From: Devosia sp. ZB163
GTDB taxonomy: Bacteria; Pseudomonadota; Alphaproteobacteria; Rhizobiales; Devosiaceae
Assembly (NCBI RefSeq): GCF_028613635.1
Contig: NZ_JAQRMY010000001.1
Coordinates: forward strand, 1,220,331-1,284,330
Direction: 5' to 3'
DNA: 64,000 nucleotides
The notes beneath the pieces were generated by a model. The model ran no database searches. It saw nothing but the letters and a program-made list of their open reading frames with translations, and was not told where the DNA came from. The number at the start of each line of letters is the position of its first letter. The stretch's first letter is position 1. Position numbers and translations under genes: made by a program. Below, piece after piece: positions 1 through 64,000 of this stretch.

Positions 1-1295
1 TGCTCGGCTCGACCAGCGCGCTCGCACAGGACGCTGCCAATCCGTTCGGCCTTGCCGAAGGCTCGACCGTTGACGCCGTGATCTTCAACGGCGGCTACGG
101 CATCGACTATGTCGAGTTCGCTGCCAACCTCATGCAGAAGAACCACCCGGGCGTCACCGTGAAGGTGTCGCCCTCGACCCAGATCGCCCAGGAACTGCAG
201 CCGCGCTTCCTCGGTGGCAACCCGCCGGATCTGATCGACAACTCGGGTGCCCAGGCCATCGGCTTCTCGGCCATCATCGACCAGCTCGAGGACATGAACT
301 CGGTGCTCGACGCTCCGAGCCTCGAAGGCGTCAAGATCCGCGACACCCTCGTGGGTGGCGTCGAAAAGCCCGGCACCTTCGGCGACAAGTTCATCGCGCT
401 CAACTACGTGATGACCGTCTACGGCATCTGGTACTCGGCTCAGCTGTTCGAGGACAATGGCTGGACTCCGCCGACCACCTGGGCCGAAGCCATCGAGCTC
501 GGCAAGGTCGCCAAGGAGAAGGGCATCTACCTGTTCGGTTGGGGCAAGGAAGCCGCGACCTACTACCGCACGACCGCGGTTGCTTCGGCGATCAAGGCAG
601 GCGGCGACGAAGTGCGTCTCGCTGTCGACAACTTCACTCCGGGCTTCTGGTCGCATCCCGCGTTCCAGGCGGTCTTCACCTCGCTCTACGAGATCATCCA
701 GGGCGGCATGATGAAGCCGGGTGGCGCTGGTACCCAGTTCACCGCTGCGCAGGCGCAGTGGTCGAACGACCAGTCGTTCCTGCTCTACCCCTCGGGCTCG
801 TGGATCGAGAACGAGATGAAGCCGGCGACCAAGGAAGGCTTCCGGATGACCGGTATGCCGGAACTGTCCGTCGACGAGAACGACAAGCTGCCCAAGACTG
901 CTCTGCACGCCACCGCAGGCGAGCCGTTCATCATCCCGCTCGGGGCGCTCAACCTTGCCGGTGGCAAGGAACTGCTCCGCACGATGCTGTCGAAGGAAGC
1001 CGCGTCGAACTTCGCCAAGACCAAGCTCGCACCGACCATCGTCAAGGACACCGTTCCGGCTGACGGCTTCGGTTCGACCGCTCTCGTCTCGCAGAGCAAG
1101 CTCCTGGCCGACGCCGGCAGCGACGTGTTCACCTGGAACTCGTTCGACCTGTACGGCACCAACCAGGACGAACTCGTCGTCTGGAACAGCTTCCTCGACG
1201 GCAAGCTGGACGTGGCGGCCTTCACCGCTGCACTGGAGGCAATCACCAGCGCAGTCTACAATGACGCCTCGGTCACCAAGGTCCTTGTAGAGTGA
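1..1295 (+). CDS. CUT1 ABC transporter substrate-binding protein, amino-sugar/chitobiose type (5' end outside window)
   Basis: Periplasmic binding protein (extracellular family 1) that would deliver an oligosaccharide or amino sugar to the permease encoded next. The frame is already open at base 3 and reads the end of a signal peptide (...STSALAQDAANPFG), so the true start lies left of the window and the GTG at 78 is only an internal codon. The mature part shows the typical order: early strand, PDLIDN segment, WYSAQLFEDNGWTPPTTWAE and FLLYPSGSWIENEMKP, the latter two characteristic of NgcE-type (GlcNAc/diacetylchitobiose) binders. The stop overlaps the start region of the fused permease. The hexosaminidase downstream supports an amino-sugar substrate, but the exact ligand is inferred. 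Confidence 0.85.
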   Translation, partial: LGSTSALAQDAANPFGLAEGSTVDAVIFNGGYGIDYVEFAANLMQKNHPGVTVKVSPSTQIAQELQPRFLGGNPPDLIDNSGAQAIGFSAIIDQLEDMNSVLDAPSLEGVKIRDTLVGGVEKPGTFGDKFIALNYVMTVYGIWYSAQLFEDNGWTPPTTWAEAIELGKVAKEKGIYLFGWGKEAATYYRTTAVASAIKAGGDEVRLAVDNFTPGFWSHPAFQAVFTSLYEIIQGGMMKPGGAGTQFTAAQAQWSNDQSFLLYPSGSWIENEMKPATKEGFRMTGMPELSVDENDKLPKTALHATAGEPFIIPLGALNLAGGKELLRTMLSKEAASNFAKTKLAPTIVKDTVPADGFGSTALVSQSKLLADAGSDVFTWNSFDLYGTNQDELVVWNSFLDGKLDVAAFTAALEAITSAVYNDASVTKVLVE

Positions 1296-1306
1296 TGGAA
1301 GGCACG

Positions 1307-3205
1307 ATGGCGAGAGCACCGGTCGCTACAAACCGGTGGAAGTTGCCGAGTTTAGAGAACACCAGCTTCGCGCTGGTGTTCCTCGGCCTCCCGCTGGCTA
1401 TCTATGTGATCTTCGTGATCTCGCCATTCGTGCAGGCCTTCTACTACTCGATGACCGACTGGACCGGCTTCTCGAAGAACATGAACTTCGTGGGGCTGGC
1501 CAACTATGCGGCGCTTCTGCAGGACCCGGTCTTCACCAAGGCTGTCTACAACAGCATTGTGCTGGTCGTGGTCCTGCCACCGCTCGTCATCATCCTGGCG
1601 CTGACGCTGGCGACGCTGGTCACCGTTGGCGGGGTGACCCGAGGCCAGATCCAGGGGCTTCGCCACGCGGGCATCTACCGCGTCATCTCGTTTTTCCCCT
1701 ACACCGTCCCGGCGATCGTCATCGGCATCCTGTGGGCGCAGATGTACGACCCCTCGAACGGGTTGCTGAACGGCATCCTGACGCTGTTGGGGTTCGATTT
1801 CTTCAAGTCGTTCGCCTGGCTGGGCGACGAGCGCACCGCCATGGGCGCATCGATCTTCGTGATCGCCTGGTCGATGGTCGGCTTCTACATGGTGCTGTTC
1901 GTCGCAGCCATCAAAGGCCTCCCCTCCGAGGTCTACGAAGCCGCCCGCGTCGACGGGGCAGGGCGCTTCCGCACTGCCATCAGCGTCACCGTGCCGATGA
2001 TCCGCGACACGATCCGCACGGCCTATATCTACCTTGGCATCCTGGCACTCGACGCCTTCGTCTACATGCAGGCGCTGAACCCGAGCGGCGGGCCGGCCAA
2101 CTCCACCGTCGTGATTTCGCAGCACCTGCTGAACACCGCCTTCAAGAAGGGCAAGTTCGGTTACGCGACCTCCATGGGCGCCACGCTGGCGATCATCACG
2201 CTGGTGTTCGCGGCGCTGGTGTTCTTCGTCTTCTGGTGGACCGGCCGCCCTGCCAAGTCGGAGCGGGCCAGTTCTGCTGCTGCATTGCCCGAGCTTCGCC
2301 CTGTGCCGATCGCAGCGCCGGCAAAGCCCGCCAAGTCAGCCGGCCAGCTCGAGCACCCGGTGGCCAGGAAGACCTTCTGGACGGACAAGACCGTCGCCAC
2401 GATTTCGCACGTCGCCCTGATCGGGTGGGTCGTCATCATCTGCGCCCCGCTGCTCTGGGTGCTGATGAGTTCGTTCAAGACGACCCAGCAGATCTTCGCC
2501 TCGCCCTTCACGCTGCCCACCAGCTTCAACTTCGACAACTACATCTCGGCCTGGACCACGGCGAGCATCGGCACGTACTTCGTGAACACGGTGATCGTCG
2601 TCGGCTGCGCGCTCGTCATCGTGATGCTGCTCGGCGCCATGTGCGCCTATTATCTCGCGCGCTATGAGTTCAAGGGCAGCAAGGTCATCTACTACCTGAT
2701 GCTGGCGGGTCTCACGTTCCCGATCTTCCTCGCCGTGGTGCCGCTGTTCCAGACGCTCAAGGGCTTTGGCCTCTTGAACACGTTCCCCGGCCTGATCATC
2801 ACCTATGTGGCGTTCGCGCTGCCATTCACGGTGTTCTTCCTCTTCGCGTTCTTCAAGACGTTGCCGCAGGAGATCGCCGAGGCGGCCATGATCGATGGCG
2901 CGGGCCCGTGGCGGATCTTCTTCACCATCATGCTGCCCATGGCCAAGCCGGGGATCGCGTCGGTCGCGATCTTCAACTTCCTCGGCTTGTGGAACCAGTT
3001 CCTGCTGCCGATCGCGCTCAACACCAACACCGCCAACTATGTGCTGAGCCAGGGCATGGCGTCATTCGCCTCGCAGGCCGGCTACGCGGTCAACTTCGGC
3101 GCCCTGTTCGCCGCCGTCGTGATCACGGTGCTGCCGGTGCTGGCGACCTACATCATCTTCCAGCGGCAGCTGCAGGGTTCGGTGTCGTCGGGACTGCTGA
3201 AGTAG
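1307..3205 (+). CDS. fused CUT1 sugar ABC permease (two MalF/MalG-type domains in one chain)
   Basis: Inner-membrane permease of the importer begun by the preceding binding protein. It is about 632 aa, twice the usual length. Residues about 20-310 are a MalF-like permease with its own EAA loop (EVYEAARVDGAGRF). An Ala/Pro/Lys-rich linker follows at about 310-360. The rest is a MalG-like permease with a second EAA loop (EIAEAAMIDGAGPW). In relatives these are two separate genes. ATG 1307 is chosen because GGAAGG lies at 1297-1302; ATG 1295, overlapping the upstream TGA, is the alternative and would couple translation. No ATPase gene is adjacent, so a shared MsmK/UgpC-type ATPase from elsewhere is presumed. 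Confidence 0.88.
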   Translation: MARAPVATNRWKLPSLENTSFALVFLGLPLAIYVIFVISPFVQAFYYSMTDWTGFSKNMNFVGLANYAALLQDPVFTKAVYNSIVLVVVLPPLVIILALTLATLVTVGGVTRGQIQGLRHAGIYRVISFFPYTVPAIVIGILWAQMYDPSNGLLNGILTLLGFDFFKSFAWLGDERTAMGASIFVIAWSMVGFYMVLFVAAIKGLPSEVYEAARVDGAGRFRTAISVTVPMIRDTIRTAYIYLGILALDAFVYMQALNPSGGPANSTVVISQHLLNTAFKKGKFGYATSMGATLAIITLVFAALVFFVFWWTGRPAKSERASSAAALPELRPVPIAAPAKPAKSAGQLEHPVARKTFWTDKTVATISHVALIGWVVIICAPLLWVLMSSFKTTQQIFASPFTLPTSFNFDNYISAWTTASIGTYFVNTVIVVGCALVIVMLLGAMCAYYLARYEFKGSKVIYYLMLAGLTFPIFLAVVPLFQTLKGFGLLNTFPGLIITYVAFALPFTVFFLFAFFKTLPQEIAEAAMIDGAGPWRIFFTIMLPMAKPGIASVAIFNFLGLWNQFLLPIALNTNTANYVLSQGMASFASQAGYAVNFGALFAAVVITVLPVLATYIIFQRQLQGSVSSGLLK

Positions 3206-3223
3206 CGGCCAACTCACAAGCTA

Positions 3224-3259
3224 ACCAGCCCGCGCGCATACTTTCGCGCCCGGGCTGGT
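3224..3259. terminator. hairpin after the fused permease gene
   Basis: ACCAGCCCG and CGGGCTGGT form a 9-bp perfect stem with a CGCG/CGCG inner pairing. It starts 19 bases after the permease stop. There is no T-tract, so it could be a rho-assisted terminator or an mRNA-end stabilising hairpin. Confidence 0.45.
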
Positions 3260-3300
3260 GGCCATCCTGCTGAACTGAGGGCCGGCGCTTTCGCCTGACC

Positions 3301-3468
3301 TCAGCCCACCTCGACCACCGATCGGGCAGCTTTCGTTGCCGCACCAACCAGCGCCTCGGCGGACCCCTGCGCGAACGCTGCCGGCGCCTCCTCGACTTCG
3401 TAGCCCCCGGCGGAATAGGCCCCGATGGGCGGGATATATCCCGGCACCCCATCGGAGGCCCCGCCCCA
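3301..3468 (-). pseudogene. C-terminal remnant of a neutral-ceramidase-like hydrolase
   Basis: The 305-base gap between the permease and the hexosaminidase holds a minus-strand open frame of 56 codons closed by stops at both ends and lacking a start. It reads ...GYIPPIGAYSAGGYEVEEAP... and then AEALVGAATKAA near its end. The GGYE-vE...EALV pattern is what I recall from the extreme C-terminus of neutral/alkaline ceramidase-like proteins, which are often encoded near sugar uptake genes. The rest of such a protein (over 350 residues) is absent, so this looks like a deletion remnant. The family call is from memory of the motif only. Confidence 0.45.
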
Positions 3469-3510
3469 TCACCCGGACGGGCCGGGGGGATGGTGCGGGG
3501 GATGGCGCGA

Positions 3511-5010
3511 TTACTCGCTGGCCCAGTTGCCGTACATGATCGGCATCAGGCCGACGATGGACTTGAAGCGCTCCCAACTCTTGCGCTCGGGCAGGGTCCA
3601 GCCGGACTCGGCGATGGCGGAGAGGCGCGGGAAGACCAGGCGGTCGAAGATGGCGCGGTCGGTCATGCTCTCGGACCAGATGCAGCTCTGGATGCCCTTG
3701 AGGTGCTTGAGCCCCTCTTCGCTGAAGCCCGCACGGGCTTCGAACTCGTAGGTTTCCTGGGGGCCCGACCAGCCGGCCCAGCCGGCGCCCGGCTCGGCCC
3801 AGGAGACGCCGTTGGCCATGTCGAGATAGTAGCGCTGGGCGGGCGAAACGACGATGTCGAAGCCGCGCTCGGCCAGGGTCGCGTTGATCTCCACATTGCG
3901 CCAGCCGACGACGTAGGACTTGTCCTTGGCCACCGCGTCGCCATGTGCGGCTTCTTCCCAGCCGCCGGTGATGGCGCCCTTGGAGGCGATGTACTTGTGC
4001 ACGCGCCTGATGAACTCGGCCTGGAGGATCGCGGTGGGCGAGCCTTCGATCTCGTCGGCGCCGTGATGATTGCCGAGCTGGTTGAACTGGGCCTCGTGCT
4101 TCTTGCGCATGGCGGGGCCGGCCATCTTCTCGATCATGTCGAGCGCCAAAGGCGAGCCCGACCAGGCGGCCAGCGGCACTTCGTCGGCACCCAGGTGGAA
4201 GATGCCGGCCGGGAACAGCTCCAGCACCTCGTCCACCACCTTTTCGACGAACCGGTACACCGGCTCATGGGCGGGGTTGAGGCTGTTGTTCGGGAAGCCC
4301 TGAACCGACTGGTACTCGCCCTTTTCATCGGGGTCGCGCAGTTCCGGCACCGCCTTCAGCGCAGCGTAGAAGTGGCCCGGCATGTCGATTTCCGGGATGA
4401 CGGCAACACCCAGGTCGTCGGCGAGAGCAACGATCTCGCGGACGGCCTTCTTGCTGTAGTAGCCGCCGGTCGGCTGCGGGCCCGAGCCCAGCAGCGGCGG
4501 CAATGCCTTGCCGTGACCGCGCCATGCGCCAACCTCGGTGAGGGCCGGATAGGCTTCGATCTCGAGGCGCCAGGCCTCGTCCTCGGTCAGGTGCCAGTGG
4601 AACTTGTTCATCTTGTTCCAGGCCATGAGGCGGATGAAGCGGGTGACCTCGGCGGCGGTGTAGAACTGGCGGGCGACGTCGAGGTGGCTGCCGCGAAAGG
4701 CAAAGCCAGGCTCGTCGCTGATGGTGCCCGCAGTCGGGAAACTGAAGGTCGTTGGATGCTGGCGGGCGCCCCTGAGGATGTGCCCCAGGGTCACGAGACC
4801 ATAGAACAGGCCCGAGCGCGTCGTGGCGGACACCGTGGCGCTGTTCTGGGCGAAGGCGATTTCATAGGCTTCGGCGCCGAGGCCCGGCCTTTCCACCACA
4901 TGCACCGGCATGCCGGCCTCCGAGGCCGGGCGCACGATGGCTTCCACCGGGAAGAGTTCGGCGGTGAGATCGGCGAACGCCGCCGCTGCCCGCTTCGCGA
5001 GTTCGCCCAC
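3511..5010 (-). CDS. beta-N-acetylhexosaminidase, GH20 (N-terminus probably frameshifted)
   Basis: Retaining exo-hydrolase releasing terminal GlcNAc/GalNAc by substrate-assisted catalysis. The (beta/alpha)8 domain begins about residue 103 (GFAFRGSHLDVARQFY) and contains KFHWHLTEDEAWRLEI, the catalytic Asp276-Glu277 pair in HLGADEVP, and the Trp-rich end (AGWAGWSGP, IWSE). No signal peptide is visible, so it probably acts in the cytoplasm on imported chito-oligosaccharides, fitting the neighbouring importer. The open frame begins at GTG 5010, but the family N-terminal domain is incomplete there. A second frame upstream supplies the missing residues (see 5063-5116), so the real gene probably started near 5116. 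The stop lies 42 bases from a degraded gene remnant. Confidence 0.85.
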   Translation of the reverse strand: MGELAKRAAAAFADLTAELFPVEAIVRPASEAGMPVHVVERPGLGAEAYEIAFAQNSATVSATTRSGLFYGLVTLGHILRGARQHPTTFSFPTAGTISDEPGFAFRGSHLDVARQFYTAAEVTRFIRLMAWNKMNKFHWHLTEDEAWRLEIEAYPALTEVGAWRGHGKALPPLLGSGPQPTGGYYSKKAVREIVALADDLGVAVIPEIDMPGHFYAALKAVPELRDPDEKGEYQSVQGFPNNSLNPAHEPVYRFVEKVVDEVLELFPAGIFHLGADEVPLAAWSGSPLALDMIEKMAGPAMRKKHEAQFNQLGNHHGADEIEGSPTAILQAEFIRRVHKYIASKGAITGGWEEAAHGDAVAKDKSYVVGWRNVEINATLAERGFDIVVSPAQRYYLDMANGVSWAEPGAGWAGWSGPQETYEFEARAGFSEEGLKHLKGIQSCIWSESMTDRAIFDRLVFPRLSAIAESGWTLPERKSWERFKSIVGLMPIMYGNWASE

Positions 5011-5062
5011 GGGCTTCAGATCGAGGCCCGGCGGAGCGATACGGCTGCCGGTGGCCGCGACA

Positions 5063-5116
5063 TTCTGGGGCCAGGGGGATGATCGAGAAGGGGGCAGCGT
5101 CGGTCAATCGATCCAT
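5063..5116 (-). other. probable +1 frameshift at the GH20 N-terminus
   Basis: On the minus strand ATG 5116 opens a frame reading MDRLTDAAPFSIIPLAP. At about 5066-5072 the GH20 frame takes over as PQNVAATGSRIAPPGLDLK. Removing one G from the CTGGCCCCAG stretch joins them as SIIPLPQNVAATGSR, the standard start of a GH20 N-terminal domain. The site lies between G runs at 5067-5070 and 5074-5078, so either a sequencing indel or a real mutation would fit. Confidence 0.6.
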
Positions 5117-5552
5117 CCGCGATGTGCTCGACACCGTTGGCCCCGGCATCAGCCGGGCTGCCCAGCCGCCAGCGGATGACGGCGACGTGCGGTTCGAACC
5201 CAGGCTCTATCGGGAGACCATGGTCGCGGCCATGGTCGAAAGCCTGCGGCTTTGGCGCGTCGCTACAGGAGAATCGAAGTTTGAACTGGCGGAGCGGAGC
5301 GGGATCTGGCGGGTAAGCCTGGACCGGTCTTCGCTGCAGGCGCGCACGCTGGACAAGTACCTGCTGCTGGAGACGCTTCCCGTGCAGCCGCGCTGGCGCG
5401 ACGTGGTCAACACGGCCGAGTTCGTGATCCACGCGGCGGGCGACAAGGCGGACAGGGCGTCACTGGTTCAGTTGCTCGACCTGCTGAAGCGTCTCATCCG
5501 CAAGTCGAGGAGCCCAGCCGAGGAGCTTGCCGATCCGCCGCAGCAAGGCTGA
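5079..5552 (+). CDS. conserved hypothetical protein, possible HTH-like segment
   Basis: I do not recognise a named family. It would be up to 157 aa, soluble, with no signal peptide or membrane segment. The middle (SLRLWRVATGESKFELAERSGIWRVSLDR, then RTLDKYLLLETLP and RWRDVVNTAEFVI) looks like a compact helical, possibly DNA-binding, unit, and the tail is basic. The ATG at 5079 has a G-run directly against it rather than a spaced ribosome site, and it overlaps the likely N-terminal codons of the divergent GH20 gene, so a later start (GTG 5124 or an ATG near 5220) is as likely. Codon use matches its neighbours. A regulatory role for the adjacent amino-sugar genes is possible but only inferred. 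Confidence 0.6.
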   Translation: MIEKGAASVNRSIRDVLDTVGPGISRAAQPPADDGDVRFEPRLYRETMVAAMVESLRLWRVATGESKFELAERSGIWRVSLDRSSLQARTLDKYLLLETLPVQPRWRDVVNTAEFVIHAAGDKADRASLVQLLDLLKRLIRKSRSPAEELADPPQQG

Positions 5553-5641
5553 CGAACGAGCGGTCGGCTCGACGAACGGCCCATGCTGACCGCACAACTA
5601 CGGGATCGACTATCCGAGAAGGCTGGTGCTATCAGGCCTGA

Positions 5642-6652
5642 ATGACTTCGCCGCTGCCTGAAGCCCCGCAAGGTCCCTTGCCCGCGATCGCCATCAGCGT
5701 CGAGAAACTGAGTGCTGCCTATGGCGGCAGGACGGTGCTCGACGAGGTCACGCTGCAGATTCCGCGCGGCACCAGCTTCGCGCTCCTCGGCCCCAACGGC
5801 GCCGGCAAGACGACCTTGCTCAACATCCTGAGTACGCTGCGCCGGCCCGATGGCGGGTCGGCGAGCGTCGCCGGGGCCGACGTGGTGCGGCAGCAGACCC
5901 TGGCGCGGCGTTCGCTCGGTGTCGTGTTCCAGGATTCGAGCCTCGACGACCGTTTGAGCGCCTGGGAGAACCTCGAGTTCCACGGTCTGGTCTATGGCAT
6001 GGCGCCGAAACTGCGGCGCGAACGCAGCGCCGCGGTGCTGGCGCTGGTCGAGCTCGAGGACTGGCGCGACGACATCGTTCGCAGTTTCTCGGGTGGCATG
6101 CGGCGCCGGCTGGAAATCGCGCGCGCCTTGCTGCACGAGCCGCAGATCCTGTTCCTCGACGAGCCCACGGTCGGCCTCGACGCTCAGACCCGCCTCCGCA
6201 TCTGGCGCTATCTCGATGAGATGAGACGGGAGCGCCAGCTGACCGTGCTCACCACCACCCACTACATCGAGGAAGTCGAGAGCGCCGACACGGTGTGCAT
6301 CATCGACCATGGCCGGATCATCGCCGAAGGCTCGCCCGAGGTGCTGAAGAGCCGGCACGGCAGCCGGTGGCTGCATGTCGTGCCGCGCGACCAGGCGGCC
6401 CTCGATGCGATCCGGGCGCAGCGGCCCGACGCCCAGTTGCTGGGCCAGCATGGCCTGGCACTGCCGGCCGACGATGGGGCGATGACCGATGCTTTCCTGA
6501 CCGCCTTCCGCGATCGCCTCACGGAAGTCCGCTTCCAGGATCCGACGCTGGAAAGCGTCTTCCTGTCGCTGACCGGCCGCCAGTTGCGCGACCGGGCAGA
6601 TGGCGACCGCGATGCCGAGAGAGCCGCCGGCCGGCGGGGAGGCAGGCGATGA
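5642..6652 (+). CDS. ABC-2 type transporter ATPase of a PQQ-dehydrogenase-associated system
   Basis: Cytoplasmic ATP-binding subunit, 336 aa. Walker A is LLGPNGAGKTT at about residue 55, the signature is SFSGGMRRRLE, and Walker B is ILFLDEPTVGLD followed by the switch His (TTTHYIEE). A C-terminal extension of about 100 residues after the nucleotide domain is DrrA-like. The stop overlaps the permease start (ATGA at 6649-6652). Such ATPases recur next to PQQ-dependent alcohol dehydrogenases (the Ped-type arrangement in pseudomonads), and this one starts the run that leads to the cytochrome and dehydrogenase. Substrate is unknown; export of a toxic alcohol or product, or handling of a cofactor or metal, are the usual guesses. 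Confidence 0.88.
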   Translation: MTSPLPEAPQGPLPAIAISVEKLSAAYGGRTVLDEVTLQIPRGTSFALLGPNGAGKTTLLNILSTLRRPDGGSASVAGADVVRQQTLARRSLGVVFQDSSLDDRLSAWENLEFHGLVYGMAPKLRRERSAAVLALVELEDWRDDIVRSFSGGMRRRLEIARALLHEPQILFLDEPTVGLDAQTRLRIWRYLDEMRRERQLTVLTTTHYIEEVESADTVCIIDHGRIIAEGSPEVLKSRHGSRWLHVVPRDQAALDAIRAQRPDAQLLGQHGLALPADDGAMTDAFLTAFRDRLTEVRFQDPTLESVFLSLTGRQLRDRADGDRDAERAAGRRGGRR

Positions 6653-7461
6653 ACACCTTCGTCATGGCGCTTCGCGGCCTCTACGGCGTGTGGCTGCGCG
6701 AGATCACCCGGGCCACCCGCGACCGGGCCCAGCTCATCGGCGGTATCAGCCGGCCGCTGATCTGGCTGCTGATCCTGGGGGTCGGTCTCAACCCGTATTT
6801 CCGCGGCGAAGTGTATGGTGAGGTGCGCTACGTCATCCCCTACACCTACCTGCAGTTCCTGTTCCCGGCGGTGATCGTCCTCAACATCATGTACACCTCG
6901 ATCCAGTTCGCCGTTTCGGTGATCTGGGACCGCGAGTTCGGCTTCCTGCGCGAGGTGCTGGTCTCGCCCATGCCACGCTGGCTGATCCTCTTGGGCAAGG
7001 TGCTGGGCGGCGCGACCGTGGCCATGCTCCATGGCGGGCTGGTGCTGATCCTCGCCCGCTTCGCCGACGTGACGTTGAGCCTCGAGCAGACGGCGGTGGC
7101 GCTGGTGCTGATGTTCGTCCTCGCCTTCGGCCTCACCAGCTTCGGCGTGATCCTTGCCGCCCGGGTGCGCAGCTTCGAGGGGTTCGGGGTGTTCTCCAAC
7201 ACCGTGATCCTGCCGCTCTACTTCACCTCGAGCTCGGTATTCCCGCTCGATCCGGCGCTCACCCGGGCCCAGCAGGCGGTGACCTATCCCGAGTGGCTGG
7301 TGTTCCTCGTGCAGATCAATCCGATCACCTACGCGGTCGATGCCCTGCGCGGCGTGCTTATCAACTTCAACCAGTTTCCCCCGCTCTGGGGGCCCCTGGT
7401 CATCGTGGCGATGGCGGTCGTCTTCTTCATCATCGCCCTGATCGATTTCAACCGGCAATGA
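6649..7461 (+). CDS. ABC-2 type permease of the PQQ-dehydrogenase-associated transporter
   Basis: Integral membrane partner of the preceding ATPase, 270 aa, with about six hydrophobic segments. It has the ABC-2 landmarks REITRATRDRAQLIGG near the N-terminus, IWDREFGFLREVLVSPMPR in the first cytoplasmic loop and QINPITYAVDALRG near the end. It is translationally coupled on both sides: ATGA with the ATPase and ATGA (7458-7461) with the next gene, so the three proteins are probably made stoichiometrically. This permease type is normally an exporter, which sits oddly beside the binding protein that follows. Confidence 0.88.
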   Translation: MNTFVMALRGLYGVWLREITRATRDRAQLIGGISRPLIWLLILGVGLNPYFRGEVYGEVRYVIPYTYLQFLFPAVIVLNIMYTSIQFAVSVIWDREFGFLREVLVSPMPRWLILLGKVLGGATVAMLHGGLVLILARFADVTLSLEQTAVALVLMFVLAFGLTSFGVILAARVRSFEGFGVFSNTVILPLYFTSSSVFPLDPALTRAQQAVTYPEWLVFLVQINPITYAVDALRGVLINFNQFPPLWGPLVIVAMAVVFFIIALIDFNRQ

Positions 7462-8270
7462 AACGGCGCCCGCATCGCTGGCTGCAGGCTGCCGTGAACC
7501 TCGCGATCGTCGTCGTGCTGCTCACGGCGCTGAGCTTCCTGCCGCCTGACACTTCGTTGAAGGACCGGCAGGCGGCGGGCGTCCTGAAGCTCTGCGTGCC
7601 GCCCAGCTATCCGCCGCTGGTCACCGGTGATCCGGCGCAGCCCGGCTTCGATGTCGAGCTCGTGGGTGCCGTCGCCGAGCAGCTCGGGCTGCGCCTCCTC
7701 GTCAACACGCTCCCCTCGATCGGCAGCGACTTCAATCCGCGCAACTGGTCGCTGACCCGTGGCCAGTGCGACGTCATCGCCGGCGGGCTGGCCGACACCG
7801 TGCAGACCCGCAGCTTCCTTCAGACAATCCCGACATCGGCGGAAACCGGCTGGGTCGGCATCTCCCCGACCGGGCAACTTCCGGCGGCGGGCGGCACCGT
7901 GGCAGTACTGCCCGGGACCAGCGGCCTCGACCGCCTTGCCCTCTCGGGTTGGCTCCGCGAGCAGCAGCTGGCGGTCGTTCCGACGCGCAACGCGCAGCAG
8001 TTCACCGAGGCGCTGCAGTCCGGCCGCGCGCAGGCGGGGATCACCGAGAGCTTCGTGGCGGGCGCGCTGAACCTGGGCCCGGACCAGCGCATCTTCTGGC
8101 TGCCGGACGATCGCTTTCCGCACTACCGGATGGCGCTGGGCATGTGGAAAGGCGACCAGACGCTGAAGACCGCCATCGCGTCGGCGCTCGGCGAGCTCGA
8201 GCGTTCGGGTGCGGTCGACGGCATTGAGTCTCGGTATTATGTCAAACAATACATAACATTGAGTCCGTGA
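7458..8270 (+). CDS. membrane-anchored MoxJ-like family-3 binding protein
   Basis: 270 aa with an N-terminal hydrophobic anchor (AAVNLAIVVVLLTALSFLP) and a periplasmic solute-binding family 3 domain (LKLCVPPSYPPLV, PGFDVELVGAVAEQLGLRL, CDVIAGGLADT, then AQAGITESF). Proteins of this sort accompany PQQ dehydrogenases; MoxJ/XoxJ is needed for active methanol dehydrogenase and is thought to help maturation rather than import. It overlaps the permease stop by four bases. A second, divergent paralogue lies after the dehydrogenase at 10933-11754. Family call is firm; the maturation role is inferred from context. Confidence 0.78.
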   Translation: MKRRPHRWLQAAVNLAIVVVLLTALSFLPPDTSLKDRQAAGVLKLCVPPSYPPLVTGDPAQPGFDVELVGAVAEQLGLRLLVNTLPSIGSDFNPRNWSLTRGQCDVIAGGLADTVQTRSFLQTIPTSAETGWVGISPTGQLPAAGGTVAVLPGTSGLDRLALSGWLREQQLAVVPTRNAQQFTEALQSGRAQAGITESFVAGALNLGPDQRIFWLPDDRFPHYRMALGMWKGDQTLKTAIASALGELERSGAVDGIESRYYVKQYITLSP

Positions 8271-8452
8271 ATTGGCTTTGCGCACTCTCTGAAGCTAGGG
8301 TTGCGTAGCGTTCCGAACCGGCTTAGGCGAAGGTGTGGTTGACCCGCACTGACTAGGACGATCGTTCACACGGTACGTGCCAGTCACGGCCTACCGCGCC
8401 CCACAGAAGTCTTACCGCAAGACGCGCTCGACTCCATTCTCGGGAGGATCCC

Positions 8453-9073
8453 GTGCCTTTGAAATCCATATCGCTAGCCTTCGCCACGGCGTTCGTCGCC
8501 CTGGCCGGCAGCTCCGCCCAGGCGGGCGGTTTCACCGCAGAGCAGGCTGCCGCCGGTGAAACGGCGTACAATGCCAACTGCGCCCAGTGCCATGGCCGCC
8601 AGCTCGAAGGGACGGAAGCTCCGGCTCTCGTCGGGCCGGACGTCATGCAGAACTGGGACACCGCAGCCGGTCTGTTCGACTTCATCCGCGTGGCCATGCC
8701 GCCGTCGGCGCCTGGTCAGCTCGGTGATGAGACCTATCTCAACATCGTCGCCTACATCATGAAGTTCAACGGCGCCGAGCCGGGGGACAAGCCGTTGACC
8801 AACGATCCGGCCCTGCTCGCGTCGATCTCGCTGCCGGCCGAAACCGCCGCCGGTGCGTCGAGCGCTGCAGCTGCCGCACCCGCCGAGGCCACCCCGGAAG
8901 CAGCCGAGGCCGCACCGGCCGTGCCGCAGGCCTTTACCTGGGGCAAGCAGCTCCCCGGCGGCCCGGCCCCGGGCGCTCAGGGTGCCGCCGCTACGCCGGC
9001 CGCCCCCACCGTTCCGCAGGCCTTTACGTGGGGCAAGCAGCTCCCCACGGTTCAACCCGCTACAACCAAGTGA
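8453..9073 (+). CDS. periplasmic cytochrome c with duplicated C-terminal motif, dehydrogenase partner
   Basis: 206 aa. The signal peptide ends near residue 24 (SSAQA-GG). A single class I heme domain follows with the CAQCH site at 43-47 and a Met ligand, probably Met82 in AMPPS. After about residue 125 comes an Ala/Pro-rich, low-complexity tail that carries VPQAFTWGKQLP twice, at 157-168 and 187-198. The probable role is electron acceptor for the quinoprotein dehydrogenase encoded 40 bases downstream. The GTG start at 8453 is chosen for the GGGAGGA at 8442-8448. The 182-base gap before it has a possible -35 (TTGACC) but no convincing -10. The tail is much longer than in an ordinary electron-carrier cytochrome and could be a docking arm. 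Confidence 0.88.
   Translation: MPLKSISLAFATAFVALAGSSAQAGGFTAEQAAAGETAYNANCAQCHGRQLEGTEAPALVGPDVMQNWDTAAGLFDFIRVAMPPSAPGQLGDETYLNIVAYIMKFNGAEPGDKPLTNDPALLASISLPAETAAGASSAAAAAPAEATPEAAEAAPAVPQAFTWGKQLPGGPAPGAQGAAATPAAPTVPQAFTWGKQLPTVQPATTK
8921..9046 (+). repeat. two copies of a 36-bp in-frame repeat in the cytochrome tail
   Basis: Bases 8921-8956 and 9011-9046 are 36-mers differing at two third-position-like sites (GTG/GTT and ACC/ACG), each encoding VPQAFTWGKQLP. They are 90 bases apart. The protein copies are identical although the DNA copies are not. Confidence 0.9.
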
Positions 9074-9113
9074 TCTATGGCGCACCGATGTGCGCCGCTC
9101 TTAGGAGGTCTCG

Positions 9114-10871
9114 ATGAAAATCGAACTGTTGAAGTCCATGATGGTCGCAACGACCGCGCTGGCGCTGATCGCCGGGCCGGCGTTCGCGCAGAACGTGAAG
9201 GAGAACTACGTTCCCGTCACGGACGAGATGCTCAAGAACCCGCCGCCGGAAGAGTGGCTGATGTTCCGCGGCAACTACGCCAACCAGGGCTATAGCCAGC
9301 TCGACAAGATCAACAAGGATACCGTCGGCAAGCTGCAGCTCGCCTGGGCCTGGCCGATGGCCGAGGCCGGCATCCAGGAAACCGCGCCGCTCGTGCATGA
9401 CGGCGTGATGTTCCTGCAGACAAACAACAGCATCGTCGAGGCGCTCGATGCCAAGACCGGCGACCTGATCTGGACCTACCGCCACGTCCTGACCGAGCTG
9501 CCCGCGAGCTGGAGCTACCAGCTCAACCAGGCCCGCCGCCAGAAGAACTCGATCGCCCTCTATGGGGACAAGGTCATCCTCACCACCGCCGACGCCAAGA
9601 TCGTCGTGCTGAATGCCGCCGACGGCAAGGTGGTGTGGGAGAAGCAGGTCCTCGATGTGCTGAAGGGCTACAGCTACACCGTTGGTCCGGTGATGGCCGA
9701 GGGCAAGATCATCTCCGCCATCTCGGGCTGCTCGATCGCCGGCACCGCCGGTGGTTGCTTCATCATGGCCCACGACGCCAATACCGGTGAGGAGCTCTGG
9801 CGCTTCAACACCATCGACGACCCCGAGAACCCCAAGCAGGGCGAGAGCTGGGGCGGTGTGCCGCCCGAGAACCGCTGGGGCGGTACGCCGTGGACGACCG
9901 GCTCGTACGATCCGGCGACCAAAACCACCTTCTGGGGCATCGGCATGCCGGGCCCGTACTCCGAGCTCATCCGTGGCTCGGGCGACGGCAGCGTGCTCTA
10001 CACCAACTCGACGCTCGCCCTCGACACCGAGACCGGCAAGCTGAAGTGGTACTACCAGCACCTGCCGCGCGATAACTGGGACCTCGACAGCCCGTTCGAG
10101 CGTATCCTCGTCGACCAGGAAGTTGACGGCAAGACGCAGCACCTGCTGGTCACCGCCGCCGGCAAGAACGGCATCGTGTTCGCCCTCGACCGCGATACCG
10201 GCAAGTACCTGTGGCACAAGGAGACGGTGAAGCAGAACGTCGTCACCGGCATCGACGCCGATGGGACCGTGCACATCAACACCGACCTCATCCCGCAGGC
10301 CGTTGGTGAAGAAGACCTGATCTGCGCCTCGGTTTCGGGTGGCAAGCTCTGGATGACCGGCTCGTACAGCCCGCTCACCAAGGCCTACTACGTGCCGCTG
10401 ACCGAAGCCTGCAACACCGTGGCTCCGACCCAGACCGAGTTCACCGCCGGTAACGCGGTGGGCGCGACCAAGTTCGGCCCGCGCGTGCTGCCGGAAGGCA
10501 TCACCGATGCCGGCCTGCTCGACGCGGTCGACATCAACCCGACCCAGGGCGACCACAAGTGGCAGTATCGCAGCCGTCCCTCGATGACCTCGTCGGTGCT
10601 CGCCACCGCCGGTGGCCTCGTGTTCGGTGGTGACGCTGCACGCAACATCAACGCCTGGGACCAGGAGACCGGCGAGGTCGTGTGGTCGCAGCGCCTGAAC
10701 GCTCCGATCGGCGGCTACCCGTCGACCTACGAGATCGACGGCGAGCAGTACCTCGTCGTGCCGACTGGCTACTCGAACGCGGCGAGCTCGATCTCCTCGG
10801 CCTTCCCGGAGATTCCGCTGCCGACCGGTTCGGGCAACTCGATCTTCGTCTTCAAGCTGCCCAAGAGCTGA
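9114..10871 (+). CDS. PQQ-dependent alcohol dehydrogenase with Asp-x-Asp signature (XoxF/PedH/DepA-like)
   Basis: Periplasmic quinoprotein, 585 aa, signal peptide to about residue 25 (AFA-QN). It is an eight-bladed propeller of the methanol/ethanol dehydrogenase family, with tryptophan-docking repeats such as DAKTGDLIWTYR, DANTGEELWRF, DTETGKLKWYYQ and DQETGEVVWSQR. The catalytic Asp is Asp323 in NWDLD; Asp325, two residues later, is the extra acidic ligand that separates lanthanide-dependent from calcium-dependent enzymes. The metal-site Asn is probably in YTNSTLALD (about 298). The adjacent-Cys pair of classical methanol dehydrogenases is absent; Cys206 and Cys215 lie instead in SGCSIAGTAGGC. 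An SD (AGGAGG) precedes ATG 9114. It shares a run with the cytochrome. No pqq biosynthesis genes are in the window. Substrate unknown. Confidence 0.92.
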   Translation: MKIELLKSMMVATTALALIAGPAFAQNVKENYVPVTDEMLKNPPPEEWLMFRGNYANQGYSQLDKINKDTVGKLQLAWAWPMAEAGIQETAPLVHDGVMFLQTNNSIVEALDAKTGDLIWTYRHVLTELPASWSYQLNQARRQKNSIALYGDKVILTTADAKIVVLNAADGKVVWEKQVLDVLKGYSYTVGPVMAEGKIISAISGCSIAGTAGGCFIMAHDANTGEELWRFNTIDDPENPKQGESWGGVPPENRWGGTPWTTGSYDPATKTTFWGIGMPGPYSELIRGSGDGSVLYTNSTLALDTETGKLKWYYQHLPRDNWDLDSPFERILVDQEVDGKTQHLLVTAAGKNGIVFALDRDTGKYLWHKETVKQNVVTGIDADGTVHINTDLIPQAVGEEDLICASVSGGKLWMTGSYSPLTKAYYVPLTEACNTVAPTQTEFTAGNAVGATKFGPRVLPEGITDAGLLDAVDINPTQGDHKWQYRSRPSMTSSVLATAGGLVFGGDAARNINAWDQETGEVVWSQRLNAPIGGYPSTYEIDGEQYLVVPTGYSNAASSISSAFPEIPLPTGSGNSIFVFKLPKS

Positions 10872-10892
10872 GTTCAAGATCATAGCGAATGC

Positions 10893-10920
10893 GGAAGGGG
10901 CTTCGGCCCCTTCCTCTTTT
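10893..10920 (+). terminator. intrinsic terminator after the PQQ dehydrogenase
   Basis: GGAAGGGGC and GCCCCTTCC (9 bp) around a TTCG tetraloop, followed by TCTTTT. It ends 12 bases before the next start codon, so it would uncouple most transcription of the second MoxJ-like gene from the dehydrogenase. Confidence 0.85.
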
Positions 10921-10932
10921 CTGGAGACCGCC

Positions 10933-11754
10933 ATGCTGAAATTCCTAGTGCCCGCGCTGCTGCTGCTTTCGACCGGCGCGACCATGGCGCAGACCTCCGG
11001 CATCCCGCCCGAGGAGCTGACCAACACCCGCCGCCAGGCCGGCGACACCATCAATGTCTGTTTCGACCGGACGAGCCTGGGCCGGCAGTTCGACGAAGCC
11101 GTGGCCAAGGCCCTGGGCGACGCGCTGTTCCTCGACGTCAAGGTCATCGAAGGCTTTGGCGGCTTCCCGCTCAACGGCGACGGTTTCATAGACGAGCTGA
11201 CGCTTGCCATGAACAACGACTGCGACATGTTCATGGGCGTCTCGGTCTCGGAAAACACGCCGGTCTCCGATGCCTTCTCGATCACCCGCCCCTACGCCAC
11301 CATCCCCTTCGTCCTCGCGGTCAAGAATCCGGATTGGCAGAGCCTGGGGGATATCCCCAAGGACCAGCGGCTCGGCACCGCCATGGCCTCGATGGGCGAG
11401 ATGAACTACATCACCTGGGCGCAGCAGCGGGCCAAGCCCGAGCGCTGGGTGAGGCTGCCCTACGCCGATCCCGAGCTGATGGCGACCCGCGTGCTCGATG
11501 GCACCATCGCCGGCATGATCCTGTGGCAGCCGGTTCTCGCGCGCCTGCAGAAGGACCGGCCTGACGCCGCCGAACTGCGCGTCATCGCCAACGCACCGAT
11601 TCCGGAATCGGAGACGCGCGTCGGCGCACTCGTCTCGAGCCGCAACAGCTTCCTGCGCAGCCAGATCGACCAGGCGATCGACGCGCTCGTCGCCGACGGC
11701 TCCATCGACGCATTGCTCAAGCAGTTCGGCTATGCGGGGCGTGCCGGCAGTTAG
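10933..11754 (+). CDS. second MoxJ-like periplasmic binding protein
   Basis: 273 aa, signal peptide to about residue 19 (TMA-QT), family 3 solute-binding fold (INVCFDRTSLGRQFDEAVAKAL, CDMFMGVSVSENTP, FSITRPYATIPFVL). It fits quinoprotein-dehydrogenase-associated binding proteins (MoxJ/XoxJ type), as does the more divergent membrane-anchored copy at 7458. A GGAGA site at 10922-10926 precedes the ATG. It lies immediately downstream of a strong terminator, so it is expected to be expressed at a lower level than the enzyme. Its stop overlaps the stop of the convergent gene by three bases. Assignment rests on fold and context. Confidence 0.8.
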   Translation: MLKFLVPALLLLSTGATMAQTSGIPPEELTNTRRQAGDTINVCFDRTSLGRQFDEAVAKALGDALFLDVKVIEGFGGFPLNGDGFIDELTLAMNNDCDMFMGVSVSENTPVSDAFSITRPYATIPFVLAVKNPDWQSLGDIPKDQRLGTAMASMGEMNYITWAQQRAKPERWVRLPYADPELMATRVLDGTIAGMILWQPVLARLQKDRPDAAELRVIANAPIPESETRVGALVSSRNSFLRSQIDQAIDALVADGSIDALLKQFGYAGRAGS

Positions 11755-12365
11755 GCGTTGCCGACCAGCGTCACGTAGGGCAACACGGCGGCGCCGAGGC
11801 TGGGCACCAGCCCGGCGACGACCGCCGCGGTGACGACGGCAAGTCCGATCGACTCGTAGCGCGGCAGGCGCTTGCCCTGATCCGGCCGCACGGCCTGCCA
11901 GATCGCCCCGGCAGCGAGGCCCGGGATCGGCAGCAGGTTAAGCAGCACCGAGCCGGCCGCCACGAGCTGGAACTGATTGATGCCGTACAGCACGGCGTAG
12001 CCGCCGGTACGCGGCAGCATCAGTGCCAGCGGGCGCAGCAGGTCGGCTGCCGGAACCAGCAGCGCCATGGCGGCGAGGCCGCCCAGGACGACAAGCACCA
12101 CGCCCCAGCCGCCTAACCGATTGCTCGCCGGCTCGTAGCGCAGCGGCCGCACCCAGCTCATCGCGAACAGGACGCCCACGGCGAGTCCCCAGACCGAAAG
12201 CTGCACGAACGGGTTCGGCGACAGCCGGCCATCGTACTGTGGACGCCTGTCCCCCATGAGCCGTGCGAGGCCCGCGAACAGCAACCCCTGCAGCCAGGCA
12301 AACACGATCACCGCGCCGATGCGCGATACGATCTCGCTCATGCTCAGGTCGCCAAGCAGCGTCAT
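11751..12365 (-). CDS. degenerate M50 (site-2 protease-like) membrane protein
   Basis: 204 aa, about five to six hydrophobic segments. The layout follows bacterial M50 proteases: GDRRPQYDGRLSPNPFVQL resembles their D-x-x-GRLTLNP-hxD segment, WVRPLRYEPASNR their FGWAKPVPVNP segment, and LLNLLPIPGLAAG their NLLPIPPLDGG segment. The zinc-binding residues are missing: no HExxH in the first helix (LLFAGLARL) and the Asp of the last motif is replaced (GLAAG). It is therefore probably a catalytically dead relative. The start could also be ATG 12341. It is convergent with the upstream binding-protein gene and has no obvious operon partner. Confidence 0.6.
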   Translation of the reverse strand: MTLLGDLSMSEIVSRIGAVIVFAWLQGLLFAGLARLMGDRRPQYDGRLSPNPFVQLSVWGLAVGVLFAMSWVRPLRYEPASNRLGGWGVVLVVLGGLAAMALLVPAADLLRPLALMLPRTGGYAVLYGINQFQLVAAGSVLLNLLPIPGLAAGAIWQAVRPDQGKRLPRYESIGLAVVTAAVVAGLVPSLGAAVLPYVTLVGNA

Positions 12366-12474
12366 CCGGGGTCCCGTGTTCGTGCCGTGGCTCTAGCAGC
12401 GGAGCCGCGCCTTGTCGAACCTGGTAAGTATCGACTGGCTGTCGCCGGCCCTTCGTCGGTGGCGCCCGTCGCTG

Positions 12475-13191
12475 CTAAGGCTTTCTCTCGAGCGCGCGCG
12501 CTGCCATGACCATGTGCTGCTTCATCTCGTGAAAGGCCGCATCCGCGTCACGCGCCAACACTGCCGAGACGATCGCCTCGTGCATGCGCTGGACGGCATT
12601 GACCTCCTCGAGGTTCACCCGCAATTGCATGCCGCGCAGCGATGCATCCTGCATGGCGACGCGAATTGACTGGATCATGCGTTCGTACAGCGAGTTGCCG
12701 CTGGCCCGCGCGATCGCGACATGGAGGTCGGCGTCGAGCTGGCTGTAGCGCTGGGCATCGCCGAGCGCGGCGCGCATCTCGAGCAGCAGCGCCTGCATGG
12801 CGGTCGCGTCCTCGGCATCGTGGCGCTCCGCTGCCAGAGCTGCCGCCTCGCATTCGAGGCCCAACCTCAGCTCCATCAGCTCGATCACCGAGTTGGACGT
12901 CGTCTGCAGGGCGTGCGCGAAGAACACTTCGAGCGAGGTGCTGTTGAGCTGCCCCACGATGGCGCCCCGGCCGTTGAGGATTTCGACGATGCCGAGCCCG
13001 CGCAGGTTGCGCAGCGCCTCGCGCACGACCGGCCGGCTGACCCCGAGCAACTCCGTGAGCTTCGCTTCCGATGGAAGCGCCGAGCCCGGCTTGAGCTGCT
13101 GGGCGCGGATATGCTCGAGCAGCGCAGCCGTGGCCTTGTCGCCCAGCGTGGTGTTGTCGAGCCGCTGCAGCGTCAGTTTCGGTTCTGTCAT
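12475..13191 (-). CDS. GntR-family transcriptional regulator, FadR subgroup (FCD domain)
   Basis: 238 aa. The N-terminal winged helix (residues about 15-80) includes LPSEAKLTELLGVSRPVVREALRNLRGLGIVE. The C-terminal FCD ligand domain has the usual metal-binding pattern, with LDADLHVAIARASGN and MKQHMVM. It is divergent from the RraA-like/dehydratase pair at 13293, with about 100 bases between the two starts, so it probably controls that pair in response to a sugar acid. A short inverted repeat overlapping a candidate promoter lies in that gap. Confidence 0.88.
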   Translation of the reverse strand: MTEPKLTLQRLDNTTLGDKATAALLEHIRAQQLKPGSALPSEAKLTELLGVSRPVVREALRNLRGLGIVEILNGRGAIVGQLNSTSLEVFFAHALQTTSNSVIELMELRLGLECEAAALAAERHDAEDATAMQALLLEMRAALGDAQRYSQLDADLHVAIARASGNSLYERMIQSIRVAMQDASLRGMQLRVNLEEVNAVQRMHEAIVSAVLARDADAAFHEMKQHMVMAARALERKP

Positions 13192-13229
13192 GGTCGCGAA
13201 GGTAGTCCCGGCCGCCGCGACCCGTCAAC

Positions 13230-13264
13230 CTGTATGACAGATTGACAGCGTTGGGCCGGGGTCA
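13230..13264 (+). promoter_or_regulatory. candidate promoter and operator for the RraA/dehydratase pair
   Basis: CTGTATGACAG (13230-13240) is a CTGT-3-ACAG inverted repeat directly before TTGACA (13242-13247). About 17 bases later comes AATACGG, a weak -10. TGACAG also occurs twice in tandem here. The divergent GntR regulator is the natural candidate to bind. Confidence 0.35.
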
Positions 13265-13292
13265 ATACGGTTCGCCGCAAGGGAGATCACAC

Positions 13293-13973
13293 ATGCCTTC
13301 ACGTTCCAACTCGCCACTCGACATCCTCAGGACCCGGCTGCACACGGCCGTCGTGGGGGACATCCTCGATGTCATGGGCCTGACGCGCCAGTTCCTGCCG
13401 CCGCAGATCCGTTCGCTCAACCCAGACCACGTCCTCGTCGGTCGCGCCATGACCGTGCTCGAGGCCGATTGCGCCACCGACCGGCTGGGGCATCGCGATC
13501 TGACCGATTCCTTCGGCATGATGTTCCGCGCGCTCGACTCGCTGCAGGCGGGCGAGGTCTACATCTGCACCGGCTCCTCGCCGCGCTACGCGCTGTGGGG
13601 TGAACTGATGGCAACCCGCGCCCGTGGCCTCGAGGCGGTCGGCGCTGTGCTCGACGGCTACCACCGCGACACGCGCGGCATAAAGGCGCTGGACTGGCCG
13701 GTCTTCTCGATGGGCGGCTACGCCCAGGACCAGCGGTTGCGCGGGCGCGTCATCGACTATCGCTGCCCGATCGAGTTCGGCAACGGCGCCCGCGTCGAGA
13801 ACGGCGACATTGTCTTCGGCGACATCGACGGCGTCCTGATCATTCCCGCGGCGCGCCTGAACGAGGTGGTGGAGCTGGCGCTCGCCAAGGTCGACGGCGA
13901 GGAAAGGGTCCGCCTCATGATCGAGGCTGGCGGCTCGACCGAACGGATCTTCGACGAAACCGGAATCATGTGA
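13293..13973 (+). CDS. RraA-family protein (possible aldolase/decarboxylase of sugar-acid metabolism)
   Basis: 226 aa. The RraA/HMG-aldolase fold is indicated by HTAVVGDILDVMG near the N-terminus, VLVGRAMTV, and the hallmark GAVLDGYHRDTRGI, whose Arg-Asp pair holds the metal and substrate in aldolase members. FGDIDGVLIIP is the family's late beta-strand. ATG 13293 is chosen over an upstream in-frame codon because AAGGGAG lies at 13279-13285. The gene is nine bases from the IlvD/Edd gene, so the two form an operon. RraA homologues in such clusters are usually metabolic enzymes rather than RNase E inhibitors; which substrate is unknown. Confidence 0.82.
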   Translation: MPSRSNSPLDILRTRLHTAVVGDILDVMGLTRQFLPPQIRSLNPDHVLVGRAMTVLEADCATDRLGHRDLTDSFGMMFRALDSLQAGEVYICTGSSPRYALWGELMATRARGLEAVGAVLDGYHRDTRGIKALDWPVFSMGGYAQDQRLRGRVIDYRCPIEFGNGARVENGDIVFGDIDGVLIIPAARLNEVVELALAKVDGEERVRLMIEAGGSTERIFDETGIM

Positions 13974-13981
13974 TCAGGGCC

Positions 13982-15691
13982 ATGAAAAAGCTTCGCTCCA
14001 GCAACTGGTTCGGTGGCACCGGCAAGGACGCATTCATCCATCGCAGCTGGATGAAGAACTCCGGCCATCCGGAGGACATGTTCGAAGGCCGGCCGGTGAT
14101 TGGCATCTGCAACACCGCCTCGGATCTAACGCCCTGCAACGCGCATTTCCGGCAGCTGGTGGAGCCGATCAAGCGGGGCATCTACGAGGCGGGCGGGTTC
14201 CCCGTGGAGTTCCCCGTCTTCTCGTGCGGCGAGTCCAACCTGCGTCCGACCGCGATGATGTTCCGCAACCTTGCCTCCATGGATGTCGAGGAAGCGATCC
14301 GCGGCAACCCCATCGACGGCGTCGTGCTGCTCTGCGGCTGTGACAAGACCACGCCGTCCCTCGTCATGGGCGCGGCGAGTTGCGACCTGCCCAGCATCGT
14401 GCTGTCGGGCGGCCCCATGCTCAATGGCATGTACAAGGGCCGCAAGATCGGCTCGGGCACCGACGTGTGGCGCCTGTCCGAGGAGGTGCGGGCCGGCACT
14501 CTCTCGATGGACGATTTCCTCGATGCCGAGAGCTCGATGTCGCGCTCTCCGGGCCATTGCATGACCATGGGCACCGCCTCGACCATGGCTTCGATGGTCG
14601 AAGCGCTTGGCCTGTCGCTGCCCGGCAACGCGGCTATTCCTGCCGTCGATGCCCGGCGGGCGCGCCTCGCCCATCTGACTGGCCGTCGCATCGTCGACAT
14701 GGTGCGCGAGGACCTCACACTCTCGAAGATCCTCACGCGTGAAGCCTTCGAGAACGCCGTGAAGGTCAACGGCGCAATCGGTGGCTCGACCAACGCCGTG
14801 GTCCACCTCTTGGCCATCGCCGGTCGCGTCGGCGTCGATTTCACCCTCGACGACTGGGACCGCTTCGGGCGCGATGTGCCCACCATCGCCAACCTCATGC
14901 CATCGGGTGAGCACCTGATGGAGGACTTCTACTATGCTGGCGGCATCCCGGCGCTGATGCACACCATCCGCGACAAGCTGCAGCTTGGGGCGATGACCGT
15001 CACCGGACAGACCGTGGCCACCAACATCGAGGGCGCCACCGTGCACCTGCCCGACGTGATCAGGCCGCTCGACAATCCACTGGTCGAGGAGGGCGGCATG
15101 GTCGTGCTGCGCGGCAATCTCGCGCCCGGCGGCGCGGTGCTGAAGCCCTCCGCGGCGACCCCCGAACTGCTCGAGCATCGCGGCCGTGCCGTCGTCTTCG
15201 ACAGCATCGAGGACTATCGCCACCGCATCGCCGATCCCGACCTGGAGATCACCGCCGACAGCGTCATGGTGCTCCGCAACTGCGGCCCGAAGGGTTACCC
15301 AGGCATGGCCGAGGTCGGCAACATGGGCCTGCCCGAAAAGCTGCTGAAAGAGGGCGTCCGCGACATGGTCCGCATTTCCGATGCGCGCATGAGCGGAACG
15401 GCCTACGGCACCGTCATCCTCCACACCGCGCCCGAGGCCGCAGCCGGCGGACCGCTTGCGCTGGTGCGTGAAGGCGACGACATCTCGATCAGCGTGGCGC
15501 GGCGCGAAATCACGCTGCATGTGGACGACGCGGAATTGTCCCGTCGACGTGCCGAATGGCAGGCGCCCAGTTTCGACGAGAGCGGCTATCGCGGCCTCTA
15601 CCGCCGGCACGTGATGCAGGCCGACACCGGCGCCGACTTCGACTTCCTGCTCGGCTGCCGCGGCGCGCCAATTCCCGAAGAGAGTCACTAG
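13982..15691 (+). CDS. IlvD/Edd-family sugar-acid dehydratase (L-arabinonate dehydratase type)
   Basis: 569 aa Fe-S dehydratase that would turn an aldonate into a 2-keto-3-deoxy acid. The opening KLRSSNWFGG...FIHRSWMKN and GRPVIGICNTASDLTPCN match the pentonate dehydratase branch better than IlvD. Cys52 (TPCN), Cys120 (CGCDKTTP) and Cys193 (PGHCMTMG) are spaced as the [2Fe-2S] ligands of that branch. Other landmarks are AAIPAVDARR, NGAIGGSTNAVVHLLA and DARMSGTAYGT. The start is ATG 13982, just after the RraA stop; an in-frame GTG at 13970 overlaps that stop. It works with the RraA-like protein and possibly with the lyase and enolase-type dehydratase at 19.8-22.1 kb. Confidence 0.88.
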   Translation: MKKLRSSNWFGGTGKDAFIHRSWMKNSGHPEDMFEGRPVIGICNTASDLTPCNAHFRQLVEPIKRGIYEAGGFPVEFPVFSCGESNLRPTAMMFRNLASMDVEEAIRGNPIDGVVLLCGCDKTTPSLVMGAASCDLPSIVLSGGPMLNGMYKGRKIGSGTDVWRLSEEVRAGTLSMDDFLDAESSMSRSPGHCMTMGTASTMASMVEALGLSLPGNAAIPAVDARRARLAHLTGRRIVDMVREDLTLSKILTREAFENAVKVNGAIGGSTNAVVHLLAIAGRVGVDFTLDDWDRFGRDVPTIANLMPSGEHLMEDFYYAGGIPALMHTIRDKLQLGAMTVTGQTVATNIEGATVHLPDVIRPLDNPLVEEGGMVVLRGNLAPGGAVLKPSAATPELLEHRGRAVVFDSIEDYRHRIADPDLEITADSVMVLRNCGPKGYPGMAEVGNMGLPEKLLKEGVRDMVRISDARMSGTAYGTVILHTAPEAAAGGPLALVREGDDISISVARREITLHVDDAELSRRRAEWQAPSFDESGYRGLYRRHVMQADTGADFDFLLGCRGAPIPEESH

Positions 15692-15713
15692 ACCGGGACA
15701 GACGGGGAGGCGC

Positions 15714-16427
15714 TCAGCGCTCCTGCGTCGCCTCGAAGGCGAGGAGCACCATGGCCATTGTGCCGCGCACGTGGGCGGCGCTGATGCGGGCGGCGGCGTC
15801 GGGGTCGCGGCGGCGGAAGGCGTCGAGGAGGGCGTGGTGTTCGGAGCGGACGCGGTCGGCGAAGCTGGCGTCGCGGCCGTAGCGGTTCATCAGGCTTTCG
15901 CTGAGGCCGTAGTAGCGCGGGATGAGGTGGTCCGCGGCCTCGAGGTTGCCCCCGTGCGTGTTGATGAAGCGGTGGAAATCGTGGTTGGACGCATCGATCC
16001 GGGCCCAGTCCATGTCGTCGATCGCCGCGTCGTGGATGGCCTGCAGGGCCTCGAGCTTCCGCAACGACGAGAGCGATGCCTCCTCGGCGAACTGCCGGGC
16101 GAGGAAGGACTCGAGCGCTTCGCCGATCTCGTGCGCGTGGATCAGGCGGTTGCGATCGAGCATGCGGACCCGCGCGCCGTGATTGGGGATGAGCTCGACC
16201 AGCCCTTCGCCCTCGAGCTGCTGCAGCGCCTCGCGCACCGGCTGGACGCTGACGCCGAGTCGCTCCGCGATGGCAGTCATGCGCAGCCAGCCGCCGAGTG
16301 GAATGTCGCCGTTGACGATCTCGTTGCGCAACAGCCCGGTCACCCGCTGGTAGGCGGTCTCGACCTTGGTGTCCGGCGCGCCGGCGCGCTTGCGCTGCCT
16401 GGGTGCCGATGGGGCGTCCTGATCCAT
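15714..16427 (-). CDS. GntR-family regulator with FCD domain
   Basis: About 237 aa. The winged helix covers WLRMTAIAERLGVSVQPVREALQQLEGEGLVEL, and the FCD domain includes EIGEALESFLARQFAEE and SNHDFHRFIN. The start is set at ATG 16427 because GAGGAC stands just upstream. The alternative ATG 16478 would force the first residues to be encoded by a palindromic TCGTATACGA operator. The gene is divergent from the sugar-acid importer operon at 16674, with two operator-like palindromes in between, so it probably represses that operon and itself. Confidence 0.85.
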   Translation of the reverse strand: MDQDAPSAPRQRKRAGAPDTKVETAYQRVTGLLRNEIVNGDIPLGGWLRMTAIAERLGVSVQPVREALQQLEGEGLVELIPNHGARVRMLDRNRLIHAHEIGEALESFLARQFAEEASLSSLRKLEALQAIHDAAIDDMDWARIDASNHDFHRFINTHGGNLEAADHLIPRYYGLSESLMNRYGRDASFADRVRSEHHALLDAFRRRDPDAAARISAAHVRGTMAMVLLAFEATQER

Positions 16428-16440
16428 GGCGTCCTCGTCA

Positions 16441-16490
16441 TCGTATACGATGTTGACAGGTTTGATACGATCTTGCATGTTCGTATACGT
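16441..16490. promoter_or_regulatory. paired GntR-type operators between regulator and importer operon
   Basis: TCGTATACGA (16441-16450) is a perfect palindrome and TCGTATACGT (16481-16490) a near-identical copy, with centres 40 bp apart (about four helical turns). A half-site GATACGATC lies between them at 16464-16472. This spacing suits cooperative or looped binding by the divergent FCD-type regulator. Confidence 0.6.
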
Positions 16491-16673
16491 GACCTGTTAC
16501 CGAGCGGTCCAGCGGAAATCCAACAAATAACGCTGGTCCGGGGGCACGTCGCGCAAGTTCTGTGGCAAGCGCCGAGCGCGTGAAAACGGTCTCCCCGGCC
16601 GTTGGCGAAGCCTTGCTGTCCGCCTCAAATGGACGAGTTCTTCGTCCCGTGACTGCATACTGGGAGGATCATT

Positions 16674-17918
16674 GTGATCAGAAAGCTTTTGGTGGCTGCC
16701 GCCTTCGGGCTCGCGGCCGGTGTCTCCGCGCTGCCTGTGCAGGCGCAGACGACGCTCGACTTCGCATCCTGGCAGCTCGAGGAGCCCGGCAACGCCGACT
16801 GGTGGAAGGCCGTTATCGCCGCCTTCGAGGCTGAGAACCCCGATATCAAGATCGGCCAGACCTATATTCCCTTCGCCGACTACCTGACGCAGCTGACCAT
16901 CCGCTTCGCGTCCAACCGCGCGCCGGCGCTGCTGCAGATTTCCGAGCAGAACTATGGCGCCTACGCCGCGCAGGGCTGGCTCGCCGGGCTCGACGACCAC
17001 ATCAAGGGCACCGACATCGAGACCGGCTGGGCCAGCGCCCAGAAGGACCTCACCTGGGACGGCGAGACGCGCGGCGTCATCGTCTCGAACAGCTCGCTGA
17101 TGCTGTTCTACAATGAGAAGCTGCTCGCCGATGCCGGCGTCGCCGTGCCCACCAGCTTTGCCGAATACCAGACCGCCGTCGCGGCGATGACCAAGCCGGA
17201 CTCCGGCGTCTTCGGCCTTTCGGCCGTGACCACCGAGCACCCGACCGTGGCCGAAGATCTCCACCGCTACATCGGCTATGCCGGTACCAGCGTCATCAAG
17301 GACGGCAAGTACAACCTCACCTCGCCCGAGGTGATCGCTGCCGTCGAGACCTACCGCAACGTCGTCGGCAAGAATGCTCCGCTCGGCAACAACTCGGCCG
17401 TCGCGCGCCAGCTCTTCGTCGATGGCAAGACCGCCTTCCTCGTTGACGGCCCGTGGGTCTGGTCGTGGCTCGAGAAGGCCACTCCCGAAATGCGCCCCAA
17501 CCTCCACATGGTGCGCACCCCCTGGGATCCGCCGCAGGCTCCGGGCGGCATCACGCTGCACATCGCAGAGGGCCTCGATGAGGCGACCGAAGCTGCTGCG
17601 TGGAAGTTCGTCCAGTTCGCGACCAAGCCCGAGTGGCAGCGCGAGTACCTGATCATCACCGGCCAGCCTTCCGGCCGCGCCTCTTCGGTGCTGACCGCCG
17701 AGGACGTCGAGAAGTACCCGCACCTGCAGCTGATCAGCGAGACCTCGGCCGCCGGCGTGCCGCTGTTCCCGACCAACCAGGCTGTGCGTGCGTACTTCAA
17801 CGAGTACTCCGCGATCCTGCGCGCCACGGCGCTGAAGGTCCTGACCACGGCCGATCCGGTCGACAAGATCCTCGCCGATGCGCAGGCTGAACTCGAGCGC
17901 GCGGTTCCGCTGAACTGA
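16674..17918 (+). CDS. CUT1 ABC transporter substrate-binding protein
   Basis: 414 aa periplasmic binding protein (extracellular family 1). The signal peptide ends near residue 24 (PVQAQ). Typical elements are LDFASWQLEEPGNADWWKAVIAAFEAENPDIKI, SNSSLMLFYNEKLLADAGVAVPTSFAEY, DGKTAFLVDGPWVWSWLEK and WKFVQFATKPEWQREYL. The GTG start at 16674 is supported by GGGAGGA (16661-16667). First gene of a five-gene run; it is followed by an intercistronic hairpin. The lyase and dehydratase in the same run suggest a sugar acid or lactone ligand, but nothing in the sequence fixes it. Confidence 0.9.
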   Translation: MIRKLLVAAAFGLAAGVSALPVQAQTTLDFASWQLEEPGNADWWKAVIAAFEAENPDIKIGQTYIPFADYLTQLTIRFASNRAPALLQISEQNYGAYAAQGWLAGLDDHIKGTDIETGWASAQKDLTWDGETRGVIVSNSSLMLFYNEKLLADAGVAVPTSFAEYQTAVAAMTKPDSGVFGLSAVTTEHPTVAEDLHRYIGYAGTSVIKDGKYNLTSPEVIAAVETYRNVVGKNAPLGNNSAVARQLFVDGKTAFLVDGPWVWSWLEKATPEMRPNLHMVRTPWDPPQAPGGITLHIAEGLDEATEAAAWKFVQFATKPEWQREYLIITGQPSGRASSVLTAEDVEKYPHLQLISETSAAGVPLFPTNQAVRAYFNEYSAILRATALKVLTTADPVDKILADAQAELERAVPLN

Positions 17919-17930
17919 CGCTCTCTCCCC

Positions 17931-17958
17931 GGGCGCGGCGACCTCCCTCGCCGCGCCC
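17931..17958 (+). terminator. intercistronic hairpin after the binding-protein gene
   Basis: GGGCGCGGCGA and TCGCCGCGCCC form an 11-bp perfect stem with a 6-base loop and no T-tract. Its position between binding-protein and permease genes is that of RNA-stabilising hairpins which keep binding protein in excess over permease. Confidence 0.6.
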
Positions 17959-17989
17959 ACCCGACTCCAATCATCTGAGGACGAGGCCG

Positions 17990-18931
17990 ATGACGAACAC
18001 GTCTTCACTCGATTCCGCCGGCTCCCGGCCGCGGCAGTTCGGCATCAACTACCATCGCCGGCAGACATTGCTGTCATTCGCACTGCTGCTGCCTGCGGCC
18101 GCTGCGGTGCTGATCCTCATCGTCTACCCGCTCTACCAGGTCGTCGATATCTCGTTCCGCGACGGCCGGGTAATGAACTTCGCCAAGATCGGCGAACTGC
18201 CGCTGGGCCTCGGCAACTACGCCCGGGTGCTCGCCGACCCGCTGTTCTGGCGCGCCACGCTCAATTCGACGCTCTATGTCGGCGGCAGTGTCGGCGGAGC
18301 CTTCCTTGTCGGCCTCGGCACGGCGCTGCTGCTCAACAAGGAGCTGCCGGGCAACCGCTTCCTGCGCACCATCATCCTCGTGCCATGGGCGGTGCCGGGC
18401 GTCATCGTCGCCATCATGTTCCTCTGGATCCTCGACGGCTCGTTCGGCGTGTTCAACGCGATCCTGCGCTCGACCGGGCTGCTGCAGGGCGAGATGCCGT
18501 GGTTCGTCGACAGCCGCTCGGCGATGATCGCGGTGATCATCCCGACCATCTGGAAGACCTATCCGCTCATCACGCTGACCATCCTTGCCGCGCTCCAGTC
18601 GATCCCGCGGGAACTCTACGAGGCCGCCAATGTCGACGGCGCCAACAAGGTGCAGCAGTTCGGCTACATCACCTGGCCCGGCATCCAGGGCGCGTCCTTC
18701 CTCGTCGTCATGATCTCGGCGCTCGGCGTCTTCCGCGATGTCGACATCGTCTTCGCGACGACCGGCGGTGGACCGGCCAACGCCACCGAGACGCTGGCGC
18801 TTTACGTCTACAAGGAAGCGTTCCACTACTTCCGCATGGGGACGGCTACCGCGGTCGGCACGCTGATGATCTGCGCGGCGTTCGCCATCGCGGCAACGCT
18901 CGCCACCCTGTCGCGAAACTCGAAGTTCTGA
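17990..18931 (+). CDS. CUT1 ABC permease, MalF/UgpA type
   Basis: 313 aa inner-membrane protein with six predicted helices, beginning at TLLSFALLLPAAAAVLILIVYPLYQ. The ATPase-contacting EAA loop is ELYEAANVDGANKVQQFGYITWPGI. It pairs with the MalG-type permease ten bases downstream to form the translocation pore for the upstream binding protein. Confidence 0.92.
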   Translation: MTNTSSLDSAGSRPRQFGINYHRRQTLLSFALLLPAAAAVLILIVYPLYQVVDISFRDGRVMNFAKIGELPLGLGNYARVLADPLFWRATLNSTLYVGGSVGGAFLVGLGTALLLNKELPGNRFLRTIILVPWAVPGVIVAIMFLWILDGSFGVFNAILRSTGLLQGEMPWFVDSRSAMIAVIIPTIWKTYPLITLTILAALQSIPRELYEAANVDGANKVQQFGYITWPGIQGASFLVVMISALGVFRDVDIVFATTGGGPANATETLALYVYKEAFHYFRMGTATAVGTLMICAAFAIAATLATLSRNSKF

Positions 18932-18941
18932 GGGGGACATC

Positions 18942-19796
18942 ATGCAGCGCTCCGAAAAGAAGCCACTCTCCCTCTCGCGCATTGTCGCGTTCGTCGTGCT
19001 CGCCGGCTTCGCCGTGGTGACGGTGTTCCCGTTCTACTGGATGGTGATGACGGCGATCATGCCGACCGACACGATCCTGTCGCGCACGCCGTCGCTGCTG
19101 CCCGATCTGTCGCGCCTCAGGTTCGATGCCTTTGCGCAGGTGTTCGACGGCCGGCCGTTCCTCACCTGGATCATCAACAGCCTGATCGTCGCCTTCGCGT
19201 CGACCTTCCTGAGCCTGTTCGTCTCGACGCTCGCCGGCTACTCGCTGTCGCGCTTTTCGAGTCCGCCGCAGCAGGCGCTGGGTGGGGCACTGCTGATCAG
19301 CAAGCTGATCCCGGCGAGCCTGATCCTCATTCCGCTGTTCATCATCTACACCAACACCGGCCTGTTCAATTCGCTGGGCGGGCTCGTCGCTGCCAACATG
19401 ACGATCGGCGTGCCGCTCGCCACCTGGCTGATGAAGGGTTTCTTCGACCGCATTCCGCGCGAACTCGAGCAGGCGGCGATGATCGATGGCGCCAACCAGA
19501 TCCAGGCGCTGTGGCTGGTGGTGCTGCCGCTTGCCAAGCCCGGCATGGCCGCTTCGACCGTCTACCTGGTGCTGACCAGCTGGAGCGAGTTCATCTTCGC
19601 CCGCACGCTCGTCGACAAGCCCGGTGTGCAGGTCCTGACCGTCGGCATGCAGAGCTTCGTGGGCGAGCAGATGGTCGACTGGTCCATGCTGATGGCTGCC
19701 GGCACCATCTCGGTGCTGCCCGCCATCGTCCTCTTCATCTTCCTCGAACCGTTCCTGGTCTCCGGCATGACCAAGGGCGCGCTCGCCGGCACCTGA
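18942..19796 (+). CDS. CUT1 ABC permease, MalG/UgpE type
   Basis: 284 aa, six predicted helices. The EAA loop is ELEQAAMIDGANQIQALWLVVLPLAKPG. It starts ten bases after the MalF-type gene with a GAGGGGG ribosome site. The operon continues into metabolic genes without an ATPase, so energy coupling must come from a subunit encoded elsewhere. Confidence 0.92.
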   Translation: MQRSEKKPLSLSRIVAFVVLAGFAVVTVFPFYWMVMTAIMPTDTILSRTPSLLPDLSRLRFDAFAQVFDGRPFLTWIINSLIVAFASTFLSLFVSTLAGYSLSRFSSPPQQALGGALLISKLIPASLILIPLFIIYTNTGLFNSLGGLVAANMTIGVPLATWLMKGFFDRIPRELEQAAMIDGANQIQALWLVVLPLAKPGMAASTVYLVLTSWSEFIFARTLVDKPGVQVLTVGMQSFVGEQMVDWSMLMAAGTISVLPAIVLFIFLEPFLVSGMTKGALAGT

Positions 19797-19818
19797 TTTC
19801 GAACAAGGCAGTTACAGA

Positions 19819-20742
19819 ATGGATCGCAACAGCTACCGCGGCATCTTCGTCATCGTGACGACGCCGTTCACCGACGATTTCGCGCTGGATGAGGCAGCGC
19901 TCGAAAAGACCATGGACTTCTGCCTCGCAGCGGGCGTCCACGGCGTCGTCGCCAACGCCCTCGCCAGCGAAGGTGGATACCTGAGCGAAGCCGAGCGCCG
20001 GCGCGCTGCCGAGATCGTCGTCGGCAAGGCCAAGGGCAAGGTGCCTGCCATCGTCGCCGTTTCGGCGCCGCACTATCGCCTCGCGGTCGAATTTGCCCGG
20101 CACGCAGAGGAGATCGGCGCCGATGCGGTGATGTCGCTGCCGCCGACGCTCCATCCTTCGAGCCCTGCCGACATCAAGGCCCACTACAAGGCCATCGGCG
20201 CCGCGACCTCGCTGCCCCTCGTGATCCAGAACGTCTCGGGGCAGGGCGCCTCGCCGCTGAGCGCCGGCCTCATCGCCGAGCTGGTGAAGGAAATCCCGAC
20301 CGCCCGCTTCGTCAAGGAAGAGTCGGGCTACCCGGCCCAGACGGTGGGCGAGATCATCAAGCTCTGCGGTGACAAGCTCGAGGGCGTCATGGGCGGCAAG
20401 GCCGGCAAGACGCTGATGGAAGAGGTCCGTCATGGCGTTGCCGGCACCATGCCGGCCTGTGAAATCGCCGACGTGCACGTGGCGCTCTGGAATGCCATCG
20501 AGGCCAAGGACGAGAAGCAGGCCCGCGATATCTTCCGGCGCCTGCTGCCGCTGCTCGACATGGAGAGCAACTACGGCATGCCGCTGATGAAGGAAGTGCT
20601 GAAGATGCGCGGCGTGATCGGCACCAATGCCGTCCGCCAGTCCGGCTTCCGTTCGCTCGATGATGCCGCCCGCGCCGAGGCCGCTGTCATCATGGACGAC
20701 CTCGCCGACCTGATGCTCCCCGCCTACGCACACCGCCGCTGA
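19819..20742 (+). CDS. DapA/NAL-family lyase or dehydratase acting on a 2-keto-3-deoxy acid
   Basis: 307 aa class I (Schiff-base) TIM barrel. The lysine is Lys166 in RFVKEESG. The phosphate/carboxylate loop reads ANALASEGGYLS, not the usual GTTGE. At the place of the catalytic Tyr of the YN-P motif the sequence has Gln137-Asn138 (LVIQNVSG), so the classical proton-relay Tyr is missing. Relatives with Q-D/Q-N here include 2-keto-3-deoxy-L-arabinonate dehydratases, so dehydration rather than aldol cleavage is plausible. It lies 22 bases after the permease and 50 before the enolase-type dehydratase, consistent with consecutive steps. Exact reaction undetermined. Confidence 0.75.
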   Translation: MDRNSYRGIFVIVTTPFTDDFALDEAALEKTMDFCLAAGVHGVVANALASEGGYLSEAERRRAAEIVVGKAKGKVPAIVAVSAPHYRLAVEFARHAEEIGADAVMSLPPTLHPSSPADIKAHYKAIGAATSLPLVIQNVSGQGASPLSAGLIAELVKEIPTARFVKEESGYPAQTVGEIIKLCGDKLEGVMGGKAGKTLMEEVRHGVAGTMPACEIADVHVALWNAIEAKDEKQARDIFRRLLPLLDMESNYGMPLMKEVLKMRGVIGTNAVRQSGFRSLDDAARAEAAVIMDDLADLMLPAYAHRR

Positions 20743-20792
20743 GCCGCCACCCTTTGTCGGCCCGCCGGCAGTGACCAACCTGAGAAAGACCA

Positions 20793-22112
20793 ATGACTGA
20801 CAAGCAGCTGGGGCGTATCGAAAACGCCATCAACACCCACTCGAACCCGACCGAACTCCGCATCACAGACATGCGCATCGCGGTTGTCGCGGCCAACTAC
20901 GACTACCCGATCATCCGCATCGACACCAACCAGGGCGTCTATGGCCTCGGCGAAGTGCGCGACGCGGGCCACGCCATGGATGCGCTGCGCTTCAAGTCGA
21001 TCATCCTTGGCCAGAACCCCTGCAACGTCGACATGATCTTCCGCGCCATCAAGCGCTTCGGCAACTGGGGTCGCGAGGGCGGCGGCGTCTCGGGCATCGA
21101 GATCGCGCTGATGGACCTGATCGGCAAGGTCTACGGCGTGCCGTGCTACCAGCTGCTCGGCGGCAAGTACCGCGACAAGGTCCGCCTCTACGGCGACACC
21201 CCGACCCCCGATGATCCGACCCCCGATGATTTCGTCGAGGCAGTGAAGGGTCGTCGCGACCGCGGCCTCACCTGGATCAAGTTCGACCTGCGCCCGTCGC
21301 TGTTCGAAACCGGCGACAGCCCGCTGATCGGCCATGATGCCCGGCACGAGACCGACTTCGAGATGGGCAAGTGGTTCAAGGCCCCGATGGCCGGCCGCGG
21401 CGTCAAGCTCACCGACGAGACCATCGAGCGCGCGGCGCATGTGGTGTCGGAAGTCCGCAAGGCCGTCGGCAACGGCGTGCAGCTCTGCGTCGACCACTTC
21501 GGCGAGAACTACCTCACCGCCGACGAGGTGATCCGGCTGGGCAAGGCGCTCGAGCCCTACAACCTCGCCTGGATGGAAGACCCGGTGTCGCGCTTCGACA
21601 TTCCGGGCCACAAGGTGGTGGCCGATGCGCTGCTGACCCCGATCGCCGCCGGCGAGGACCTCTACCTCCGCGACGGCTTCCGCGAGGCCATCCAGACCCG
21701 CGCCTTCGACATCGTCCACCCGGACCTGCTCACCTCGGGCGGCCTGATGGAGACCAAGCGCATCTCCGACGATGCGGAAGAGCAGGGTATCCCCACCGCG
21801 CTCCACTGCGCCGGCTCGCCGATCGGCTTCATGGCCAACATCCACACCGCCGCGGCGATCTCGAGCTTCCTCGCCTGCGAGCACCACGGCCTCGACCTGC
21901 CGTTCTGGGAAGGCCTCGTCACCGGCCTCGAGCCCGACTACATGGCCGATGGCTATGTGAAGGTGCCGGAAAAGCCCGGCCTCGGCGTCGACCTCAACCT
22001 CGAGGCGATCGAAGAGAACCTCCGCACCCCCGGCACCATGTTCCTCCCCACCGACGAGTGGAACACGCCCAAGCTCGGCTTCTGGCGTCCGGACGACCGC
22101 TGGCCCGAGTAA
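20793..22112 (+). CDS. enolase-superfamily acid-sugar dehydratase (mannonate/galactonate dehydratase-like)
   Basis: 439 aa. Mandelate-racemase-type barrel with metal ligands Asp234 (LCVDHFG), Glu262 (WMEDP) and Glu288 (AAGEDL). His235 follows the first ligand directly, His338 is in ALHCAGSP, and Lys163 is in WIKFDL. The N-terminal capping domain (about 20-140) includes GIEIALMDLIGKVYGVPCYQLLGG. The Asp-His first motif and His-338 resemble ManD-like dehydratases. A small repeat TPTPDDPTPDD lies at about 136-146. Last gene of the importer run; a GC hairpin follows. It should dehydrate an aldonate or uronate delivered by the importer. Substrate not determinable by eye. Confidence 0.85.
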   Translation: MTDKQLGRIENAINTHSNPTELRITDMRIAVVAANYDYPIIRIDTNQGVYGLGEVRDAGHAMDALRFKSIILGQNPCNVDMIFRAIKRFGNWGREGGGVSGIEIALMDLIGKVYGVPCYQLLGGKYRDKVRLYGDTPTPDDPTPDDFVEAVKGRRDRGLTWIKFDLRPSLFETGDSPLIGHDARHETDFEMGKWFKAPMAGRGVKLTDETIERAAHVVSEVRKAVGNGVQLCVDHFGENYLTADEVIRLGKALEPYNLAWMEDPVSRFDIPGHKVVADALLTPIAAGEDLYLRDGFREAIQTRAFDIVHPDLLTSGGLMETKRISDDAEEQGIPTALHCAGSPIGFMANIHTAAAISSFLACEHHGLDLPFWEGLVTGLEPDYMADGYVKVPEKPGLGVDLNLEAIEENLRTPGTMFLPTDEWNTPKLGFWRPDDRWPE

Positions 22113-22128
22113 GCGGACGCAGGCTGTT

Positions 22129-22151
22129 GCGGGGCAGGTGGCCTGCCCCGC
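22129..22151. terminator. terminator-like hairpin closing the sugar-acid operon
   Basis: GCGGGGCAGG and CCTGCCCCGC form a 10-bp perfect stem with a three-base loop, between the dehydratase stop and the convergent HxlR gene. There is no T-tract in either direction, so it may serve both genes weakly. Confidence 0.6.
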
Positions 22152-22158
22152 GGATGGC

Positions 22159-22620
22159 CTATGACGCCTGACTCATTGCTTCCCGCTCGGCGGTCGCTGC
22201 ATCGTAGCGCTGCCGGGCGGTTTCTATTTTCTGGCGGTGATCGAGCGCGAACTTCCCCACGAGGAAGAGTCGCGTGACGAGCTGATGCCCGAGCTCGGTC
22301 AGGCTGTACTCGACGCGGGGCGGGATCGTCGCGTAGGCGGTGCGCAGCAGGTAGCCGTCGCGTTCGAGATGGCGCAGCGTGTGGGTCAGCTGCTTCTGCG
22401 ACAGCCCCGGCAACGCGCGCTGCACGGCGCCGAACCTGACATGGTCGCCATCGCGCAGGGTGGCGAGCACGGGAACCGTCCAGCGCTCCCCGGTGAGGTC
22501 GAAGAGACGGCGGACATGCTCTGCGGCCTGGGGCGTGACCGGGCGAATCCCCTGTCCCTGCGTGGCCTCGGTTGCGGTGTCTGCTGGTCTCATCTTTTCG
22601 GCCCTTTCGTTCGTTTGCAT
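22159..22620 (-). CDS. HxlR-family winged-helix transcriptional regulator
   Basis: 153 aa. The HxlR core runs FDLTGERWTVPVLATLRDGDHVRFGAVQRALPGLSQKQLTHTLRHLERDGYLLR, then PRVEYSLTELG. No conserved sensing cysteine is visible in the N-terminal region. It lies 14 bases downstream of the histidine kinase gene on the same strand, so it could be the last gene of that operon; no divergent target is adjacent. Confidence 0.85.
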   Translation of the reverse strand: MQTNERAEKMRPADTATEATQGQGIRPVTPQAAEHVRRLFDLTGERWTVPVLATLRDGDHVRFGAVQRALPGLSQKQLTHTLRHLERDGYLLRTAYATIPPRVEYSLTELGHQLVTRLFLVGKFALDHRQKIETARQRYDAATAEREAMSQAS

Positions 22621-22634
22621 CAGGGCCTAGGCCG

Positions 22635-24020
22635 TCAAGATTGCCTCAACATTGCGGGCTCGGCGGACCGCGGAAACGTGATCGTGAAACTGGCCCCGCC
22701 GGTTGGCGAATGGCCCGCGGCAATCGTTGCGCCGTGGCGGTTGACGATGTTCTGCACGAGGCTGAGTCCCAGCCCGGCTCCCTCCGAGGAGGGTTTGGCC
22801 CGATGGAACGGCTCGAAGATGTTTTCTTCCTCGCCGGCCGGGATGCCGGGGCCATCGTCGGTGATGGTGATGGTCGCCGGTGCGCTGACGGTGACGGTGA
22901 TGCGCCCGCGATTGCCGGCATGGTTGATGGCGTTGCGCACGATGTTGGTCACCGCCCGCTGCAGGCTGCCCTGGTCGCCATCGACCATCATCGGCCCCTC
23001 CGGCGCGTCGAGCTCCAGTTCGTAGCCAGCCGCGATGGCGAGCGGCGCGAGGTCGGCGACGACGCCGGCGCAGAGTTCGACGAGATCGACCGGTACGAAC
23101 ACCGGGTCGCTGAGAGTGAGGCGCTGCACATCCAGAAGCTGATTGGTCAGCTCCCCCAGCCGCGTCACGTCGGCGAGGAGCTTCTGCTGGCCCTCGAACG
23201 GTTCCGCCGTCTCGATGCGGGCCGAGAGGATCGCGATGGGTGTCCTGAGCTCATGCGCGGCGCGGGCGAGGAAGGCTTCGCGGCGCGAATGGGCGTAGTC
23301 CAGCCGTTCGAGGGCCTCGTTCACTGCGTGGACGAGGCTCTGCACCTCGGCCGGCAGGTCGGCTTCGGGGATGCGGATGCCGCGCTGGTTGACGTCGATG
23401 CTGCCCGCCGCCTCGGCAGCGGCGTAGAGACCCTTCATCTCGCGGCGGATGAAGCGCGGGATGGCGATGCCGCTGGCAATGGCAAGCACCAGGAAGGTCG
23501 CGACCATCAGCGAGAAGATCAGCGACTGGATGATCGCGGGCAGCACGAGCGTGGGGCCGCCGCCAGTGGCGACCTTCACTCGCCCGCCCGGCATGTTGAT
23601 CGTCCGTACGAGCAGCGTCGGGCTGCCCGATTCAAGCTCGAGCATGACTTGAAGCGACACGACTTCCTTCAGGCCGGTCCGTAGTGCCGCCGCCTCCGGC
23701 GGGAACGTGCCGAAGGTCGCGTCGCTGTCATCGGAGGCCACGGCGATGAACCAGAAGTCGGGATACTGCGCCGCGAGCCGCCTGAGTTCCGGCGTCTGGC
23801 TGAACTTCAGCGGCCCGCCGGGCTCGTAGGTCAGCGCTTCCTCGATGATCCGGACCGCATTGGGATCGGGCGGATGGACGTTGCGCACGCCGGAAATGAC
23901 CGGCAGCACGAAGACGGCAACGAGGATCAGCCCGAAGAACAGCGCGAGCGTGACCAGCTGCACGCGGATCATGCCCTTGGTCAGGTTGTGCGACAGCGAC
24001 TTCCTGGTGGGGCCGGTCAC
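22635..24020 (-). CDS. sensor histidine kinase
   Basis: 461 aa. TM1 is about residues 20-40, a periplasmic sensor loop of about 130 residues follows, and TM2 (SLIFSLMVATFLVLAIASGIAIP) leads into a HAMP-like linker. The HisKA phospho-acceptor is in HELRTPIAI. The ATP domain has the N box (AVTNIVRNAINHAG), G1 (ITDDGPGIP), F box (IFEPFHR) and G2 (GAGLGLSLVQNIV). The GTG start overlaps the response-regulator stop (GTGA at 24017-24020). With its regulator it sits divergent to an RND efflux operon and probably controls it in response to an envelope or drug signal. Confidence 0.92.
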   Translation of the reverse strand: MTGPTRKSLSHNLTKGMIRVQLVTLALFFGLILVAVFVLPVISGVRNVHPPDPNAVRIIEEALTYEPGGPLKFSQTPELRRLAAQYPDFWFIAVASDDSDATFGTFPPEAAALRTGLKEVVSLQVMLELESGSPTLLVRTINMPGGRVKVATGGGPTLVLPAIIQSLIFSLMVATFLVLAIASGIAIPRFIRREMKGLYAAAEAAGSIDVNQRGIRIPEADLPAEVQSLVHAVNEALERLDYAHSRREAFLARAAHELRTPIAILSARIETAEPFEGQQKLLADVTRLGELTNQLLDVQRLTLSDPVFVPVDLVELCAGVVADLAPLAIAAGYELELDAPEGPMMVDGDQGSLQRAVTNIVRNAINHAGNRGRITVTVSAPATITITDDGPGIPAGEEENIFEPFHRAKPSSEGAGLGLSLVQNIVNRHGATIAAGHSPTGGASFTITFPRSAEPAMLRQS

Positions 24021-24691
24021 TTTGCCGTCCGCAGCAGGTAGCCCACGCCGCGCACCGGGTGGATTTCGACGCTCGCCCCGGCATCGGAGAGCTTGCGCCT
24101 CAGCCGCGAGATGTTGGCATCCAGCGAGTTGGACTGGATCTCGTCGTCGACGCCGTAGACGCTCTGCTCAAGCGTCGTCCGGCGCACCGTCTGCCCGGGG
24201 CGGCGCATCAGCGCCTCGAGCGCAAGGAACTCGCGCCGCGGCAGCTCGAGGACATTGCCGTCGACCTGGATCACGCCCCGGGTGATGTCGAACTCGACAT
24301 TGCCGGCCATGATCGCCTCGGTCTGGACGTTTGCCGGGCGGCGCAGCACGGCCCTCATCCGGGCGATCAGTTCCTCGATCAGGAAGGGCTTGGCGAGATA
24401 GTCGTCCGCGCCCTTGTCGAGGCCATGAACGCGGTCGGCGGGCTTGCCCAGCGCCGAGATGACGATGACCGGCAGGTTGGGGCGCTTCTTGCGGATGAGG
24501 TCGAGCAGCGCGATGCCGTCGCCGTCCGACAACTGCCGGTCGAGCAGGGCGACGTCGTGCTCGATCATGGCGATCGCTTCTTCGGCCACTTCCAGCGTGG
24601 CGGCGTGATCCACGACATACCCCTGCTTCTCGAGGGTAGTGCGGAGCATGGAGGCGAGTTCGGGCTCGTCCTCGACCAGCAGAATTCTCAT
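24017..24691 (-). CDS. OmpR/PhoB-family response regulator
   Basis: 224 aa. The receiver domain has the acidic pair in VEDEPE, phospho-acceptor Asp51 (ALLDRQL), Ser/Thr switch in VIVISALG and Lys in YLAKPF. The C-terminal winged helix (about 125-220) includes LPRREFLALEALMRRPGQTVRR and DANISRLRRKLSDAG. It is translated with the kinase through a four-base overlap. Tandem 8-mers at 11-bp period upstream of the divergent RND genes are the expected binding geometry for this class. Confidence 0.93.
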   Translation of the reverse strand: MRILLVEDEPELASMLRTTLEKQGYVVDHAATLEVAEEAIAMIEHDVALLDRQLSDGDGIALLDLIRKKRPNLPVIVISALGKPADRVHGLDKGADDYLAKPFLIEELIARMRAVLRRPANVQTEAIMAGNVEFDITRGVIQVDGNVLELPRREFLALEALMRRPGQTVRRTTLEQSVYGVDDEIQSNSLDANISRLRRKLSDAGASVEIHPVRGVGYLLRTAK

Positions 24692-24762
24692 GGCCTACCC
24701 ATGCCACGCGCCCAAGGTACGAGGCAACAGCATGCCCGCCCTGCCGCCTCGGCCCCCATCCC

Positions 24763-24781
24763 GCAATGTTCGCGCAATGTT
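24763..24781 (+). promoter_or_regulatory. candidate OmpR-type tandem binding site before the RND operon
   Basis: GCAATGTT occurs at 24763-24770 and again at 24774-24781, an exact 11-bp period. It lies in the 162-base gap between the divergent response regulator and RND adaptor genes, about 75 bases from the adaptor start. TTGACC overlaps its end (24780-24785) as a possible -35. A GC-rich hairpin (AGGGGG...CCCCCT, about 24794-24815) follows in the leader. Confidence 0.5.
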
Positions 24782-24853
24782 GACCCCGCATTTAGGGGGG
24801 CTTCGCTCGCCCCCTTGCGGGGTGGGCCCGACCAATCTGGCCAGGACGCAACG

Positions 24854-26086
24854 ATGGATCAGCACAATCAGCCGCCGCAAGGTGCAGTGAAGCCCGAATG
24901 GGCCATGTCGCGCCGCGATCGCAAGCGCAAGGCACTGCGTGAGGCCGGAATTGAGCCCGCGCGCTTCCCCTGGGTGGTGGTCGTGGGCATCGTCCTTCTC
25001 GGCGGCGCCGCGGCCTTCGTCATTCCCCAGTTCACCAACCCGAAGGCCTCGACGCCGGCAGAAGCTGTCGAGCAGTCGTCCGCGCCGGTCACCAAGCAGC
25101 TGCTGGCGATCGACGTCGCCACGGCCAGGGTCGAGACCCTGATCGAGGTGCTCAAGGCCACCGGTTCGCTCGCGCCCCGCCGCCAGGTCGCGATCACCTC
25201 GCAGGTAAGCGGCACCATCGAGGAAGTCCCGGTCCGCGTCGGCGACGCGGTGAAGGCCGGCGACGTCCTCGTGCAGGTCGACGCCGAAACCTCGACTATC
25301 CAGCTTCAGCAGCAGCGCGCGACCGCCGCGGCGACCCGCGCCCAGCTGGCGCAGGCAGTGAGCCAGCTCGAGCGCACCGAGGGCCTCGCGGCCCGTGGTC
25401 TCTCTCCCGACGCGACGGTCGAAGCCGAGCGGGCCAGCATCGAAGCGCTCAAGGCCAATCTCGAGGCTCTCGAAGCCGGGGTTGCCGCCGCCGAGCTGTC
25501 GATCCGCAATGCCACCATCACCGCCCCGTTCGACGGCGTGGTCGCGGCCCGCAGCATCGAGCCGGGCCAGGTCATCGCGCCCGGCGCCGCGCTGGTCGAG
25601 GTCGTCGATCTCTCGGTGATGGAACTCACCGCCTATGTTCCCGTCAGCGCCAGCCCGACCCTGCGTCAGGGCCAGAACGTGACGCTCACGGTCGAAGGCA
25701 TCCCCGGCCGCGCCTTCGCCGGAACCGTCCAGGGGATCAGCCCCGTGGCGGCCAAGGGGACCCGCACCGTGCCCGTGCTGGTGAGCGTCGACAACGCCGA
25801 TGGCGTCCTGCGCGGCGGCATGTTCGCCACCGGCCAGATCGTCACCGACGAGGTCGCGGGAGCGCTGGCCGTTCCCTCCGCCGCCCTGCGCCAGGACGAC
25901 GAGGGCCAGCATGTGCTCGCCATTGTCGACGGCAAGCTCGAGCGCCGCGCCGTCGAGGCGGGCCGCTCCTGGAACGGCGCCAGCAAGGTTCAGCTTTCGG
26001 CCGGCCTCGAGGCCGGCACGGTCTTCGTTTCGGGTCGCCTCGATGATCTCGAGCCGGGCATGAACGTCACCGTGCTGGAGAACTGA
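24854..26086 (+). CDS. RND efflux periplasmic adaptor (membrane fusion protein)
   Basis: 410 aa. An N-terminal anchor (PWVVVVGIVLLGGAAAFVIPQF, about 38-60) precedes a lipoyl half-motif (GTIEEVPVRVGDAVKAGDVLVQVD), an alpha-hairpin rich in Gln/Ala (QLQQQRATAAATRAQLAQAVSQLE), the second lipoyl half (ITAPFDGVVAARSIEPGQVIAPG) and beta-barrel/membrane-proximal domains. ATG 24854 is chosen because AGGA lies seven bases upstream; the frame is open further left but that stretch is antisense to the response regulator and non-homologous. It links the pump 4 bases downstream to the outer-membrane factor. Confidence 0.93.
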   Translation: MDQHNQPPQGAVKPEWAMSRRDRKRKALREAGIEPARFPWVVVVGIVLLGGAAAFVIPQFTNPKASTPAEAVEQSSAPVTKQLLAIDVATARVETLIEVLKATGSLAPRRQVAITSQVSGTIEEVPVRVGDAVKAGDVLVQVDAETSTIQLQQQRATAAATRAQLAQAVSQLERTEGLAARGLSPDATVEAERASIEALKANLEALEAGVAAAELSIRNATITAPFDGVVAARSIEPGQVIAPGAALVEVVDLSVMELTAYVPVSASPTLRQGQNVTLTVEGIPGRAFAGTVQGISPVAAKGTRTVPVLVSVDNADGVLRGGMFATGQIVTDEVAGALAVPSAALRQDDEGQHVLAIVDGKLERRAVEAGRSWNGASKVQLSAGLEAGTVFVSGRLDDLEPGMNVTVLEN

Positions 26087-26089
26087 TCG

Positions 26090-29000
26090 ATGTTCCTCAC
26101 CAAGATCAGCGTCCGCCATCCCGTCTTCGCCACCATGGTCATGGTGGCGTTGATGGTCTTCGGGCTCTACTCGTACTCGCGCCTGTCCATCGAGCAGATG
26201 CCGAACATCGACCTCCCGGTCGTTGCGGTCGTGGTGAGCTACCCCGGCGCTTCGGCGCAATCGGTCGAGAACGACATCATCAAGCCGATCGAGGATGTCG
26301 TGAACTCGATCAGCGGCATCGATACGCTGCAGTCGGTGGCGCAGCAGAACGCTGCCATGATCATCATGATGTTCGACCTCGAGGTGAACTCCGTCGAGGC
26401 CGTGCAGGAGGTGCGCGACAAGATCGCCACCATCGAGGCGACCCTGCCCTCGAACGCCGACAAGCCGCAGATCCTGCGCTTCGACCCCAACGCCATGCCC
26501 ATCATGGCGCTGGCCGTGCGCTCGGATGCGCTCTCGGCGCGCGAACTGACTCAGCTCGCCGAGGACGTGGTCGTCGACCGCCTGCGCAACATTCCCGGCG
26601 TCGGTAGCGCCGATCTCGTCGGCGGTGTGCCGGCGCAGCTGGATGTGCTCGTCGATCCCGATCGCCTCGACGGCTTCGGCGTCAGCATGGGCGAGGTCAT
26701 GTCGGCCATCGGCCAGAACAACATCGACCTGCCGGCCGGCACGATCACCGAGGGCGCCGTCTCGCGGGCCATCCAGATCGAGGGCCGCCTCGAGAACGTC
26801 GAGGACTTCCGCAACATCATCGTCGCCCGCACCGGCGGCCAGGCCGTCCGCCTGGGCGACGTCGCGACCATCACGCAGGGTCAGGGCGACGAGGAGAGCC
26901 TCGCCTTCATCAACGGCGAGCGCGCCCTCGCGATCAACATCATCAAGGTCCAGGGCGGCAACACGGTCGGCGTCGCCAAGGCGGTGCACAAGGAAATCGA
27001 GCGACTGCAGGAGCGTGAGCTGCCCGCGAGCGTCAGTATCGAGACGGTGTCGGACAATGCCGTGCCGGTCGAGCAGTCCTTCCACACCGTGCAGAGCATG
27101 ATCATCGAAGGCGCGGCGCTCGCCGTGCTGATCGTGTTCCTTTTCCTCAACTCATGGCGCTCGACCGTCATCACCTCGCTGACGCTGCCGATCTCGATCA
27201 TCGGCACGATGACCGTGCTGTTCGCGCTCGGCTTCAGCCTCAACATGATGACGATGATGGCGCTCTCGCTGTCGGTCGGCATCCTGATCGACGACGCCAT
27301 CGTGGTGCGCGAGAACATCATGCGCCACCTCCACATGGGCAAGGGGCACCTGCAGGCTGCGGTCGACGGCACCAACGAGATCGGCCTCGCCGTGCTCGCG
27401 ACGACCCTCTCGATCGTCGCCGTGTTTCTCCCCGTCGCCTTCATGGAAGGCATCATGGGGCGGTTCTTCATGCAGTTCGGCGTCACCGTCTCGGTGGCCG
27501 TGCTGATCTCGCTCTTCGTCGCCTTCACGCTCGACCCGATGATGTCGTCGGTCTGGCACGATCCGGATTCCGAGCCGGGTGCCAAGCGCGGCCCCCTCGG
27601 CCGCGCCGTGGCCAGGTTCGACCACTTCTTCGAGTGGTGCGCAGGCGGTTATCGCGCGCTGCTGCGCTGGTGCCTCAGCCACCGCGTGGCGACGCTCGCG
27701 ACTGCCGTGGTGCTGTTCTTTGCCAGCTTCCTGCTCGTCCCCATGGTCGGCTTCGAGGTGACCCCGGCGACGGACAACAGCGAGTTCCAGGTCGAGGTCG
27801 AGACCCCGCAGGGTTCCTCGCTCGACTACACCGGCGAGAAGGTGCGGCAGGTCGAAGCCCTGCTGCGCACCATGCCCGAGGTCGAGCGCACCTATGCCAC
27901 GGTCGCTGGCGGCCGCGGCGTGTCGAGCAACAATGCCGGTACCGTCGTCGTCACCATGGTGCCGCCCGGCGAGCGCGCGCGGATGCCGCACGAGATGACC
28001 GCGCCGGTGCGCGAGCTCCTGGCCCAGGTCCCCGGCGTCAAGACCATCGTCGGCGTCTCCAGCGGCTTCGGCAGCCTCACCAAGCCCATTCAGATCACCG
28101 CCTATGGCGACAGCTTCACCGTGCTGGGCGACCTCACCGACCAGCTGGCGAACAAGCTCGAGGAAATCCCCGGCCTAACCGACGTCGAAACCTCGCTGCA
28201 GGCGGCCCAGCCGATCGTCGGCATCCGCGTCAACCGCGAGCTTGCCAGCGAGGCCGGTATCTCGCTCCAGCAGATCGGCGCGGTGCTCCAGCCGATGCTG
28301 AGCGGCGAGGAAGTCAGCGAGTGGACCTCTCCCGAGGAGCAGACCTACAAGCTGGTGGTCCGCCTGCCCGAAGGCGAGCGCAACAATGTCGAACGCCTGA
28401 CCAACCTGCCGATCAGCCGCACCGAGAGCTCGGTCATCCGGCTCGGCGACATCGCCGACATCCAGACCTCGACCGGTCCGGCCGAGATCAACCGCCAGGA
28501 CCTGTCGCGCCGCGTGACGGTCGACGCCAATATCGGCAGCGGCAACATCGGCGACGTGATGCCCAGGATCCAGGCTGCGATCGCCGAGATCGAGGTGCCG
28601 CCGGGATACCGCATCACCATGGGCGGCGATGCCGAGCAACTGGCCGAGATCGGCTCGTCGGCCGGTTCGGCGCTGCTGCTGGCCGTTGTCTTCATCTACC
28701 TCGTGCTGGCCAGCCAGTTCGGCAGCTTCCTGCAGCCCGTCGCCATCATGATGGCCCTGCCGCTGTCGCTCATCGGCGTGCTGGTCGGCCTGCTCGTCGG
28801 CGGCTCGACCCTCAACATGATGTCGATGATCGGCTTCATCATGCTGATGGGCCTGGTGGTGAAGAACGCCATCCTGCTGGTCGACAATGCCAACCAGCAT
28901 GTGCGCGACGGCTGGAACCTCTACGACGCGCTCATCGAGGCCGGTGGCACCCGATTCCGTCCGATCATCATGACGACGCTCGCCATGGTGTTCGGCATGC

Positions 29001-29218
29001 TGCCGCTGGCGCTCAGCCTGCATGAAGGCTCGAGCCAGAACGCCCCGATGGCCCATGCGGTGATCGGCGGCCTCATCAGCTCCACCCTCCTGACGCTCGT
29101 CGTGGTGCCGGTGATGCTGACCTACATCGACTCCGCCAGCCGCTTCTTCAAGCGGCTGTTCGGAGGCAAGGCGCCCACCCGTCACGACACCGAACCCCAC
29201 GTGGCGCCGGCCGAATAA
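26090..29218 (+). CDS. RND multidrug efflux pump, HAE1 family
   Basis: 1042 aa, full length for AcrB/MexB-like pumps. It begins with the usual amphipathic helix and TM1 (ISVRHPVFATMVMVALMVFGLYSYSRLSIEQMPNIDLPVV). The two halves each carry a large periplasmic loop and six helices. The proton-relay Asp pair of TM4 is seen in LSVGILIDDAIVVRENI, and TM10 has the Lys in GLVVKNAILLVD. It follows the adaptor by three bases and precedes the outer-membrane factor by 28. Substrates cannot be told from sequence. Confidence 0.95.
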   Translation: MFLTKISVRHPVFATMVMVALMVFGLYSYSRLSIEQMPNIDLPVVAVVVSYPGASAQSVENDIIKPIEDVVNSISGIDTLQSVAQQNAAMIIMMFDLEVNSVEAVQEVRDKIATIEATLPSNADKPQILRFDPNAMPIMALAVRSDALSARELTQLAEDVVVDRLRNIPGVGSADLVGGVPAQLDVLVDPDRLDGFGVSMGEVMSAIGQNNIDLPAGTITEGAVSRAIQIEGRLENVEDFRNIIVARTGGQAVRLGDVATITQGQGDEESLAFINGERALAINIIKVQGGNTVGVAKAVHKEIERLQERELPASVSIETVSDNAVPVEQSFHTVQSMIIEGAALAVLIVFLFLNSWRSTVITSLTLPISIIGTMTVLFALGFSLNMMTMMALSLSVGILIDDAIVVRENIMRHLHMGKGHLQAAVDGTNEIGLAVLATTLSIVAVFLPVAFMEGIMGRFFMQFGVTVSVAVLISLFVAFTLDPMMSSVWHDPDSEPGAKRGPLGRAVARFDHFFEWCAGGYRALLRWCLSHRVATLATAVVLFFASFLLVPMVGFEVTPATDNSEFQVEVETPQGSSLDYTGEKVRQVEALLRTMPEVERTYATVAGGRGVSSNNAGTVVVTMVPPGERARMPHEMTAPVRELLAQVPGVKTIVGVSSGFGSLTKPIQITAYGDSFTVLGDLTDQLANKLEEIPGLTDVETSLQAAQPIVGIRVNRELASEAGISLQQIGAVLQPMLSGEEVSEWTSPEEQTYKLVVRLPEGERNNVERLTNLPISRTESSVIRLGDIADIQTSTGPAEINRQDLSRRVTVDANIGSGNIGDVMPRIQAAIAEIEVPPGYRITMGGDAEQLAEIGSSAGSALLLAVVFIYLVLASQFGSFLQPVAIMMALPLSLIGVLVGLLVGGSTLNMMSMIGFIMLMGLVVKNAILLVDNANQHVRDGWNLYDALIEAGGTRFRPIIMTTLAMVFGMLPLALSLHEGSSQNAPMAHAVIGGLISSTLLTLVVVPVMLTYIDSASRFFKRLFGGKAPTRHDTEPHVAPAE

Positions 29219-29246
29219 CCAGCATCCCCCAGGAAGGACTAATCCC

Positions 29247-30674
29247 ATGCACTCGACCATGCGGGCGCCCGTCGCTCGCTTCCGCCTGCCCGCGCGCGCC
29301 GGGCATGTGGCCCTGGTGACGCTGGCCGCCATGCTGCTGGCGGGTTGCTCCACCCTCACCAGCTATCAGCAGCCGACGCTGGCGACACCAGTGAGCTTCG
29401 CCGCCTCTGGTGCCAGGCAGTCGGTCGACAACAGCCGCACGCAGTGGTGGCTCGCCTTCCGTGACAAGCGGCTCAACACGCTGATCCAGCGCGGGCTCGG
29501 CCAGAACCTCGGCATCGCCCAGGCCGTCGAGCGCATCAACGAAGCCAATGCCGGTATGATCAGCGCCGGCGCAACCGCCCTGCCGACGGCTTCGGGCAGC
29601 GCTGGCGGTTCGCGCCGCCAGACCGGCGACGCCAGCCCGGTCTCCTCGGTCACTTATGCGGGCAACGCGTCCTGGATGATCGACCTGTTCGGAGTGGCCA
29701 CCAATACCCGCCGCGCTGCCGAGGCCAACCTCGATGCCGCCTACTACTCGGCCGACACGGCGCGCCTCGCGTTCCTCTCCGAGCTCACCAACGCCTATAT
29801 CGACCTGCGCTACTACCAGGAGTCCCTGGCGCTCACCCGCTCGAGCCTCAGCACGCGGCAGGAGACGCTGGCGCTGACCAAGACGCTGCTCGAAAGTGGT
29901 GCCGGCTCGCAGCTCGACGTCATCCAGGCCCAGAGTGCACTCGATGCCGCCTCGCTCCAGGTCCCGGCGCTCGAGCTCGGTTTCATCCGCGGCGTCAATC
30001 GCCTCGCGACGCTGACCGCCGACAACGCCGGTTCGCTCCAGGCCGACCTGCAGAAGGGCGCGCCCCAGCCCTGGCCGCGCCTCAAGGTGAATGCCGGCAT
30101 CCCCGCCGACCTGATCCGGCAGCGCCCCGACATCATGGCGGCCGAACGCGCCGTCATGGCGGCGACGGCCAATGCCGGCATCGCCGAGGCCCAGATGTAT
30201 CCCTCGCTCACGCTGAGCGGCAACATCAGCCTCGCCTCGATCGCCGCGGGCAACACGACCAGCTGGGGCTTCGGCCCCACGCTGAACCTGCCCTTCCTCG
30301 ACGGCGGGCGCTCCAAGGCCAACCACAAGGCCGCGCTGTCGCGGGTCGAGCAGGCCTACATCTCGTGGCAATCCGCCGTGCGCCGCGCCATCGAGGAGAC
30401 CGAGAACGCCCTCGCCGCCGTCCGCCGCGATGGCCGCAGCATTGACGGCGCGACCAAGGTGAAGGACAGCGCCACCAAGCAACTCGAGCTCGCTCGCATC
30501 TCCTACGAGAGCGGGCAGGGGCAGATCCTCGACGTTTTGAACGCCGAGCGCGCCCTGTTCGACGCCCGGGCCCAGCTCGCGAGCGCCACGCAGCAATATG
30601 CGAGGAACTTCGTGATCCTGAACGTTGCGATTGGCGGCGGAGTGTCGGCCCTAGCCGACGGCTCGTCGCGCTAA
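29247..30674 (+). CDS. NodT-family outer-membrane factor lipoprotein (TolC-like)
   Basis: 475 aa. The lipobox LLAGC puts the lipidated Cys at residue 34, after a long signal sequence. Two repeated TolC-type modules follow: NLGIAQAVERINEANAG and YFSADTARL-like helices, and again AERAVMAATANAGIAEAQMYPSLTLSG, then DGGRSKANHKAALSRVEQAY. It completes the tripartite efflux system with the adaptor and pump directly upstream. An AGGAAGGA ribosome site precedes the ATG. Confidence 0.93.
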   Translation: MHSTMRAPVARFRLPARAGHVALVTLAAMLLAGCSTLTSYQQPTLATPVSFAASGARQSVDNSRTQWWLAFRDKRLNTLIQRGLGQNLGIAQAVERINEANAGMISAGATALPTASGSAGGSRRQTGDASPVSSVTYAGNASWMIDLFGVATNTRRAAEANLDAAYYSADTARLAFLSELTNAYIDLRYYQESLALTRSSLSTRQETLALTKTLLESGAGSQLDVIQAQSALDAASLQVPALELGFIRGVNRLATLTADNAGSLQADLQKGAPQPWPRLKVNAGIPADLIRQRPDIMAAERAVMAATANAGIAEAQMYPSLTLSGNISLASIAAGNTTSWGFGPTLNLPFLDGGRSKANHKAALSRVEQAYISWQSAVRRAIEETENALAAVRRDGRSIDGATKVKDSATKQLELARISYESGQGQILDVLNAERALFDARAQLASATQQYARNFVILNVAIGGGVSALADGSSR

Positions 30675-30718
30675 CGAGGCGGGGCGCGAAGACGCTGCGC
30701 TTCGTCTGCCTTTGCGCT

Positions 30719-30740
30719 GCTCGCCGAGCAATCGGCGAGC
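30719..30740 (+). terminator. hairpin downstream of the RND operon
   Basis: GCTCGCCGA and TCGGCGAGC (9-bp perfect stem) around GCAA, 45 bases after the outer-membrane-factor stop. A clear T-tract is absent. The rest of the 283-base gap holds a degenerate palindromic repeat (30804-30830) and the leader of the next gene. Confidence 0.5.
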
Positions 30741-30803
30741 GGCTACATCTGTCGCCGCATCCGGGCCAGCGACCTGCGGGACGTAGAGCCCGCGGAGCTA
30801 GCC

Positions 30804-30830
30804 GTCATGGGCGGGCGTGTGCCGGCCATC
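30804..30830. repeat. degenerate copy of a REP-like palindrome
   Basis: GTCATGGGCGGGCGTGTGCC followed by GGCCATC. It aligns with the well-formed copy at 32030-32054 (CATGGCCGGG, loop, CCCGGCCATC) with a few mismatches in the stem. Confidence 0.5.
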
Positions 30831-30957
30831 CGGCCCAGACGGGGTGGAACCGGCGCGCTCCGACACAAGAAGGGTTTACCTCCGCGCCAATAGGCTGTTC
30901 GATGCGGCCGGGCCTGCCGACGGAATAGGGACGGAGGCCTGCAATCGGAGGATACTT

Positions 30958-32007
30958 ATGAAATACCGCTATCTCGGACGCTCCGGGCTGCTCGTCTCGC
31001 GTCTGTGCCTTGGCACCATGACCTTTGGCAACGCCCAGTGGGGCTGCGATCAGGAAGGGTCGAGCGCCATCGTCAGGAAGTTCGTCGAAGGCGGCGGCAA
31101 CTTCATCGATACGGCCAACAGCTACTCGAACGGCGAGTCCGAGCGGATGCTGGGCGTGGCCCTCAAGGACTACAACCGCGATCACCTCGTGGTCGCCACC
31201 AAGTGCTGGTTCCCGTCCGACCAGGCCATGACGGCCCGCGGCCTCAGCCGCAAGAACATCGTCGAGGCCTGCGAAGCGAGCCTCAAGCGGCTCGGCACCG
31301 ACTACATCGATCTCTACCAGTTCCACGGTCCCGACCCGTACACCCCGATCGAGGAAAGCCTGCGCGCCGCCGACGATCTTATCCGCGCCGGCAAGATCCG
31401 CTACCTCGGCTGCTCCAACTTCTATGGCTTCCAGATCGCCAAGGCGAACGGCGTCGCCGCGCTGAAGGGCTATGAGCCGCTGGTTTCGGCCCAGCACCTC
31501 TACAACCTCGTGCGTCGCGACATCGAGCGCGAGGTGCTCCCGGCCTGCGACGACCAGGGCCTCGCGATGATCTGCTGGAGCCCGCTCGGCGCCGGCATGC
31601 TCAGCGGCAAGTACCGCGGCAGCGACAAGCCCGATGCCAATTCGCGCATCGGCATCCAGGCCGCCATCACGCTGCCGCGCTACTGGTTCGAAGACTCGCT
31701 CAAGATGATCGACCTCGTCGTCGAGACGGCGACCGAACTCGGCAAGACCCCGAGCCAGGTCGCGCTCAGCTGGCTCTTCGGCGATGCTCGCGTGACCGCC
31801 GCCATCATCGGCGCCCGCCGCGTCGAGCAGGTCGAGGAGAACATGCTGGCCGGCGATTTCGACCTGCCGGCCGACGTGCGCCAGAAGCTCACCGACGCCA
31901 TGCCGCTCAAGCTCGGCTACCCCTACGAGTGGATGTCGACCAACCTGCCCGGCACCTTCGGCAAGGCCGAAGCCGAACCCGCCCACACCGCGCGCTTCCC
32001 GCGCTAG
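30958..32007 (+). CDS. aldo/keto reductase
   Basis: 349 aa NAD(P)H-dependent (alpha/beta)8 oxidoreductase. The catalytic tetrad is visible: Asp in NFIDTANSY, Tyr in the same segment (NSYSNGESE), Lys in VVATKCW and His in YQFHGPDP. The late cofactor-binding segment is VTAAIIGARRVEQVEENM. ATG 30958 is supported by GGAGG at about 30947; an in-frame codon at 30817 lacks homologous sequence. It stands alone between repeat elements. Substrate unknown. Family members reduce sugar aldehydes or ketones; a link to the quinoprotein dehydrogenase 20 kb away is speculative. Confidence 0.9.
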   Translation: MKYRYLGRSGLLVSRLCLGTMTFGNAQWGCDQEGSSAIVRKFVEGGGNFIDTANSYSNGESERMLGVALKDYNRDHLVVATKCWFPSDQAMTARGLSRKNIVEACEASLKRLGTDYIDLYQFHGPDPYTPIEESLRAADDLIRAGKIRYLGCSNFYGFQIAKANGVAALKGYEPLVSAQHLYNLVRRDIEREVLPACDDQGLAMICWSPLGAGMLSGKYRGSDKPDANSRIGIQAAITLPRYWFEDSLKMIDLVVETATELGKTPSQVALSWLFGDARVTAAIIGARRVEQVEENMLAGDFDLPADVRQKLTDAMPLKLGYPYEWMSTNLPGTFGKAEAEPAHTARFPR

Positions 32008-32025
32008 TCGAGTGCACCTGTGACC

Positions 32026-32139
32026 CCCTCATGGCCGGGCTTGTCCCGGCCATCCAGCCACGCGGCGTCTGCCGCTTGAGGGAGCTTTCACGTCGTGCAA
32101 CGCGCCGACTGGATCACCGGACAAGCCCGGTGATGAGGG
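32026..32139. repeat. composite intergenic palindromic element (RIME/REP-like)
   Basis: The gap between two genes is almost filled by an element bounded by the inverted ends CCCTCATGG and TGATGAGGG. Inside lie two palindromes: ATGGCCGGG-CTTGT-CCCGGCCAT (32031-32053) and TCACCGG-ACAAGC-CCGGTGA (32114-32133). The CTTGT / ACAAG loops are complementary. This is the style of mosaic intergenic elements described in Rhizobium relatives. Confidence 0.7.
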
Positions 32140-32157
32140 ATTGCCCGCTTGGGCGTC

Positions 32158-32970
32158 TCACTTTTCTAGCCCCTCGAGCCAATCCAGCACCACCCGGCTG
32201 AACTCCGCCGGCCGTTGCACCGGAGCGAAGTGGCTGACCCCCGGGAGCGCGACATACCCCGCTCCCGGGATGCTCGCAGCGATGTAGCGCGCATGCTCGG
32301 GCCGGATGAACTGCTCGAACTCCGACTGCGCCACCATGACCGGCACCCGCACCGCGGCCAGGTCCGCCGCCGTGTAGTTCGGCTGCGTCCGCTGCATCGT
32401 GCCGAGATCGGCCCCGAACGCATCGAACGCCTCGGGCGTCGACGAGAGCGCCGTGTAGTCCGCCCTGTGGCGGTTGATGCAGCGCTCGATCTCCGGCGTC
32501 ATCTCGAATGGAAACGTGCCGGTCTCATCGACATTGCAGGCAAAGAAGAACACGCCGGCGATGCGCTCGGGCGCCCGCTTGGCCATGACGAGGCCGGTGA
32601 CGGCGCCGTCGCTCCAGCCCACGACCGGTGCGCGCTCGATGCCGAGCCCATCCATCACGGCGAACACGTCGGTCGCCATCTGCTCGTAGCTGAATGGCCG
32701 CGTGTCCCGCGTGCTCCGGCCATGCCCGCGGCTGTCGATCACGACCACCCGGCGCCCCGCCGCTGCCAGCACGGGCACCTGGTAGCCCCAGTTGCCGGCA
32801 TTGCCCATGCCGCCATGGAGCAGGATGACGGGCGCGCCCCTGCCATACTCGGCACACCAGATACGCGCTCCGTCGCTGTCGACATAGCCCTGCCACACCG
32901 TCTCCGGCAGCGGAGCGGGCCCCTCGCGCTCGAAGCGCTCCAGATCGTCGTCGCGGAAATCCATGGCCAT
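32158..32970 (-). CDS. alpha/beta hydrolase
   Basis: 270 aa, no signal peptide. The oxyanion segment is ILLHGGMGNAGNWG, the nucleophile elbow GWSDGA places Ser in G-x-S-x-G, and the catalytic His is in GVSHFAPVQRP. The start may be ATG 32970 or ATG 32964. It follows the PhnM-like gene by 60 bases on the same strand, so the two may be co-transcribed. Substrate unknown. Confidence 0.88.
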   Translation of the reverse strand: MAMDFRDDDLERFEREGPAPLPETVWQGYVDSDGARIWCAEYGRGAPVILLHGGMGNAGNWGYQVPVLAAAGRRVVVIDSRGHGRSTRDTRPFSYEQMATDVFAVMDGLGIERAPVVGWSDGAVTGLVMAKRAPERIAGVFFFACNVDETGTFPFEMTPEIERCINRHRADYTALSSTPEAFDAFGADLGTMQRTQPNYTAADLAAVRVPVMVAQSEFEQFIRPEHARYIAASIPGAGYVALPGVSHFAPVQRPAEFSRVVLDWLEGLEK

Positions 32971-33030
32971 TCGATTCCAGTTCCCATCGCCTGATGCAAC
33001 TTGTCGAACGGCGGTCCGGTGTTTCGACAG

Positions 33031-34161
33031 CTAGAAGTAGCGCTGCCCGTTGACCCACAGGCCGCGGATGACCGGCTGCCCGTCGACGAGCCGCACCCGC
33101 AGCAGGTCGGCCCGCAGGCCCGGGGCGATCCGCCCACGGTCGGCAAAGCCGATGGCACGCGCCGGGTTCGCCGTCACCTTGGCGATCGCCGTCTCGAGCG
33201 GCATGCCGCGCGAGGCGAGGATGAAGGGGGCGTGGAGCAGGCTCGAGGGCACATAGTCCGACGTCAGGATGTCGAGCAGCCCGATATCGGCGAGGCCGAT
33301 GGCGCTGGCATTGCCCGAGTGCGAGCGCCCGAGCACCACGTTCGGCGCGCCCATCACGATCTGCATGCCGAGTTCGCGCGCCCGCCGCGCCGCCACTTCG
33401 GTGGTCGGGAACTCGCTGATGGTGATGCCGTCGGCATGCGATTCCTCGACATCGGCGATGCTCGTATCGTCGTGGCTCGCGATCATGATGTCGCGCTCGC
33501 GACCATGCCGGCCCACCTCGGCGCGCCCCGGGACGACCAGCGCCTGCTGGTGCTCGCGGCGTTCGGCGAGGTAGAGCTCGAACTCCTCGTCGGTCCATAC
33601 CTGCGCGTTCTTCTTGCGCCGGAAGTCGCGGTAGAGCCCGGTATTGTGCCACTGGCGCTGGCCGGGCGTGTGGTCCATGACGCTCAAGAGGCGCACCGCC
33701 GGGTTGTCGATGTTGCGCTCGAAGATGCCGAGCAGGCCCGGATCTGACAGTTCGCAGCGGAAGTGCAGGAAGTGGTCGGCCTTCAGCAGGCCGCGCTCCC
33801 TGGCGGTGGTGATGCCACTGATCGCGTCGTTGAGCATCGCCGTGCGCGATCCACCGGTGTCGTAGTCGCCCAGGGAGAGCGCATCGAGCACCGTGGTCGT
33901 GCCGGCGCCCAGCACCTGCACGTCATGCGCCATCACCGCCGAGAGCGTCGCCGGCCAGCGTACGCCCGGGCGCGGCACGAAATGGTGCTCGAGATTGTCG
34001 GTATGGATGTCGATCAGGCCGGGAACGATGAAATCGCCGTCGCAGTCGATCTCGTCGCCTCCGGTGCCGATGGCTTCGATCCCCGCGGGGGAGAAGGTCA
34101 GGGCGTCTTCGACGACGGCGTCTTCGAGTACGAGGCGGGCATTGGCGAGGGTGGTCTTCAC
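33031..34161 (-). CDS. phnM: PhnM-like alpha-D-ribose 1-methylphosphonate 5-triphosphate diphosphohydrolase
   Basis: 376 aa amidohydrolase-superfamily protein. PhnM landmarks are clear: FIVPGLIDIHTDNLEHHFVPRPGVRWP (metal-binding H-x-D... segment), GTTTVLDALSLGDYDTGGSR, LHFRCELS, MDHTPGQRQW, IASHDDTS and LADIGLLDILTSDYVPSSLL. GTG 34161 is chosen since VKTTLANARLVLEDAV aligns with the PhnM N-terminus; ATG 34206 would add an unmatched 15 residues. In C-P lyase operons PhnM removes pyrophosphate from the RPnTP intermediate. None of the other phn genes is in the window, so it is either an orphan part of a split pathway or a family member of different specificity. Confidence 0.82.
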   Translation of the reverse strand: MKTTLANARLVLEDAVVEDALTFSPAGIEAIGTGGDEIDCDGDFIVPGLIDIHTDNLEHHFVPRPGVRWPATLSAVMAHDVQVLGAGTTTVLDALSLGDYDTGGSRTAMLNDAISGITTARERGLLKADHFLHFRCELSDPGLLGIFERNIDNPAVRLLSVMDHTPGQRQWHNTGLYRDFRRKKNAQVWTDEEFELYLAERREHQQALVVPGRAEVGRHGRERDIMIASHDDTSIADVEESHADGITISEFPTTEVAARRARELGMQIVMGAPNVVLGRSHSGNASAIGLADIGLLDILTSDYVPSSLLHAPFILASRGMPLETAIAKVTANPARAIGFADRGRIAPGLRADLLRVRLVDGQPVIRGLWVNGQRYF

Positions 34162-34245
34162 GTGGGGTATCCAGGACAGACTCGATTGGAGTGAGCCTAC
34201 ATCCATATCCCGTGTGACAAAGCAATGACGGTCGCGAAGTCGAAG

Positions 34246-34830
34246 CTAGAAGAAGCTTCTGACACCGAGGGCGACCGCATCCGCCGCGCCGTGCATCTCG
34301 CCCAGGGTTCCCCAAGCGCCGGACCGGTGGTGCAGGCGGGCAAAGACCTCGTATTCGGGGTGCTCGGCCATCCCGAAGCTGATCTCGGGACCAAGATAGA
34401 ACAGCAGATGGGCGTCGCCATCGCCGTTGTCGTCCTGGCGGTTGGTCTCGCCGCCGACCATGGGGTCGGTGACGGCACTCAGGCCGAAGGTGAGGGCAGG
34501 CGCGATCCGAAGCGAGCCGACATCGAAATTGTACCGGGCGAATATGCCGCCCCACGCTTCGAGCGTGTAGGTCTGGCCGAACCGCTGGGCGAGGCCGCCT
34601 TCAAGCCCGTAGAGCAGGGCTCCCCAATCCCCCCAGGCACGCTGGTAGCCGAGCCCGAGCAGGTAATTGTCCTCGAAGCCGATCGATGTCTCGTCCGCGG
34701 AGAGGACGGCCGAGCCGAAGCTGAAGACCGCGTTGCGGCCGTTGTCGAAAAACGACTGGCCGCTGGCGCTCGTGACGAACATGAGCATCGCCACAAGTAC
34801 GGCTCCGGCTGAACCAATCGCTACCCGCAT
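34246..34830 (-). CDS. outer-membrane beta-barrel protein, paralogue 1 (possible PagL-like lipid A deacylase)
   Basis: 194 aa with a signal peptide (to about residue 24, SASG-QS) and alternating beta-strands ending in an aromatic C-terminus (RSFF), the signature for BAM insertion. Shared strands with the neighbour include DNYLLGLGYQRAWGDW, LEAWGGIFARYNF and YLGPEISFG. Near the end, FARLHHRSGAWG has a His-x-Ser pair like that of PagL-type lipid A 3-O-deacylases, which also sit at the end of small barrels. That activity is a guess from motif position. It is the second of two tandem copies. Confidence 0.7.
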   Translation of the reverse strand: MRVAIGSAGAVLVAMLMFVTSASGQSFFDNGRNAVFSFGSAVLSADETSIGFEDNYLLGLGYQRAWGDWGALLYGLEGGLAQRFGQTYTLEAWGGIFARYNFDVGSLRIAPALTFGLSAVTDPMVGGETNRQDDNGDGDAHLLFYLGPEISFGMAEHPEYEVFARLHHRSGAWGTLGEMHGAADAVALGVRSFF

Positions 34831-34845
34831 GCCGCGTGCCCCGAA

Positions 34846-35430
34846 CTACTGGATGAATGAGCGGAACCCGATGGCAAGGACGTCCGTCGCGCCATGCATG
34901 TCGCCGAGCGTGCCCCACGCACCGGAACGATGATGCAGGCGTGCGAAGACCTCGTATTCGGGGTGCTCGGTCAGGCCGAAGCTGATCTCCGGCCCAAGGT
35001 AGAACAGCAGCGTCGCATCGCCGCCGAACTCGGCGACATTGTCGCTCTCGCCACCGTTCATCGTGTCGGTGATCGCACTGAGGCCGAAGGTGAAGGCCGG
35101 CGCGATCCGCACCGTGTCGAGATTGAAGTTGTAGCGCGCGAACAGGCCGCCCCACGCTTCGAGCGAGAACTTGTCGCTGACCCGCCCGGCAAGGCCGCCT
35201 TCGACGCCATAGAGGAGCGAGTTCCAGTCGCCCCAGGCGCGCTGGTAGCCGACGCCAAGCAGGTAATTGTCCTCAAGGCCGATCGGCAGGGCGAGGCCAT
35301 CGAGCTCCACCCCGGCAAAGCCGAAGACGTTCTGGACGAACTGATTGCCGACTTCCTGTCCGGAGGCGCTGCTGGCGAGCATGGCAAAGCAAACGGCAGC
35401 CATGCCAAAAGTCGTTGAAGATGCCCGCAT
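34846..35430 (-). CDS. outer-membrane beta-barrel protein, paralogue 2 (possible PagL-like)
   Basis: 194 aa, same length and layout as the adjacent copy 15 bases downstream. It shares DNYLLGVGYQRAWGDW, ARYNF, LLFYLGPEISFG and HPEYEVFARLHHRSGAWGTLG, so the pair arose by tandem duplication. The signal peptide ends near SASG-QE. The C-terminus is RSFIQ rather than a terminal Phe, which is unusual for a BAM substrate and may reflect a relaxed or altered copy. The His-x-Ser pair is kept. Confidence 0.7.
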   Translation of the reverse strand: MRASSTTFGMAAVCFAMLASSASGQEVGNQFVQNVFGFAGVELDGLALPIGLEDNYLLGVGYQRAWGDWNSLLYGVEGGLAGRVSDKFSLEAWGGLFARYNFNLDTVRIAPAFTFGLSAITDTMNGGESDNVAEFGGDATLLFYLGPEISFGLTEHPEYEVFARLHHRSGAWGTLGDMHGATDVLAIGFRSFIQ

Positions 35431-35575
35431 TGCCCGCCCCAGGAACCGATTCCTGCGGCGAGCATATTGATTTCACGCTATTTTAAGCAACGCAGGGAAA
35501 GCCGCAAATCCACTGCTCGCGCCTTACTGTACGATGCTTGTACGCAATCGCACTGTGTTGCGAACTGGCCGTCGA

Positions 35576-36280
35576 TCAGTGCGATCGAACCAGTGTCAGG
35601 CCCAGTGGTTCGCCATCGGAATTGTGGGCCTCGCGCTCGCCGGTCACGCTGTCGCGGCGCCATTCGGCCACGGCGCCCGCCTTGAGGTGCAGGTGGAAAT
35701 CCGCGCGCATGACGTTGATGAAGCCCATGGCCGGCTTCACCGTCTCGATGGTCCCGCGCCAGAACTGCTTGAAGCCGGGCCGCCGGAAGCCGATCACCAC
35801 CGACGCCGCCGCGGCCTGGGCGTCCTCGAGCGGCAGCCGGCCGGGATCGGTCTCGCTCGCCTCGATGCGCTCGCCGCCCGGTGCCTCGGGCCTGGGGTCG
35901 ATCGGCGTCCCCTGGCCCAGTGGAGCAACCGCGGCATCGAAGGGCTCGATCCCGTCGAAGCCGACAATGCCGCAGATGTAGCTGCCATCGGCCCGATGCA
36001 GGTCGATGCGCGGATAGGCCTTGTCCTTCATCACGCTGGTGCGGTCGACGACGATCTCGCCGATCGCGGCAAGCTCGATCTGGCTGTCGTGCTCGGCGCC
36101 GGCGATCACCGCCCAGCCGCTCTCGAAGGTGACGCTTTCCACCTGGCCGATGCGCTCATGCGTGGCGCCCAAATGCTTGGCCGTCACCATCAGCCGGCCG
36201 ATGGCGGGCAGGGTGGCGAGCACGTCGCGGGCATCGGCGTCGAGGCGGGCGCGGGGCAGGGTGGTGGGTTTGTCGAGCAT
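35576..36280 (-). CDS. hutX: HutX/ChuX-like cytosolic heme-utilisation protein
   Basis: 234 aa soluble protein. The core MKDKAYPRIDLHRADGSYICGIVGFDGIEPFDAAVAPL and the paired IVVDRTSVM strand are characteristic of the ChuX/HutX heme-carrier fold. An extra segment (about 130-190) and GTIETVKPAMGFINVMRADFHLHLKAGAV follow, making it longer than the usual 160-170 aa HutX. It lies seven bases after the SbmA-like transporter gene, the last gene of the heme locus, and would receive or sequester incoming heme in the cytoplasm. Confidence 0.72.
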   Translation of the reverse strand: MLDKPTTLPRARLDADARDVLATLPAIGRLMVTAKHLGATHERIGQVESVTFESGWAVIAGAEHDSQIELAAIGEIVVDRTSVMKDKAYPRIDLHRADGSYICGIVGFDGIEPFDAAVAPLGQGTPIDPRPEAPGGERIEASETDPGRLPLEDAQAAAASVVIGFRRPGFKQFWRGTIETVKPAMGFINVMRADFHLHLKAGAVAEWRRDSVTGEREAHNSDGEPLGLTLVRSH

Positions 36281-36287
36281 GGCAACC

Positions 36288-38030
36288 TCAGGCAGGAAGG
36301 AGGGTATCGGCGCGCGGCGTGGGGGCGGCGTCGAGCAGCACGGTGCGCAGGGCGTCGAGACCGGCGGGCTGGCGGTGCGCGACGATCACCAGCGCGGTCT
36401 CGGGCAATTCGCGCCGCACCAGCGCCAGCAGTTCGGTCTCGGCGGTTACGTCGAGCGCGCTGGTCGCCTCGTCGAGGAACGCCCAGTCGGGCTTCAGCAG
36501 CAGCAGGCGCGCCAGCGCCAGCCGCTGCGCCTCGCCACCGGACAGCGCGCTGCCATCCTTGAAGTCGAGGCAGGCACCAAGACCCACGGCGTTGATGGCA
36601 GCCTTGCGCTCGGCCAGCCCGATGCTCTCGGGCACGCGCGGATAGGCGACGATATCGAGGATCGGGCCGGGCGGGAAATAGCTCTGCTGAGGCAGGTAGA
36701 GGCTCTCGCCCGACATGTTGCGGATCGCGCCCGAGGCATGCGGCCAGGTCCCGGCGATCGTCTTGATCAGCGTGGTCTTGCCGAGGCCCGACGCGCCGGA
36801 GAGCCAGACGGCTTCGCCGGGGGCGACCGCGAGGTCGCCGACGTGCAGCAGCGGTCGGCCCTGCGGCGTCGACAGCGTCAGCCCCGTGACGCCGAGCCCG
36901 CCATCCGGCGACGGTGTGCGGCTCAGTTCGGCGGACGGCGCCTCGGGACCCTCGACCACGTCGAGGAAGCCGTCGAGACGCGACGACGCGGCGACGAGAT
37001 CAGCGAGGCGGCGATAGGAGAAGATGAACCATGAGAGGGTCACCACCACTTGCGAGAAGGCGGAGGCCAGTTGCATCAGCCCGCCAAAGGTCACCGCGCC
37101 GGCGAAGAAGATCGGCAGCGCGATGAAGGTCGGGATGCGCAGCACCGTATACTGGTAGGGGAAGTTGAAGGTGAGGAGCTTCAACTCCTGCACGATCAGG
37201 CGCTGGAAATTGTCGACGATGCCGCCGAAGCGGTTGTCGAGGTCGCGCCGCTCGGCCGCCTCGCCGCCACCCAGCGCGATCGCCTCGGCATTCTCGCGCA
37301 CGCGCACCAGGCTGAAGCGGTAGTCGGCTTCGCGGCGCTGCTGCTCGCTGTAGAGCCGCTTCAGCGGGTGGCCAAGCCAGTGAGTGAGGCCGCTCGAGAC
37401 CAGCACGAACAGGATCGCCGCCCACACCAGGTAGCGCGGCAGCTCGAAGGACAGGCCGCTGACGTTGACTGGCAGCGCGTAGCTCGACAGCTCCCACAGC
37501 ACCGCCATGTAGGAAAAGATCGCCACGACCTTGGAGATCAGGTCGATCGACAGCGCGATCAGCCCGATTTCCGAGCCGTGGCCGGCGCCCGGACCGGCGA
37601 GGAAGAAGCGGCAGTCCTCGGCGATGCGCTGGTCGGGATTGTCGATCGCGGCGTCCTTGCCGTCATGCCGCCGCCGCTCGATGCCGACATACTTGCCGTC
37701 CTTGAGCCAGCGGTCGGTGAGTGCGTCGGTGAGCGAGCGGCGCCAGCGGATCTCCAGCTTGCGGCTGGCGAAGGTGCCGCCGACGCTGAACAGCGTGGCC
37801 AGCAGCACGAGGATGACGAACACCCCGACCTGCCGCAGCGCCTCCTCACCGTTCATCTGCTGCAACGCGTCGTAGAACGCCTTGCTCCACTCGATCATCT
37901 TGAGGGTGACGGGGATTGAGGCCAGCTCCAGCGCCAGCACCAGCAGGTAGAGCACGATGCCGAGCTTGCCGCCCTTGCCCGAAATGCAAAGTTTGAGCAG
38001 CCGCCAGAATTGGGCCAGCACACGGATCAT
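36288..38030 (-). CDS. SbmA/BacA-type ABC transporter with fused ATPase domain (YddA-like)
   Basis: 580 aa. The N-terminal two thirds is an ABC_membrane_2 (SbmA/BacA-like) domain with about six helices and the conserved RKLEIRWRRSLTDALTDRWLKDGKY loop followed by IDNPDQRIAEDCRFF. The C-terminal nucleotide domain has Walker A SGASGLGKTTLIK, signature LSGGEAQRLALARLL and Walker B WAFLDEATSALD. ATG 38030 is chosen; the frame is open upstream but reads through a terminator. Relatives (BacA, Rv1819c) import peptides or vitamin B12 despite an exporter fold. Here it sits between a heme receptor and a heme carrier gene, where HmuTUV would be expected. Confidence 0.88.
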   Translation of the reverse strand: MIRVLAQFWRLLKLCISGKGGKLGIVLYLLVLALELASIPVTLKMIEWSKAFYDALQQMNGEEALRQVGVFVILVLLATLFSVGGTFASRKLEIRWRRSLTDALTDRWLKDGKYVGIERRRHDGKDAAIDNPDQRIAEDCRFFLAGPGAGHGSEIGLIALSIDLISKVVAIFSYMAVLWELSSYALPVNVSGLSFELPRYLVWAAILFVLVSSGLTHWLGHPLKRLYSEQQRREADYRFSLVRVRENAEAIALGGGEAAERRDLDNRFGGIVDNFQRLIVQELKLLTFNFPYQYTVLRIPTFIALPIFFAGAVTFGGLMQLASAFSQVVVTLSWFIFSYRRLADLVAASSRLDGFLDVVEGPEAPSAELSRTPSPDGGLGVTGLTLSTPQGRPLLHVGDLAVAPGEAVWLSGASGLGKTTLIKTIAGTWPHASGAIRNMSGESLYLPQQSYFPPGPILDIVAYPRVPESIGLAERKAAINAVGLGACLDFKDGSALSGGEAQRLALARLLLLKPDWAFLDEATSALDVTAETELLALVRRELPETALVIVAHRQPAGLDALRTVLLDAAPTPRADTLLPA

Positions 38031-38047
38031 CGTGGTCTCCGGAAAGC

Positions 38048-38077
38048 AAAAAAAGGGGAGGGCTCGGAAGCCCTCCC
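38048..38077 (-). terminator. intrinsic terminator/attenuator after the heme receptor gene
   Basis: On the minus strand GGGAGGGCT and AGCCCTCCC (9-bp stem, TCCG loop) are followed by CTTTTTTT. It ends only 18 bases before the SbmA-like start codon, so expression of the transporter and hutX must rely on read-through. Confidence 0.88.
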
Positions 38078-38085
38078 GGCAGGGG

Positions 38086-40398
38086 TTAGAACTTGACGGT
38101 GGCGCCCAGCTTGAAGGTGCGTCCCGGTGCCGTCTGCAGTTCGCCCGGCGAGTTGCCGGCGTCCGCCCCGCCATTGCCCGGTGTGTTGTAGCCGGTCATG
38201 GTGTTGGGGAAGTAGCGCGTGTCGAAGATGTTCTGGATGCCCGCGGTCAGCTCGATGTTCTCGGTCGGCTCCCACTTGGCGTAAGCGTCGAAGATCGCGT
38301 ACCCGTCCGGCTTGAAGGCGTTGGGGTCGTTGCGATGCTCAGGCCCGGCTGCAAAGGTGCCCATTACCTCGAGCTCGAGGTTGTTCTCGGGCAGCTCGTA
38401 GCGGAGGCCGAGTACGGCGGTCAGCGGCGTCGCCGGCTCGTACCAGCCTTCGGCGACATCGGGCGAGCGCTGCATGCGGCCATACTGGTAGGTAATCGCC
38501 GTGTTGAAGAACAGGTTCTCGTAGACCTCGAACTCGCTGGCGAGCTCGATGCCCGACAGCTTCACCTTGGACAGGTTCAGGGCCGTGAACCGGTCCGGCG
38601 CGATCTCCTCGAGGCGGGAGATGAAGTCGGTGTAGTCGGCATGGAAGGCCGTGGCGCTGATCCAGCCGTTCTCGAACTCGCCGCGCAGGCCTGCCTCGTA
38701 GCTCTTGACGGTCTCCGGGCGCAGGTTCGGGTTGGGAACGACTTCGGCACCAGTGAAGGCGTTGATGTTCGACACGAACAGCATCTGGCTGGTCGGCATC
38801 TTGTAGCCTTCGTTGTAGGCGACATAGCCGGAGATGGCGTCGGTGAACTGGTACCTGGCCGACAGGCTCTTGATCAGCGTCTGTGAGTCGATCTTTTCCG
38901 GCTCGAACCCCGGCAGGGGCTTGGGGGCTTTCCCCTTGGTCGGATCGATTGAGTAGGTTGCGTAACGCAGGCCCGGCGTGATCGTCAGCTTCTCGTCGAG
39001 GAGCCTGATCTCGTCCTGAATGTAGAGATCGGCGCGTACCGTTTCCGAGTCAGGGAAAGCGAAGCCGTTGTACTCGGACTCCGTGGTGCCACCAGTTTCC
39101 GAATTGTAGGTCTTGTTGAAGTCGACGTAGTCCGCCTTGGTGATGTCGCCATCGAACCCGTAGGTCAGCGTGTGGTTGCTCCCGCCCACGTCGAAGCTGG
39201 AGACAGCCTGGATCTCGGCCTCGAGGAACTCCTCGCCGTAGTCGCGCACCTGCCGCGCTTCGGTGTAGCGCGGCTTGGGCACAGCATAGACCTGCCGCTT
39301 GAAGCTGTCGGTGCCGCGCCGCTGGGGCGAGTAGCTCAGGTTCCAGGTCACCGAGTCGAGCCAGTCGTTGTTCACCTGCCACTCGTGCTCGATGGCGAAG
39401 CGCGGCCGCTCGATATTCACTGTCCGCACCCACTCGTCGACATTGTACTGCGACGAGGTCTGCGGCACGCCGGTCACGGCATTCGAGCTCGAGTCGTACA
39501 TCTGGAAGACGTCCGACTTGCGGCTGTAGAACTCGGCCATCACCTCGATGCGATGCTCGTCGTTCGGTGTCCACACCGCCTTGGCCATGCCGTCATAGGC
39601 ATTGACGTCGGTCGGGAAGAACCGGTCACACGTCCACTTGGGAAGCCGCGGGCAACCCCAGATGCCGCCGTCGGCGCGGGCATTGGAGAGCGTCGCCTCG
39701 TGGCCCGACAGGTGTCCGAGCGTGCCCAGCACCTGCAGTCCATTGCCGAAGTCGTAGGCGGCGTTGATCTGCTGGCGGAAGCTCTTGTCGAGGCTGTCAT
39801 AGGCGGTCTTGATCTCGACGGCCCACGGCTTGTCGCTGCCATCCAGCACGTCCTCGGGATCGAGCGTCTCGAACGACACCACGCCGCCGAGCGCGTCCGC
39901 GCCCCACAGCACGCCGGCCGGTCCCTTGACGATTTCGACCTGCTTCATGTTCCACGGATCGATCACGTCGCGGCTGCCGTCGATGATGCTCTCCATCGTG
40001 CGCGAGCCGTCCACCTGCATCTGCACGCGGTTGCCGCTCACGCCGCGGACGGTGAAGCCATCCAGCGTGGACCAGGGCGTCGTCAGCGAGTTGCCCCGGG
40101 TGACCTGCACGCCCGGCTCGTAGCGCACCAGATCCTGGATATCGCGGACCTGGTGCTTCGCCAGCGTCTCGGCGTCGATGACCGAGACCGTGGCTGGCAC
40201 CTCGAGCACGCTCTTGCTGCTGCGCTGCGCGATGACGGTGATGCGCTTGAGGATCGTCGTCTGCGCCTGCGTCAGCTCCTGGCTGACGACGGGCTGGGGC
40301 AGCGCGCAGGCGAGTGCGATGGCGCTGACCCCCAGCAGATGAACGGGTGAAACTGATGCGCGCGCGGAAACGCCGGCGCGACGCGGCCGATAAGACAT
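38086..40398 (-). CDS. TonB-dependent heme/hemoglobin receptor
   Basis: 770 aa outer-membrane receptor. Signal peptide, then the TonB-box region and plug (PATVSVIDAETLAKHQVRDIQDLVRYEPGVQV, NRVQMQVDGSRTMESI, VEIVKGPAGVLWGADALGGVVSF). The 22-strand barrel ends in a terminal Phe (LGATVKF). NPNLRPETVKSYEAGLRGEF matches the NPNL segment of heme/hemoglobin receptors, though the preceding FRAP box reads YKMP. ATG 40398 has a GGGGGCAGG stretch upstream. Context (hemP, exbBD/tonB, hugZ) supports heme over other ligands. Confidence 0.9.
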   Translation of the reverse strand: MSYRPRRAGVSARASVSPVHLLGVSAIALACALPQPVVSQELTQAQTTILKRITVIAQRSSKSVLEVPATVSVIDAETLAKHQVRDIQDLVRYEPGVQVTRGNSLTTPWSTLDGFTVRGVSGNRVQMQVDGSRTMESIIDGSRDVIDPWNMKQVEIVKGPAGVLWGADALGGVVSFETLDPEDVLDGSDKPWAVEIKTAYDSLDKSFRQQINAAYDFGNGLQVLGTLGHLSGHEATLSNARADGGIWGCPRLPKWTCDRFFPTDVNAYDGMAKAVWTPNDEHRIEVMAEFYSRKSDVFQMYDSSSNAVTGVPQTSSQYNVDEWVRTVNIERPRFAIEHEWQVNNDWLDSVTWNLSYSPQRRGTDSFKRQVYAVPKPRYTEARQVRDYGEEFLEAEIQAVSSFDVGGSNHTLTYGFDGDITKADYVDFNKTYNSETGGTTESEYNGFAFPDSETVRADLYIQDEIRLLDEKLTITPGLRYATYSIDPTKGKAPKPLPGFEPEKIDSQTLIKSLSARYQFTDAISGYVAYNEGYKMPTSQMLFVSNINAFTGAEVVPNPNLRPETVKSYEAGLRGEFENGWISATAFHADYTDFISRLEEIAPDRFTALNLSKVKLSGIELASEFEVYENLFFNTAITYQYGRMQRSPDVAEGWYEPATPLTAVLGLRYELPENNLELEVMGTFAAGPEHRNDPNAFKPDGYAIFDAYAKWEPTENIELTAGIQNIFDTRYFPNTMTGYNTPGNGGADAGNSPGELQTAPGRTFKLGATVKF

Positions 40399-40495
40399 GC
40401 CTGCCCCCAAAGAAAAGTCCGGTTTGTTGGCTGGCTGTCGGCGCGTTGCACGCCGCGTGGCTGGCTGCGACGCCCTGCTGCGGGCGTACGTTTAC

Positions 40496-40524
40496 GTACT
40501 ATTAAAGTGGACCCACTGAGTCAA
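40496..40524 (-). promoter_or_regulatory. candidate promoter with internal operator for the heme receptor gene
   Basis: On the minus strand TTGACT (40524-40519) and TAGTAC (40501-40496) are 17 bases apart. The spacer contains the palindrome AGTGGGTCCACT (40517-40506), well placed for an iron-responsive repressor. No classical Fur, RirA or Irr box was recognised. Confidence 0.35.
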
Positions 40525-40544
40525 CAATAATTGGAGCTCGCCCG

Positions 40545-41060
40545 TCAGCGGGCAAGCTCTGCGGTGCGCTCGTAGGCAGCCGTGAAGCCGGCGAGCGACA
40601 GGTTCACCGTGACGGGCTGGCCGTCGTCGACCTTGACGCCGGTCACCTCGAGCGTCGAGCCGACCTTGAGGGCGCTCAGTGCCACTTCGTCGAACTGCAG
40701 CGGCACTAGGCACCCGCTCGGCACGCAGGTGAGGAACGGCCGCGCCGTGCCCAGCTGCTGCCCGTCGATGCCCAGCTGCACGCCGGTATCGAGCCTCAGG
40801 CCGAACGCCGTCAGCAGCATGCCCTCGGCCGTATTCACCGCCGGTGCGGCGAGTTCCATGCCCATCAGCGGACTGCCCGTCTGGGGGTTGCCGACGGTCT
40901 GGTTGAAGCCGCAATCCTTCTTGGCCTCGACCAGCGCGCAGTTCACCGACCAGCTGCCATGTGTCTCGCTCAGCGAGGACGCGCCGCCCGGCAGGCTAGC
41001 CTCCTGCGCCAGGGCAGGGGAGGCGGCAACGAGCGTTGCCGCGACCAGAAGCGCCTTCAC
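40545..41060 (-). CDS. IalB-family (invasion-associated locus B) periplasmic protein
   Basis: 171 aa, signal peptide to about residue 19 (PALAQ). The IalB-type domain shows HGSWSVNCALVEAKKDCGFNQTVGN (conserved Trp and paired Cys), a second Cys pair in FLTCVPSGCLVPLQFD, and TVNLSLAGFTAAYERT at the end. The GTG start overlaps the HugZ stop (GTGA). The role of IalB-like proteins outside Bartonella is not settled; here it is translationally tied to heme-degradation and TonB genes, which suggests an iron or envelope function. Confidence 0.8.
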   Translation of the reverse strand: MKALLVAATLVAASPALAQEASLPGGASSLSETHGSWSVNCALVEAKKDCGFNQTVGNPQTGSPLMGMELAAPAVNTAEGMLLTAFGLRLDTGVQLGIDGQQLGTARPFLTCVPSGCLVPLQFDEVALSALKVGSTLEVTGVKVDDGQPVTVNLSLAGFTAAYERTAELAR

Positions 41061-41854
41061 GATGCCGTCCTCGCGTCCTTGAGCGGGCGGTTCAGCGCGC
41101 GCCGAGCCTCGCCGGCCATGCGCACCAGCGTCATGTGCATGTCCTTGCTCGAGGTGAGTTCGGTCTCGAACCAGACGCGTCGCACGTCGTCGCCGTCGAC
41201 GAGATCCATGCCTTCCGCATCGACGCCGACCAGCCGCCAGTTGCCTGCGGGAGCGCGGGCGAAGTGCTCGGCATAGAGGCCGACGGCCTCGGTGTGGTCG
41301 TCGTTCATATGCTCGACAGCGCTCGGCTCCGTCATCGCCAGTTCCGGATTGGCCGGGTTGGCGTTGATCAGGTCCTCGCGCGTCAGCGCGAAGGCCTTGC
41401 CGAAGCCACCGTTCAGCGAGGCGCTCTTCACCTCGAGCCGGAAGTAGCGGAAGTCGCCGAGGCTCGAATAGAGCTTGGCCTTCTGCTGGTGGCAGAGATA
41501 GCGGTTGTCGAGCCGCTGGTGCTCCTCGCTGTCACGCTCGACCTCGCGGGCCTCGCAGGCAAGGCTCATGCGCGCATGGGCCAGCGGGTCGCCCTTGCCG
41601 GGATAGCCGACCAGCAGCGAGCAGCGCGGATCGGCCAGCAGGGCCGGCGTGTGCGCGGCGAGCTTCGAGATGAGGATGATCGGCGTCCCGTCGAAATCGG
41701 TCGATACGCCCACGCGCGTCGCGATCGGCCAGCCGGTGCCCGGCTCGATCGTCGCCAGCGCCGCCGAGCGGGCCGTACGCACCAGCGTCTTGCCCATCCG
41801 CACCGCATCCGGCGTGGTCTCGAGGATCACGTCCTTCTTCTTTTCTTCCTGCAT
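41057..41854 (-). CDS. hugZ: HugZ-type heme oxygenase/heme-utilisation protein
   Basis: 265 aa. An N-terminal FMN-binding-like split barrel (RTARSAALATIEPGTGWPIATRVGVSTDFDGTPIILISKLAAHTPAL) is followed by a C-terminal DUF2470 domain (EHMNDDHTEAVGLYAEHF) that bears the heme-ligand His region in HugZ proteins. It would open imported heme and release iron in the cytoplasm. It lies 16 bases after tonB and overlaps the next gene. A plain pyridoxamine-phosphate-oxidase-like role is the alternative, but the operon favours heme. Confidence 0.87.
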   Translation of the reverse strand: MQEEKKKDVILETTPDAVRMGKTLVRTARSAALATIEPGTGWPIATRVGVSTDFDGTPIILISKLAAHTPALLADPRCSLLVGYPGKGDPLAHARMSLACEAREVERDSEEHQRLDNRYLCHQQKAKLYSSLGDFRYFRLEVKSASLNGGFGKAFALTREDLINANPANPELAMTEPSAVEHMNDDHTEAVGLYAEHFARAPAGNWRLVGVDAEGMDLVDGDDVRRVWFETELTSSKDMHMTLVRMAGEARRALNRPLKDARTAS

Positions 41855-41870
41855 AGTCGAACTCCTGAGA

Positions 41871-42995
41871 CTACTTCTTGAAATAGAGAGGCACGGTGAA
41901 CGACCAGCTCGATCGTCCCGCAGCTTCGGGGATAGGGGGGAAGGGCGCGGCGCGGTTCACCGCCGCGATGGCGGCGTCGTCCAGCGCGGCATTCCCCGAA
42001 CTGCGGGCTAGCGCGACCTGCACCAGCTTACCACTGGCGCCCACGACAAAGCTCACCAAAGCTTCGCCATCGTCGCCCTTCGCCTTTTTCGGGTACTTCG
42101 CCGCCCGCACCACCTTGGCCTCGACGAGCCCCGGATACTTGCTGGCCGCAGCGCTGCCGCCATCGTCCTTCTTGCCCTGACCTCCGCCCGATTTCTTGCT
42201 CGCGGCGTTGTCCGCGTCGGCCGCGCCGCCGTTGCCCAGGTTGGCCTGCCTGCTCGGCGGCTTCTTTTCGGGCTGCTTCTTCTCCGGCTGCTTCTTGGGC
42301 TGCTCGGCCTTGGGCTGTTCCTTGATCGGCTCGGCCCTGGCTTCCACCGGCTCGCGAACGATCCGCGGCTTCGGGATGGGCACGACCTCGGTGATTTCCT
42401 CGACGGTCGGCGAGAGGCTCGCCTCCTGCACCGGCTGGATCGTTTCGACCGGCTTCACCAGCGCTTGCGGCAGCACCTGTGCAGGCGTTTCCGGCGTCAG
42501 TTCGCGGATAGTCGCCGTGCGGATGGCATCGAGCGGATCCGACTGCGACGGCGTCACGCTCTCCGCGACGATCGTTGCGGCCTCGCTCACGATCTGTGGC
42601 ACGTCGCCGGCAACCGGCTGAGCCGTCTCGACCGCCGCACTCAGCACCTCGGCCGACGCGATTTCCTCGCTCTCGACCGCTTCCACCGGCTCCGCCGAAA
42701 CGGCGGCGGCGACGGCCTGTACCGGCTGGACCGCCTCCGCCACGAGCGGCTCGGACTCCGCCACCTCAGGCACTTCCATCGCTTCGACTTCGGCCCCGGC
42801 CGAAACCAGCGTCTGGTTGGACTCCGTCACCACCTCGCTGGGATCGGTCGAGACCATGTCCATCGAGATGATGTCCACCGACACCGATTCCGCATCCGTT
42901 TCCGACACGACAGGGCCCATCTGCATGAAGGCCCAGGCCCCGGCGATGAGGCCGGCGTGAATGGCGAATGAGGCGGCGGCGGCCTTGCGCATCAT
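41871..42995 (-). CDS. tonB: TonB energy-transducing protein
   Basis: 374 aa. A single N-terminal anchor (AAASFAIHAGLIAGAWAFM) is followed by a very long acidic/Ala/Pro/Glu/Gln/Lys-rich periplasmic spacer (about 200 residues, with PKKQPEKKQPEKKPPS repeats) and a C-terminal TonB domain (YPKKAKGDDGEALVSFVVGASGKLVQVALARSSGNAALDDAAIAAV...PFPPIP). The start overlaps the exbD stop (TGATG). The spacer is longer than in E. coli TonB. It powers the heme receptor together with ExbB/ExbD. Confidence 0.93.
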   Translation of the reverse strand: MMRKAAAASFAIHAGLIAGAWAFMQMGPVVSETDAESVSVDIISMDMVSTDPSEVVTESNQTLVSAGAEVEAMEVPEVAESEPLVAEAVQPVQAVAAAVSAEPVEAVESEEIASAEVLSAAVETAQPVAGDVPQIVSEAATIVAESVTPSQSDPLDAIRTATIRELTPETPAQVLPQALVKPVETIQPVQEASLSPTVEEITEVVPIPKPRIVREPVEARAEPIKEQPKAEQPKKQPEKKQPEKKPPSRQANLGNGGAADADNAASKKSGGGQGKKDDGGSAAASKYPGLVEAKVVRAAKYPKKAKGDDGEALVSFVVGASGKLVQVALARSSGNAALDDAAIAAVNRAAPFPPIPEAAGRSSWSFTVPLYFKK

Positions 42996-43432
42996 CAGGA
43001 CTCGCGCTGCCGGGTGATGAGGCCGATGCGGGCATAGCCGGCGCCCGACAGCTCGCCCATGACCTCCATGATGAGCCCGTAATCGGCGTCGGCATCGCCG
43101 CGGAGGTAGATGCGCTGCTCCTTGCCGGCCTCGCCCGCCGCCGTGGCGACGGAGGAGAGCAGCGTTTCGAGCGCGATCCGGTCCTCGCCCAGGTAGATCT
43201 CGCCGGCCGAGTTGATCGACACCGTCAGCGGCTTGGCGTTGTCGACCTTGAGCTCCGGGGCATTGGTCTGCGGCAGGTCGATGGGCACGCCCGATGCGAG
43301 CAGCGGCGCGGTCACCATGAAGACGATGAGCAGCACCAGCATCACGTCGACCAGCGGCGTCACGTTGATATCGCCGATCGGTCCCCCGCGCCGTCCGCGC
43401 CTGCCGCGCGAGCTTTGCATCGACATGCCCAT
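42995..43432 (-). CDS. exbD: biopolymer transport protein ExbD/TolR family
   Basis: 145 aa. A basic cytoplasmic start (SSRGRRGRRG) leads into the single TM with the functional Asp (INVTPLVDVMLVLLIVFMVTAPLL), then a small periplasmic domain. ATG 43432 is used; the frame is open further upstream but only antisense-like sequence lies there. Both ends overlap neighbours through TGATG, giving exbB-exbD-tonB tight coupling. Confidence 0.93.
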   Translation of the reverse strand: MGMSMQSSRGRRGRRGGPIGDINVTPLVDVMLVLLIVFMVTAPLLASGVPIDLPQTNAPELKVDNAKPLTVSINSAGEIYLGEDRIALETLLSSVATAAGEAGKEQRIYLRGDADADYGLIMEVMGELSGAGYARIGLITRQRES

Positions 43433-44145
43433 CAGGCATTCCCCCGGGCGTCGAGCTGGCGCGACAGCAGTACCGACACACGATCGGCAAAGGCCTCCAG
43501 CCGCCCGATGATGCGTCCGGAGTCGCCGCTCAGCTTGTTGTAGGCGATCACCGCCGGGATGGCCGCGAGCAGCCCCAGCGCCGTCGCGAACAGCGCCTCG
43601 GCGATGCCGGGCGCCACGACGGCAAGGCTGGTCGACTTGGCTGCGGCGATCGAGGTGAAGGCGTTCATGATGCCCCACACCGTGCCGAACAGGCCCACGA
43701 ACGGCGCGGCGCTGCCCACCGTCGCAAGCAGGCTGAGGCTGCGGTCGAGCTTCTCGCTCTCTTCTGCCACGGTCGTGTCGAGCACGATCCTCAGCCGCGC
43801 CTGCAGGCCTGCCGGGTTGGCGGCATTCTCGGCATGCGAGCCGTTCCATTCCTCCATCGCAGCGGCGAACAGGGCGCCCAGCCCCTGGCGCGGCTTGTCC
43901 TTGATGCGCGCGTAGATGGCCCCCAGCGGCTCGCCCGAGGCGAACACCTTGTCGAACGCCTTCATCTCGCGCCGCGCCCGCGCATAGGCGGCGCTCTTCG
44001 AAAAGATGATGGCCCAGCAGGCGACCGAGGCGAACAGCAGCCCCAGCATCACCGACTTCACCACCCAGTCCGCCTGCATGAACAGGGCGAACATCGACAT
44101 GTCGTGAGCGACGATCGGCTCCACGGCTTCGATCACGGTCTCCAT
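43432..44145 (-). CDS. exbB: biopolymer transport protein ExbB/TolQ family
   Basis: 237 aa with three membrane segments: about 28-48, and two near the C-terminus (LATVGSAAPFVGLFGTVWGIMNAF and ALFATALGLLAAIPAVIAYN), the last two being the conserved proton-channel helices. The cytoplasmic loop ends with EESEKLDRSL. It overlaps the preceding small exported protein gene and exbD. It forms the proton-driven motor for the heme receptor. Confidence 0.93.
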   Translation of the reverse strand: METVIEAVEPIVAHDMSMFALFMQADWVVKSVMLGLLFASVACWAIIFSKSAAYARARREMKAFDKVFASGEPLGAIYARIKDKPRQGLGALFAAAMEEWNGSHAENAANPAGLQARLRIVLDTTVAEESEKLDRSLSLLATVGSAAPFVGLFGTVWGIMNAFTSIAAAKSTSLAVVAPGIAEALFATALGLLAAIPAVIAYNKLSGDSGRIIGRLEAFADRVSVLLSRQLDARGNA

Positions 44146-44582
44146 CAGACGCCGAACTCCACCTTGTCGAGCCGCGACAGCGTCGTCAGGCGATCGAAAC
44201 AGACCTTGGGGTCGAGCCCCTCGCCGTCACAGGCGACGACGTCGTTGATCAGCACCCGGCTCAACGTGTCGCAGCCGACCTCGCCGATATCGAACTGCAG
44301 CACGCGCGTCTTGCCCTCGGGCATGGCCTTGAACTCGAGCGACACGAGCCGCTCGATGCCGCCGCCCGCGCCGAACAGCGCGATCTCGAAGGACGAGCGG
44401 GTCACTTCGGTGCCCAGCGAATTGGTGGCGAGAAAGGTGACGCGGCAGCCGGTCTCGCTTGATGTCAGCGCGTTGAGCTCGAGCGCGAGGCCGGCCGGCG
44501 CGGTGGCCGGAGCGTCCTGCGCGAGGACCGGAGATGCCAGCAGGGTGGCGACGATCAGGGCGGAAGCGAAGCGCATGGTCAT
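44145..44582 (-). CDS. small exported protein of the hemP-exbB operon
   Basis: 145 aa, signal peptide to about residue 22 (PVLAQD). The mature part has Cys residues in SETGCRVTF, GEVGCDTL, VVACDGEGL and KVCFDRL, suggesting two disulfides, and an immunoglobulin-like beta pattern. I recognise no named family. It sits between hemP and exbB with one-base overlap to exbB, so it is probably a periplasmic part of the same TonB machine. The start may be ATG 44582 or ATG 44576. Confidence 0.7.
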   Translation of the reverse strand: MTMRFASALIVATLLASPVLAQDAPATAPAGLALELNALTSSETGCRVTFLATNSLGTEVTRSSFEIALFGAGGGIERLVSLEFKAMPEGKTRVLQFDIGEVGCDTLSRVLINDVVACDGEGLDPKVCFDRLTTLSRLDKVEFGV

Positions 44583-44583
44583 C

Positions 44584-44799
44584 CTACTTGTTCAGCACGA
44601 GCTTGCCCTGCCGCGTGATGCGCAGCCGGTAGACGAGCCCCTGGTGGGTGATGCCGATTTCGGTGTTGCCGCCGAACAGTTCCTCGGTGCTGAACACCGG
44701 CTGGCCGGGATTGTGTCCGTCGTTCGCAGTTGCCGAGGCTGGCAACGCTGTCACGTCTCGCAGGTCGTCTAGTCGCACTCTCGTCACTCCGACCGCCAC
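44584..44799 (-). CDS. hemP: hemin uptake protein HemP/HmuP
   Basis: 71 aa. The C-terminal half (FSTEELFGGNTEIGITHQGLVYRLRITRQGKLVLNK) is the HemP family core. HmuP in Bradyrhizobium is a co-activator of heme receptor genes. It is the first gene of the heme operon. The start codon is GTG 44799 with no good ribosome site, so a shorter form beginning nearer the conserved core is possible. The 146-base gap upstream holds an AT-richer patch (about 44811-44836) that may carry the promoter; I could not assign an Irr or RirA box. Confidence 0.85.
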   Translation of the reverse strand: MAVGVTRVRLDDLRDVTALPASATANDGHNPGQPVFSTEELFGGNTEIGITHQGLVYRLRITRQGKLVLNK

Positions 44800-44945
44800 G
44801 TGCAGCCATAAACATGAGTGTGATTATCAGAATTACGGCGCCACGCAAGCGCCGCAATGTCGCCATCGCGCCTGCCGGTTTCACGCTACCCGCTGATGAT
44901 CGCCCGTATCCCCCGGGCGCTGGGCGTTGGGGCGCCGCTCCCGGA

Positions 44946-46034
44946 CTACGCTACGCGCCCGAACCACCACAACGACAGGCCGGCCGCCGCTGCCGCGAGA
45001 AGCCCACCCAGCCCCGCGAACAGGAATGCGATCTCGGTCAGCTTCTTCTCGGTGATCAGGCGCGACGACAGCGACTTGTAAACGTCGCTGAGGTCCGTGG
45101 CGCTCTTGGCCTCGTAGTACTCGCCCTCGGTCGCATCGGCGATCGCCTGCAGCGTCTCGGCATCGAGCTGCGCCCGCATCGAGCGGCCGCCGAAGTCGAC
45201 GACGTCGCCCGTCGCCGAGCCGAAGCCGACGGTATAGACCTTGACGCCATAATCGCCGGCGAGCCGCCCTGCTGCGAGCGGGTCGGGGCCCGTGGTCGTC
45301 GCCCCGTCGGTGAGCAGGATCACCACAGCGCTCTCATAGGAACCCGGCTCTACGGGAATGTGCTTCTCGGGCTCGGTCGCCGACAGCAGTCCGTCCACTT
45401 CACCGGTCTGCCGGACATTGCCGTTGACACCCGCGCCGCCGACGCTGGGCAGACCCAGTGCGTCGCGCAGATCGTCGCCTTCGAGGTTGAAGTTCTCGTC
45501 CGGGAAGATCGTCTTGAGCGCTACGAGCACGCCCGATCCCACCGCCGTGCCGCGCCGCAGGTCGAACATGTCGATGGCCTGGTACAGCGCCTCGCGGTCG
45601 ATGGTCGGGGCCTGGACGAGCACCGCCGCCGAGGCGAAGGCCACGATGCCGATCTGCACGTCGGCCGGCTGGGCCTTGATGAACTCCTTGGCCGCAGTCT
45701 GCGACGCCGCGATGCGGGAGGGCTCGACGTCCCGGGCCCGCATCGACCCCGAAACATCCATCGAGAGGATCACCGTGGCGCGGGACGATGCCAGTTCGAC
45801 CACCGCCGCCGGGCGCGCCACCGCAATGATCAGGACCGTCAGCGCCGCGAGCAGCAGGGCCGGGGGCACATGCCGGCGCCAGCCCGCTGTCTTGCCCATG
45901 GCCTCCTTGACGAGCGCAAGGTTGGCATAGCGCACCGCAGCTCTCTTCCGGCGCCGCATCAGCCAGATGTAAGCGCCGATCAGGAGCGGCACCAACAGCA
46001 ACAGCCACAGCATGGGCATCCAGATGAAGGTCAT
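44946..46034 (-). CDS. von Willebrand factor A domain membrane protein (BatA-like)
   Basis: 362 aa. Two N-terminal hydrophobic segments flank a basic loop (WLMRRRKRAAVRYAN), then the VWA domain with MIDAS DVSGS (VILSMDVSGSMRARD), a conserved Thr (APTIDREALYQAI region) and LLTDGATTTG. A C-terminal TM (FLFAGLGGLLAAAAAGLSLWWF) closes it. It is the last gene of a protease-MoxR-DUF58-VWA operon. Such VWA proteins act as substrates or targeting subunits of MoxR ATPases in envelope stress or complex maturation. Confidence 0.9.
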   Translation of the reverse strand: MTFIWMPMLWLLLLVPLLIGAYIWLMRRRKRAAVRYANLALVKEAMGKTAGWRRHVPPALLLAALTVLIIAVARPAAVVELASSRATVILSMDVSGSMRARDVEPSRIAASQTAAKEFIKAQPADVQIGIVAFASAAVLVQAPTIDREALYQAIDMFDLRRGTAVGSGVLVALKTIFPDENFNLEGDDLRDALGLPSVGGAGVNGNVRQTGEVDGLLSATEPEKHIPVEPGSYESAVVILLTDGATTTGPDPLAAGRLAGDYGVKVYTVGFGSATGDVVDFGGRSMRAQLDAETLQAIADATEGEYYEAKSATDLSDVYKSLSSRLITEKKLTEIAFLFAGLGGLLAAAAAGLSLWWFGRVA

Positions 46035-46081
46035 GTCGTCACCCGTCGTCTAACTTCCCCGTTCCGCCATGGAACCGGGGC

Positions 46082-46988
46082 CTATGCGCCTGCGAGGGCA
46101 GGCAGCGCACCTCCACCGCCGAGTCGCGACTGCACCTTGCGCATGTGGGCAAAGCGCAGCACGGCGTCGACGAGGTCGTCTGTCGTGGAGAGCTCGAGCA
46201 CATCGACGCCAGCGGCAGCGAAGGCGTCCATCAGACGGTCTTCGTTGTGCGCCGCGAGAGCCTCGAAACGCCGGCGGAACCGCTTGTCGACCGTGTCGAC
46301 GAATAGCTGCTCGCCCGTCTCCGCGTCCTGGAACAGCAGCATCCCCATGTCGGGCAACGCCGTGTCCACCGGATCGATGAGCCGCACCGCGATCGTCTCG
46401 TGCCGCCGGGCCAACTGGTTGAGCCCGCGCTCCCATCCCGGCCTGGACACGAAGTCCGACACCACGAAGCAGATCGTGCGCCGCTTCATCACGCTCAGTG
46501 CCCGGCCGAGGAAGGCATTGAGGTCCGTTTCCGGCGAGCGCAGCAACCGCGGGTTGGCGAGCACCTTGTCGAGCATGTGCAGCACGTGCCGGCGCCCTGC
46601 GTGGGGCGGCACGACGTAGTCGCTTATCCCGTTGAAGAGGATCGCGCCGACCTTGTTGCCCTGCCGGCTGAGCAGCCGCGAGACCACCGCCGTGAACTCG
46701 GTCAGCATCTGCCGCTTGCTGACCTCGGTTGAACCGAAATCCACCGACGGCGAGAGGTCGAGCAGGAACCAGGCCGTGACGTCGCGGTCCTCGTTGTAGA
46801 TCCGAACGTGCGGCACCTGCGTGCGCGCCGTCACGTTCCAGTCGATATGCCGGACATCGTCATATGCCTGGTATTCCCGCAGGTCCGCGAAATCGAGCCC
46901 GAAACCCCGGAACAGCGTGCGGTAGTCGCCCTGCAGCAATCCGTCGAGCCGGCGGATGACAGTCCACTCCAGGCGGCCGAGCAGCTTC

Positions 46989-47014
<26 letters not shown>
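46082..47014 (-). CDS. DUF58 protein
   Basis: 310 aa, soluble. The DUF58 core is YRTLFRGFGLDFADLREYQAYDDVRHIDWNVTARTQVPHVRIYNEDRDVTAWFLLDLSPSV, after which a VWA-like fold with DLSPS-type metal site follows. It lacks the membrane helices of longer DUF58 proteins. Its start overlaps the moxR stop by 26 bases. With MoxR and the VWA protein it forms a conserved chaperone-like set of unknown specific target. Confidence 0.9.
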
Positions 47015-48011
<997 letters not shown>

Positions 48012-48038
48012 GTTTCCCCGTCGGGTTCTGGTTGAAGG

Positions 48039-49061
48039 CTAGAGCGGATTCTCCCCCGCCGCCGAGGCGGCGCTTTCGATCGGGACGGCAAAGCCGATCC
48101 CGGCAAACGTGCGCAGGCCCGATGGGTTGAGGATGGCGGTCACGATCCCCACCACCTCGCCATCGGCGTTGACCAGCGGTCCGCCCGAGTTGCCCGGGTT
48201 GGCCGCCGCGTCGAACTGGATGAGATTCTGCAAGGCGGCCCGCCCCTCCTGGGCCAGCGAGCGCTCGAGGCCGGACACGACCCCCGCCGAGGCCGAGGGG
48301 CCGATGCCGAACGGGAAGCCGACCGCAACAACCGCGTCGCCGGGGTTGAGGCTGGCGCTCGAGGCCAGCGTCGCCGGGTGCACCTCGTCGGGCACGTTGA
48401 ACGGCCGGATGACGGCGAGGTCGCTTTCGGGCCGTGCGCCAACCATCATGGCCGGCGATTCCGAGCCGTCGGCGAAGGTCACGCGCAGGCGCTTGGCGGC
48501 CCCCGCGACATGGAGGTTCGTGAGGATCGTTCCCTGCTCGTCGATCACCACTCCGGTTCCGACGGCGGTGAACTCCTCATGGAAGTCCTCCTGGAGGTTG
48601 CCTTCGGGTGGATTTTCCGCGGTGGGAGCTTTCGGTTCGGTCGGACCGGTGGAGGGATCGTCCGCCTCGTCGCCATATCCGTCCACCCGTACGACCGAGG
48701 GGATGATCGTCGCGTAGGCCATCGACTCGACGCTCGCGCCGCGCGGGCGCTCGTCCACCACCTTGTTGACCGCGGTGGTGAACTGCCAGTCCGTGATGCG
48801 CTGCGGGTCTGGCGCGATGAGATCGTAGGCGCCGATCAGCAGGATGGTCACCAGTGCCCCGCTCGCCACCAGCACGGGACCCTGGTGACGGCTGTAAAGC
48901 CCATGCCACCAGCCGCCAATGCGCTGGCGCAAAGTCGGTCCGCGGGTTTCGTTGTAGGGGTCGAGGTAAACCGGCGTTGCGCCACCTTGCGGCGTAAACG
49001 CGGAACTCCCTGCGCTCCGCGGTCTCTGAGACCGGCTGTAGAGCGGTCGCCTTCTCGCCAT
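48039..49061 (-). CDS. membrane-anchored trypsin-like serine protease (HtrA-like, no PDZ)
   Basis: 340 aa. A basic cytoplasmic tail, one TM (about 62-80, GPVLVASGALVTILLIGAYDLI), a Pro/Glu/Asp-rich linker (about 130-160), then a periplasmic protease domain with His184 (TNLHVAG), Asp214 (ESDLAVIR) and Ser292 (NPGNSGGPL). The chain ends shortly after the protease domain, so the PDZ domains of DegP are absent. The start is ATG 49061; a TTG precedes it. It lies 27 bases upstream of moxR and probably heads that operon. Confidence 0.88.
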   Translation of the reverse strand: MARRRPLYSRSQRPRSAGSSAFTPQGGATPVYLDPYNETRGPTLRQRIGGWWHGLYSRHQGPVLVASGALVTILLIGAYDLIAPDPQRITDWQFTTAVNKVVDERPRGASVESMAYATIIPSVVRVDGYGDEADDPSTGPTEPKAPTAENPPEGNLQEDFHEEFTAVGTGVVIDEQGTILTNLHVAGAAKRLRVTFADGSESPAMMVGARPESDLAVIRPFNVPDEVHPATLASSASLNPGDAVVAVGFPFGIGPSASAGVVSGLERSLAQEGRAALQNLIQFDAAANPGNSGGPLVNADGEVVGIVTAILNPSGLRTFAGIGFAVPIESAASAAGENPL

Positions 49062-49209
49062 CAAACGCTCCCGCGCTCGAGTATAGGCTTCCCCCTCCCT
49101 GTGCTATCGAGGCTAGTGGAGCGGCCTCCGCACTGCCAAGTGCAAAAGCGGCGCTACATGCAACGCTCTCTGAAAAGTGAGGGACTATTGCGACCTAGTT
49201 TTGTTTCGA

Positions 49210-50433
49210 CTACGCGCTAACCGCCGCTGCAGCACGGGTCATTTGCTGTGTCCGCGTAAGGACATGGGCCAGAAGCACGAGCACTGCCACGCCGGCGCCG
49301 AGCAGCAGGGTATCGATCCAGATGTTGGACGAGATACCTGCCTTCACTGCCTGCAGGAACAGGCTGATCACCGTGCCGGTGGCAAACACCGCGAGCCCCT
49401 GCCGGCCCATCAGCCTCAGCGGTGCCGTCCACTTCGATTCGGACACCTGGCGCATCACGCCCAGCGAGGCGACGACGTAGAACAGCGCGAGCGCGTGCAG
49501 CAGTCGCGGCAGCGCAAGGAACGTCTTGTCGAACCACGTCACGTAGAACGGCAGCCCGAGCTTGCTGAGGAAGCCGAGCACCTGCCGCCCGGCATCGCCG
49601 ACCGGCGGCACCTTCACCCACACCAGCACGAGCAGCAGGAACGCAGCGGCCGCGCCGAACAGCCACGGGCTGCGCGGCACGAAGCGCTTGCCCTGCTTCA
49701 TCGCCATGCCCGAGAGCAGCCCGATGACGAACAGGATTTGCCACGACAGCGGATTGAAGAACCAGCCGCCCGGCGTCGGGAAGTTCGGCAGGTTAAGCCG
49801 GAACTGTCCCGCGATCACCCAAAGCGCGATCGAGCCGATCAGCGTCCGCACCGGCCAGCGGAGGCCTGCGAGGATGATCGCCGGCGTCGCCAGCAGCAGC
49901 GTGATGTAGAGCGGCAGGATGTTGAGGTAGCCCAGCTGATGCGTCATGAGCGGCAGGCCGATCATCGCCTCGAGCGGGGTGGCGAAAAGCGGCGCGAGGT
50001 TGTTCTTGCCCAATAGCTCGTAGAGCCCGAACCACAGCGCCGCAGCCGCAAAGACGGCGAGCGCCATCATCGTGATCGACAGGTGGACGAAGTAGAGGTG
50101 CCGCGCCCGTGCCCAGACCTTGGCGATCGCCGGCCATAGCGGTCCCGTCGCGAGCTTTCCCGAATAGGCGAGGCCCGCCGCGAGCCCCGACATGAACACG
50201 AAGGCTTCGGCCGCGTCGGAGAAGCCGAAATTTCGGCTGGTCAGGGTCTCGTAAAACGTCCCCGGCACGTGGTTGATGAAGATCATCAGCAGCGCCAGCC
50301 CGCGGAACATGTCGAGCCGCGCGTCGCGCCCCTTGAGCGGTGCGGTGGTGTCCGTCCCCATCGGGATGGCGAGCCAGCCCTTCAGGCGCTCGCCGAGCGG
50401 GGCACGCAGCAGTGCCGGTTGACTGTCAGGCAT
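49210..50433 (-). CDS. opgC: OpgC membrane acyltransferase (periplasmic glucan succinylation)
   Basis: 407 aa with about ten membrane helices. OpgC landmarks: RDARLDMFRGLALLMIFINHVPG with FGFSDAAEAFVFMSGLAAGLAY at the N-terminal side, MTHQLGYLNILPLYI and GQFRLNLPNFPTPGGWFFNPLSWQ in the middle. It decorates osmoregulated periplasmic glucans, typically with succinyl groups. ATG 50433 overlaps the opgH stop by eight bases and has GGTGAG upstream; GTG 50439 is the alternative. Confidence 0.92.
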   Translation of the reverse strand: MPDSQPALLRAPLGERLKGWLAIPMGTDTTAPLKGRDARLDMFRGLALLMIFINHVPGTFYETLTSRNFGFSDAAEAFVFMSGLAAGLAYSGKLATGPLWPAIAKVWARARHLYFVHLSITMMALAVFAAAALWFGLYELLGKNNLAPLFATPLEAMIGLPLMTHQLGYLNILPLYITLLLATPAIILAGLRWPVRTLIGSIALWVIAGQFRLNLPNFPTPGGWFFNPLSWQILFVIGLLSGMAMKQGKRFVPRSPWLFGAAAAFLLLVLVWVKVPPVGDAGRQVLGFLSKLGLPFYVTWFDKTFLALPRLLHALALFYVVASLGVMRQVSESKWTAPLRLMGRQGLAVFATGTVISLFLQAVKAGISSNIWIDTLLLGAGVAVLVLLAHVLTRTQQMTRAAAAVSA

Positions 50434-52165
50434 GGACACGGCTCACCCCGGCGACTGATGGTTCGTTGACGACCGGACCCTGGTGCGTCCAGCTCAGGTA
50501 GATGCGCTGCTGCTCGACGATCACCGGTGCCGGCGCCGTTTCGCTGGTCGTCGTGAACAGCAGCGGCTTGCGGGCCGACCCGTTCGACGTCCAGGCGATC
50601 AGCAGCGGAGCGAGGATCGCAGGCAGGGCGACCGGAATCAGCCATGGCACGAGGTCGCGCGCAAAGACGAGGGAGATGGCCAGCACCCCGGCACCCGCCA
50701 CCGTCACCCACCAGCTCGCGGCGAAGGCGAGCGGCAGGCTCACCCGGCTTTCCGAACGGTTGGTCGCCGGCCAGCCGCCGTCGAGCCCGAGCAGGATCTC
50801 GATCACCGCCTTGCTCTGGAAGCACAGCATGATCGGCGCCAGCAGCGTCGACACCAGGATCTCGGCGAGGACCGAGGCGCCCGCCCGCAGCGTACCGCCG
50901 AAACCGGCATTGCGCCCGCCCAGCGTCGAGCGGAGGAGGATCAGCAGCTTGGGCAGGAGCAACACCACCGCCACGGCCACGGCCAGCACCCAGATGCCGG
51001 TCTCGTCGTCGCGCCACCAGTAGCGTCCGGGGATCGCCTCGGCGAGGATGCTGGCCGCGAGCAGCATCAGCCACAGCGGCGAGGCGACATAGGCCATGAT
51101 GCCCTGCACGAAGGTGAAGCGGCTCCAGAACCTGAGCCCCGGTGCGCCGAGGAGCCGGCGGTGCTGCAGGTTGCCCTGGCACCAGCGCCGGTCGCGCTTG
51201 GCATATTCGATGAGGTTCTCCGGGCCTTCCTCGTAGGAGCCGCCCAGATAGGGGTCGACCTCGACCTTCCAGCCGGCGCGCGACAACAGCGCCGCCTCGA
51301 CATAGTCGTGGCTGAGGATATGCCCACCGGCCGGCGGCTTGCCCGACAGTACCGGCAGCCCGCAGCTCGCCGCAAACGCCTGCATCCGCACGATGGCGTT
51401 GTGCCCCCAGTATGGCCCTTCCTCACCCTGCATAAGCGAGGTGCCGCGGGCGAAGAACGGGGAGAGATAGGCCGCCGAGAACTGCATCAGGCGCCCGAAC
51501 ATGCTGCGCGCGTGGATGACTTCCGGCACCGTCTGCAGCAGGCCGAGCCGCTTGTCCTCGTCCATGCGCCGCGCCATCGCCTGGATCGTCGCGCCGTCCA
51601 TCAGGCTGTCGGCATCGAGGATCAGTGCGTAGTCGTAGGCCGCACCCGAGCGCGAGATGAAATCCTCGATATTGCCGGCCTTCTTGCCGACATTGCGCTC
51701 GCGCCGGCGGTAGTACATCCGCCCTTCGGCCATCGGCTCCTGGAGCAGTTGCTCGAACCAGACGACCTCCTCTGCGGCCACCTCCATGCGGTTGGTGTCC
51801 GAGAGGATGGCGAAGTGGAACCGGTCGGCGATGCCGAGCGAGACGAGGCTGCGATTCATGGCCGCGACGCGCGAGAAGCTCGCGGCGGCGTCCTCGTTGT
51901 AGATCGGCATGAGGATGGCGGTCATGCCCTCGGGCTTGCCCGCGGACACCAGCCGCCGCTTGGGCGGCGCGAGCACGCCGAGGACGCCCGCCACGCCGCC
52001 CCACACCAGCCAGAAGCTGGTGAGCGTGAACAGCGAGGTGCGGAACCAGTCGAGCAGGTTCGTTCCATCGCTGCCGATGAAGCGCATATACAGCCATCCG
52101 GCTCCGAGGCTGATCAGACCCGATGCACAGAGAGCTGCAACGCGGATACGCTGCGCTCGCGCCAT
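50426..52165 (-). CDS. opgH: OpgH glucan biosynthesis glucosyltransferase
   Basis: 579 aa GT2 inner-membrane glucosyltransferase making the periplasmic glucan backbone. Two N-terminal helices, then the catalytic cytoplasmic domain with ILMPIYNED, the Asp motif YALILDADSLMDG, and KRDRRWCQGNLQH corresponding to the R-W acceptor motif. Several C-terminal helices follow. It is short compared with E. coli OpgH (about 850 aa) and lacks the N-terminal cytoplasmic region. An in-frame TAG stands directly before ATG 52165, and a separate 46-codon frame upstream carries what looks like part of the missing start. Confidence 0.92.
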   Translation of the reverse strand: MARAQRIRVAALCASGLISLGAGWLYMRFIGSDGTNLLDWFRTSLFTLTSFWLVWGGVAGVLGVLAPPKRRLVSAGKPEGMTAILMPIYNEDAAASFSRVAAMNRSLVSLGIADRFHFAILSDTNRMEVAAEEVVWFEQLLQEPMAEGRMYYRRRERNVGKKAGNIEDFISRSGAAYDYALILDADSLMDGATIQAMARRMDEDKRLGLLQTVPEVIHARSMFGRLMQFSAAYLSPFFARGTSLMQGEEGPYWGHNAIVRMQAFAASCGLPVLSGKPPAGGHILSHDYVEAALLSRAGWKVEVDPYLGGSYEEGPENLIEYAKRDRRWCQGNLQHRRLLGAPGLRFWSRFTFVQGIMAYVASPLWLMLLAASILAEAIPGRYWWRDDETGIWVLAVAVAVVLLLPKLLILLRSTLGGRNAGFGGTLRAGASVLAEILVSTLLAPIMLCFQSKAVIEILLGLDGGWPATNRSESRVSLPLAFAASWWVTVAGAGVLAISLVFARDLVPWLIPVALPAILAPLLIAWTSNGSARKPLLFTTTSETAPAPVIVEQQRIYLSWTHQGPVVNEPSVAGVSRVHA

Positions 52166-52208
52166 CTACTGGCGCTCCGAAACCGGCATTGTGTGAGGCT
52201 CCAGCCGG

Positions 52209-52349
52209 TCAGAAGCGCGGAAGCGCGGCGGCAAAGGCGGCTCGCAGCGCAGTGAACAGCGATACCCGGCGGCGCTCCAGCACCTGCTTGGGCATCTGGA
52301 GCGGGGCATCCGGAAGCGCGTTCGAAAACATCGGTCCTTCGTGCTTCAT
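52209..52349 (-). CDS. small ORF between opgG and opgH, OpgH N-terminus-like
   Basis: 46 aa peptide MKHEGPMFSNALPDAPLQMP... ending in AAFAAALPRF. Its ATG overlaps the opgG stop (ATGA at 52346-52349), so it should be translated by coupling. The LPDAPLQMPKQ stretch resembles the LP-x-APL-x-MP-x-Q motif that I recall from the N-terminal region of OpgH proteins, followed by an amphipathic basic tail. It is in a different frame from opgH and 43 bases away. It may be a genuine small partner of OpgH or a relic of a split gene. Confidence 0.5.
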   Translation of the reverse strand: MKHEGPMFSNALPDAPLQMPKQVLERRRVSLFTALRAAFAAALPRF

Positions 52350-53935
52350 GCCTGCCCTCTCCACTGATAGAGCCAAGTTTCGGTGATCGTGCGCCCAGAA
52401 CTGGCAACATTGGCCTTCAGTTCCACCGGGCCGGTGCCGTCGATCATGACGTCGAGGGCGAGCCTCCAGGCTCCGTTGGCGTCGATTCGTGACAGGGCTG
52501 AGGAGACGATCTCGCCGCCCGCCACCGTGGCGACGACATCGAGCTGGGCCTCCGTCGGCATGGTCCTGAGCGGGCCGCCGGCGAAATCCACCACGAACTT
52601 CCGCAGCTTGGCATCGTTGGCGACGCCCGAGACACCACCCTGTCCGGCGCGCGTTTCGACCACGTGGGCCAGCGTCGCATCGTCGTGGGGCATTAGGTCG
52701 CCCCAGATCAGGCGGTAGTGGAACTCGCGCGTGTCGCCGGCTTTCACGGGATCCGACGGAATCCAGAAAGCGACGATATTGTCCTCCACCTCGAGCCGGC
52801 TCGGCGCCTCGATCAGGCGGACATGGCCCTGGCCCCAGTCGCCCACCGGCTCGACCCGCGCCGACGGCCGGCGCTCGTAGTGCGCACCCGCGTCCTGGTA
52901 GGTCTCGAAGTTGCGGTCGCGCTGGTAGAGGCCGAACGCCCGCGGGTTGTTCTCCCACAGGTAGGTATTGCCCAACTGGTCGGTGTTGTTGAGCGAGCGC
53001 CAGAACACCTCGCCGCCGTCGCGCTCGACCATGAGGCCGTTGCTGTCGTGCACCTGCGGCCGGAAGTCGTCGAACAGGTGCCGGTTGGTTTCGGCGAACA
53101 GGAACATCGAGGTCAGCGGCGCGATGCCGATCTCGCCGATGTCGGCGCGGAAGAACAGGCGCGCGGTGACATCCATCACCGTCTCCTGCGCCTCGGCGCT
53201 CGGCGGCGTGATCTCGAAGCGGTAGGCACCCGTGACGCTCGCGCCCTCGAGGCTCGCATACATCACCAGCGGCTTGTCCTCGGTCGGGCGCTCCAGCCAG
53301 AACGAGGAAAAGCGCGGAAACTCTTCCGGCCCGGCCTGCCACGAGTTGATCGCGAGGCCGCGGGCGCTGAGCCCGTAGATGTTGGCGCGCCCCAGTGCCC
53401 GGAAGTAGCTCGAACCGAGGAACGAGACGAGCTCGTCCATCTTGTCGGCCTGGTTCAGCGGGTAGTTGATGCGGACGCCTGCGATGCCGGGGAAGCTCTC
53501 GGCCTCCGCCTCGGTCTTCATCGCCGCGTCGTAGAACAGGAAATCCTCGTTCGAGAAGTCGAAGGGCAGGGCCTTGCCCTCGGCGACCTCGAACACGCCC
53601 ACCGGCTCCTTGAACAGCCAGCCCATCGGGAAGGCATGCACCTGGAAGCCCGAATTGTTGTCGATCCAGCGCGCATGCTGCGCGTCGAACTGGACCTTGC
53701 GGTAGCCGTCATAGTCGAGCCCGGCGAAGAGCTTGGGCAGCTCCGGCACGGTTGCGTCGAACGGCTCCGCCGCCTTGGCGCGCATGCGCTCGGTCAGAAC
53801 CTCGAAATCGAAGGTCTCTGCATCCTGCGCGATGGCGATGGGGGTAAGAGCGGTGGTGGAAAACAGAGCGGCTGCTGCCGCGGCGGACTTCAGGAAGGCT
53901 CGTCGACCGAGCCGAGGATATGATGTGGGGTGCAT
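52346..53935 (-). CDS. opgG: OpgG/OpgD periplasmic glucan biosynthesis protein
   Basis: 529 aa with a Tat-type signal (RRAFLKSAAAAAALF, twin Arg at about 11-12) and cleavage near IAIAQD. The mature part begins FDFEVLTERMRAKAAEPF and contains the MdoG beta-sandwich landmarks YDGYRKVQFD, FQVHAFPMGWLFKEPV and GSSYFRALGRANIYGLSARGLAINS. A Tat signal is typical of OpgD, but the position in front of opgH is that of opgG. ATG 53935 is chosen to keep the twin-Arg near the N-terminus; longer starts would misplace it. Confidence 0.92.
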   Translation of the reverse strand: MHPTSYPRLGRRAFLKSAAAAAALFSTTALTPIAIAQDAETFDFEVLTERMRAKAAEPFDATVPELPKLFAGLDYDGYRKVQFDAQHARWIDNNSGFQVHAFPMGWLFKEPVGVFEVAEGKALPFDFSNEDFLFYDAAMKTEAEAESFPGIAGVRINYPLNQADKMDELVSFLGSSYFRALGRANIYGLSARGLAINSWQAGPEEFPRFSSFWLERPTEDKPLVMYASLEGASVTGAYRFEITPPSAEAQETVMDVTARLFFRADIGEIGIAPLTSMFLFAETNRHLFDDFRPQVHDSNGLMVERDGGEVFWRSLNNTDQLGNTYLWENNPRAFGLYQRDRNFETYQDAGAHYERRPSARVEPVGDWGQGHVRLIEAPSRLEVEDNIVAFWIPSDPVKAGDTREFHYRLIWGDLMPHDDATLAHVVETRAGQGGVSGVANDAKLRKFVVDFAGGPLRTMPTEAQLDVVATVAGGEIVSSALSRIDANGAWRLALDVMIDGTGPVELKANVASSGRTITETWLYQWRGQA

Positions 53936-54095
53936 GCAGTAACTGTGAGGGGAGGGCTCGAGCATCAGAAGCACGAAGTCCGCAACGCCGTTGAGCCCCG
54001 AAAGTTGTAGCATGGCAGGTATGCACCGGCGGAATGGATATGATTTCGCCGTAATGCGTTAGGAGTTCCCGGCGTTCCCCGACCTTGGATCACAC

Positions 54096-55256
54096 ATGAG
54101 CGACGCCCTCGCGGTGCGCACCCCCAGAAGCCTGCCCCTCGAGGCGGCCCTGCTCGCGATCCCGGTCGCACTGGCCTGCGCCGGGTTGCTCATCCGCTTT
54201 CTTGCCTATGCCGCCACGGCGGACGACCCCTCCATCGCCAGTTTCGCCGCCGGCATGTGCCGCTGGGATTGCCAGTGGTACGTGAAGCTCGCCGAGCAGG
54301 GTTATGACGGTTTCCCCACGCCGACCCTGATCAATGCCGGCAACTGGGCTTTCTTCCCGCTCTATCCGCTGCTGGTCGGCATCGTGCGCGCCCTCACCGG
54401 CCTCGAGACCATCGTCGCGGCGACCGGTCTGTCGCTGCTCGTCTGCATCGCGACAGCCCGCGTCGCCTGGCCGCTGCTCGGCCGGAACCTGCGCGCCTAC
54501 ACGCTGTTCTCTGCCTTCCTCCTCGCCGGCCCGTTCTCCATCTGGTTCACCACCTTCTATACCGAGGTGCTGTTCCTCTTCCTGACGGTGTGCGTGTTCG
54601 CCGCGCTACAGGCCCGGCGCATCCTGCTCGCCGGCGTGTTCGCCGCGCTGCTTTCGGCGACCCGCATCGTCGGCTGCTTCATCGTCTTCGCCATACTCAT
54701 CAAGATCTGGCTGCGTCATCGCGAGGCGGGTGGCACCTGGCGCGATTTCATCCCTGCCGTGCTGAAGCGCCCCGATTGGCTGCTCGCCATCTTCATCGCC
54801 CCACTCGGGCTCTTCGCCTACATGCTCTTCCTCCACCTGCACGTTGGCGATGCCCTGGCCTTCAGCCACGTGCAGCGCGCCTGGGCCCGCCCCACCGGCA
54901 ACCCGCTCGGCTTCCTGTGGCAGGCCCTGACGACGTTCCCGGCACAAGGCTGGATCCCGACCCCGCCCCAGCAGCTCGCCGTCGCAACGCTTGTCGGCTA
55001 CGCGCTGGCCATCGTCCTGCTGGTCCGCCGGCAATACGCCATGGCCGTCTACGCCCTGATGTGCCTCACCGCGCCGCTCTTTGCCGGCATGGCTTCGATG
55101 CTGCGCTTCACCGCCGGCCTCGCGCCCATTCCGTTGATCCTGACGCAACTGCTCGCCTCGTCACGCTGGCTCTTCGCCATCGCCCTGCTGGTGTTCCTCG
55201 CCTCGGGCTACTTCACCACCATCGGCTGGCTGACGGAGTACCTGAGCCTTGTCTAG
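54096..55256 (+). CDS. GT-C mannosyltransferase-like membrane protein (PIG-V family)
   Basis: 386 aa, about nine to ten helices. The first periplasmic loop has the family sequence CRWDCQWYVKLAEQGYDG, then NAGNWAFFPLYPLLV, resembling the WD-x-x-WY and FFPLYP motifs of PIG-V-like mannosyltransferases, which use polyprenyl-phosphate sugars. LLSATRIVG corresponds to the conserved TR segment. The stop overlaps the next gene by eight bases. Acceptor unknown; envelope glycan or protein glycosylation is the general expectation. Confidence 0.82.
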   Translation: MSDALAVRTPRSLPLEAALLAIPVALACAGLLIRFLAYAATADDPSIASFAAGMCRWDCQWYVKLAEQGYDGFPTPTLINAGNWAFFPLYPLLVGIVRALTGLETIVAATGLSLLVCIATARVAWPLLGRNLRAYTLFSAFLLAGPFSIWFTTFYTEVLFLFLTVCVFAALQARRILLAGVFAALLSATRIVGCFIVFAILIKIWLRHREAGGTWRDFIPAVLKRPDWLLAIFIAPLGLFAYMLFLHLHVGDALAFSHVQRAWARPTGNPLGFLWQALTTFPAQGWIPTPPQQLAVATLVGYALAIVLLVRRQYAMAVYALMCLTAPLFAGMASMLRFTAGLAPIPLILTQLLASSRWLFAIALLVFLASGYFTTIGWLTEYLSLV

Positions 55257-55848
55257 CGCGCTCCGCATCGGCGCCTACGCGCTCGTCGTCCTCGTTGCCG
55301 GCTTCGAGCTCGTCGTCTTCTGGCTGATGCTCCACCCGGACGTGCCGCCGGACTACCGCGCCTACTACATCGACAAGACCACGACCTGCCTCAATCAGCC
55401 GGTCGCCGGCACCTATGCGCTCGGCACCACCATCGACTTCACCCCCGATGGGCGCGAGGCGGCCAAGCCCCTGCGCGTCTGCGGCTGGGAAGGTCCGGCG
55501 GGGGACGGCAACCATGCCGTCGGCACCAGTGCCCGCCTGCGCTTCGTCTACACCGAACCGGCCACCGCCCTGCGGCTCGAACTCAGGCTGGTGGCCGTCA
55601 AGAAGGACGACCAGCCGACGCAGCGCGTGACCGTATCGGTCAACGGCCAGCCTCTCGGCACCCTCACCGTCACCGGCGATCCACCCCAGGACTTCGCCCT
55701 CGACCTGCCGGCCGACCTCGTCTCCGAGGCGAACGGCCACATCGAAGTCGAGTTCGATCTCCCCGATGCGGTCCAGATGCGGCCAACCGACCCCGATAAC
55801 CGGCGTCGCTCCATCAAGCTCGTTTCCGCCGCTCTCATCCCCGCCTGA
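55249..55848 (+). CDS. membrane-anchored exported protein paired with the GT-C enzyme
   Basis: 199 aa. A TTG start at 55249 overlaps the upstream stop. One TM (GAYALVVLVAGFELVVFWLML) is followed by a periplasmic beta-sandwich-like domain with CGWEGPAGDGNHAVGTSARLRFVY, RVTVSVNGQPLGTL and DNRRRSIKL. A G-W-s-x-x-E, A-x-L, V-N-G pattern of this sort occurs in accessory domains attached to polysaccharide or glycosyltransferase systems. No named family recognised. The overlap suggests it works with the mannosyltransferase-like protein. Confidence 0.65.
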   Translation: MSSALRIGAYALVVLVAGFELVVFWLMLHPDVPPDYRAYYIDKTTTCLNQPVAGTYALGTTIDFTPDGREAAKPLRVCGWEGPAGDGNHAVGTSARLRFVYTEPATALRLELRLVAVKKDDQPTQRVTVSVNGQPLGTLTVTGDPPQDFALDLPADLVSEANGHIEVEFDLPDAVQMRPTDPDNRRRSIKLVSAALIPA

Positions 55849-55858
55849 CGGTTTCCTT

Positions 55859-55924
55859 AACCGATCGGTTGACAACCCTCGTTGCGAGGTGTATTCAACC
55901 AATAAGTTATCAACTTGAGAGTTG
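55859..55924 (+). promoter_or_regulatory. promoter and operators of the AHSA1/ArsR cluster
   Basis: AACCGATCGGTT (55859-55870) is a perfect 12-bp palindrome overlapping TTGACA (55869-55874). TATTCA follows 17 bases later (55892-55897). Immediately downstream AAGTTATCAACTT (55904-55916) and CAACTTGAGAGTTG (55911-55924) are overlapping inverted repeats between the -10 and the start codon, a position typical of ArsR-family repression. Confidence 0.6.
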
Positions 55925-55928
55925 AGCA

Positions 55929-56477
55929 ATGGACTGCGTCGAACTCACCGGCACCGCGCCGACCCGGACCTCCGCCGTCACCACGCCGGCCAACGATCCC
56001 GTCATCCTCATCGCCCGCAGCTTCGAGGCGCCGCGCGCGCTGGTCTGGCGCTGCTACACCGAGCCCAAGCACCTGGTGCACTTCTGGGGCCCCAAGGGCG
56101 CCACCAATCCGGTCAGCGAAGTCGACCTCCGCGTCGGCGGCGCCTGGCGCCAGGTGATGCGCTTCGCCTCGGGCAACGAGTACGGCTACACCAGCGTCTA
56201 TCTCGAGATCTCGCCGGTCGACCGGCTGGTCTGGCGCGACGCCCCCGCGGGCTATCGCTTCGGCGATAAACTGCCGCCGGCCGAGATGGTCACCGAGATG
56301 ACCCTCGCCGAAGCCGGCCGCCTCACCAGCGTCCACATCACTGTCCGCTTCACCTCGCTCGCCGCCCGCGACCAGGCCGTGAAGCAGGGCTTTGCCTCCA
56401 CCGTCTCCGAGGGCAGCGACAAGCTCGACCTCTATCTCTTCACTCTCAGCGCCACCGCGGCGTTCCAGCAGGAGTAA
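55929..56477 (+). CDS. AHSA1/SRPBCC-domain protein
   Basis: 182 aa, soluble. The START-like domain begins VILIARSFEAPRALVWRCYTEPKHLVHFWGPKGAT and continues VSEVDLRVGGAWRQVMR, ending in a long helix (RDQAVKQGFASTVSEGSDKLDLYL). The AHSA1 fold binds hydrophobic ligands, and such genes are commonly encoded with an ArsR regulator, as here. First of three paralogues in the cluster and probable direct target of the operators just upstream. Ligand unknown. Confidence 0.88.
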   Translation: MDCVELTGTAPTRTSAVTTPANDPVILIARSFEAPRALVWRCYTEPKHLVHFWGPKGATNPVSEVDLRVGGAWRQVMRFASGNEYGYTSVYLEISPVDRLVWRDAPAGYRFGDKLPPAEMVTEMTLAEAGRLTSVHITVRFTSLAARDQAVKQGFASTVSEGSDKLDLYLFTLSATAAFQQE

Positions 56478-56482
56478 GCGTC

Positions 56483-57292
56483 ATGAACACCTTCACCTCT
56501 CGCGATGGCACGAAGATCGCCTACGACGTACGCGGCTCCGGCCCGGCCGTCATCCTGATCGACGGCGCCTGGTGCGGCCGCAACATGGGCCCGATGCCCA
56601 AGCTGGCCCCGCTGCTGGCCCCCCACTTCACCGTCTACAACTATGACCGGCGCAGCCGCGGCGACAGCGACCTCTCCACCGACTATTCGCCCGACCGCGA
56701 ATACGAGGACCTCGCCGCCCTCATCGAGATCGCCGGCGGCTCGGCCAGCCTCTACGGCACCTCGTCCGGCGCAGCGCTGGCCCTGTTCGCCGCCGCCCGC
56801 GGCCTGCCGGTCGATCGGCTCGCCATCTTCGAGCCGCCGTTTACCGACGTTCCCGGCGGCAAGCCGATGCCCCGTGGCTATCAGGCTGAAGTCGAGCGCC
56901 TGGTGCGCGAAGATCGCCGGTCCGAGATCGCCAGGTTCTTCATGGTCAAGATGATCGGCATGCCCGCCATCATGATGCCGATGATGCGGCTCAACCCGCA
57001 CTGGAAGGCGATGATGCACAACGCCCCCAGCCTGCCGCACGATACCGCGGTCATGGAGGGCTACGGCTTCCCCACCGAGGTCGCCCGCTCCATCCGCGTC
57101 CCCACCATCGTCATGGCTGGCGACAAGACCTTCAAGCAGCTCAGGGAGCCGGTACGCCTCGCTCGCGAGACCATCCCCGGTGCGCGCTTTGCCTCGCTGC
57201 CCGGCCAGAGCCACGATGCGGCGGCCGAACTCGTCGCCCCCGTGCTGATCGACTTCTTCTCGGGCGCCGCTACCGCCCGCGCCGCTGCCTGA
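56483..57292 (+). CDS. alpha/beta hydrolase
   Basis: 269 aa without a signal peptide. The first strand region is AVILIDGAWCGRNMGPM, the nucleophile elbow LYGTSSGAAL holds Ser in G-T-S-S-G, acid residue probably in VMAGDKTFK, and His in LPGQSHDAAAEL. Five bases after the first AHSA1 gene, so co-transcribed with it and with the ArsR regulator that follows. Substrate unknown. Confidence 0.88.
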   Translation: MNTFTSRDGTKIAYDVRGSGPAVILIDGAWCGRNMGPMPKLAPLLAPHFTVYNYDRRSRGDSDLSTDYSPDREYEDLAALIEIAGGSASLYGTSSGAALALFAAARGLPVDRLAIFEPPFTDVPGGKPMPRGYQAEVERLVREDRRSEIARFFMVKMIGMPAIMMPMMRLNPHWKAMMHNAPSLPHDTAVMEGYGFPTEVARSIRVPTIVMAGDKTFKQLREPVRLARETIPGARFASLPGQSHDAAAELVAPVLIDFFSGAATARAAA

Positions 57293-57306
57293 CCCAAGAG
57301 ACCGAA

Positions 57307-57651
57307 ATGACCGACCGCCTGTCCCTGACGCTCTCCGCACTCGCCGACCCCACCCGTCGCGGCATCCTTGCCCGGCTGGCAACGGGTGAGGCGACGGTCA
57401 GCGAACTGGCCGAGCCCTATGACATGTCCATGGCTGCCGTCTCCAAGCACCTGAAGGTGCTCGAGAAGGCGGGGCTGATCTCGCGTGGCAAGGAAGCCCA
57501 GTGGCGTCCCTGCAAGCTCGAGGCGGCCCCCATGGCCGAAGTCGCGGACTGGGTCGAAAGCTACCGCCGCTTCTGGGACGAGAGCCTCGACCGCCTGGGC
57601 GATTACCTCGCCGAACTGCAGAAGGGAGACCCCGGCGCCCCGAAGAACTAG
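57307..57651 (+). CDS. ArsR-family transcriptional regulator
   Basis: 114 aa winged helix: LSALADPTRRGILARLATGEATVSELAEPYDMSMAAVSKHLKVLEKAGLISRGKEAQWRPCKL. No CxC metal box in the alpha-3 helix (ELAEPYDMS), so it is not a classical metal sensor. The C-terminal helix (SYRRFWDESLDRLGDYLAEL) is the form seen in ArsR proteins paired with AHSA1 genes. It should repress the cluster from the inverted repeats at 55904-55924. Confidence 0.92.
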   Translation: MTDRLSLTLSALADPTRRGILARLATGEATVSELAEPYDMSMAAVSKHLKVLEKAGLISRGKEAQWRPCKLEAAPMAEVADWVESYRRFWDESLDRLGDYLAELQKGDPGAPKN

Positions 57652-57662
57652 GCGCGCGAACA

Positions 57663-57683
57663 GCAAAAGTTGCAGACTTTTGC
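57663..57683. repeat. inverted repeat downstream of arsR
   Basis: GCAAAAGT and ACTTTTGC (8 bp) around TGCAG, 12 bases after the arsR stop. It could be a weak terminator or a regulator site; similar AT-rich repeats occur in intergenic regions of related bacteria. Confidence 0.5.
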
Positions 57684-57740
57684 GGTTCGGGAGCGCGACC
57701 ACTAGGACCACCCCGGGGCGGCTGGGGCCGCGAAACGCAA

Positions 57741-57917
57741 ATGGAACGACCCAAGGTCATCTCGCTTTCGGACTATGTCCGGAAGCGGCACGGCGAAGCT
57801 TTGCGCCGCCTCCGGCCGGGCGCCGGCAAGGGACACTGGTTCGTGGCCTACTGGCGACATTGGCAGGAAAGCCTCGATCGCCTCGACGACTACCTGATGA
57901 AACTCAAGGAGAAGAAA
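57741..57917 (+). pseudogene. remnant of a second ArsR C-terminus fused in frame before an AHSA1 gene
   Basis: The open frame upstream of the second AHSA1 gene reads MERPKVISLSDYVRKRHG..., then YWRHWQESLDRLDDYLMKLKEKK. The last part matches the C-terminal helix of the intact ArsR (SYRRFWDESLDRLGDYLAELQKG), while the winged helix is gone. It is in frame with the AHSA1 gene, so a 222-aa fusion from ATG 57741 is possible. A separate AAGGAG directly before ATG 57918 favours independent translation of the AHSA1 part. Confidence 0.6.
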
Positions 57918-58409
57918 ATGCCCATCGACAACCTGAAGATCGAGGCCCCCGCCAACGAACCGATCATCATCGCCACCCGCGATTTCGCCGCGCCGCGCGC
58001 CCTGGTGTGGAAGGTCATGACCGAGCCCGAGCACGTCGCCCGCTGGTGGGGCACCGAGGGGCAGAAGAACGTCATCACCGCGTTCGATGTCCGCCCTGGC
58101 GGCAAATGGCGGATCGAGTCCCACGATCCGGACGGCAACGTCTACATCTTCACCGGCGAGTACCGTGAGGTGACCGCCCCCGAGAAGTTCGTCTGGACCT
58201 TCGGCATGGAGAACATGTTCTTCGGCAAGACCCTGCTCGAAACCCATACCTTCGAAGCAGACGGCGCCATCACGCACTATAAGTCAGTCTCGAACCACGA
58301 CAGCATCGAGGATCGTGACGGCATGGTCGCCTCGGGCATGGAGGAGGGCATGCGCCACGGCTACGAAGTGATGGACCGCATCCTCTCCGAACTCACCCAG
58401 GAAGCCTGA
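57918..58409 (+). CDS. AHSA1/SRPBCC-domain protein, second copy
   Basis: 163 aa. ITC-like START fold: EPIIIATRDFAAPRALVWKVMTEPEHVARWWGTEGQKN, FDVRPGGKWRIESHDPDGNVYIFTGEYREVTAPEKFVWTF, and a final helix GMEEGMRHGYEVMDRIL. The start is set by AAGGAG six bases upstream of ATG 57918. It lies directly before the third copy (two-base gap). It follows an ArsR remnant, which suggests an ancestral duplicated arsR-AHSA1 unit. Confidence 0.9.
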   Translation: MPIDNLKIEAPANEPIIIATRDFAAPRALVWKVMTEPEHVARWWGTEGQKNVITAFDVRPGGKWRIESHDPDGNVYIFTGEYREVTAPEKFVWTFGMENMFFGKTLLETHTFEADGAITHYKSVSNHDSIEDRDGMVASGMEEGMRHGYEVMDRILSELTQEA

Positions 58410-58411
58410 AG

Positions 58412-58909
58412 GTGCTCTCAGACCTCACCACTGTTCCGAACGATCGCCGGCTCGAGATCGAGCGCGAGTTCGACGCGCCGCGCGATCTCGTGTGGCGGAT
58501 GTTCGCCGATCCGTTCCATCTGAGCCAGTGGTGGGGTCCGAAGGGCTTCACCAACCCCGTGGTGGAGCTCGACCTCCGCCCGGGCGGGCGCTGGCACCAC
58601 GTGATGCGCGGGCCGGACGGTCGCGAATACCCGACGGACAGCGAGTTCATCGAGGTCACCCCGCCCGAACGCATCGTCTACCGCAACGCGGCGGCCACCG
58701 ACCAGGTGTTCGGCGACAACCCGCCACCAAGCTTCCTGAGGGTAATCACCCTCAGCGACATCGGCAGCGGCCGCACCCGGCTGACGCTCGACGCCTATTT
58801 CGATACCGCCGCCGACAAGGACGCCGTCGTCCGCCGCGGTTTCCGCGAGGGGGTGCTCGAGAGCTTCGACAAGCTCGCCGCCCACCTCACGACTGGAGCA
58901 ACGAGATGA
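58412..58909 (+). CDS. AHSA1/SRPBCC-domain protein, third copy
   Basis: 165 aa, GTG start. Core LEIEREFDAPRDLVWRMFADPFHLSQWWGPKGFTNPVVELDLRPGGRWHHVMRGPDG and final helix KDAVVRRGFREGVLESFDKL. The WWGPKGFTNPV segment is closer to the first copy (FWGPKGATNPV) than to the second. Its stop overlaps the next start (ATGA). Confidence 0.9.
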   Translation: MLSDLTTVPNDRRLEIEREFDAPRDLVWRMFADPFHLSQWWGPKGFTNPVVELDLRPGGRWHHVMRGPDGREYPTDSEFIEVTPPERIVYRNAAATDQVFGDNPPPSFLRVITLSDIGSGRTRLTLDAYFDTAADKDAVVRRGFREGVLESFDKLAAHLTTGATR

Positions 58910-59340
58910 AGTTCGTGACCACCATCCTGCAGGCCGGCAACAATACCGGCATCATCGTGCCGCCAGCAGTGCGCGACGAACTCGGCGGCGGCAAGAACCC
59001 GCTGGTCGTCGTCACCCTCGCCGGCCACACCTGGCGCAGCAAGGTGGCGACCATGGGCGACAGGCTGCTGATCGGCGTCAGCGCCGAGATCCGCAGCATC
59101 ACCGGCGTCAAAGGCAGCGAGACCCACGAGGTCGAGCTTGTCCTCGACGACCAGCCCCGCATCATCGAGGCTCCGGGCGATCTCCAGGCCGCCCTCGATG
59201 CCGATCCCGTCGCGCTGGCCGCCTGGAACAAGCTGGCCCCCAGCCACAAGAAGGCCCACGTCACCGCCATCGAGGGCGCCAAGGCCCCCGAGACAAGGCT
59301 CCGACGCGTCCGGAAGGCCATCGAAATGCTGACCACCTAG
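58906..59340 (+). CDS. YdeI/OmpD-associated family protein with DUF1905-like domain
   Basis: 144 aa. The N-terminal part (TTILQAGNNTGIIVPPAVRDELGGGKNPLVVVTLAGHTWRSKVATMGDRLLIGVS) is the DUF1905 barrel, and the C-terminal helices (ALDADPVALAAWNKLAPSHKKAHVTAIEGAKAPETRLRRVRKAIEML) are the YdeI-like unit with the usual S-x-x-K-K and R-R-V-x-K pattern. It is translationally coupled to the third AHSA1 gene. Function not established. Confidence 0.85.
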   Translation: MKFVTTILQAGNNTGIIVPPAVRDELGGGKNPLVVVTLAGHTWRSKVATMGDRLLIGVSAEIRSITGVKGSETHEVELVLDDQPRIIEAPGDLQAALDADPVALAAWNKLAPSHKKAHVTAIEGAKAPETRLRRVRKAIEMLTT

Positions 59341-59350
59341 CAGGAAGACC

Positions 59351-59445
59351 CCTCATCCGGCGCTACGCGCCACCTTCTCCCCGACGGGGAGAAGAATCCC
59401 CAACCATCGGCGATCACCCCTGTTCCTCTCCCCGTCGGGGAGAGG
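59351..59445. repeat. RIME-like mosaic palindromic element
   Basis: It begins CCTCATCCGGCGCTACGCGC, then contains CTTCTCCCCG-A-CGGGGAGAAG (59374-59394) and CCTCTCCCCG-T-CGGGGAGAGG (59425-59445). The first module recurs at 62575-62618 next to recQ. It fills most of the gap before the next gene and may also end transcription. Confidence 0.75.
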
Positions 59446-59559
59446 GTGGATCGGCCGAAGGCTGGGACGGGTGAGGGGAGAAACCACGGAACTATTAACC
59501 GCCACCAACCCGCATCTCGCGGGACCGGCGGAGCCATATCCAACCCACGGAGACTTCCG

Positions 59560-60453
59560 ATGCTACGTCGAACTGTACTTGCCCTCGCCGTCCTCGCCAG
59601 CTTTGCTCTGGCCGTGCCGGCACCCGCCATTGCCCAACAAGGAGTTGCTTCCATGCCCACCCCCACAAAGTCCGGCTACGTCCCCGTCAACGGCGGCAAG
59701 GTCTATTACGCCACCTATGGCAGCGGCGCTCCGCTCGTCCTGCTTCACGGCGGCCTGATGACCATCGAGTCCTTCGGTCCTGTCATTCCCGCGCTCGCCG
59801 AAACCCGCGAAGTGATCGCCATCGAGGCGCAGGGGCACGGCCGTACCGGCCCGCTCGACAGGCCCATGAGCTTCGAGAACATGGCGGCCGACGTTGCCGA
59901 GGTCATCCGGGCGCTCGGCTACGACACGGTCGATGTCGTCGGCAACTCGATGGGCGGCACCACTGGCCTTCGCCTCGCGCTCGATCACCCCGAACTGGTC
60001 AAGCGGCTGGTCATCGCGTCGGCCCCCTACGCCTTCTCCGGCTGGCACGACTACAACCAGCAGGGCATGCGTTCGATGAACGCGGGCCTCGCCGGGATGA
60101 TGAAGGGCACGCCCCTCTACGAGGGCTTCGCCGCCGTGAACCCCGACCCCGAGGTCAACTTTCCCAAGCTGCTCGACCAGATGGCCTACATGGGCAAGGA
60201 CTACGATCTGTCGGCCGAAATCCCGAACCTCACGGTCCCCACCCAGTTGGTCTACGGCGACTGGGACGCGGTGCGCACCGGCCACGCCGCCAAGTTCTTC
60301 GAGCTGCTCGGCGGCGGCCTGCAGGACGCGATGTGGGACGGTTCGGGCATGAACCACAACCGCCTCGCCATCCTCCCGGGCGTTACCCACTACACCATGA
60401 TGAACTCGCCTAGGCTGGCCGAAACCGCGCTCGCGTTCCTCGATCAGGAGTGA
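59560..60453 (+). CDS. exported alpha/beta hydrolase
   Basis: 297 aa with a signal peptide (to about residue 26, PAIAQQ), so periplasmic or secreted, unlike the two cytoplasmic hydrolases nearby. LVLLHGGLMTIESFG, the nucleophile elbow VVGNSMGGTTG (Ser in G-N-S-M-G), acid region VYGDWDAVR and His in LPGVTHYTMM. ATG 59560 is supported by GGAG at about 59549. It is flanked by repeat elements and probably monocistronic. Substrate unknown. Confidence 0.9.
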   Translation: MLRRTVLALAVLASFALAVPAPAIAQQGVASMPTPTKSGYVPVNGGKVYYATYGSGAPLVLLHGGLMTIESFGPVIPALAETREVIAIEAQGHGRTGPLDRPMSFENMAADVAEVIRALGYDTVDVVGNSMGGTTGLRLALDHPELVKRLVIASAPYAFSGWHDYNQQGMRSMNAGLAGMMKGTPLYEGFAAVNPDPEVNFPKLLDQMAYMGKDYDLSAEIPNLTVPTQLVYGDWDAVRTGHAAKFFELLGGGLQDAMWDGSGMNHNRLAILPGVTHYTMMNSPRLAETALAFLDQE

Positions 60454-60475
60454 CGGAGGCCACCACCCTCTCAGT

Positions 60476-60506
60476 CGTCATCCGCGGATCAAGCCCGCGG
60501 ATGACG
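60476..60506. repeat. REP-like palindrome
   Basis: CGTCATCCGCGG and CCGCGGATGACG form a 12-bp perfect stem around ATCAAGC. The loop sequence and CCCG start of the right arm match the palindrome at 32114-32133, so both belong to one dispersed family. Confidence 0.75.
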
Positions 60507-60606
60507 ACGCGTGGGAGAGGTATCTGGTGGGATCAACGGTGGGGTGGGGCAACACGTACCGGACACGAGGCTTGACCCCGTCCTCCAACTTAACACTCTA
60601 GCAACC

Positions 60607-62430
<1,824 letters not shown>

Positions 62431-62454
62431 GTCCCTGGTCGTGCCCCTCGCGTC

Positions 62455-62618
62455 CCCTCGCCCCTCAGGGGAGAGGGCAAGCGCAGCTTACGAGCGTCGC
62501 GAGTTAGCGAAGCTAGGGTGAGGGGTGCAGCCCATCGGCGACGCTGCATCGCCCAGCACCTGCCACCGCCTCACCCTCATCCGGCGCTTCGCGCCACCTT
62601 CTCCCCTGAGGGGAGAAG
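62455..62618. repeat. RIME-like mosaic element between recQ and hrpB
   Basis: CCCTCGCCCCTCAGGGGAGAGGG at the recQ side and CTTCTCCCC-TGA-GGGGAGAAG (62598-62618) at the hrpB side bound a segment with CCTCATCCGGCGCTTCGCGC (62575-62594), the module also seen at 59351. The two palindromes face convergent genes and may act as a bidirectional terminator. Confidence 0.75.
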
Positions 62619-62627
62619 GGAGGGCCC

Positions 62628-64000
62628 TCAAGTCCCCCGCGGCTTCGCCCGCGCCGTCGCCGCCGCCTCCAGCGGGTTGTCCGGCCAGTAGTGCCGCGGA
62701 TACCGCCCCTTCAGGTCCTTGGCCACGTCCTTCCAGCTGCCGCGCCAGAAGCCCGGCAGGTCGCGTGTCGTCTGGATCGGCCGGTGCGCTGGCGACAGCA
62801 GCACCAGCAGCAGCGGCACCTTCCCGCCCGCGACGCTCGGGTGCTTGTCCATGCCGAACAGTTCCTGCACCCGAACTTCCAGCGCCGGGCCGTTCTCCGC
62901 CCCATAGTCGATCGGCAGCCGAGACCCCGACGGCGCGTCGAAATGCGATGGCAGCAGCCGCTCCATCTCCTGCCGCCTGCCCCAGGGCAGCAGCCCCTCC
63001 AGCGCCCCGGCGAGGTCGTCCGCCGTGACTTCGCCCAGTGCCGTCTTGCCGATCAGGCTCGGCACCAGCCAGTCGATATCCGCCGCAAGCCCCGCATCCG
63101 AAAGGTCGGGCCAGTCCTCGCCCAGCGTCGCCCGCAGGTAGCTCGCCCGCTCCCGCAGCGCGCGTTGCTCCTTCGTCCACGGCAGCTGCCCGATGCCGAG
63201 CCCGGCTATACCTTCGGCCAGTGCCTGAGCCGCCGCGGCGTCATCCGCAATCGCCACCGGCGCCTCGTCCAGCCGCAACGCGCCCAGCCGCCGCACCCGT
63301 CGCGCCCTCACGCTCCGCGACGCGCGGTCGAAAGCCATCACCGTTTCGTCGACGATCTGCCCGGCGAACAGCTCTTCGATTGTTGCCCTGTCGATCGCCA
63401 CAGCCGAGCGGATCCGCCCCGTTGCCGCCGCACCGGTCACATCCGCCACGACGAGGTACGGCGCCGTCGCCAGCGCATCCGTCTCATCGAGGCTCGCCTG
63501 CCGGCCGTTGGCCAGCCGGAACCGCCCCCGCGCGCCTGCCTGCTGCGCCACGCGATCGGGATAGGCCCGCGCCAGATGCCGCCCAACCTCGCCGCCGGCG
63601 CCGGTATTGCCCACCATCTGCGCCCAGCGCCGCGCCAGGCCGTGCGCCTCGTCGGCCCGCTTGCCGCGTTCGCGCCCAAGCCGCTCGAGCCGATGTCCGA
63701 GGTCGGTGCCGTCTCCCCCCAGACCGCGCTCACCCAGCAGCACCGCCAGCTGCGCGGCCGTCAGCGCATCGTCTTCCTCGGCGGCCCGGTGGATCATGTG
63801 GGCGAGCCGTGGATGCAGCGGCAACCGTGCCAGCGCCTTGCCCTCGGCGGTGATCCGTCCGCCCTCGTCCAGCGCCTCGAGCCCCTTGAGCAGGCCGACC
63901 GCTTCATTCCACGCTGGCCCCGGCGGCGGATCGAGGAATCTCAGTTGTCCCGGATCGGTCACGCCCCAACCCGCCAGATCGAGCGCCAGCCCGGAAAGAT
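62628..64000 (-). CDS. hrpB: ATP-dependent helicase HrpB (5' part outside window)
   Basis: C-terminal 457 codons of a DEAH-box helicase of the HrpB type; the frame is still open at base 64000. The visible part begins within the helicase tail (SLGLALDLAGWGVTDPGQLRFLDPPP on reading back from the edge, one residue order approximate) and includes EALDEGGRITAEGKALARLPLHPRLAHMI, the HA2-like region, and the HrpB-specific C-terminal domain (VLLSPAHRPIQTTRDLPGFWRGSWKDVAKDLKGRYPRHYWPDNP). It is convergent with recQ. HrpB is widespread but its cellular role in most bacteria is not known. Confidence 0.92.
   Translation of the reverse strand, partial: LSGLALDLAGWGVTDPGQLRFLDPPPGPAWNEAVGLLKGLEALDEGGRITAEGKALARLPLHPRLAHMIHRAAEEDDALTAAQLAVLLGERGLGGDGTDLGHRLERLGRERGKRADEAHGLARRWAQMVGNTGAGGEVGRHLARAYPDRVAQQAGARGRFRLANGRQASLDETDALATAPYLVVADVTGAAATGRIRSAVAIDRATIEELFAGQIVDETVMAFDRASRSVRARRVRRLGALRLDEAPVAIADDAAAAQALAEGIAGLGIGQLPWTKEQRALRERASYLRATLGEDWPDLSDAGLAADIDWLVPSLIGKTALGEVTADDLAGALEGLLPWGRRQEMERLLPSHFDAPSGSRLPIDYGAENGPALEVRVQELFGMDKHPSVAGGKVPLLLVLLSPAHRPIQTTRDLPGFWRGSWKDVAKDLKGRYPRHYWPDNPLEAAATARAKPRGT

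Follow-up and report, generated by a model that had tools for sequence, protein, structure and literature searches.

Alignment and phylogeny show that the putative PQQ-dependent dehydrogenase encoded in the window (the whole stretch of 64,000 nucleotides of Devosia sp. ZB163 DNA that was analyzed) belongs to a branch lacking the Glu and Asn metal ligands, within the broad branch of the P. saccharoketogenes PQQ-ADH and sorbose dehydrogenase. Conserved gene neighborhoods further show that this predicted enzyme is co-inherited with a cytochrome c, a binding-protein-fold partner (SBP2), an ABC-2 transporter of its own plus the binding protein of that transporter (SBP1), and dnTM, a small membrane protein. 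On balance, we favor the view that these genes form a complete module through which an alcohol, polyol, or sugar is oxidized in the periplasm.

Organization and conservation of the module

A sequence-only reading of this DNA had reported an ABC ATPase, a permease, two binding proteins, a cytochrome c, and a PQQ dehydrogenase, all of which were located (Table 1). An ATGA overlap is shared by the ATPase and permease genes and again by the permease and SBP1 genes, indicating that translation of the three genes is likely to be coupled, as had been proposed. The terminator reported before the second binding-protein gene was also located as a terminator-like hairpin, the strongest of 5 terminator-like sites seen between positions 5400 and 12500 (2.8 expected).

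Table 1. Features of the dehydrogenase module, with positions in the window
Feature	Positions	Strand	Profile scores or structure
ABC ATPase of ABC-2 (DrrA/PedB-like) transporter	5642..6652	+	PF00005, 120 bits
ABC-2 permease, clade separate from PedC	6649..7461	+	PF01061, 88 bits
SBP1, family-3 binding protein, N-terminal membrane anchor (by eye)	7458..8270	+	PF00497, 38 bits
Cytochrome c, Pro/Ala-rich tail	8453..9073	+	PF13442, 45 bits
PQQ-dependent dehydrogenase	9114..10871	+	TIGR03075, 404 of 480 bits; PF01011, 208 bits
Terminator-like hairpin 3' of the dehydrogenase gene	10893..10914	+	9 pairs, 7 G-C, then TCTTTTCT
SBP2, periplasmic family-3 binding-protein fold, conserved dehydrogenase partner	10933..11754	+	
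dnTM, conserved convergent small membrane protein of unknown family	11751..12365	-	

Homologues of all six genes were found in the same order and on one strand in 22 of 33 loci (L034 to L066), a count that includes loci in which some matches are split in two pieces (L051, L056) or in which an importer is inserted in the module (L052, L053, L056). Two of the remaining loci (L043, L049) lie on short contigs, and nine have no ABC genes nearby. Conservation of the six-gene order in 22 loci indicates that the layout is not due to chance, and the nine loci that have dehydrogenase and cytochrome genes but no ABC genes nearby indicate that the transporter is not strictly tied to these two partners. 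Gene order is maintained in Devosia, Haematobacter, Paracoccus, Chelativorans, Nitratireductor, and Paenochrobactrum. Dehydrogenases that are only 35 to 45% identical to that of the window (L141 to L149 and L155) are still accompanied, in the same stretch, by the permease (63 to 73%), the ATPase, SBP1, and SBP2, and in 9 of these 10 loci by dnTM. The module genes are confirmed to be real and conserved.

The dnTM gene extends the module past the end given by the sequence-only reading. It is a part of the module: of the 22 loci holding all six other genes, 20 have it (the exceptions are L038 and L039), and most of the more divergent module versions carry it close to SBP1 or SBP2. In Pfam and NCBIfam, it scores no higher than 11.9 and 13.4 bits, respectively, far below the cut-off, and no match was found in the PDB (best E value, 2.4). 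The NLLPxPGL motif of dnTM might suggest a degenerate site-2 protease, an assignment that we do not claim, since there was no match to the Peptidase_M50 model (at an E value of 1, or of 10 in its own genome). Upstream, the open frame at 5079-5552 is not counted as a part of the module, since it has no homologue in the loci at an E value of 1e-6 and no family match. Both the permease and the binding protein of a NitT/SsuABC-type importer (P. aminophilus type) are encoded within or next to the module in 17 of the 55 loci, a count that takes in the query itself (L114) and one record twice (L041, L193). Neither protein is encoded in the window, and the binding protein was not detected in the genome at an E value of 1e-30. 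Because the importer is absent from the window and also occurs in relatives without a window-type dehydrogenase, it is accessory at most. TerC was found upstream of the module only in P. aminophilus, the query record.

Active site and phylogenetic position of the dehydrogenase

The NWDLD motif noticed earlier is present at residues 321 to 325 of the dehydrogenase, and its catalytic Asp323 and plus-2 Asp325 line up with those of XoxF (4mae) and PedH (6zcv). The plus-2 Asp is found in 103 of the 104 aligned homologues. In the alignment with XoxF and PedH, the columns of the metal-ligand Glu and Asn, which we take to be E172 and N256 in XoxF numbering, are occupied by Ser207 (by eye, the partner of the Glu is possibly Ala) and Met278, and those of the Cys-Cys pair are occupied by Gln-Ala. 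The absence of the classical Cys-Cys pair and of the metal Glu is as had been reported, and the metal Asn is likewise absent.

The XoxF/PedH group forms one side of a 100/100 branch, and the window dehydrogenase lies on the other side, in its own 13-row clade (100/100). In another tree of these enzymes, the site labels of three rows (L066_975, L033, L081) disagree with their side. Membership in the XoxF/PedH group is rejected, since the enzyme has neither the Glu and Asn ligands nor the Cys-Cys pair and is placed elsewhere in the tree. The best solved relatives are 7wmd, 4cvb, and 9m2c, and the propeller fold was found in a test on a relative (L058) that is 64% identical to the window enzyme. 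Like the latter, the P. saccharoketogenes PQQ-ADH (4cvb), DepA/QDDH (7wmd), and the K. vulgare sorbose dehydrogenase (4mh1), which are top PDB matches sharing the fold, have no Glu or Asn metal ligand and no Cys-Cys pair; the window enzyme groups with 4cvb and 4mh1 against XoxF/PedH. It is not a member of the narrower PsADH/sorbose dehydrogenase clade: five solved relatives (4cvb, 7wmd, 9m2c, 22vi, and 4mh1) have Glu rather than Asp at plus 2, and four of them form, with K. vulgare L115, a clade that leaves the window enzyme outside (100/100). The proposal of a divergent branch is borne out by a clade apart from both XoxF/PedH and PsADH/sorbose dehydrogenase. The K. vulgare loci L115 and L116 (flanks of 3 to 4 kb) have no ABC-2 set, unlike the window module.

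Of the lanthanide-type active site put forward by the sequence-only reading, the Asp-x-Asp pair stood and the XoxF/PedH type did not, since the Glu and Asn ligands are missing and the clade is separate. The plus-2 Asp permits lanthanide use, with which it would be compatible, and is not proof of such use. Lanthanide dependence is not established, because the Asp-x-Asp rule was built on XoxF/PedH-like enzymes having both of the ligands that are missing here. The enzyme could instead be one more calcium-dependent sugar/alcohol dehydrogenase of broad substrate range from the PsADH/sorbose dehydrogenase branch, its plus-2 Asp being uninformative on lanthanides. We rate this possibility just under an even chance, given the Glu that the solved relatives carry at plus 2, their clade without the window enzyme, and the retention of the Asp in all but one homologue. 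Three of the four calcium ligands of PsADH reportedly differ. The presence of Glu in the PsADH/sorbose dehydrogenase branch, where the window clade kept Asp, mildly favors the lanthanide view, and at least facultative use of lanthanides by the dehydrogenase is a tentative reading that stops a little short of being probable. In passages of a 2025 survey (Voutsinos 2025, PMC11996626), lanthanide use is proposed for similar enzymes; these ocean-survey relatives of sorbose dehydrogenase, which have D-x-D only, are likened to the window enzyme by description and not by sequences, and the passages mention neither a transporter linked to them nor a cytochrome tail or a set of binding proteins. The same passages class 4CVB, also acidic at plus 2 (Glu), as calcium-dependent.

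The cytochrome c and its repeated tail motif

The dehydrogenase and the neighboring cytochrome very probably work as a pair. Natural fusions of the two proteins occur in the same clade (L058, L059) and in its sister group (L188, L189). The cytochrome tail contains two copies of PQAFTWGKQLP (residues 158-168 and 188-198). Where the dehydrogenase is at least 60% identical to that of the window, 40 of its 41 cytochrome partners contain the pattern PQA[FY]TWGxxLP, against 0 of 70 partners below 60%, after removal of matches shorter than 480 residues, above an E value of 1e-60, with fewer than 900 bases upstream, or identical in sequence; L059 was scored as a miss despite PQAFTWGRELR. At the DNA level, the motif pattern, which covered the TWG form and to which TFG and TAG forms are invisible, was detected in 12 of 121 genomes, with 24 occurrences in total, each next to a window-clade dehydrogenase (control pattern, 0).

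We see an even chance that the tail is a docking motif. The repeats might alternatively be a functionless by-product of a low-complexity linker, as suggested by their location in Pro/Ala-rich sequence, by their absence from sister-group fusions and from the separate cytochromes of Bauldia and L190, and by the lack of order in an AlphaFold2 model of fusion L058 (pLDDT of 25 to 29 in the motif, where the alignment is only two to four rows deep). The model lends docking no support and, given so shallow an alignment, does not refute it. The linker alternative is very unlikely, since conservation in the motif columns (top-residue frequencies of 0.91 and 0.86) equals or exceeds that of the heme domain (0.80), the intervening linkers vary (0.52 to 0.53), and the pattern is confined to this cytochrome in the 121 genomes. 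A search of open papers returned no published description of the transporter pairing or of the cytochrome tail.

SBP2 as a putative dehydrogenase helper

The label MoxJ-like, which had been given to both binding proteins, is weak, as neither reaches the MoxJ model (TIGR03871; cut-off, 212 bits): SBP1 scored 14.6 bits (E value, 0.019), and SBP2 gave no match at an E value of 1. The only clear match (30.7 bits) was a distant SBP2 orthologue in L052. Among the matches listed, the best for SBP2 were amino-acid and opine binding proteins, and none was a solved MoxJ-type structure. SBP2 nevertheless has a binding-protein fold, is encoded beside a PQQ dehydrogenase, and has a gene that is not permease-coupled, as described for the PedG/MxaJ/XoxJ helpers in passages of PMC12997753; it differs from MoxJ family helpers in having no score over the family cut-off. 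SBP2 is most likely a PedG/MxaJ-like helper of the dehydrogenase.

An ABC-2 transporter distinct from PedA1A2BC

The proposal that the ABC and binding-protein genes belong with the dehydrogenase held; the linkage was not undescribed, since PedA1A2BC, as reported in the part of PMC6839425 consulted, already pairs an ABC-2 transporter with a PQQ dehydrogenase. What is new, as far as profiles and phylogeny can tell, is that the window transporter is of a different family and has a different type of binding protein. The ATPase scored below the cut-offs of TIGR01188 (296 of 312 bits) and TIGR03864 (234 of 302 bits), the latter also missed by the ATPase of the PedA1A2BC-like set of this genome (267 bits), and ends in a basic tail (AGRRGGRR), similar to tails in L045, L052, and L056. 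The permease scored below the cut-offs of TIGR01247 (168 of 223 bits) and TIGR03861 (120 of 241 bits). It forms a clade separate from true PedC (100/100), in a tree in which the L033 row labeled window-like is actually a true PedC, and identity to true PedC was 25 to 31% for 17 of the 18 rows kept and 24% for one. SBP1, in which Cys46 and Cys104 are invariant in 16 aligned sequences, gave no TIGR03863 match at an E value of 1. Membership in PedA1A2BC is rejected on the basis of the TIGR03861 score, the permease clade, and the lack, among the module genes, of a TIGR03863-type binding protein and of a YVTN propeller protein.

Genomic positions separate the two transporters further. Of 36 window-type permeases, 28 are no more than 25 kb (18 no more than 3 kb) from one of the 49 top-scoring dehydrogenase places of the window branch (at least 354 bits), the other 8 having no such dehydrogenase within 25 kb. 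True PedC shows this proximity in 0 of 38 cases, in a count leaving out weaker dehydrogenase places, some of which adjoin true PedC (G006, G039:C65, G067). Among 24 true-PedC loci inspected, most with short flanks, 4 contain a dehydrogenase. The ligand columns hold an acidic residue and Asn in three of them (Asp and Asn in L140, Glu and Asn in both L153 and L154), and neither ligand is clear in L033. In the genome under study, a PedA1A2BC-like set lies by the other PQQ enzyme (G000:C1, about 198-205 kb).

These data bear on the possibility that the operon is a PedA1A2BC/Lut system of the type already described, taking up lanthanides and placed next to a lanthanide enzyme. According to passages of PMC6839425 and PMC12997753, that system likewise combines an ABC-2 type transporter and a binding protein linked to a PQQ dehydrogenase; an ABC-2 permease and ATPase adjoin a D-x-D PQQ dehydrogenase here, with sub-threshold TIGR03861 and TIGR03864 scores. 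We consider this contradicted and highly improbable in view of the separate permease clade, the other type of binding protein, the other dehydrogenase branch, the presence of a PedA1A2BC-like set elsewhere in the genome, and the lack, in Pfam and NCBIfam profile searches of the module genes, of any propeller protein other than the dehydrogenase. Detoxification, in which the enzyme would oxidize a toxic or xenobiotic alcohol and a DrrAB-like pump would remove the compound, is unlikely: the ATPase and permease score highest on DrrA and DrrB models, below the cut-offs, and relatives of the enzyme oxidize deoxynivalenol according to passages of PMC10301637 and PMC10975547, but a coupled binding protein belongs to the ABC set, which fits import, and the analysis found no pointer to a drug-like substrate. 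A role of the transporter in the supply of a cofactor or metal, rather than in the transport of substrate or product, is plausible, if not quite the probable answer.

Origin of PQQ

Searches of this genome detected neither PqqE nor PqqC (relatives served as positive controls in the PqqC search), indicating that the PQQ of the cell is probably imported. Both proteins were present in 5 of the 11 module-bearing genomes tested and neither in five genomes that have the transporter beside the dehydrogenase (G000, the genome under study, G060, G038, G039, and G049); G014 and G025, which carry the dehydrogenase and PqqE, were left out of the PqqC test as incomplete genomes. The location of an exporter-type permease in an operon with a PQQ enzyme could suggest that the transporter exports cell-made PQQ to the periplasmic enzyme. 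This is extremely improbable, being contradicted by the transporter-bearing genomes without PqqE and PqqC, barring an unknown PQQ route.

Proposed function and significance

The dehydrogenase would bind PQQ, probably not made by the cell, and a metal held by Asp323 and Asp325, oxidize its substrate, and pass the electrons to the cytochrome, the tail of which may bind the dehydrogenase through the two copies of the short motif, thereby tethering the heme near the enzyme. SBP2 would most likely assist the dehydrogenase, and the ABC-2 transporter, SBP1, and dnTM would most likely handle a small molecule or metal needed by this enzyme branch, in parallel to the role of PedA1A2BC/Lut for the other dehydrogenase branch. 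A more far-reaching proposal, which we regard as doubtful, is that of a second, independent rare-earth PQQ system, combining a sorbose-dehydrogenase-type enzyme with a rebuilt Asp-Asp site, its own ABC-2/SBP1/dnTM loading parallel to PedA1A2BC in the same cell, imported PQQ, and wiring through a cytochrome with a two-copy motif.

The enzyme branch offers a clean test of the survey rule that Asp-x-Asp denotes lanthanide use, since it has lost the other two ligands. The cytochrome tail provides a testable docking motif, for which the natural fusions are built-in controls. Finally, two branches of PQQ dehydrogenases in one bacterial family each keep their own ABC-2 transporter, and these paired branches can be compared directly to address the question of which compounds such transporters move.

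Gene organization and conservation of the module

The window (G000:C1:1220331-1284330, G000 being its own genome) is part of a 4.59-Mb genome. The six genes that the sequence-only reading had assigned to a PQQ dehydrogenase module, encoding an ABC ATPase, an ABC-2 permease, a family-3 binding protein (SBP1), a cytochrome c, the dehydrogenase, and a second family-3 binding protein (SBP2), were all present as described. The ATPase, permease, and SBP1 genes are likely to be translated together, since they overlap by ATGA. A 182-base gap separates them from the cytochrome c and dehydrogenase genes, and the terminator proposed upstream of SBP2 corresponds to a terminator-like hairpin. Family-model searches gave no model explaining the small membrane protein dnTM. 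The open frame upstream of the ATPase gene, whose coding status is unsure, had no family match and no homologue among the related loci.

Positions of features in the window and in related loci
Feature	Location	Position	Strand	Description
Open frame	Window	5079-5552	+	157 residues, upstream of ATPase gene
Terminator-like hairpin	Window	10893-10914		Between dehydrogenase and SBP2 genes
dnTM	Window	11751-12365	-	Small membrane protein, opposite to the six module genes
TerC/Alx-family metal homeostasis protein	L114 (plasmid pAMI5)	1745-2740		Directly upstream of module
Quinoprotein-like second gene	L154	about 11188		Adjoins PedH-like enzyme
Quinoprotein-like second gene	L153	about 4538		Adjoins PedH-like enzyme
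L140	G000:C1	about 198-212 kb		PedA1A2BC-like set, NitT-type importer, pentapeptide-repeat protein, cytochrome c, second PQQ dehydrogenase

The best 80 of 92 related loci were retrieved by scanning a single genome for each species. The six genes occurred in the same order and on the same strand in 22 of the 33 closest loci (L034-L066), 20 of these 22 also containing dnTM; two more (L043 and L049) are on short contigs, and the ABC genes were absent nearby in the other 9. The module occurs in Devosia, Haematobacter, Paracoccus, Chelativorans, Nitratireductor, and Paenochrobactrum, among others; in Paracoccus aminophilus, it is also borne by plasmid pAMI5. In loci L141-L149 and L155, from the same family, the dehydrogenases are just 35-45% identical to that of the window and are accompanied by a permease of the window kind (63-73%), ATPase, SBP1, and SBP2, in shuffled orders, with dnTM in 9 of the 10. 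Retention of these genes together despite reshuffling argues that their predicted products function together.

In L052, L053, L056, L114, L145, L146, L149, L150, L152, L155, and L189, the ABC-2 ATPase gene is separated from the permease gene by a whole or partial NitT/SsuABC-type importer, which flanks the module in other loci. In Haematobacter L044, L045, and L061, these two genes are about 0.3 to 1.3 kb apart, the spacer containing Pro/Arg-rich open frames of low-complexity appearance.

An ABC-2 transporter distinct from PedC

The window permease scored 120 bits against the PedC model (TIGR03861; cut-off, 241), and its clade is separate from true PedC, i.e., permeases over the cut-off (24-31% identity; 100/100 support). 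Scanning 121 genomes with this model revealed 36 places at 105-133 bits and 38 over the cut-off. Considering the 49 strongest dehydrogenase places, 28 of the 36 window-type permeases were located within 25 kb of one, and 18 within 3 kb, versus none of the 38 true PedC permeases within 25 kb. A dehydrogenase was present at 4 of 24 true-PedC loci examined, 20 of the 24 having flanks of about 1.5 kb. At the metal-ligand columns aligned with XoxF and PedH, these enzymes have Glu and Asn (L153 and L154), Asp and Asn (L140), or neither clearly (L033). The quinoprotein-like second genes of L153 and L154 have Gly in the catalytic Asp column and possibly encode inactive paralogues.

The Devosia genome itself contains a PedA1A2BC-like set, comprising a permease above the PedC cut-off (338 bits), a binding protein and an ATPase somewhat below theirs (378 of 414 bits for TIGR03863 and 267 of 302 bits for TIGR03864, respectively), and a YVTN-propeller-like protein recognized by eye. 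The set lies about 10 kb or less from the other PQQ enzyme of the genome, which has an MDYD motif and Asp (replacing Glu) and Asn in the ligand columns. One cell thus has a PQQ enzyme from each of two branches, and each of these enzymes is accompanied by a separate ABC-2 transporter.

A requirement of the transporter for exporting home-made PQQ is contradicted, because PqqE and PqqC, found in 5 of the 11 module-bearing genomes tested, were not found in the other 6, including that of the window. The transporter is located beside the dehydrogenase in five of these six genomes and beside another, weaker relative in the sixth (G020).

A repeated motif in the cytochrome tail

The C-terminal tail of the cytochrome (about 95 residues, mostly Pro/Ala rich) contains two copies of PQAFTWGKQLP. 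At least one copy was present in the upstream cytochrome for 40 of 41 distinct dehydrogenases at ≥60% identity (two copies in 33, one in 7), the sole exception, L059, having a near copy. Below 60% identity, the motif was found upstream of none of 70 dehydrogenases, 21 of which have an upstream CxxCH frame. A 20-base pattern for PQA[FY]TWG matched 24 places in 12 of the 121 genomes, each beside a dehydrogenase of the window clade according to coordinates, and the reversed control pattern did not occur in the 121 genomes. In an alignment of 19 sequences, the mean top-residue frequency of the columns was 0.91 and 0.86 for the motif copies, 0.80 for the heme domain, and 0.52 and 0.53 for the linkers.

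In two gammaproteobacterial metagenome-assembled loci, the cytochrome and dehydrogenase are fused in one frame, and one motif copy (a near copy in L059) is kept in the linker. Since neither SBP2 nor ABC genes were found near these fusions, the partner of the motif would most simply be the dehydrogenase. Against this assignment, the motif is absent from sister-group fusions and separate cytochromes, and it is unordered in an AlphaFold2 model of fusion L058 (pLDDT 25-29, the alignment having two to four rows there).

Metal specificity of the dehydrogenase

Asp at the position two residues after the catalytic Asp (Asp325 in the window enzyme) prevails in both halves of the dehydrogenase tree, whereas the solved relatives of the window branch have Glu. 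One paper describes one of these, 4CVB, as calcium-dependent and proposes, from motif and model, that D-x-D sorbose-dehydrogenase-like enzymes use lanthanides (PMC11996626). In contrast to XoxF and PedH, which have Glu and Asn ligands besides Asp, the window dehydrogenase lacks both, the missing Glu having already been recognized in the sequence-only reading. The Asp pattern is compatible with lanthanide use but, because of this lack, is a weaker pointer than it appears. Lanthanide use by the window dehydrogenase has, in our estimate, slightly less than an even chance.

Judged from sequence, the genes form a putative PQQ dehydrogenase system belonging to the sorbose-dehydrogenase-like branch, in which the enzyme has an ABC-2 module dedicated to it and the cytochrome carries a repeated tail motif. 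A dedicated ABC-2 module for such a dehydrogenase was not found in the open papers searched.
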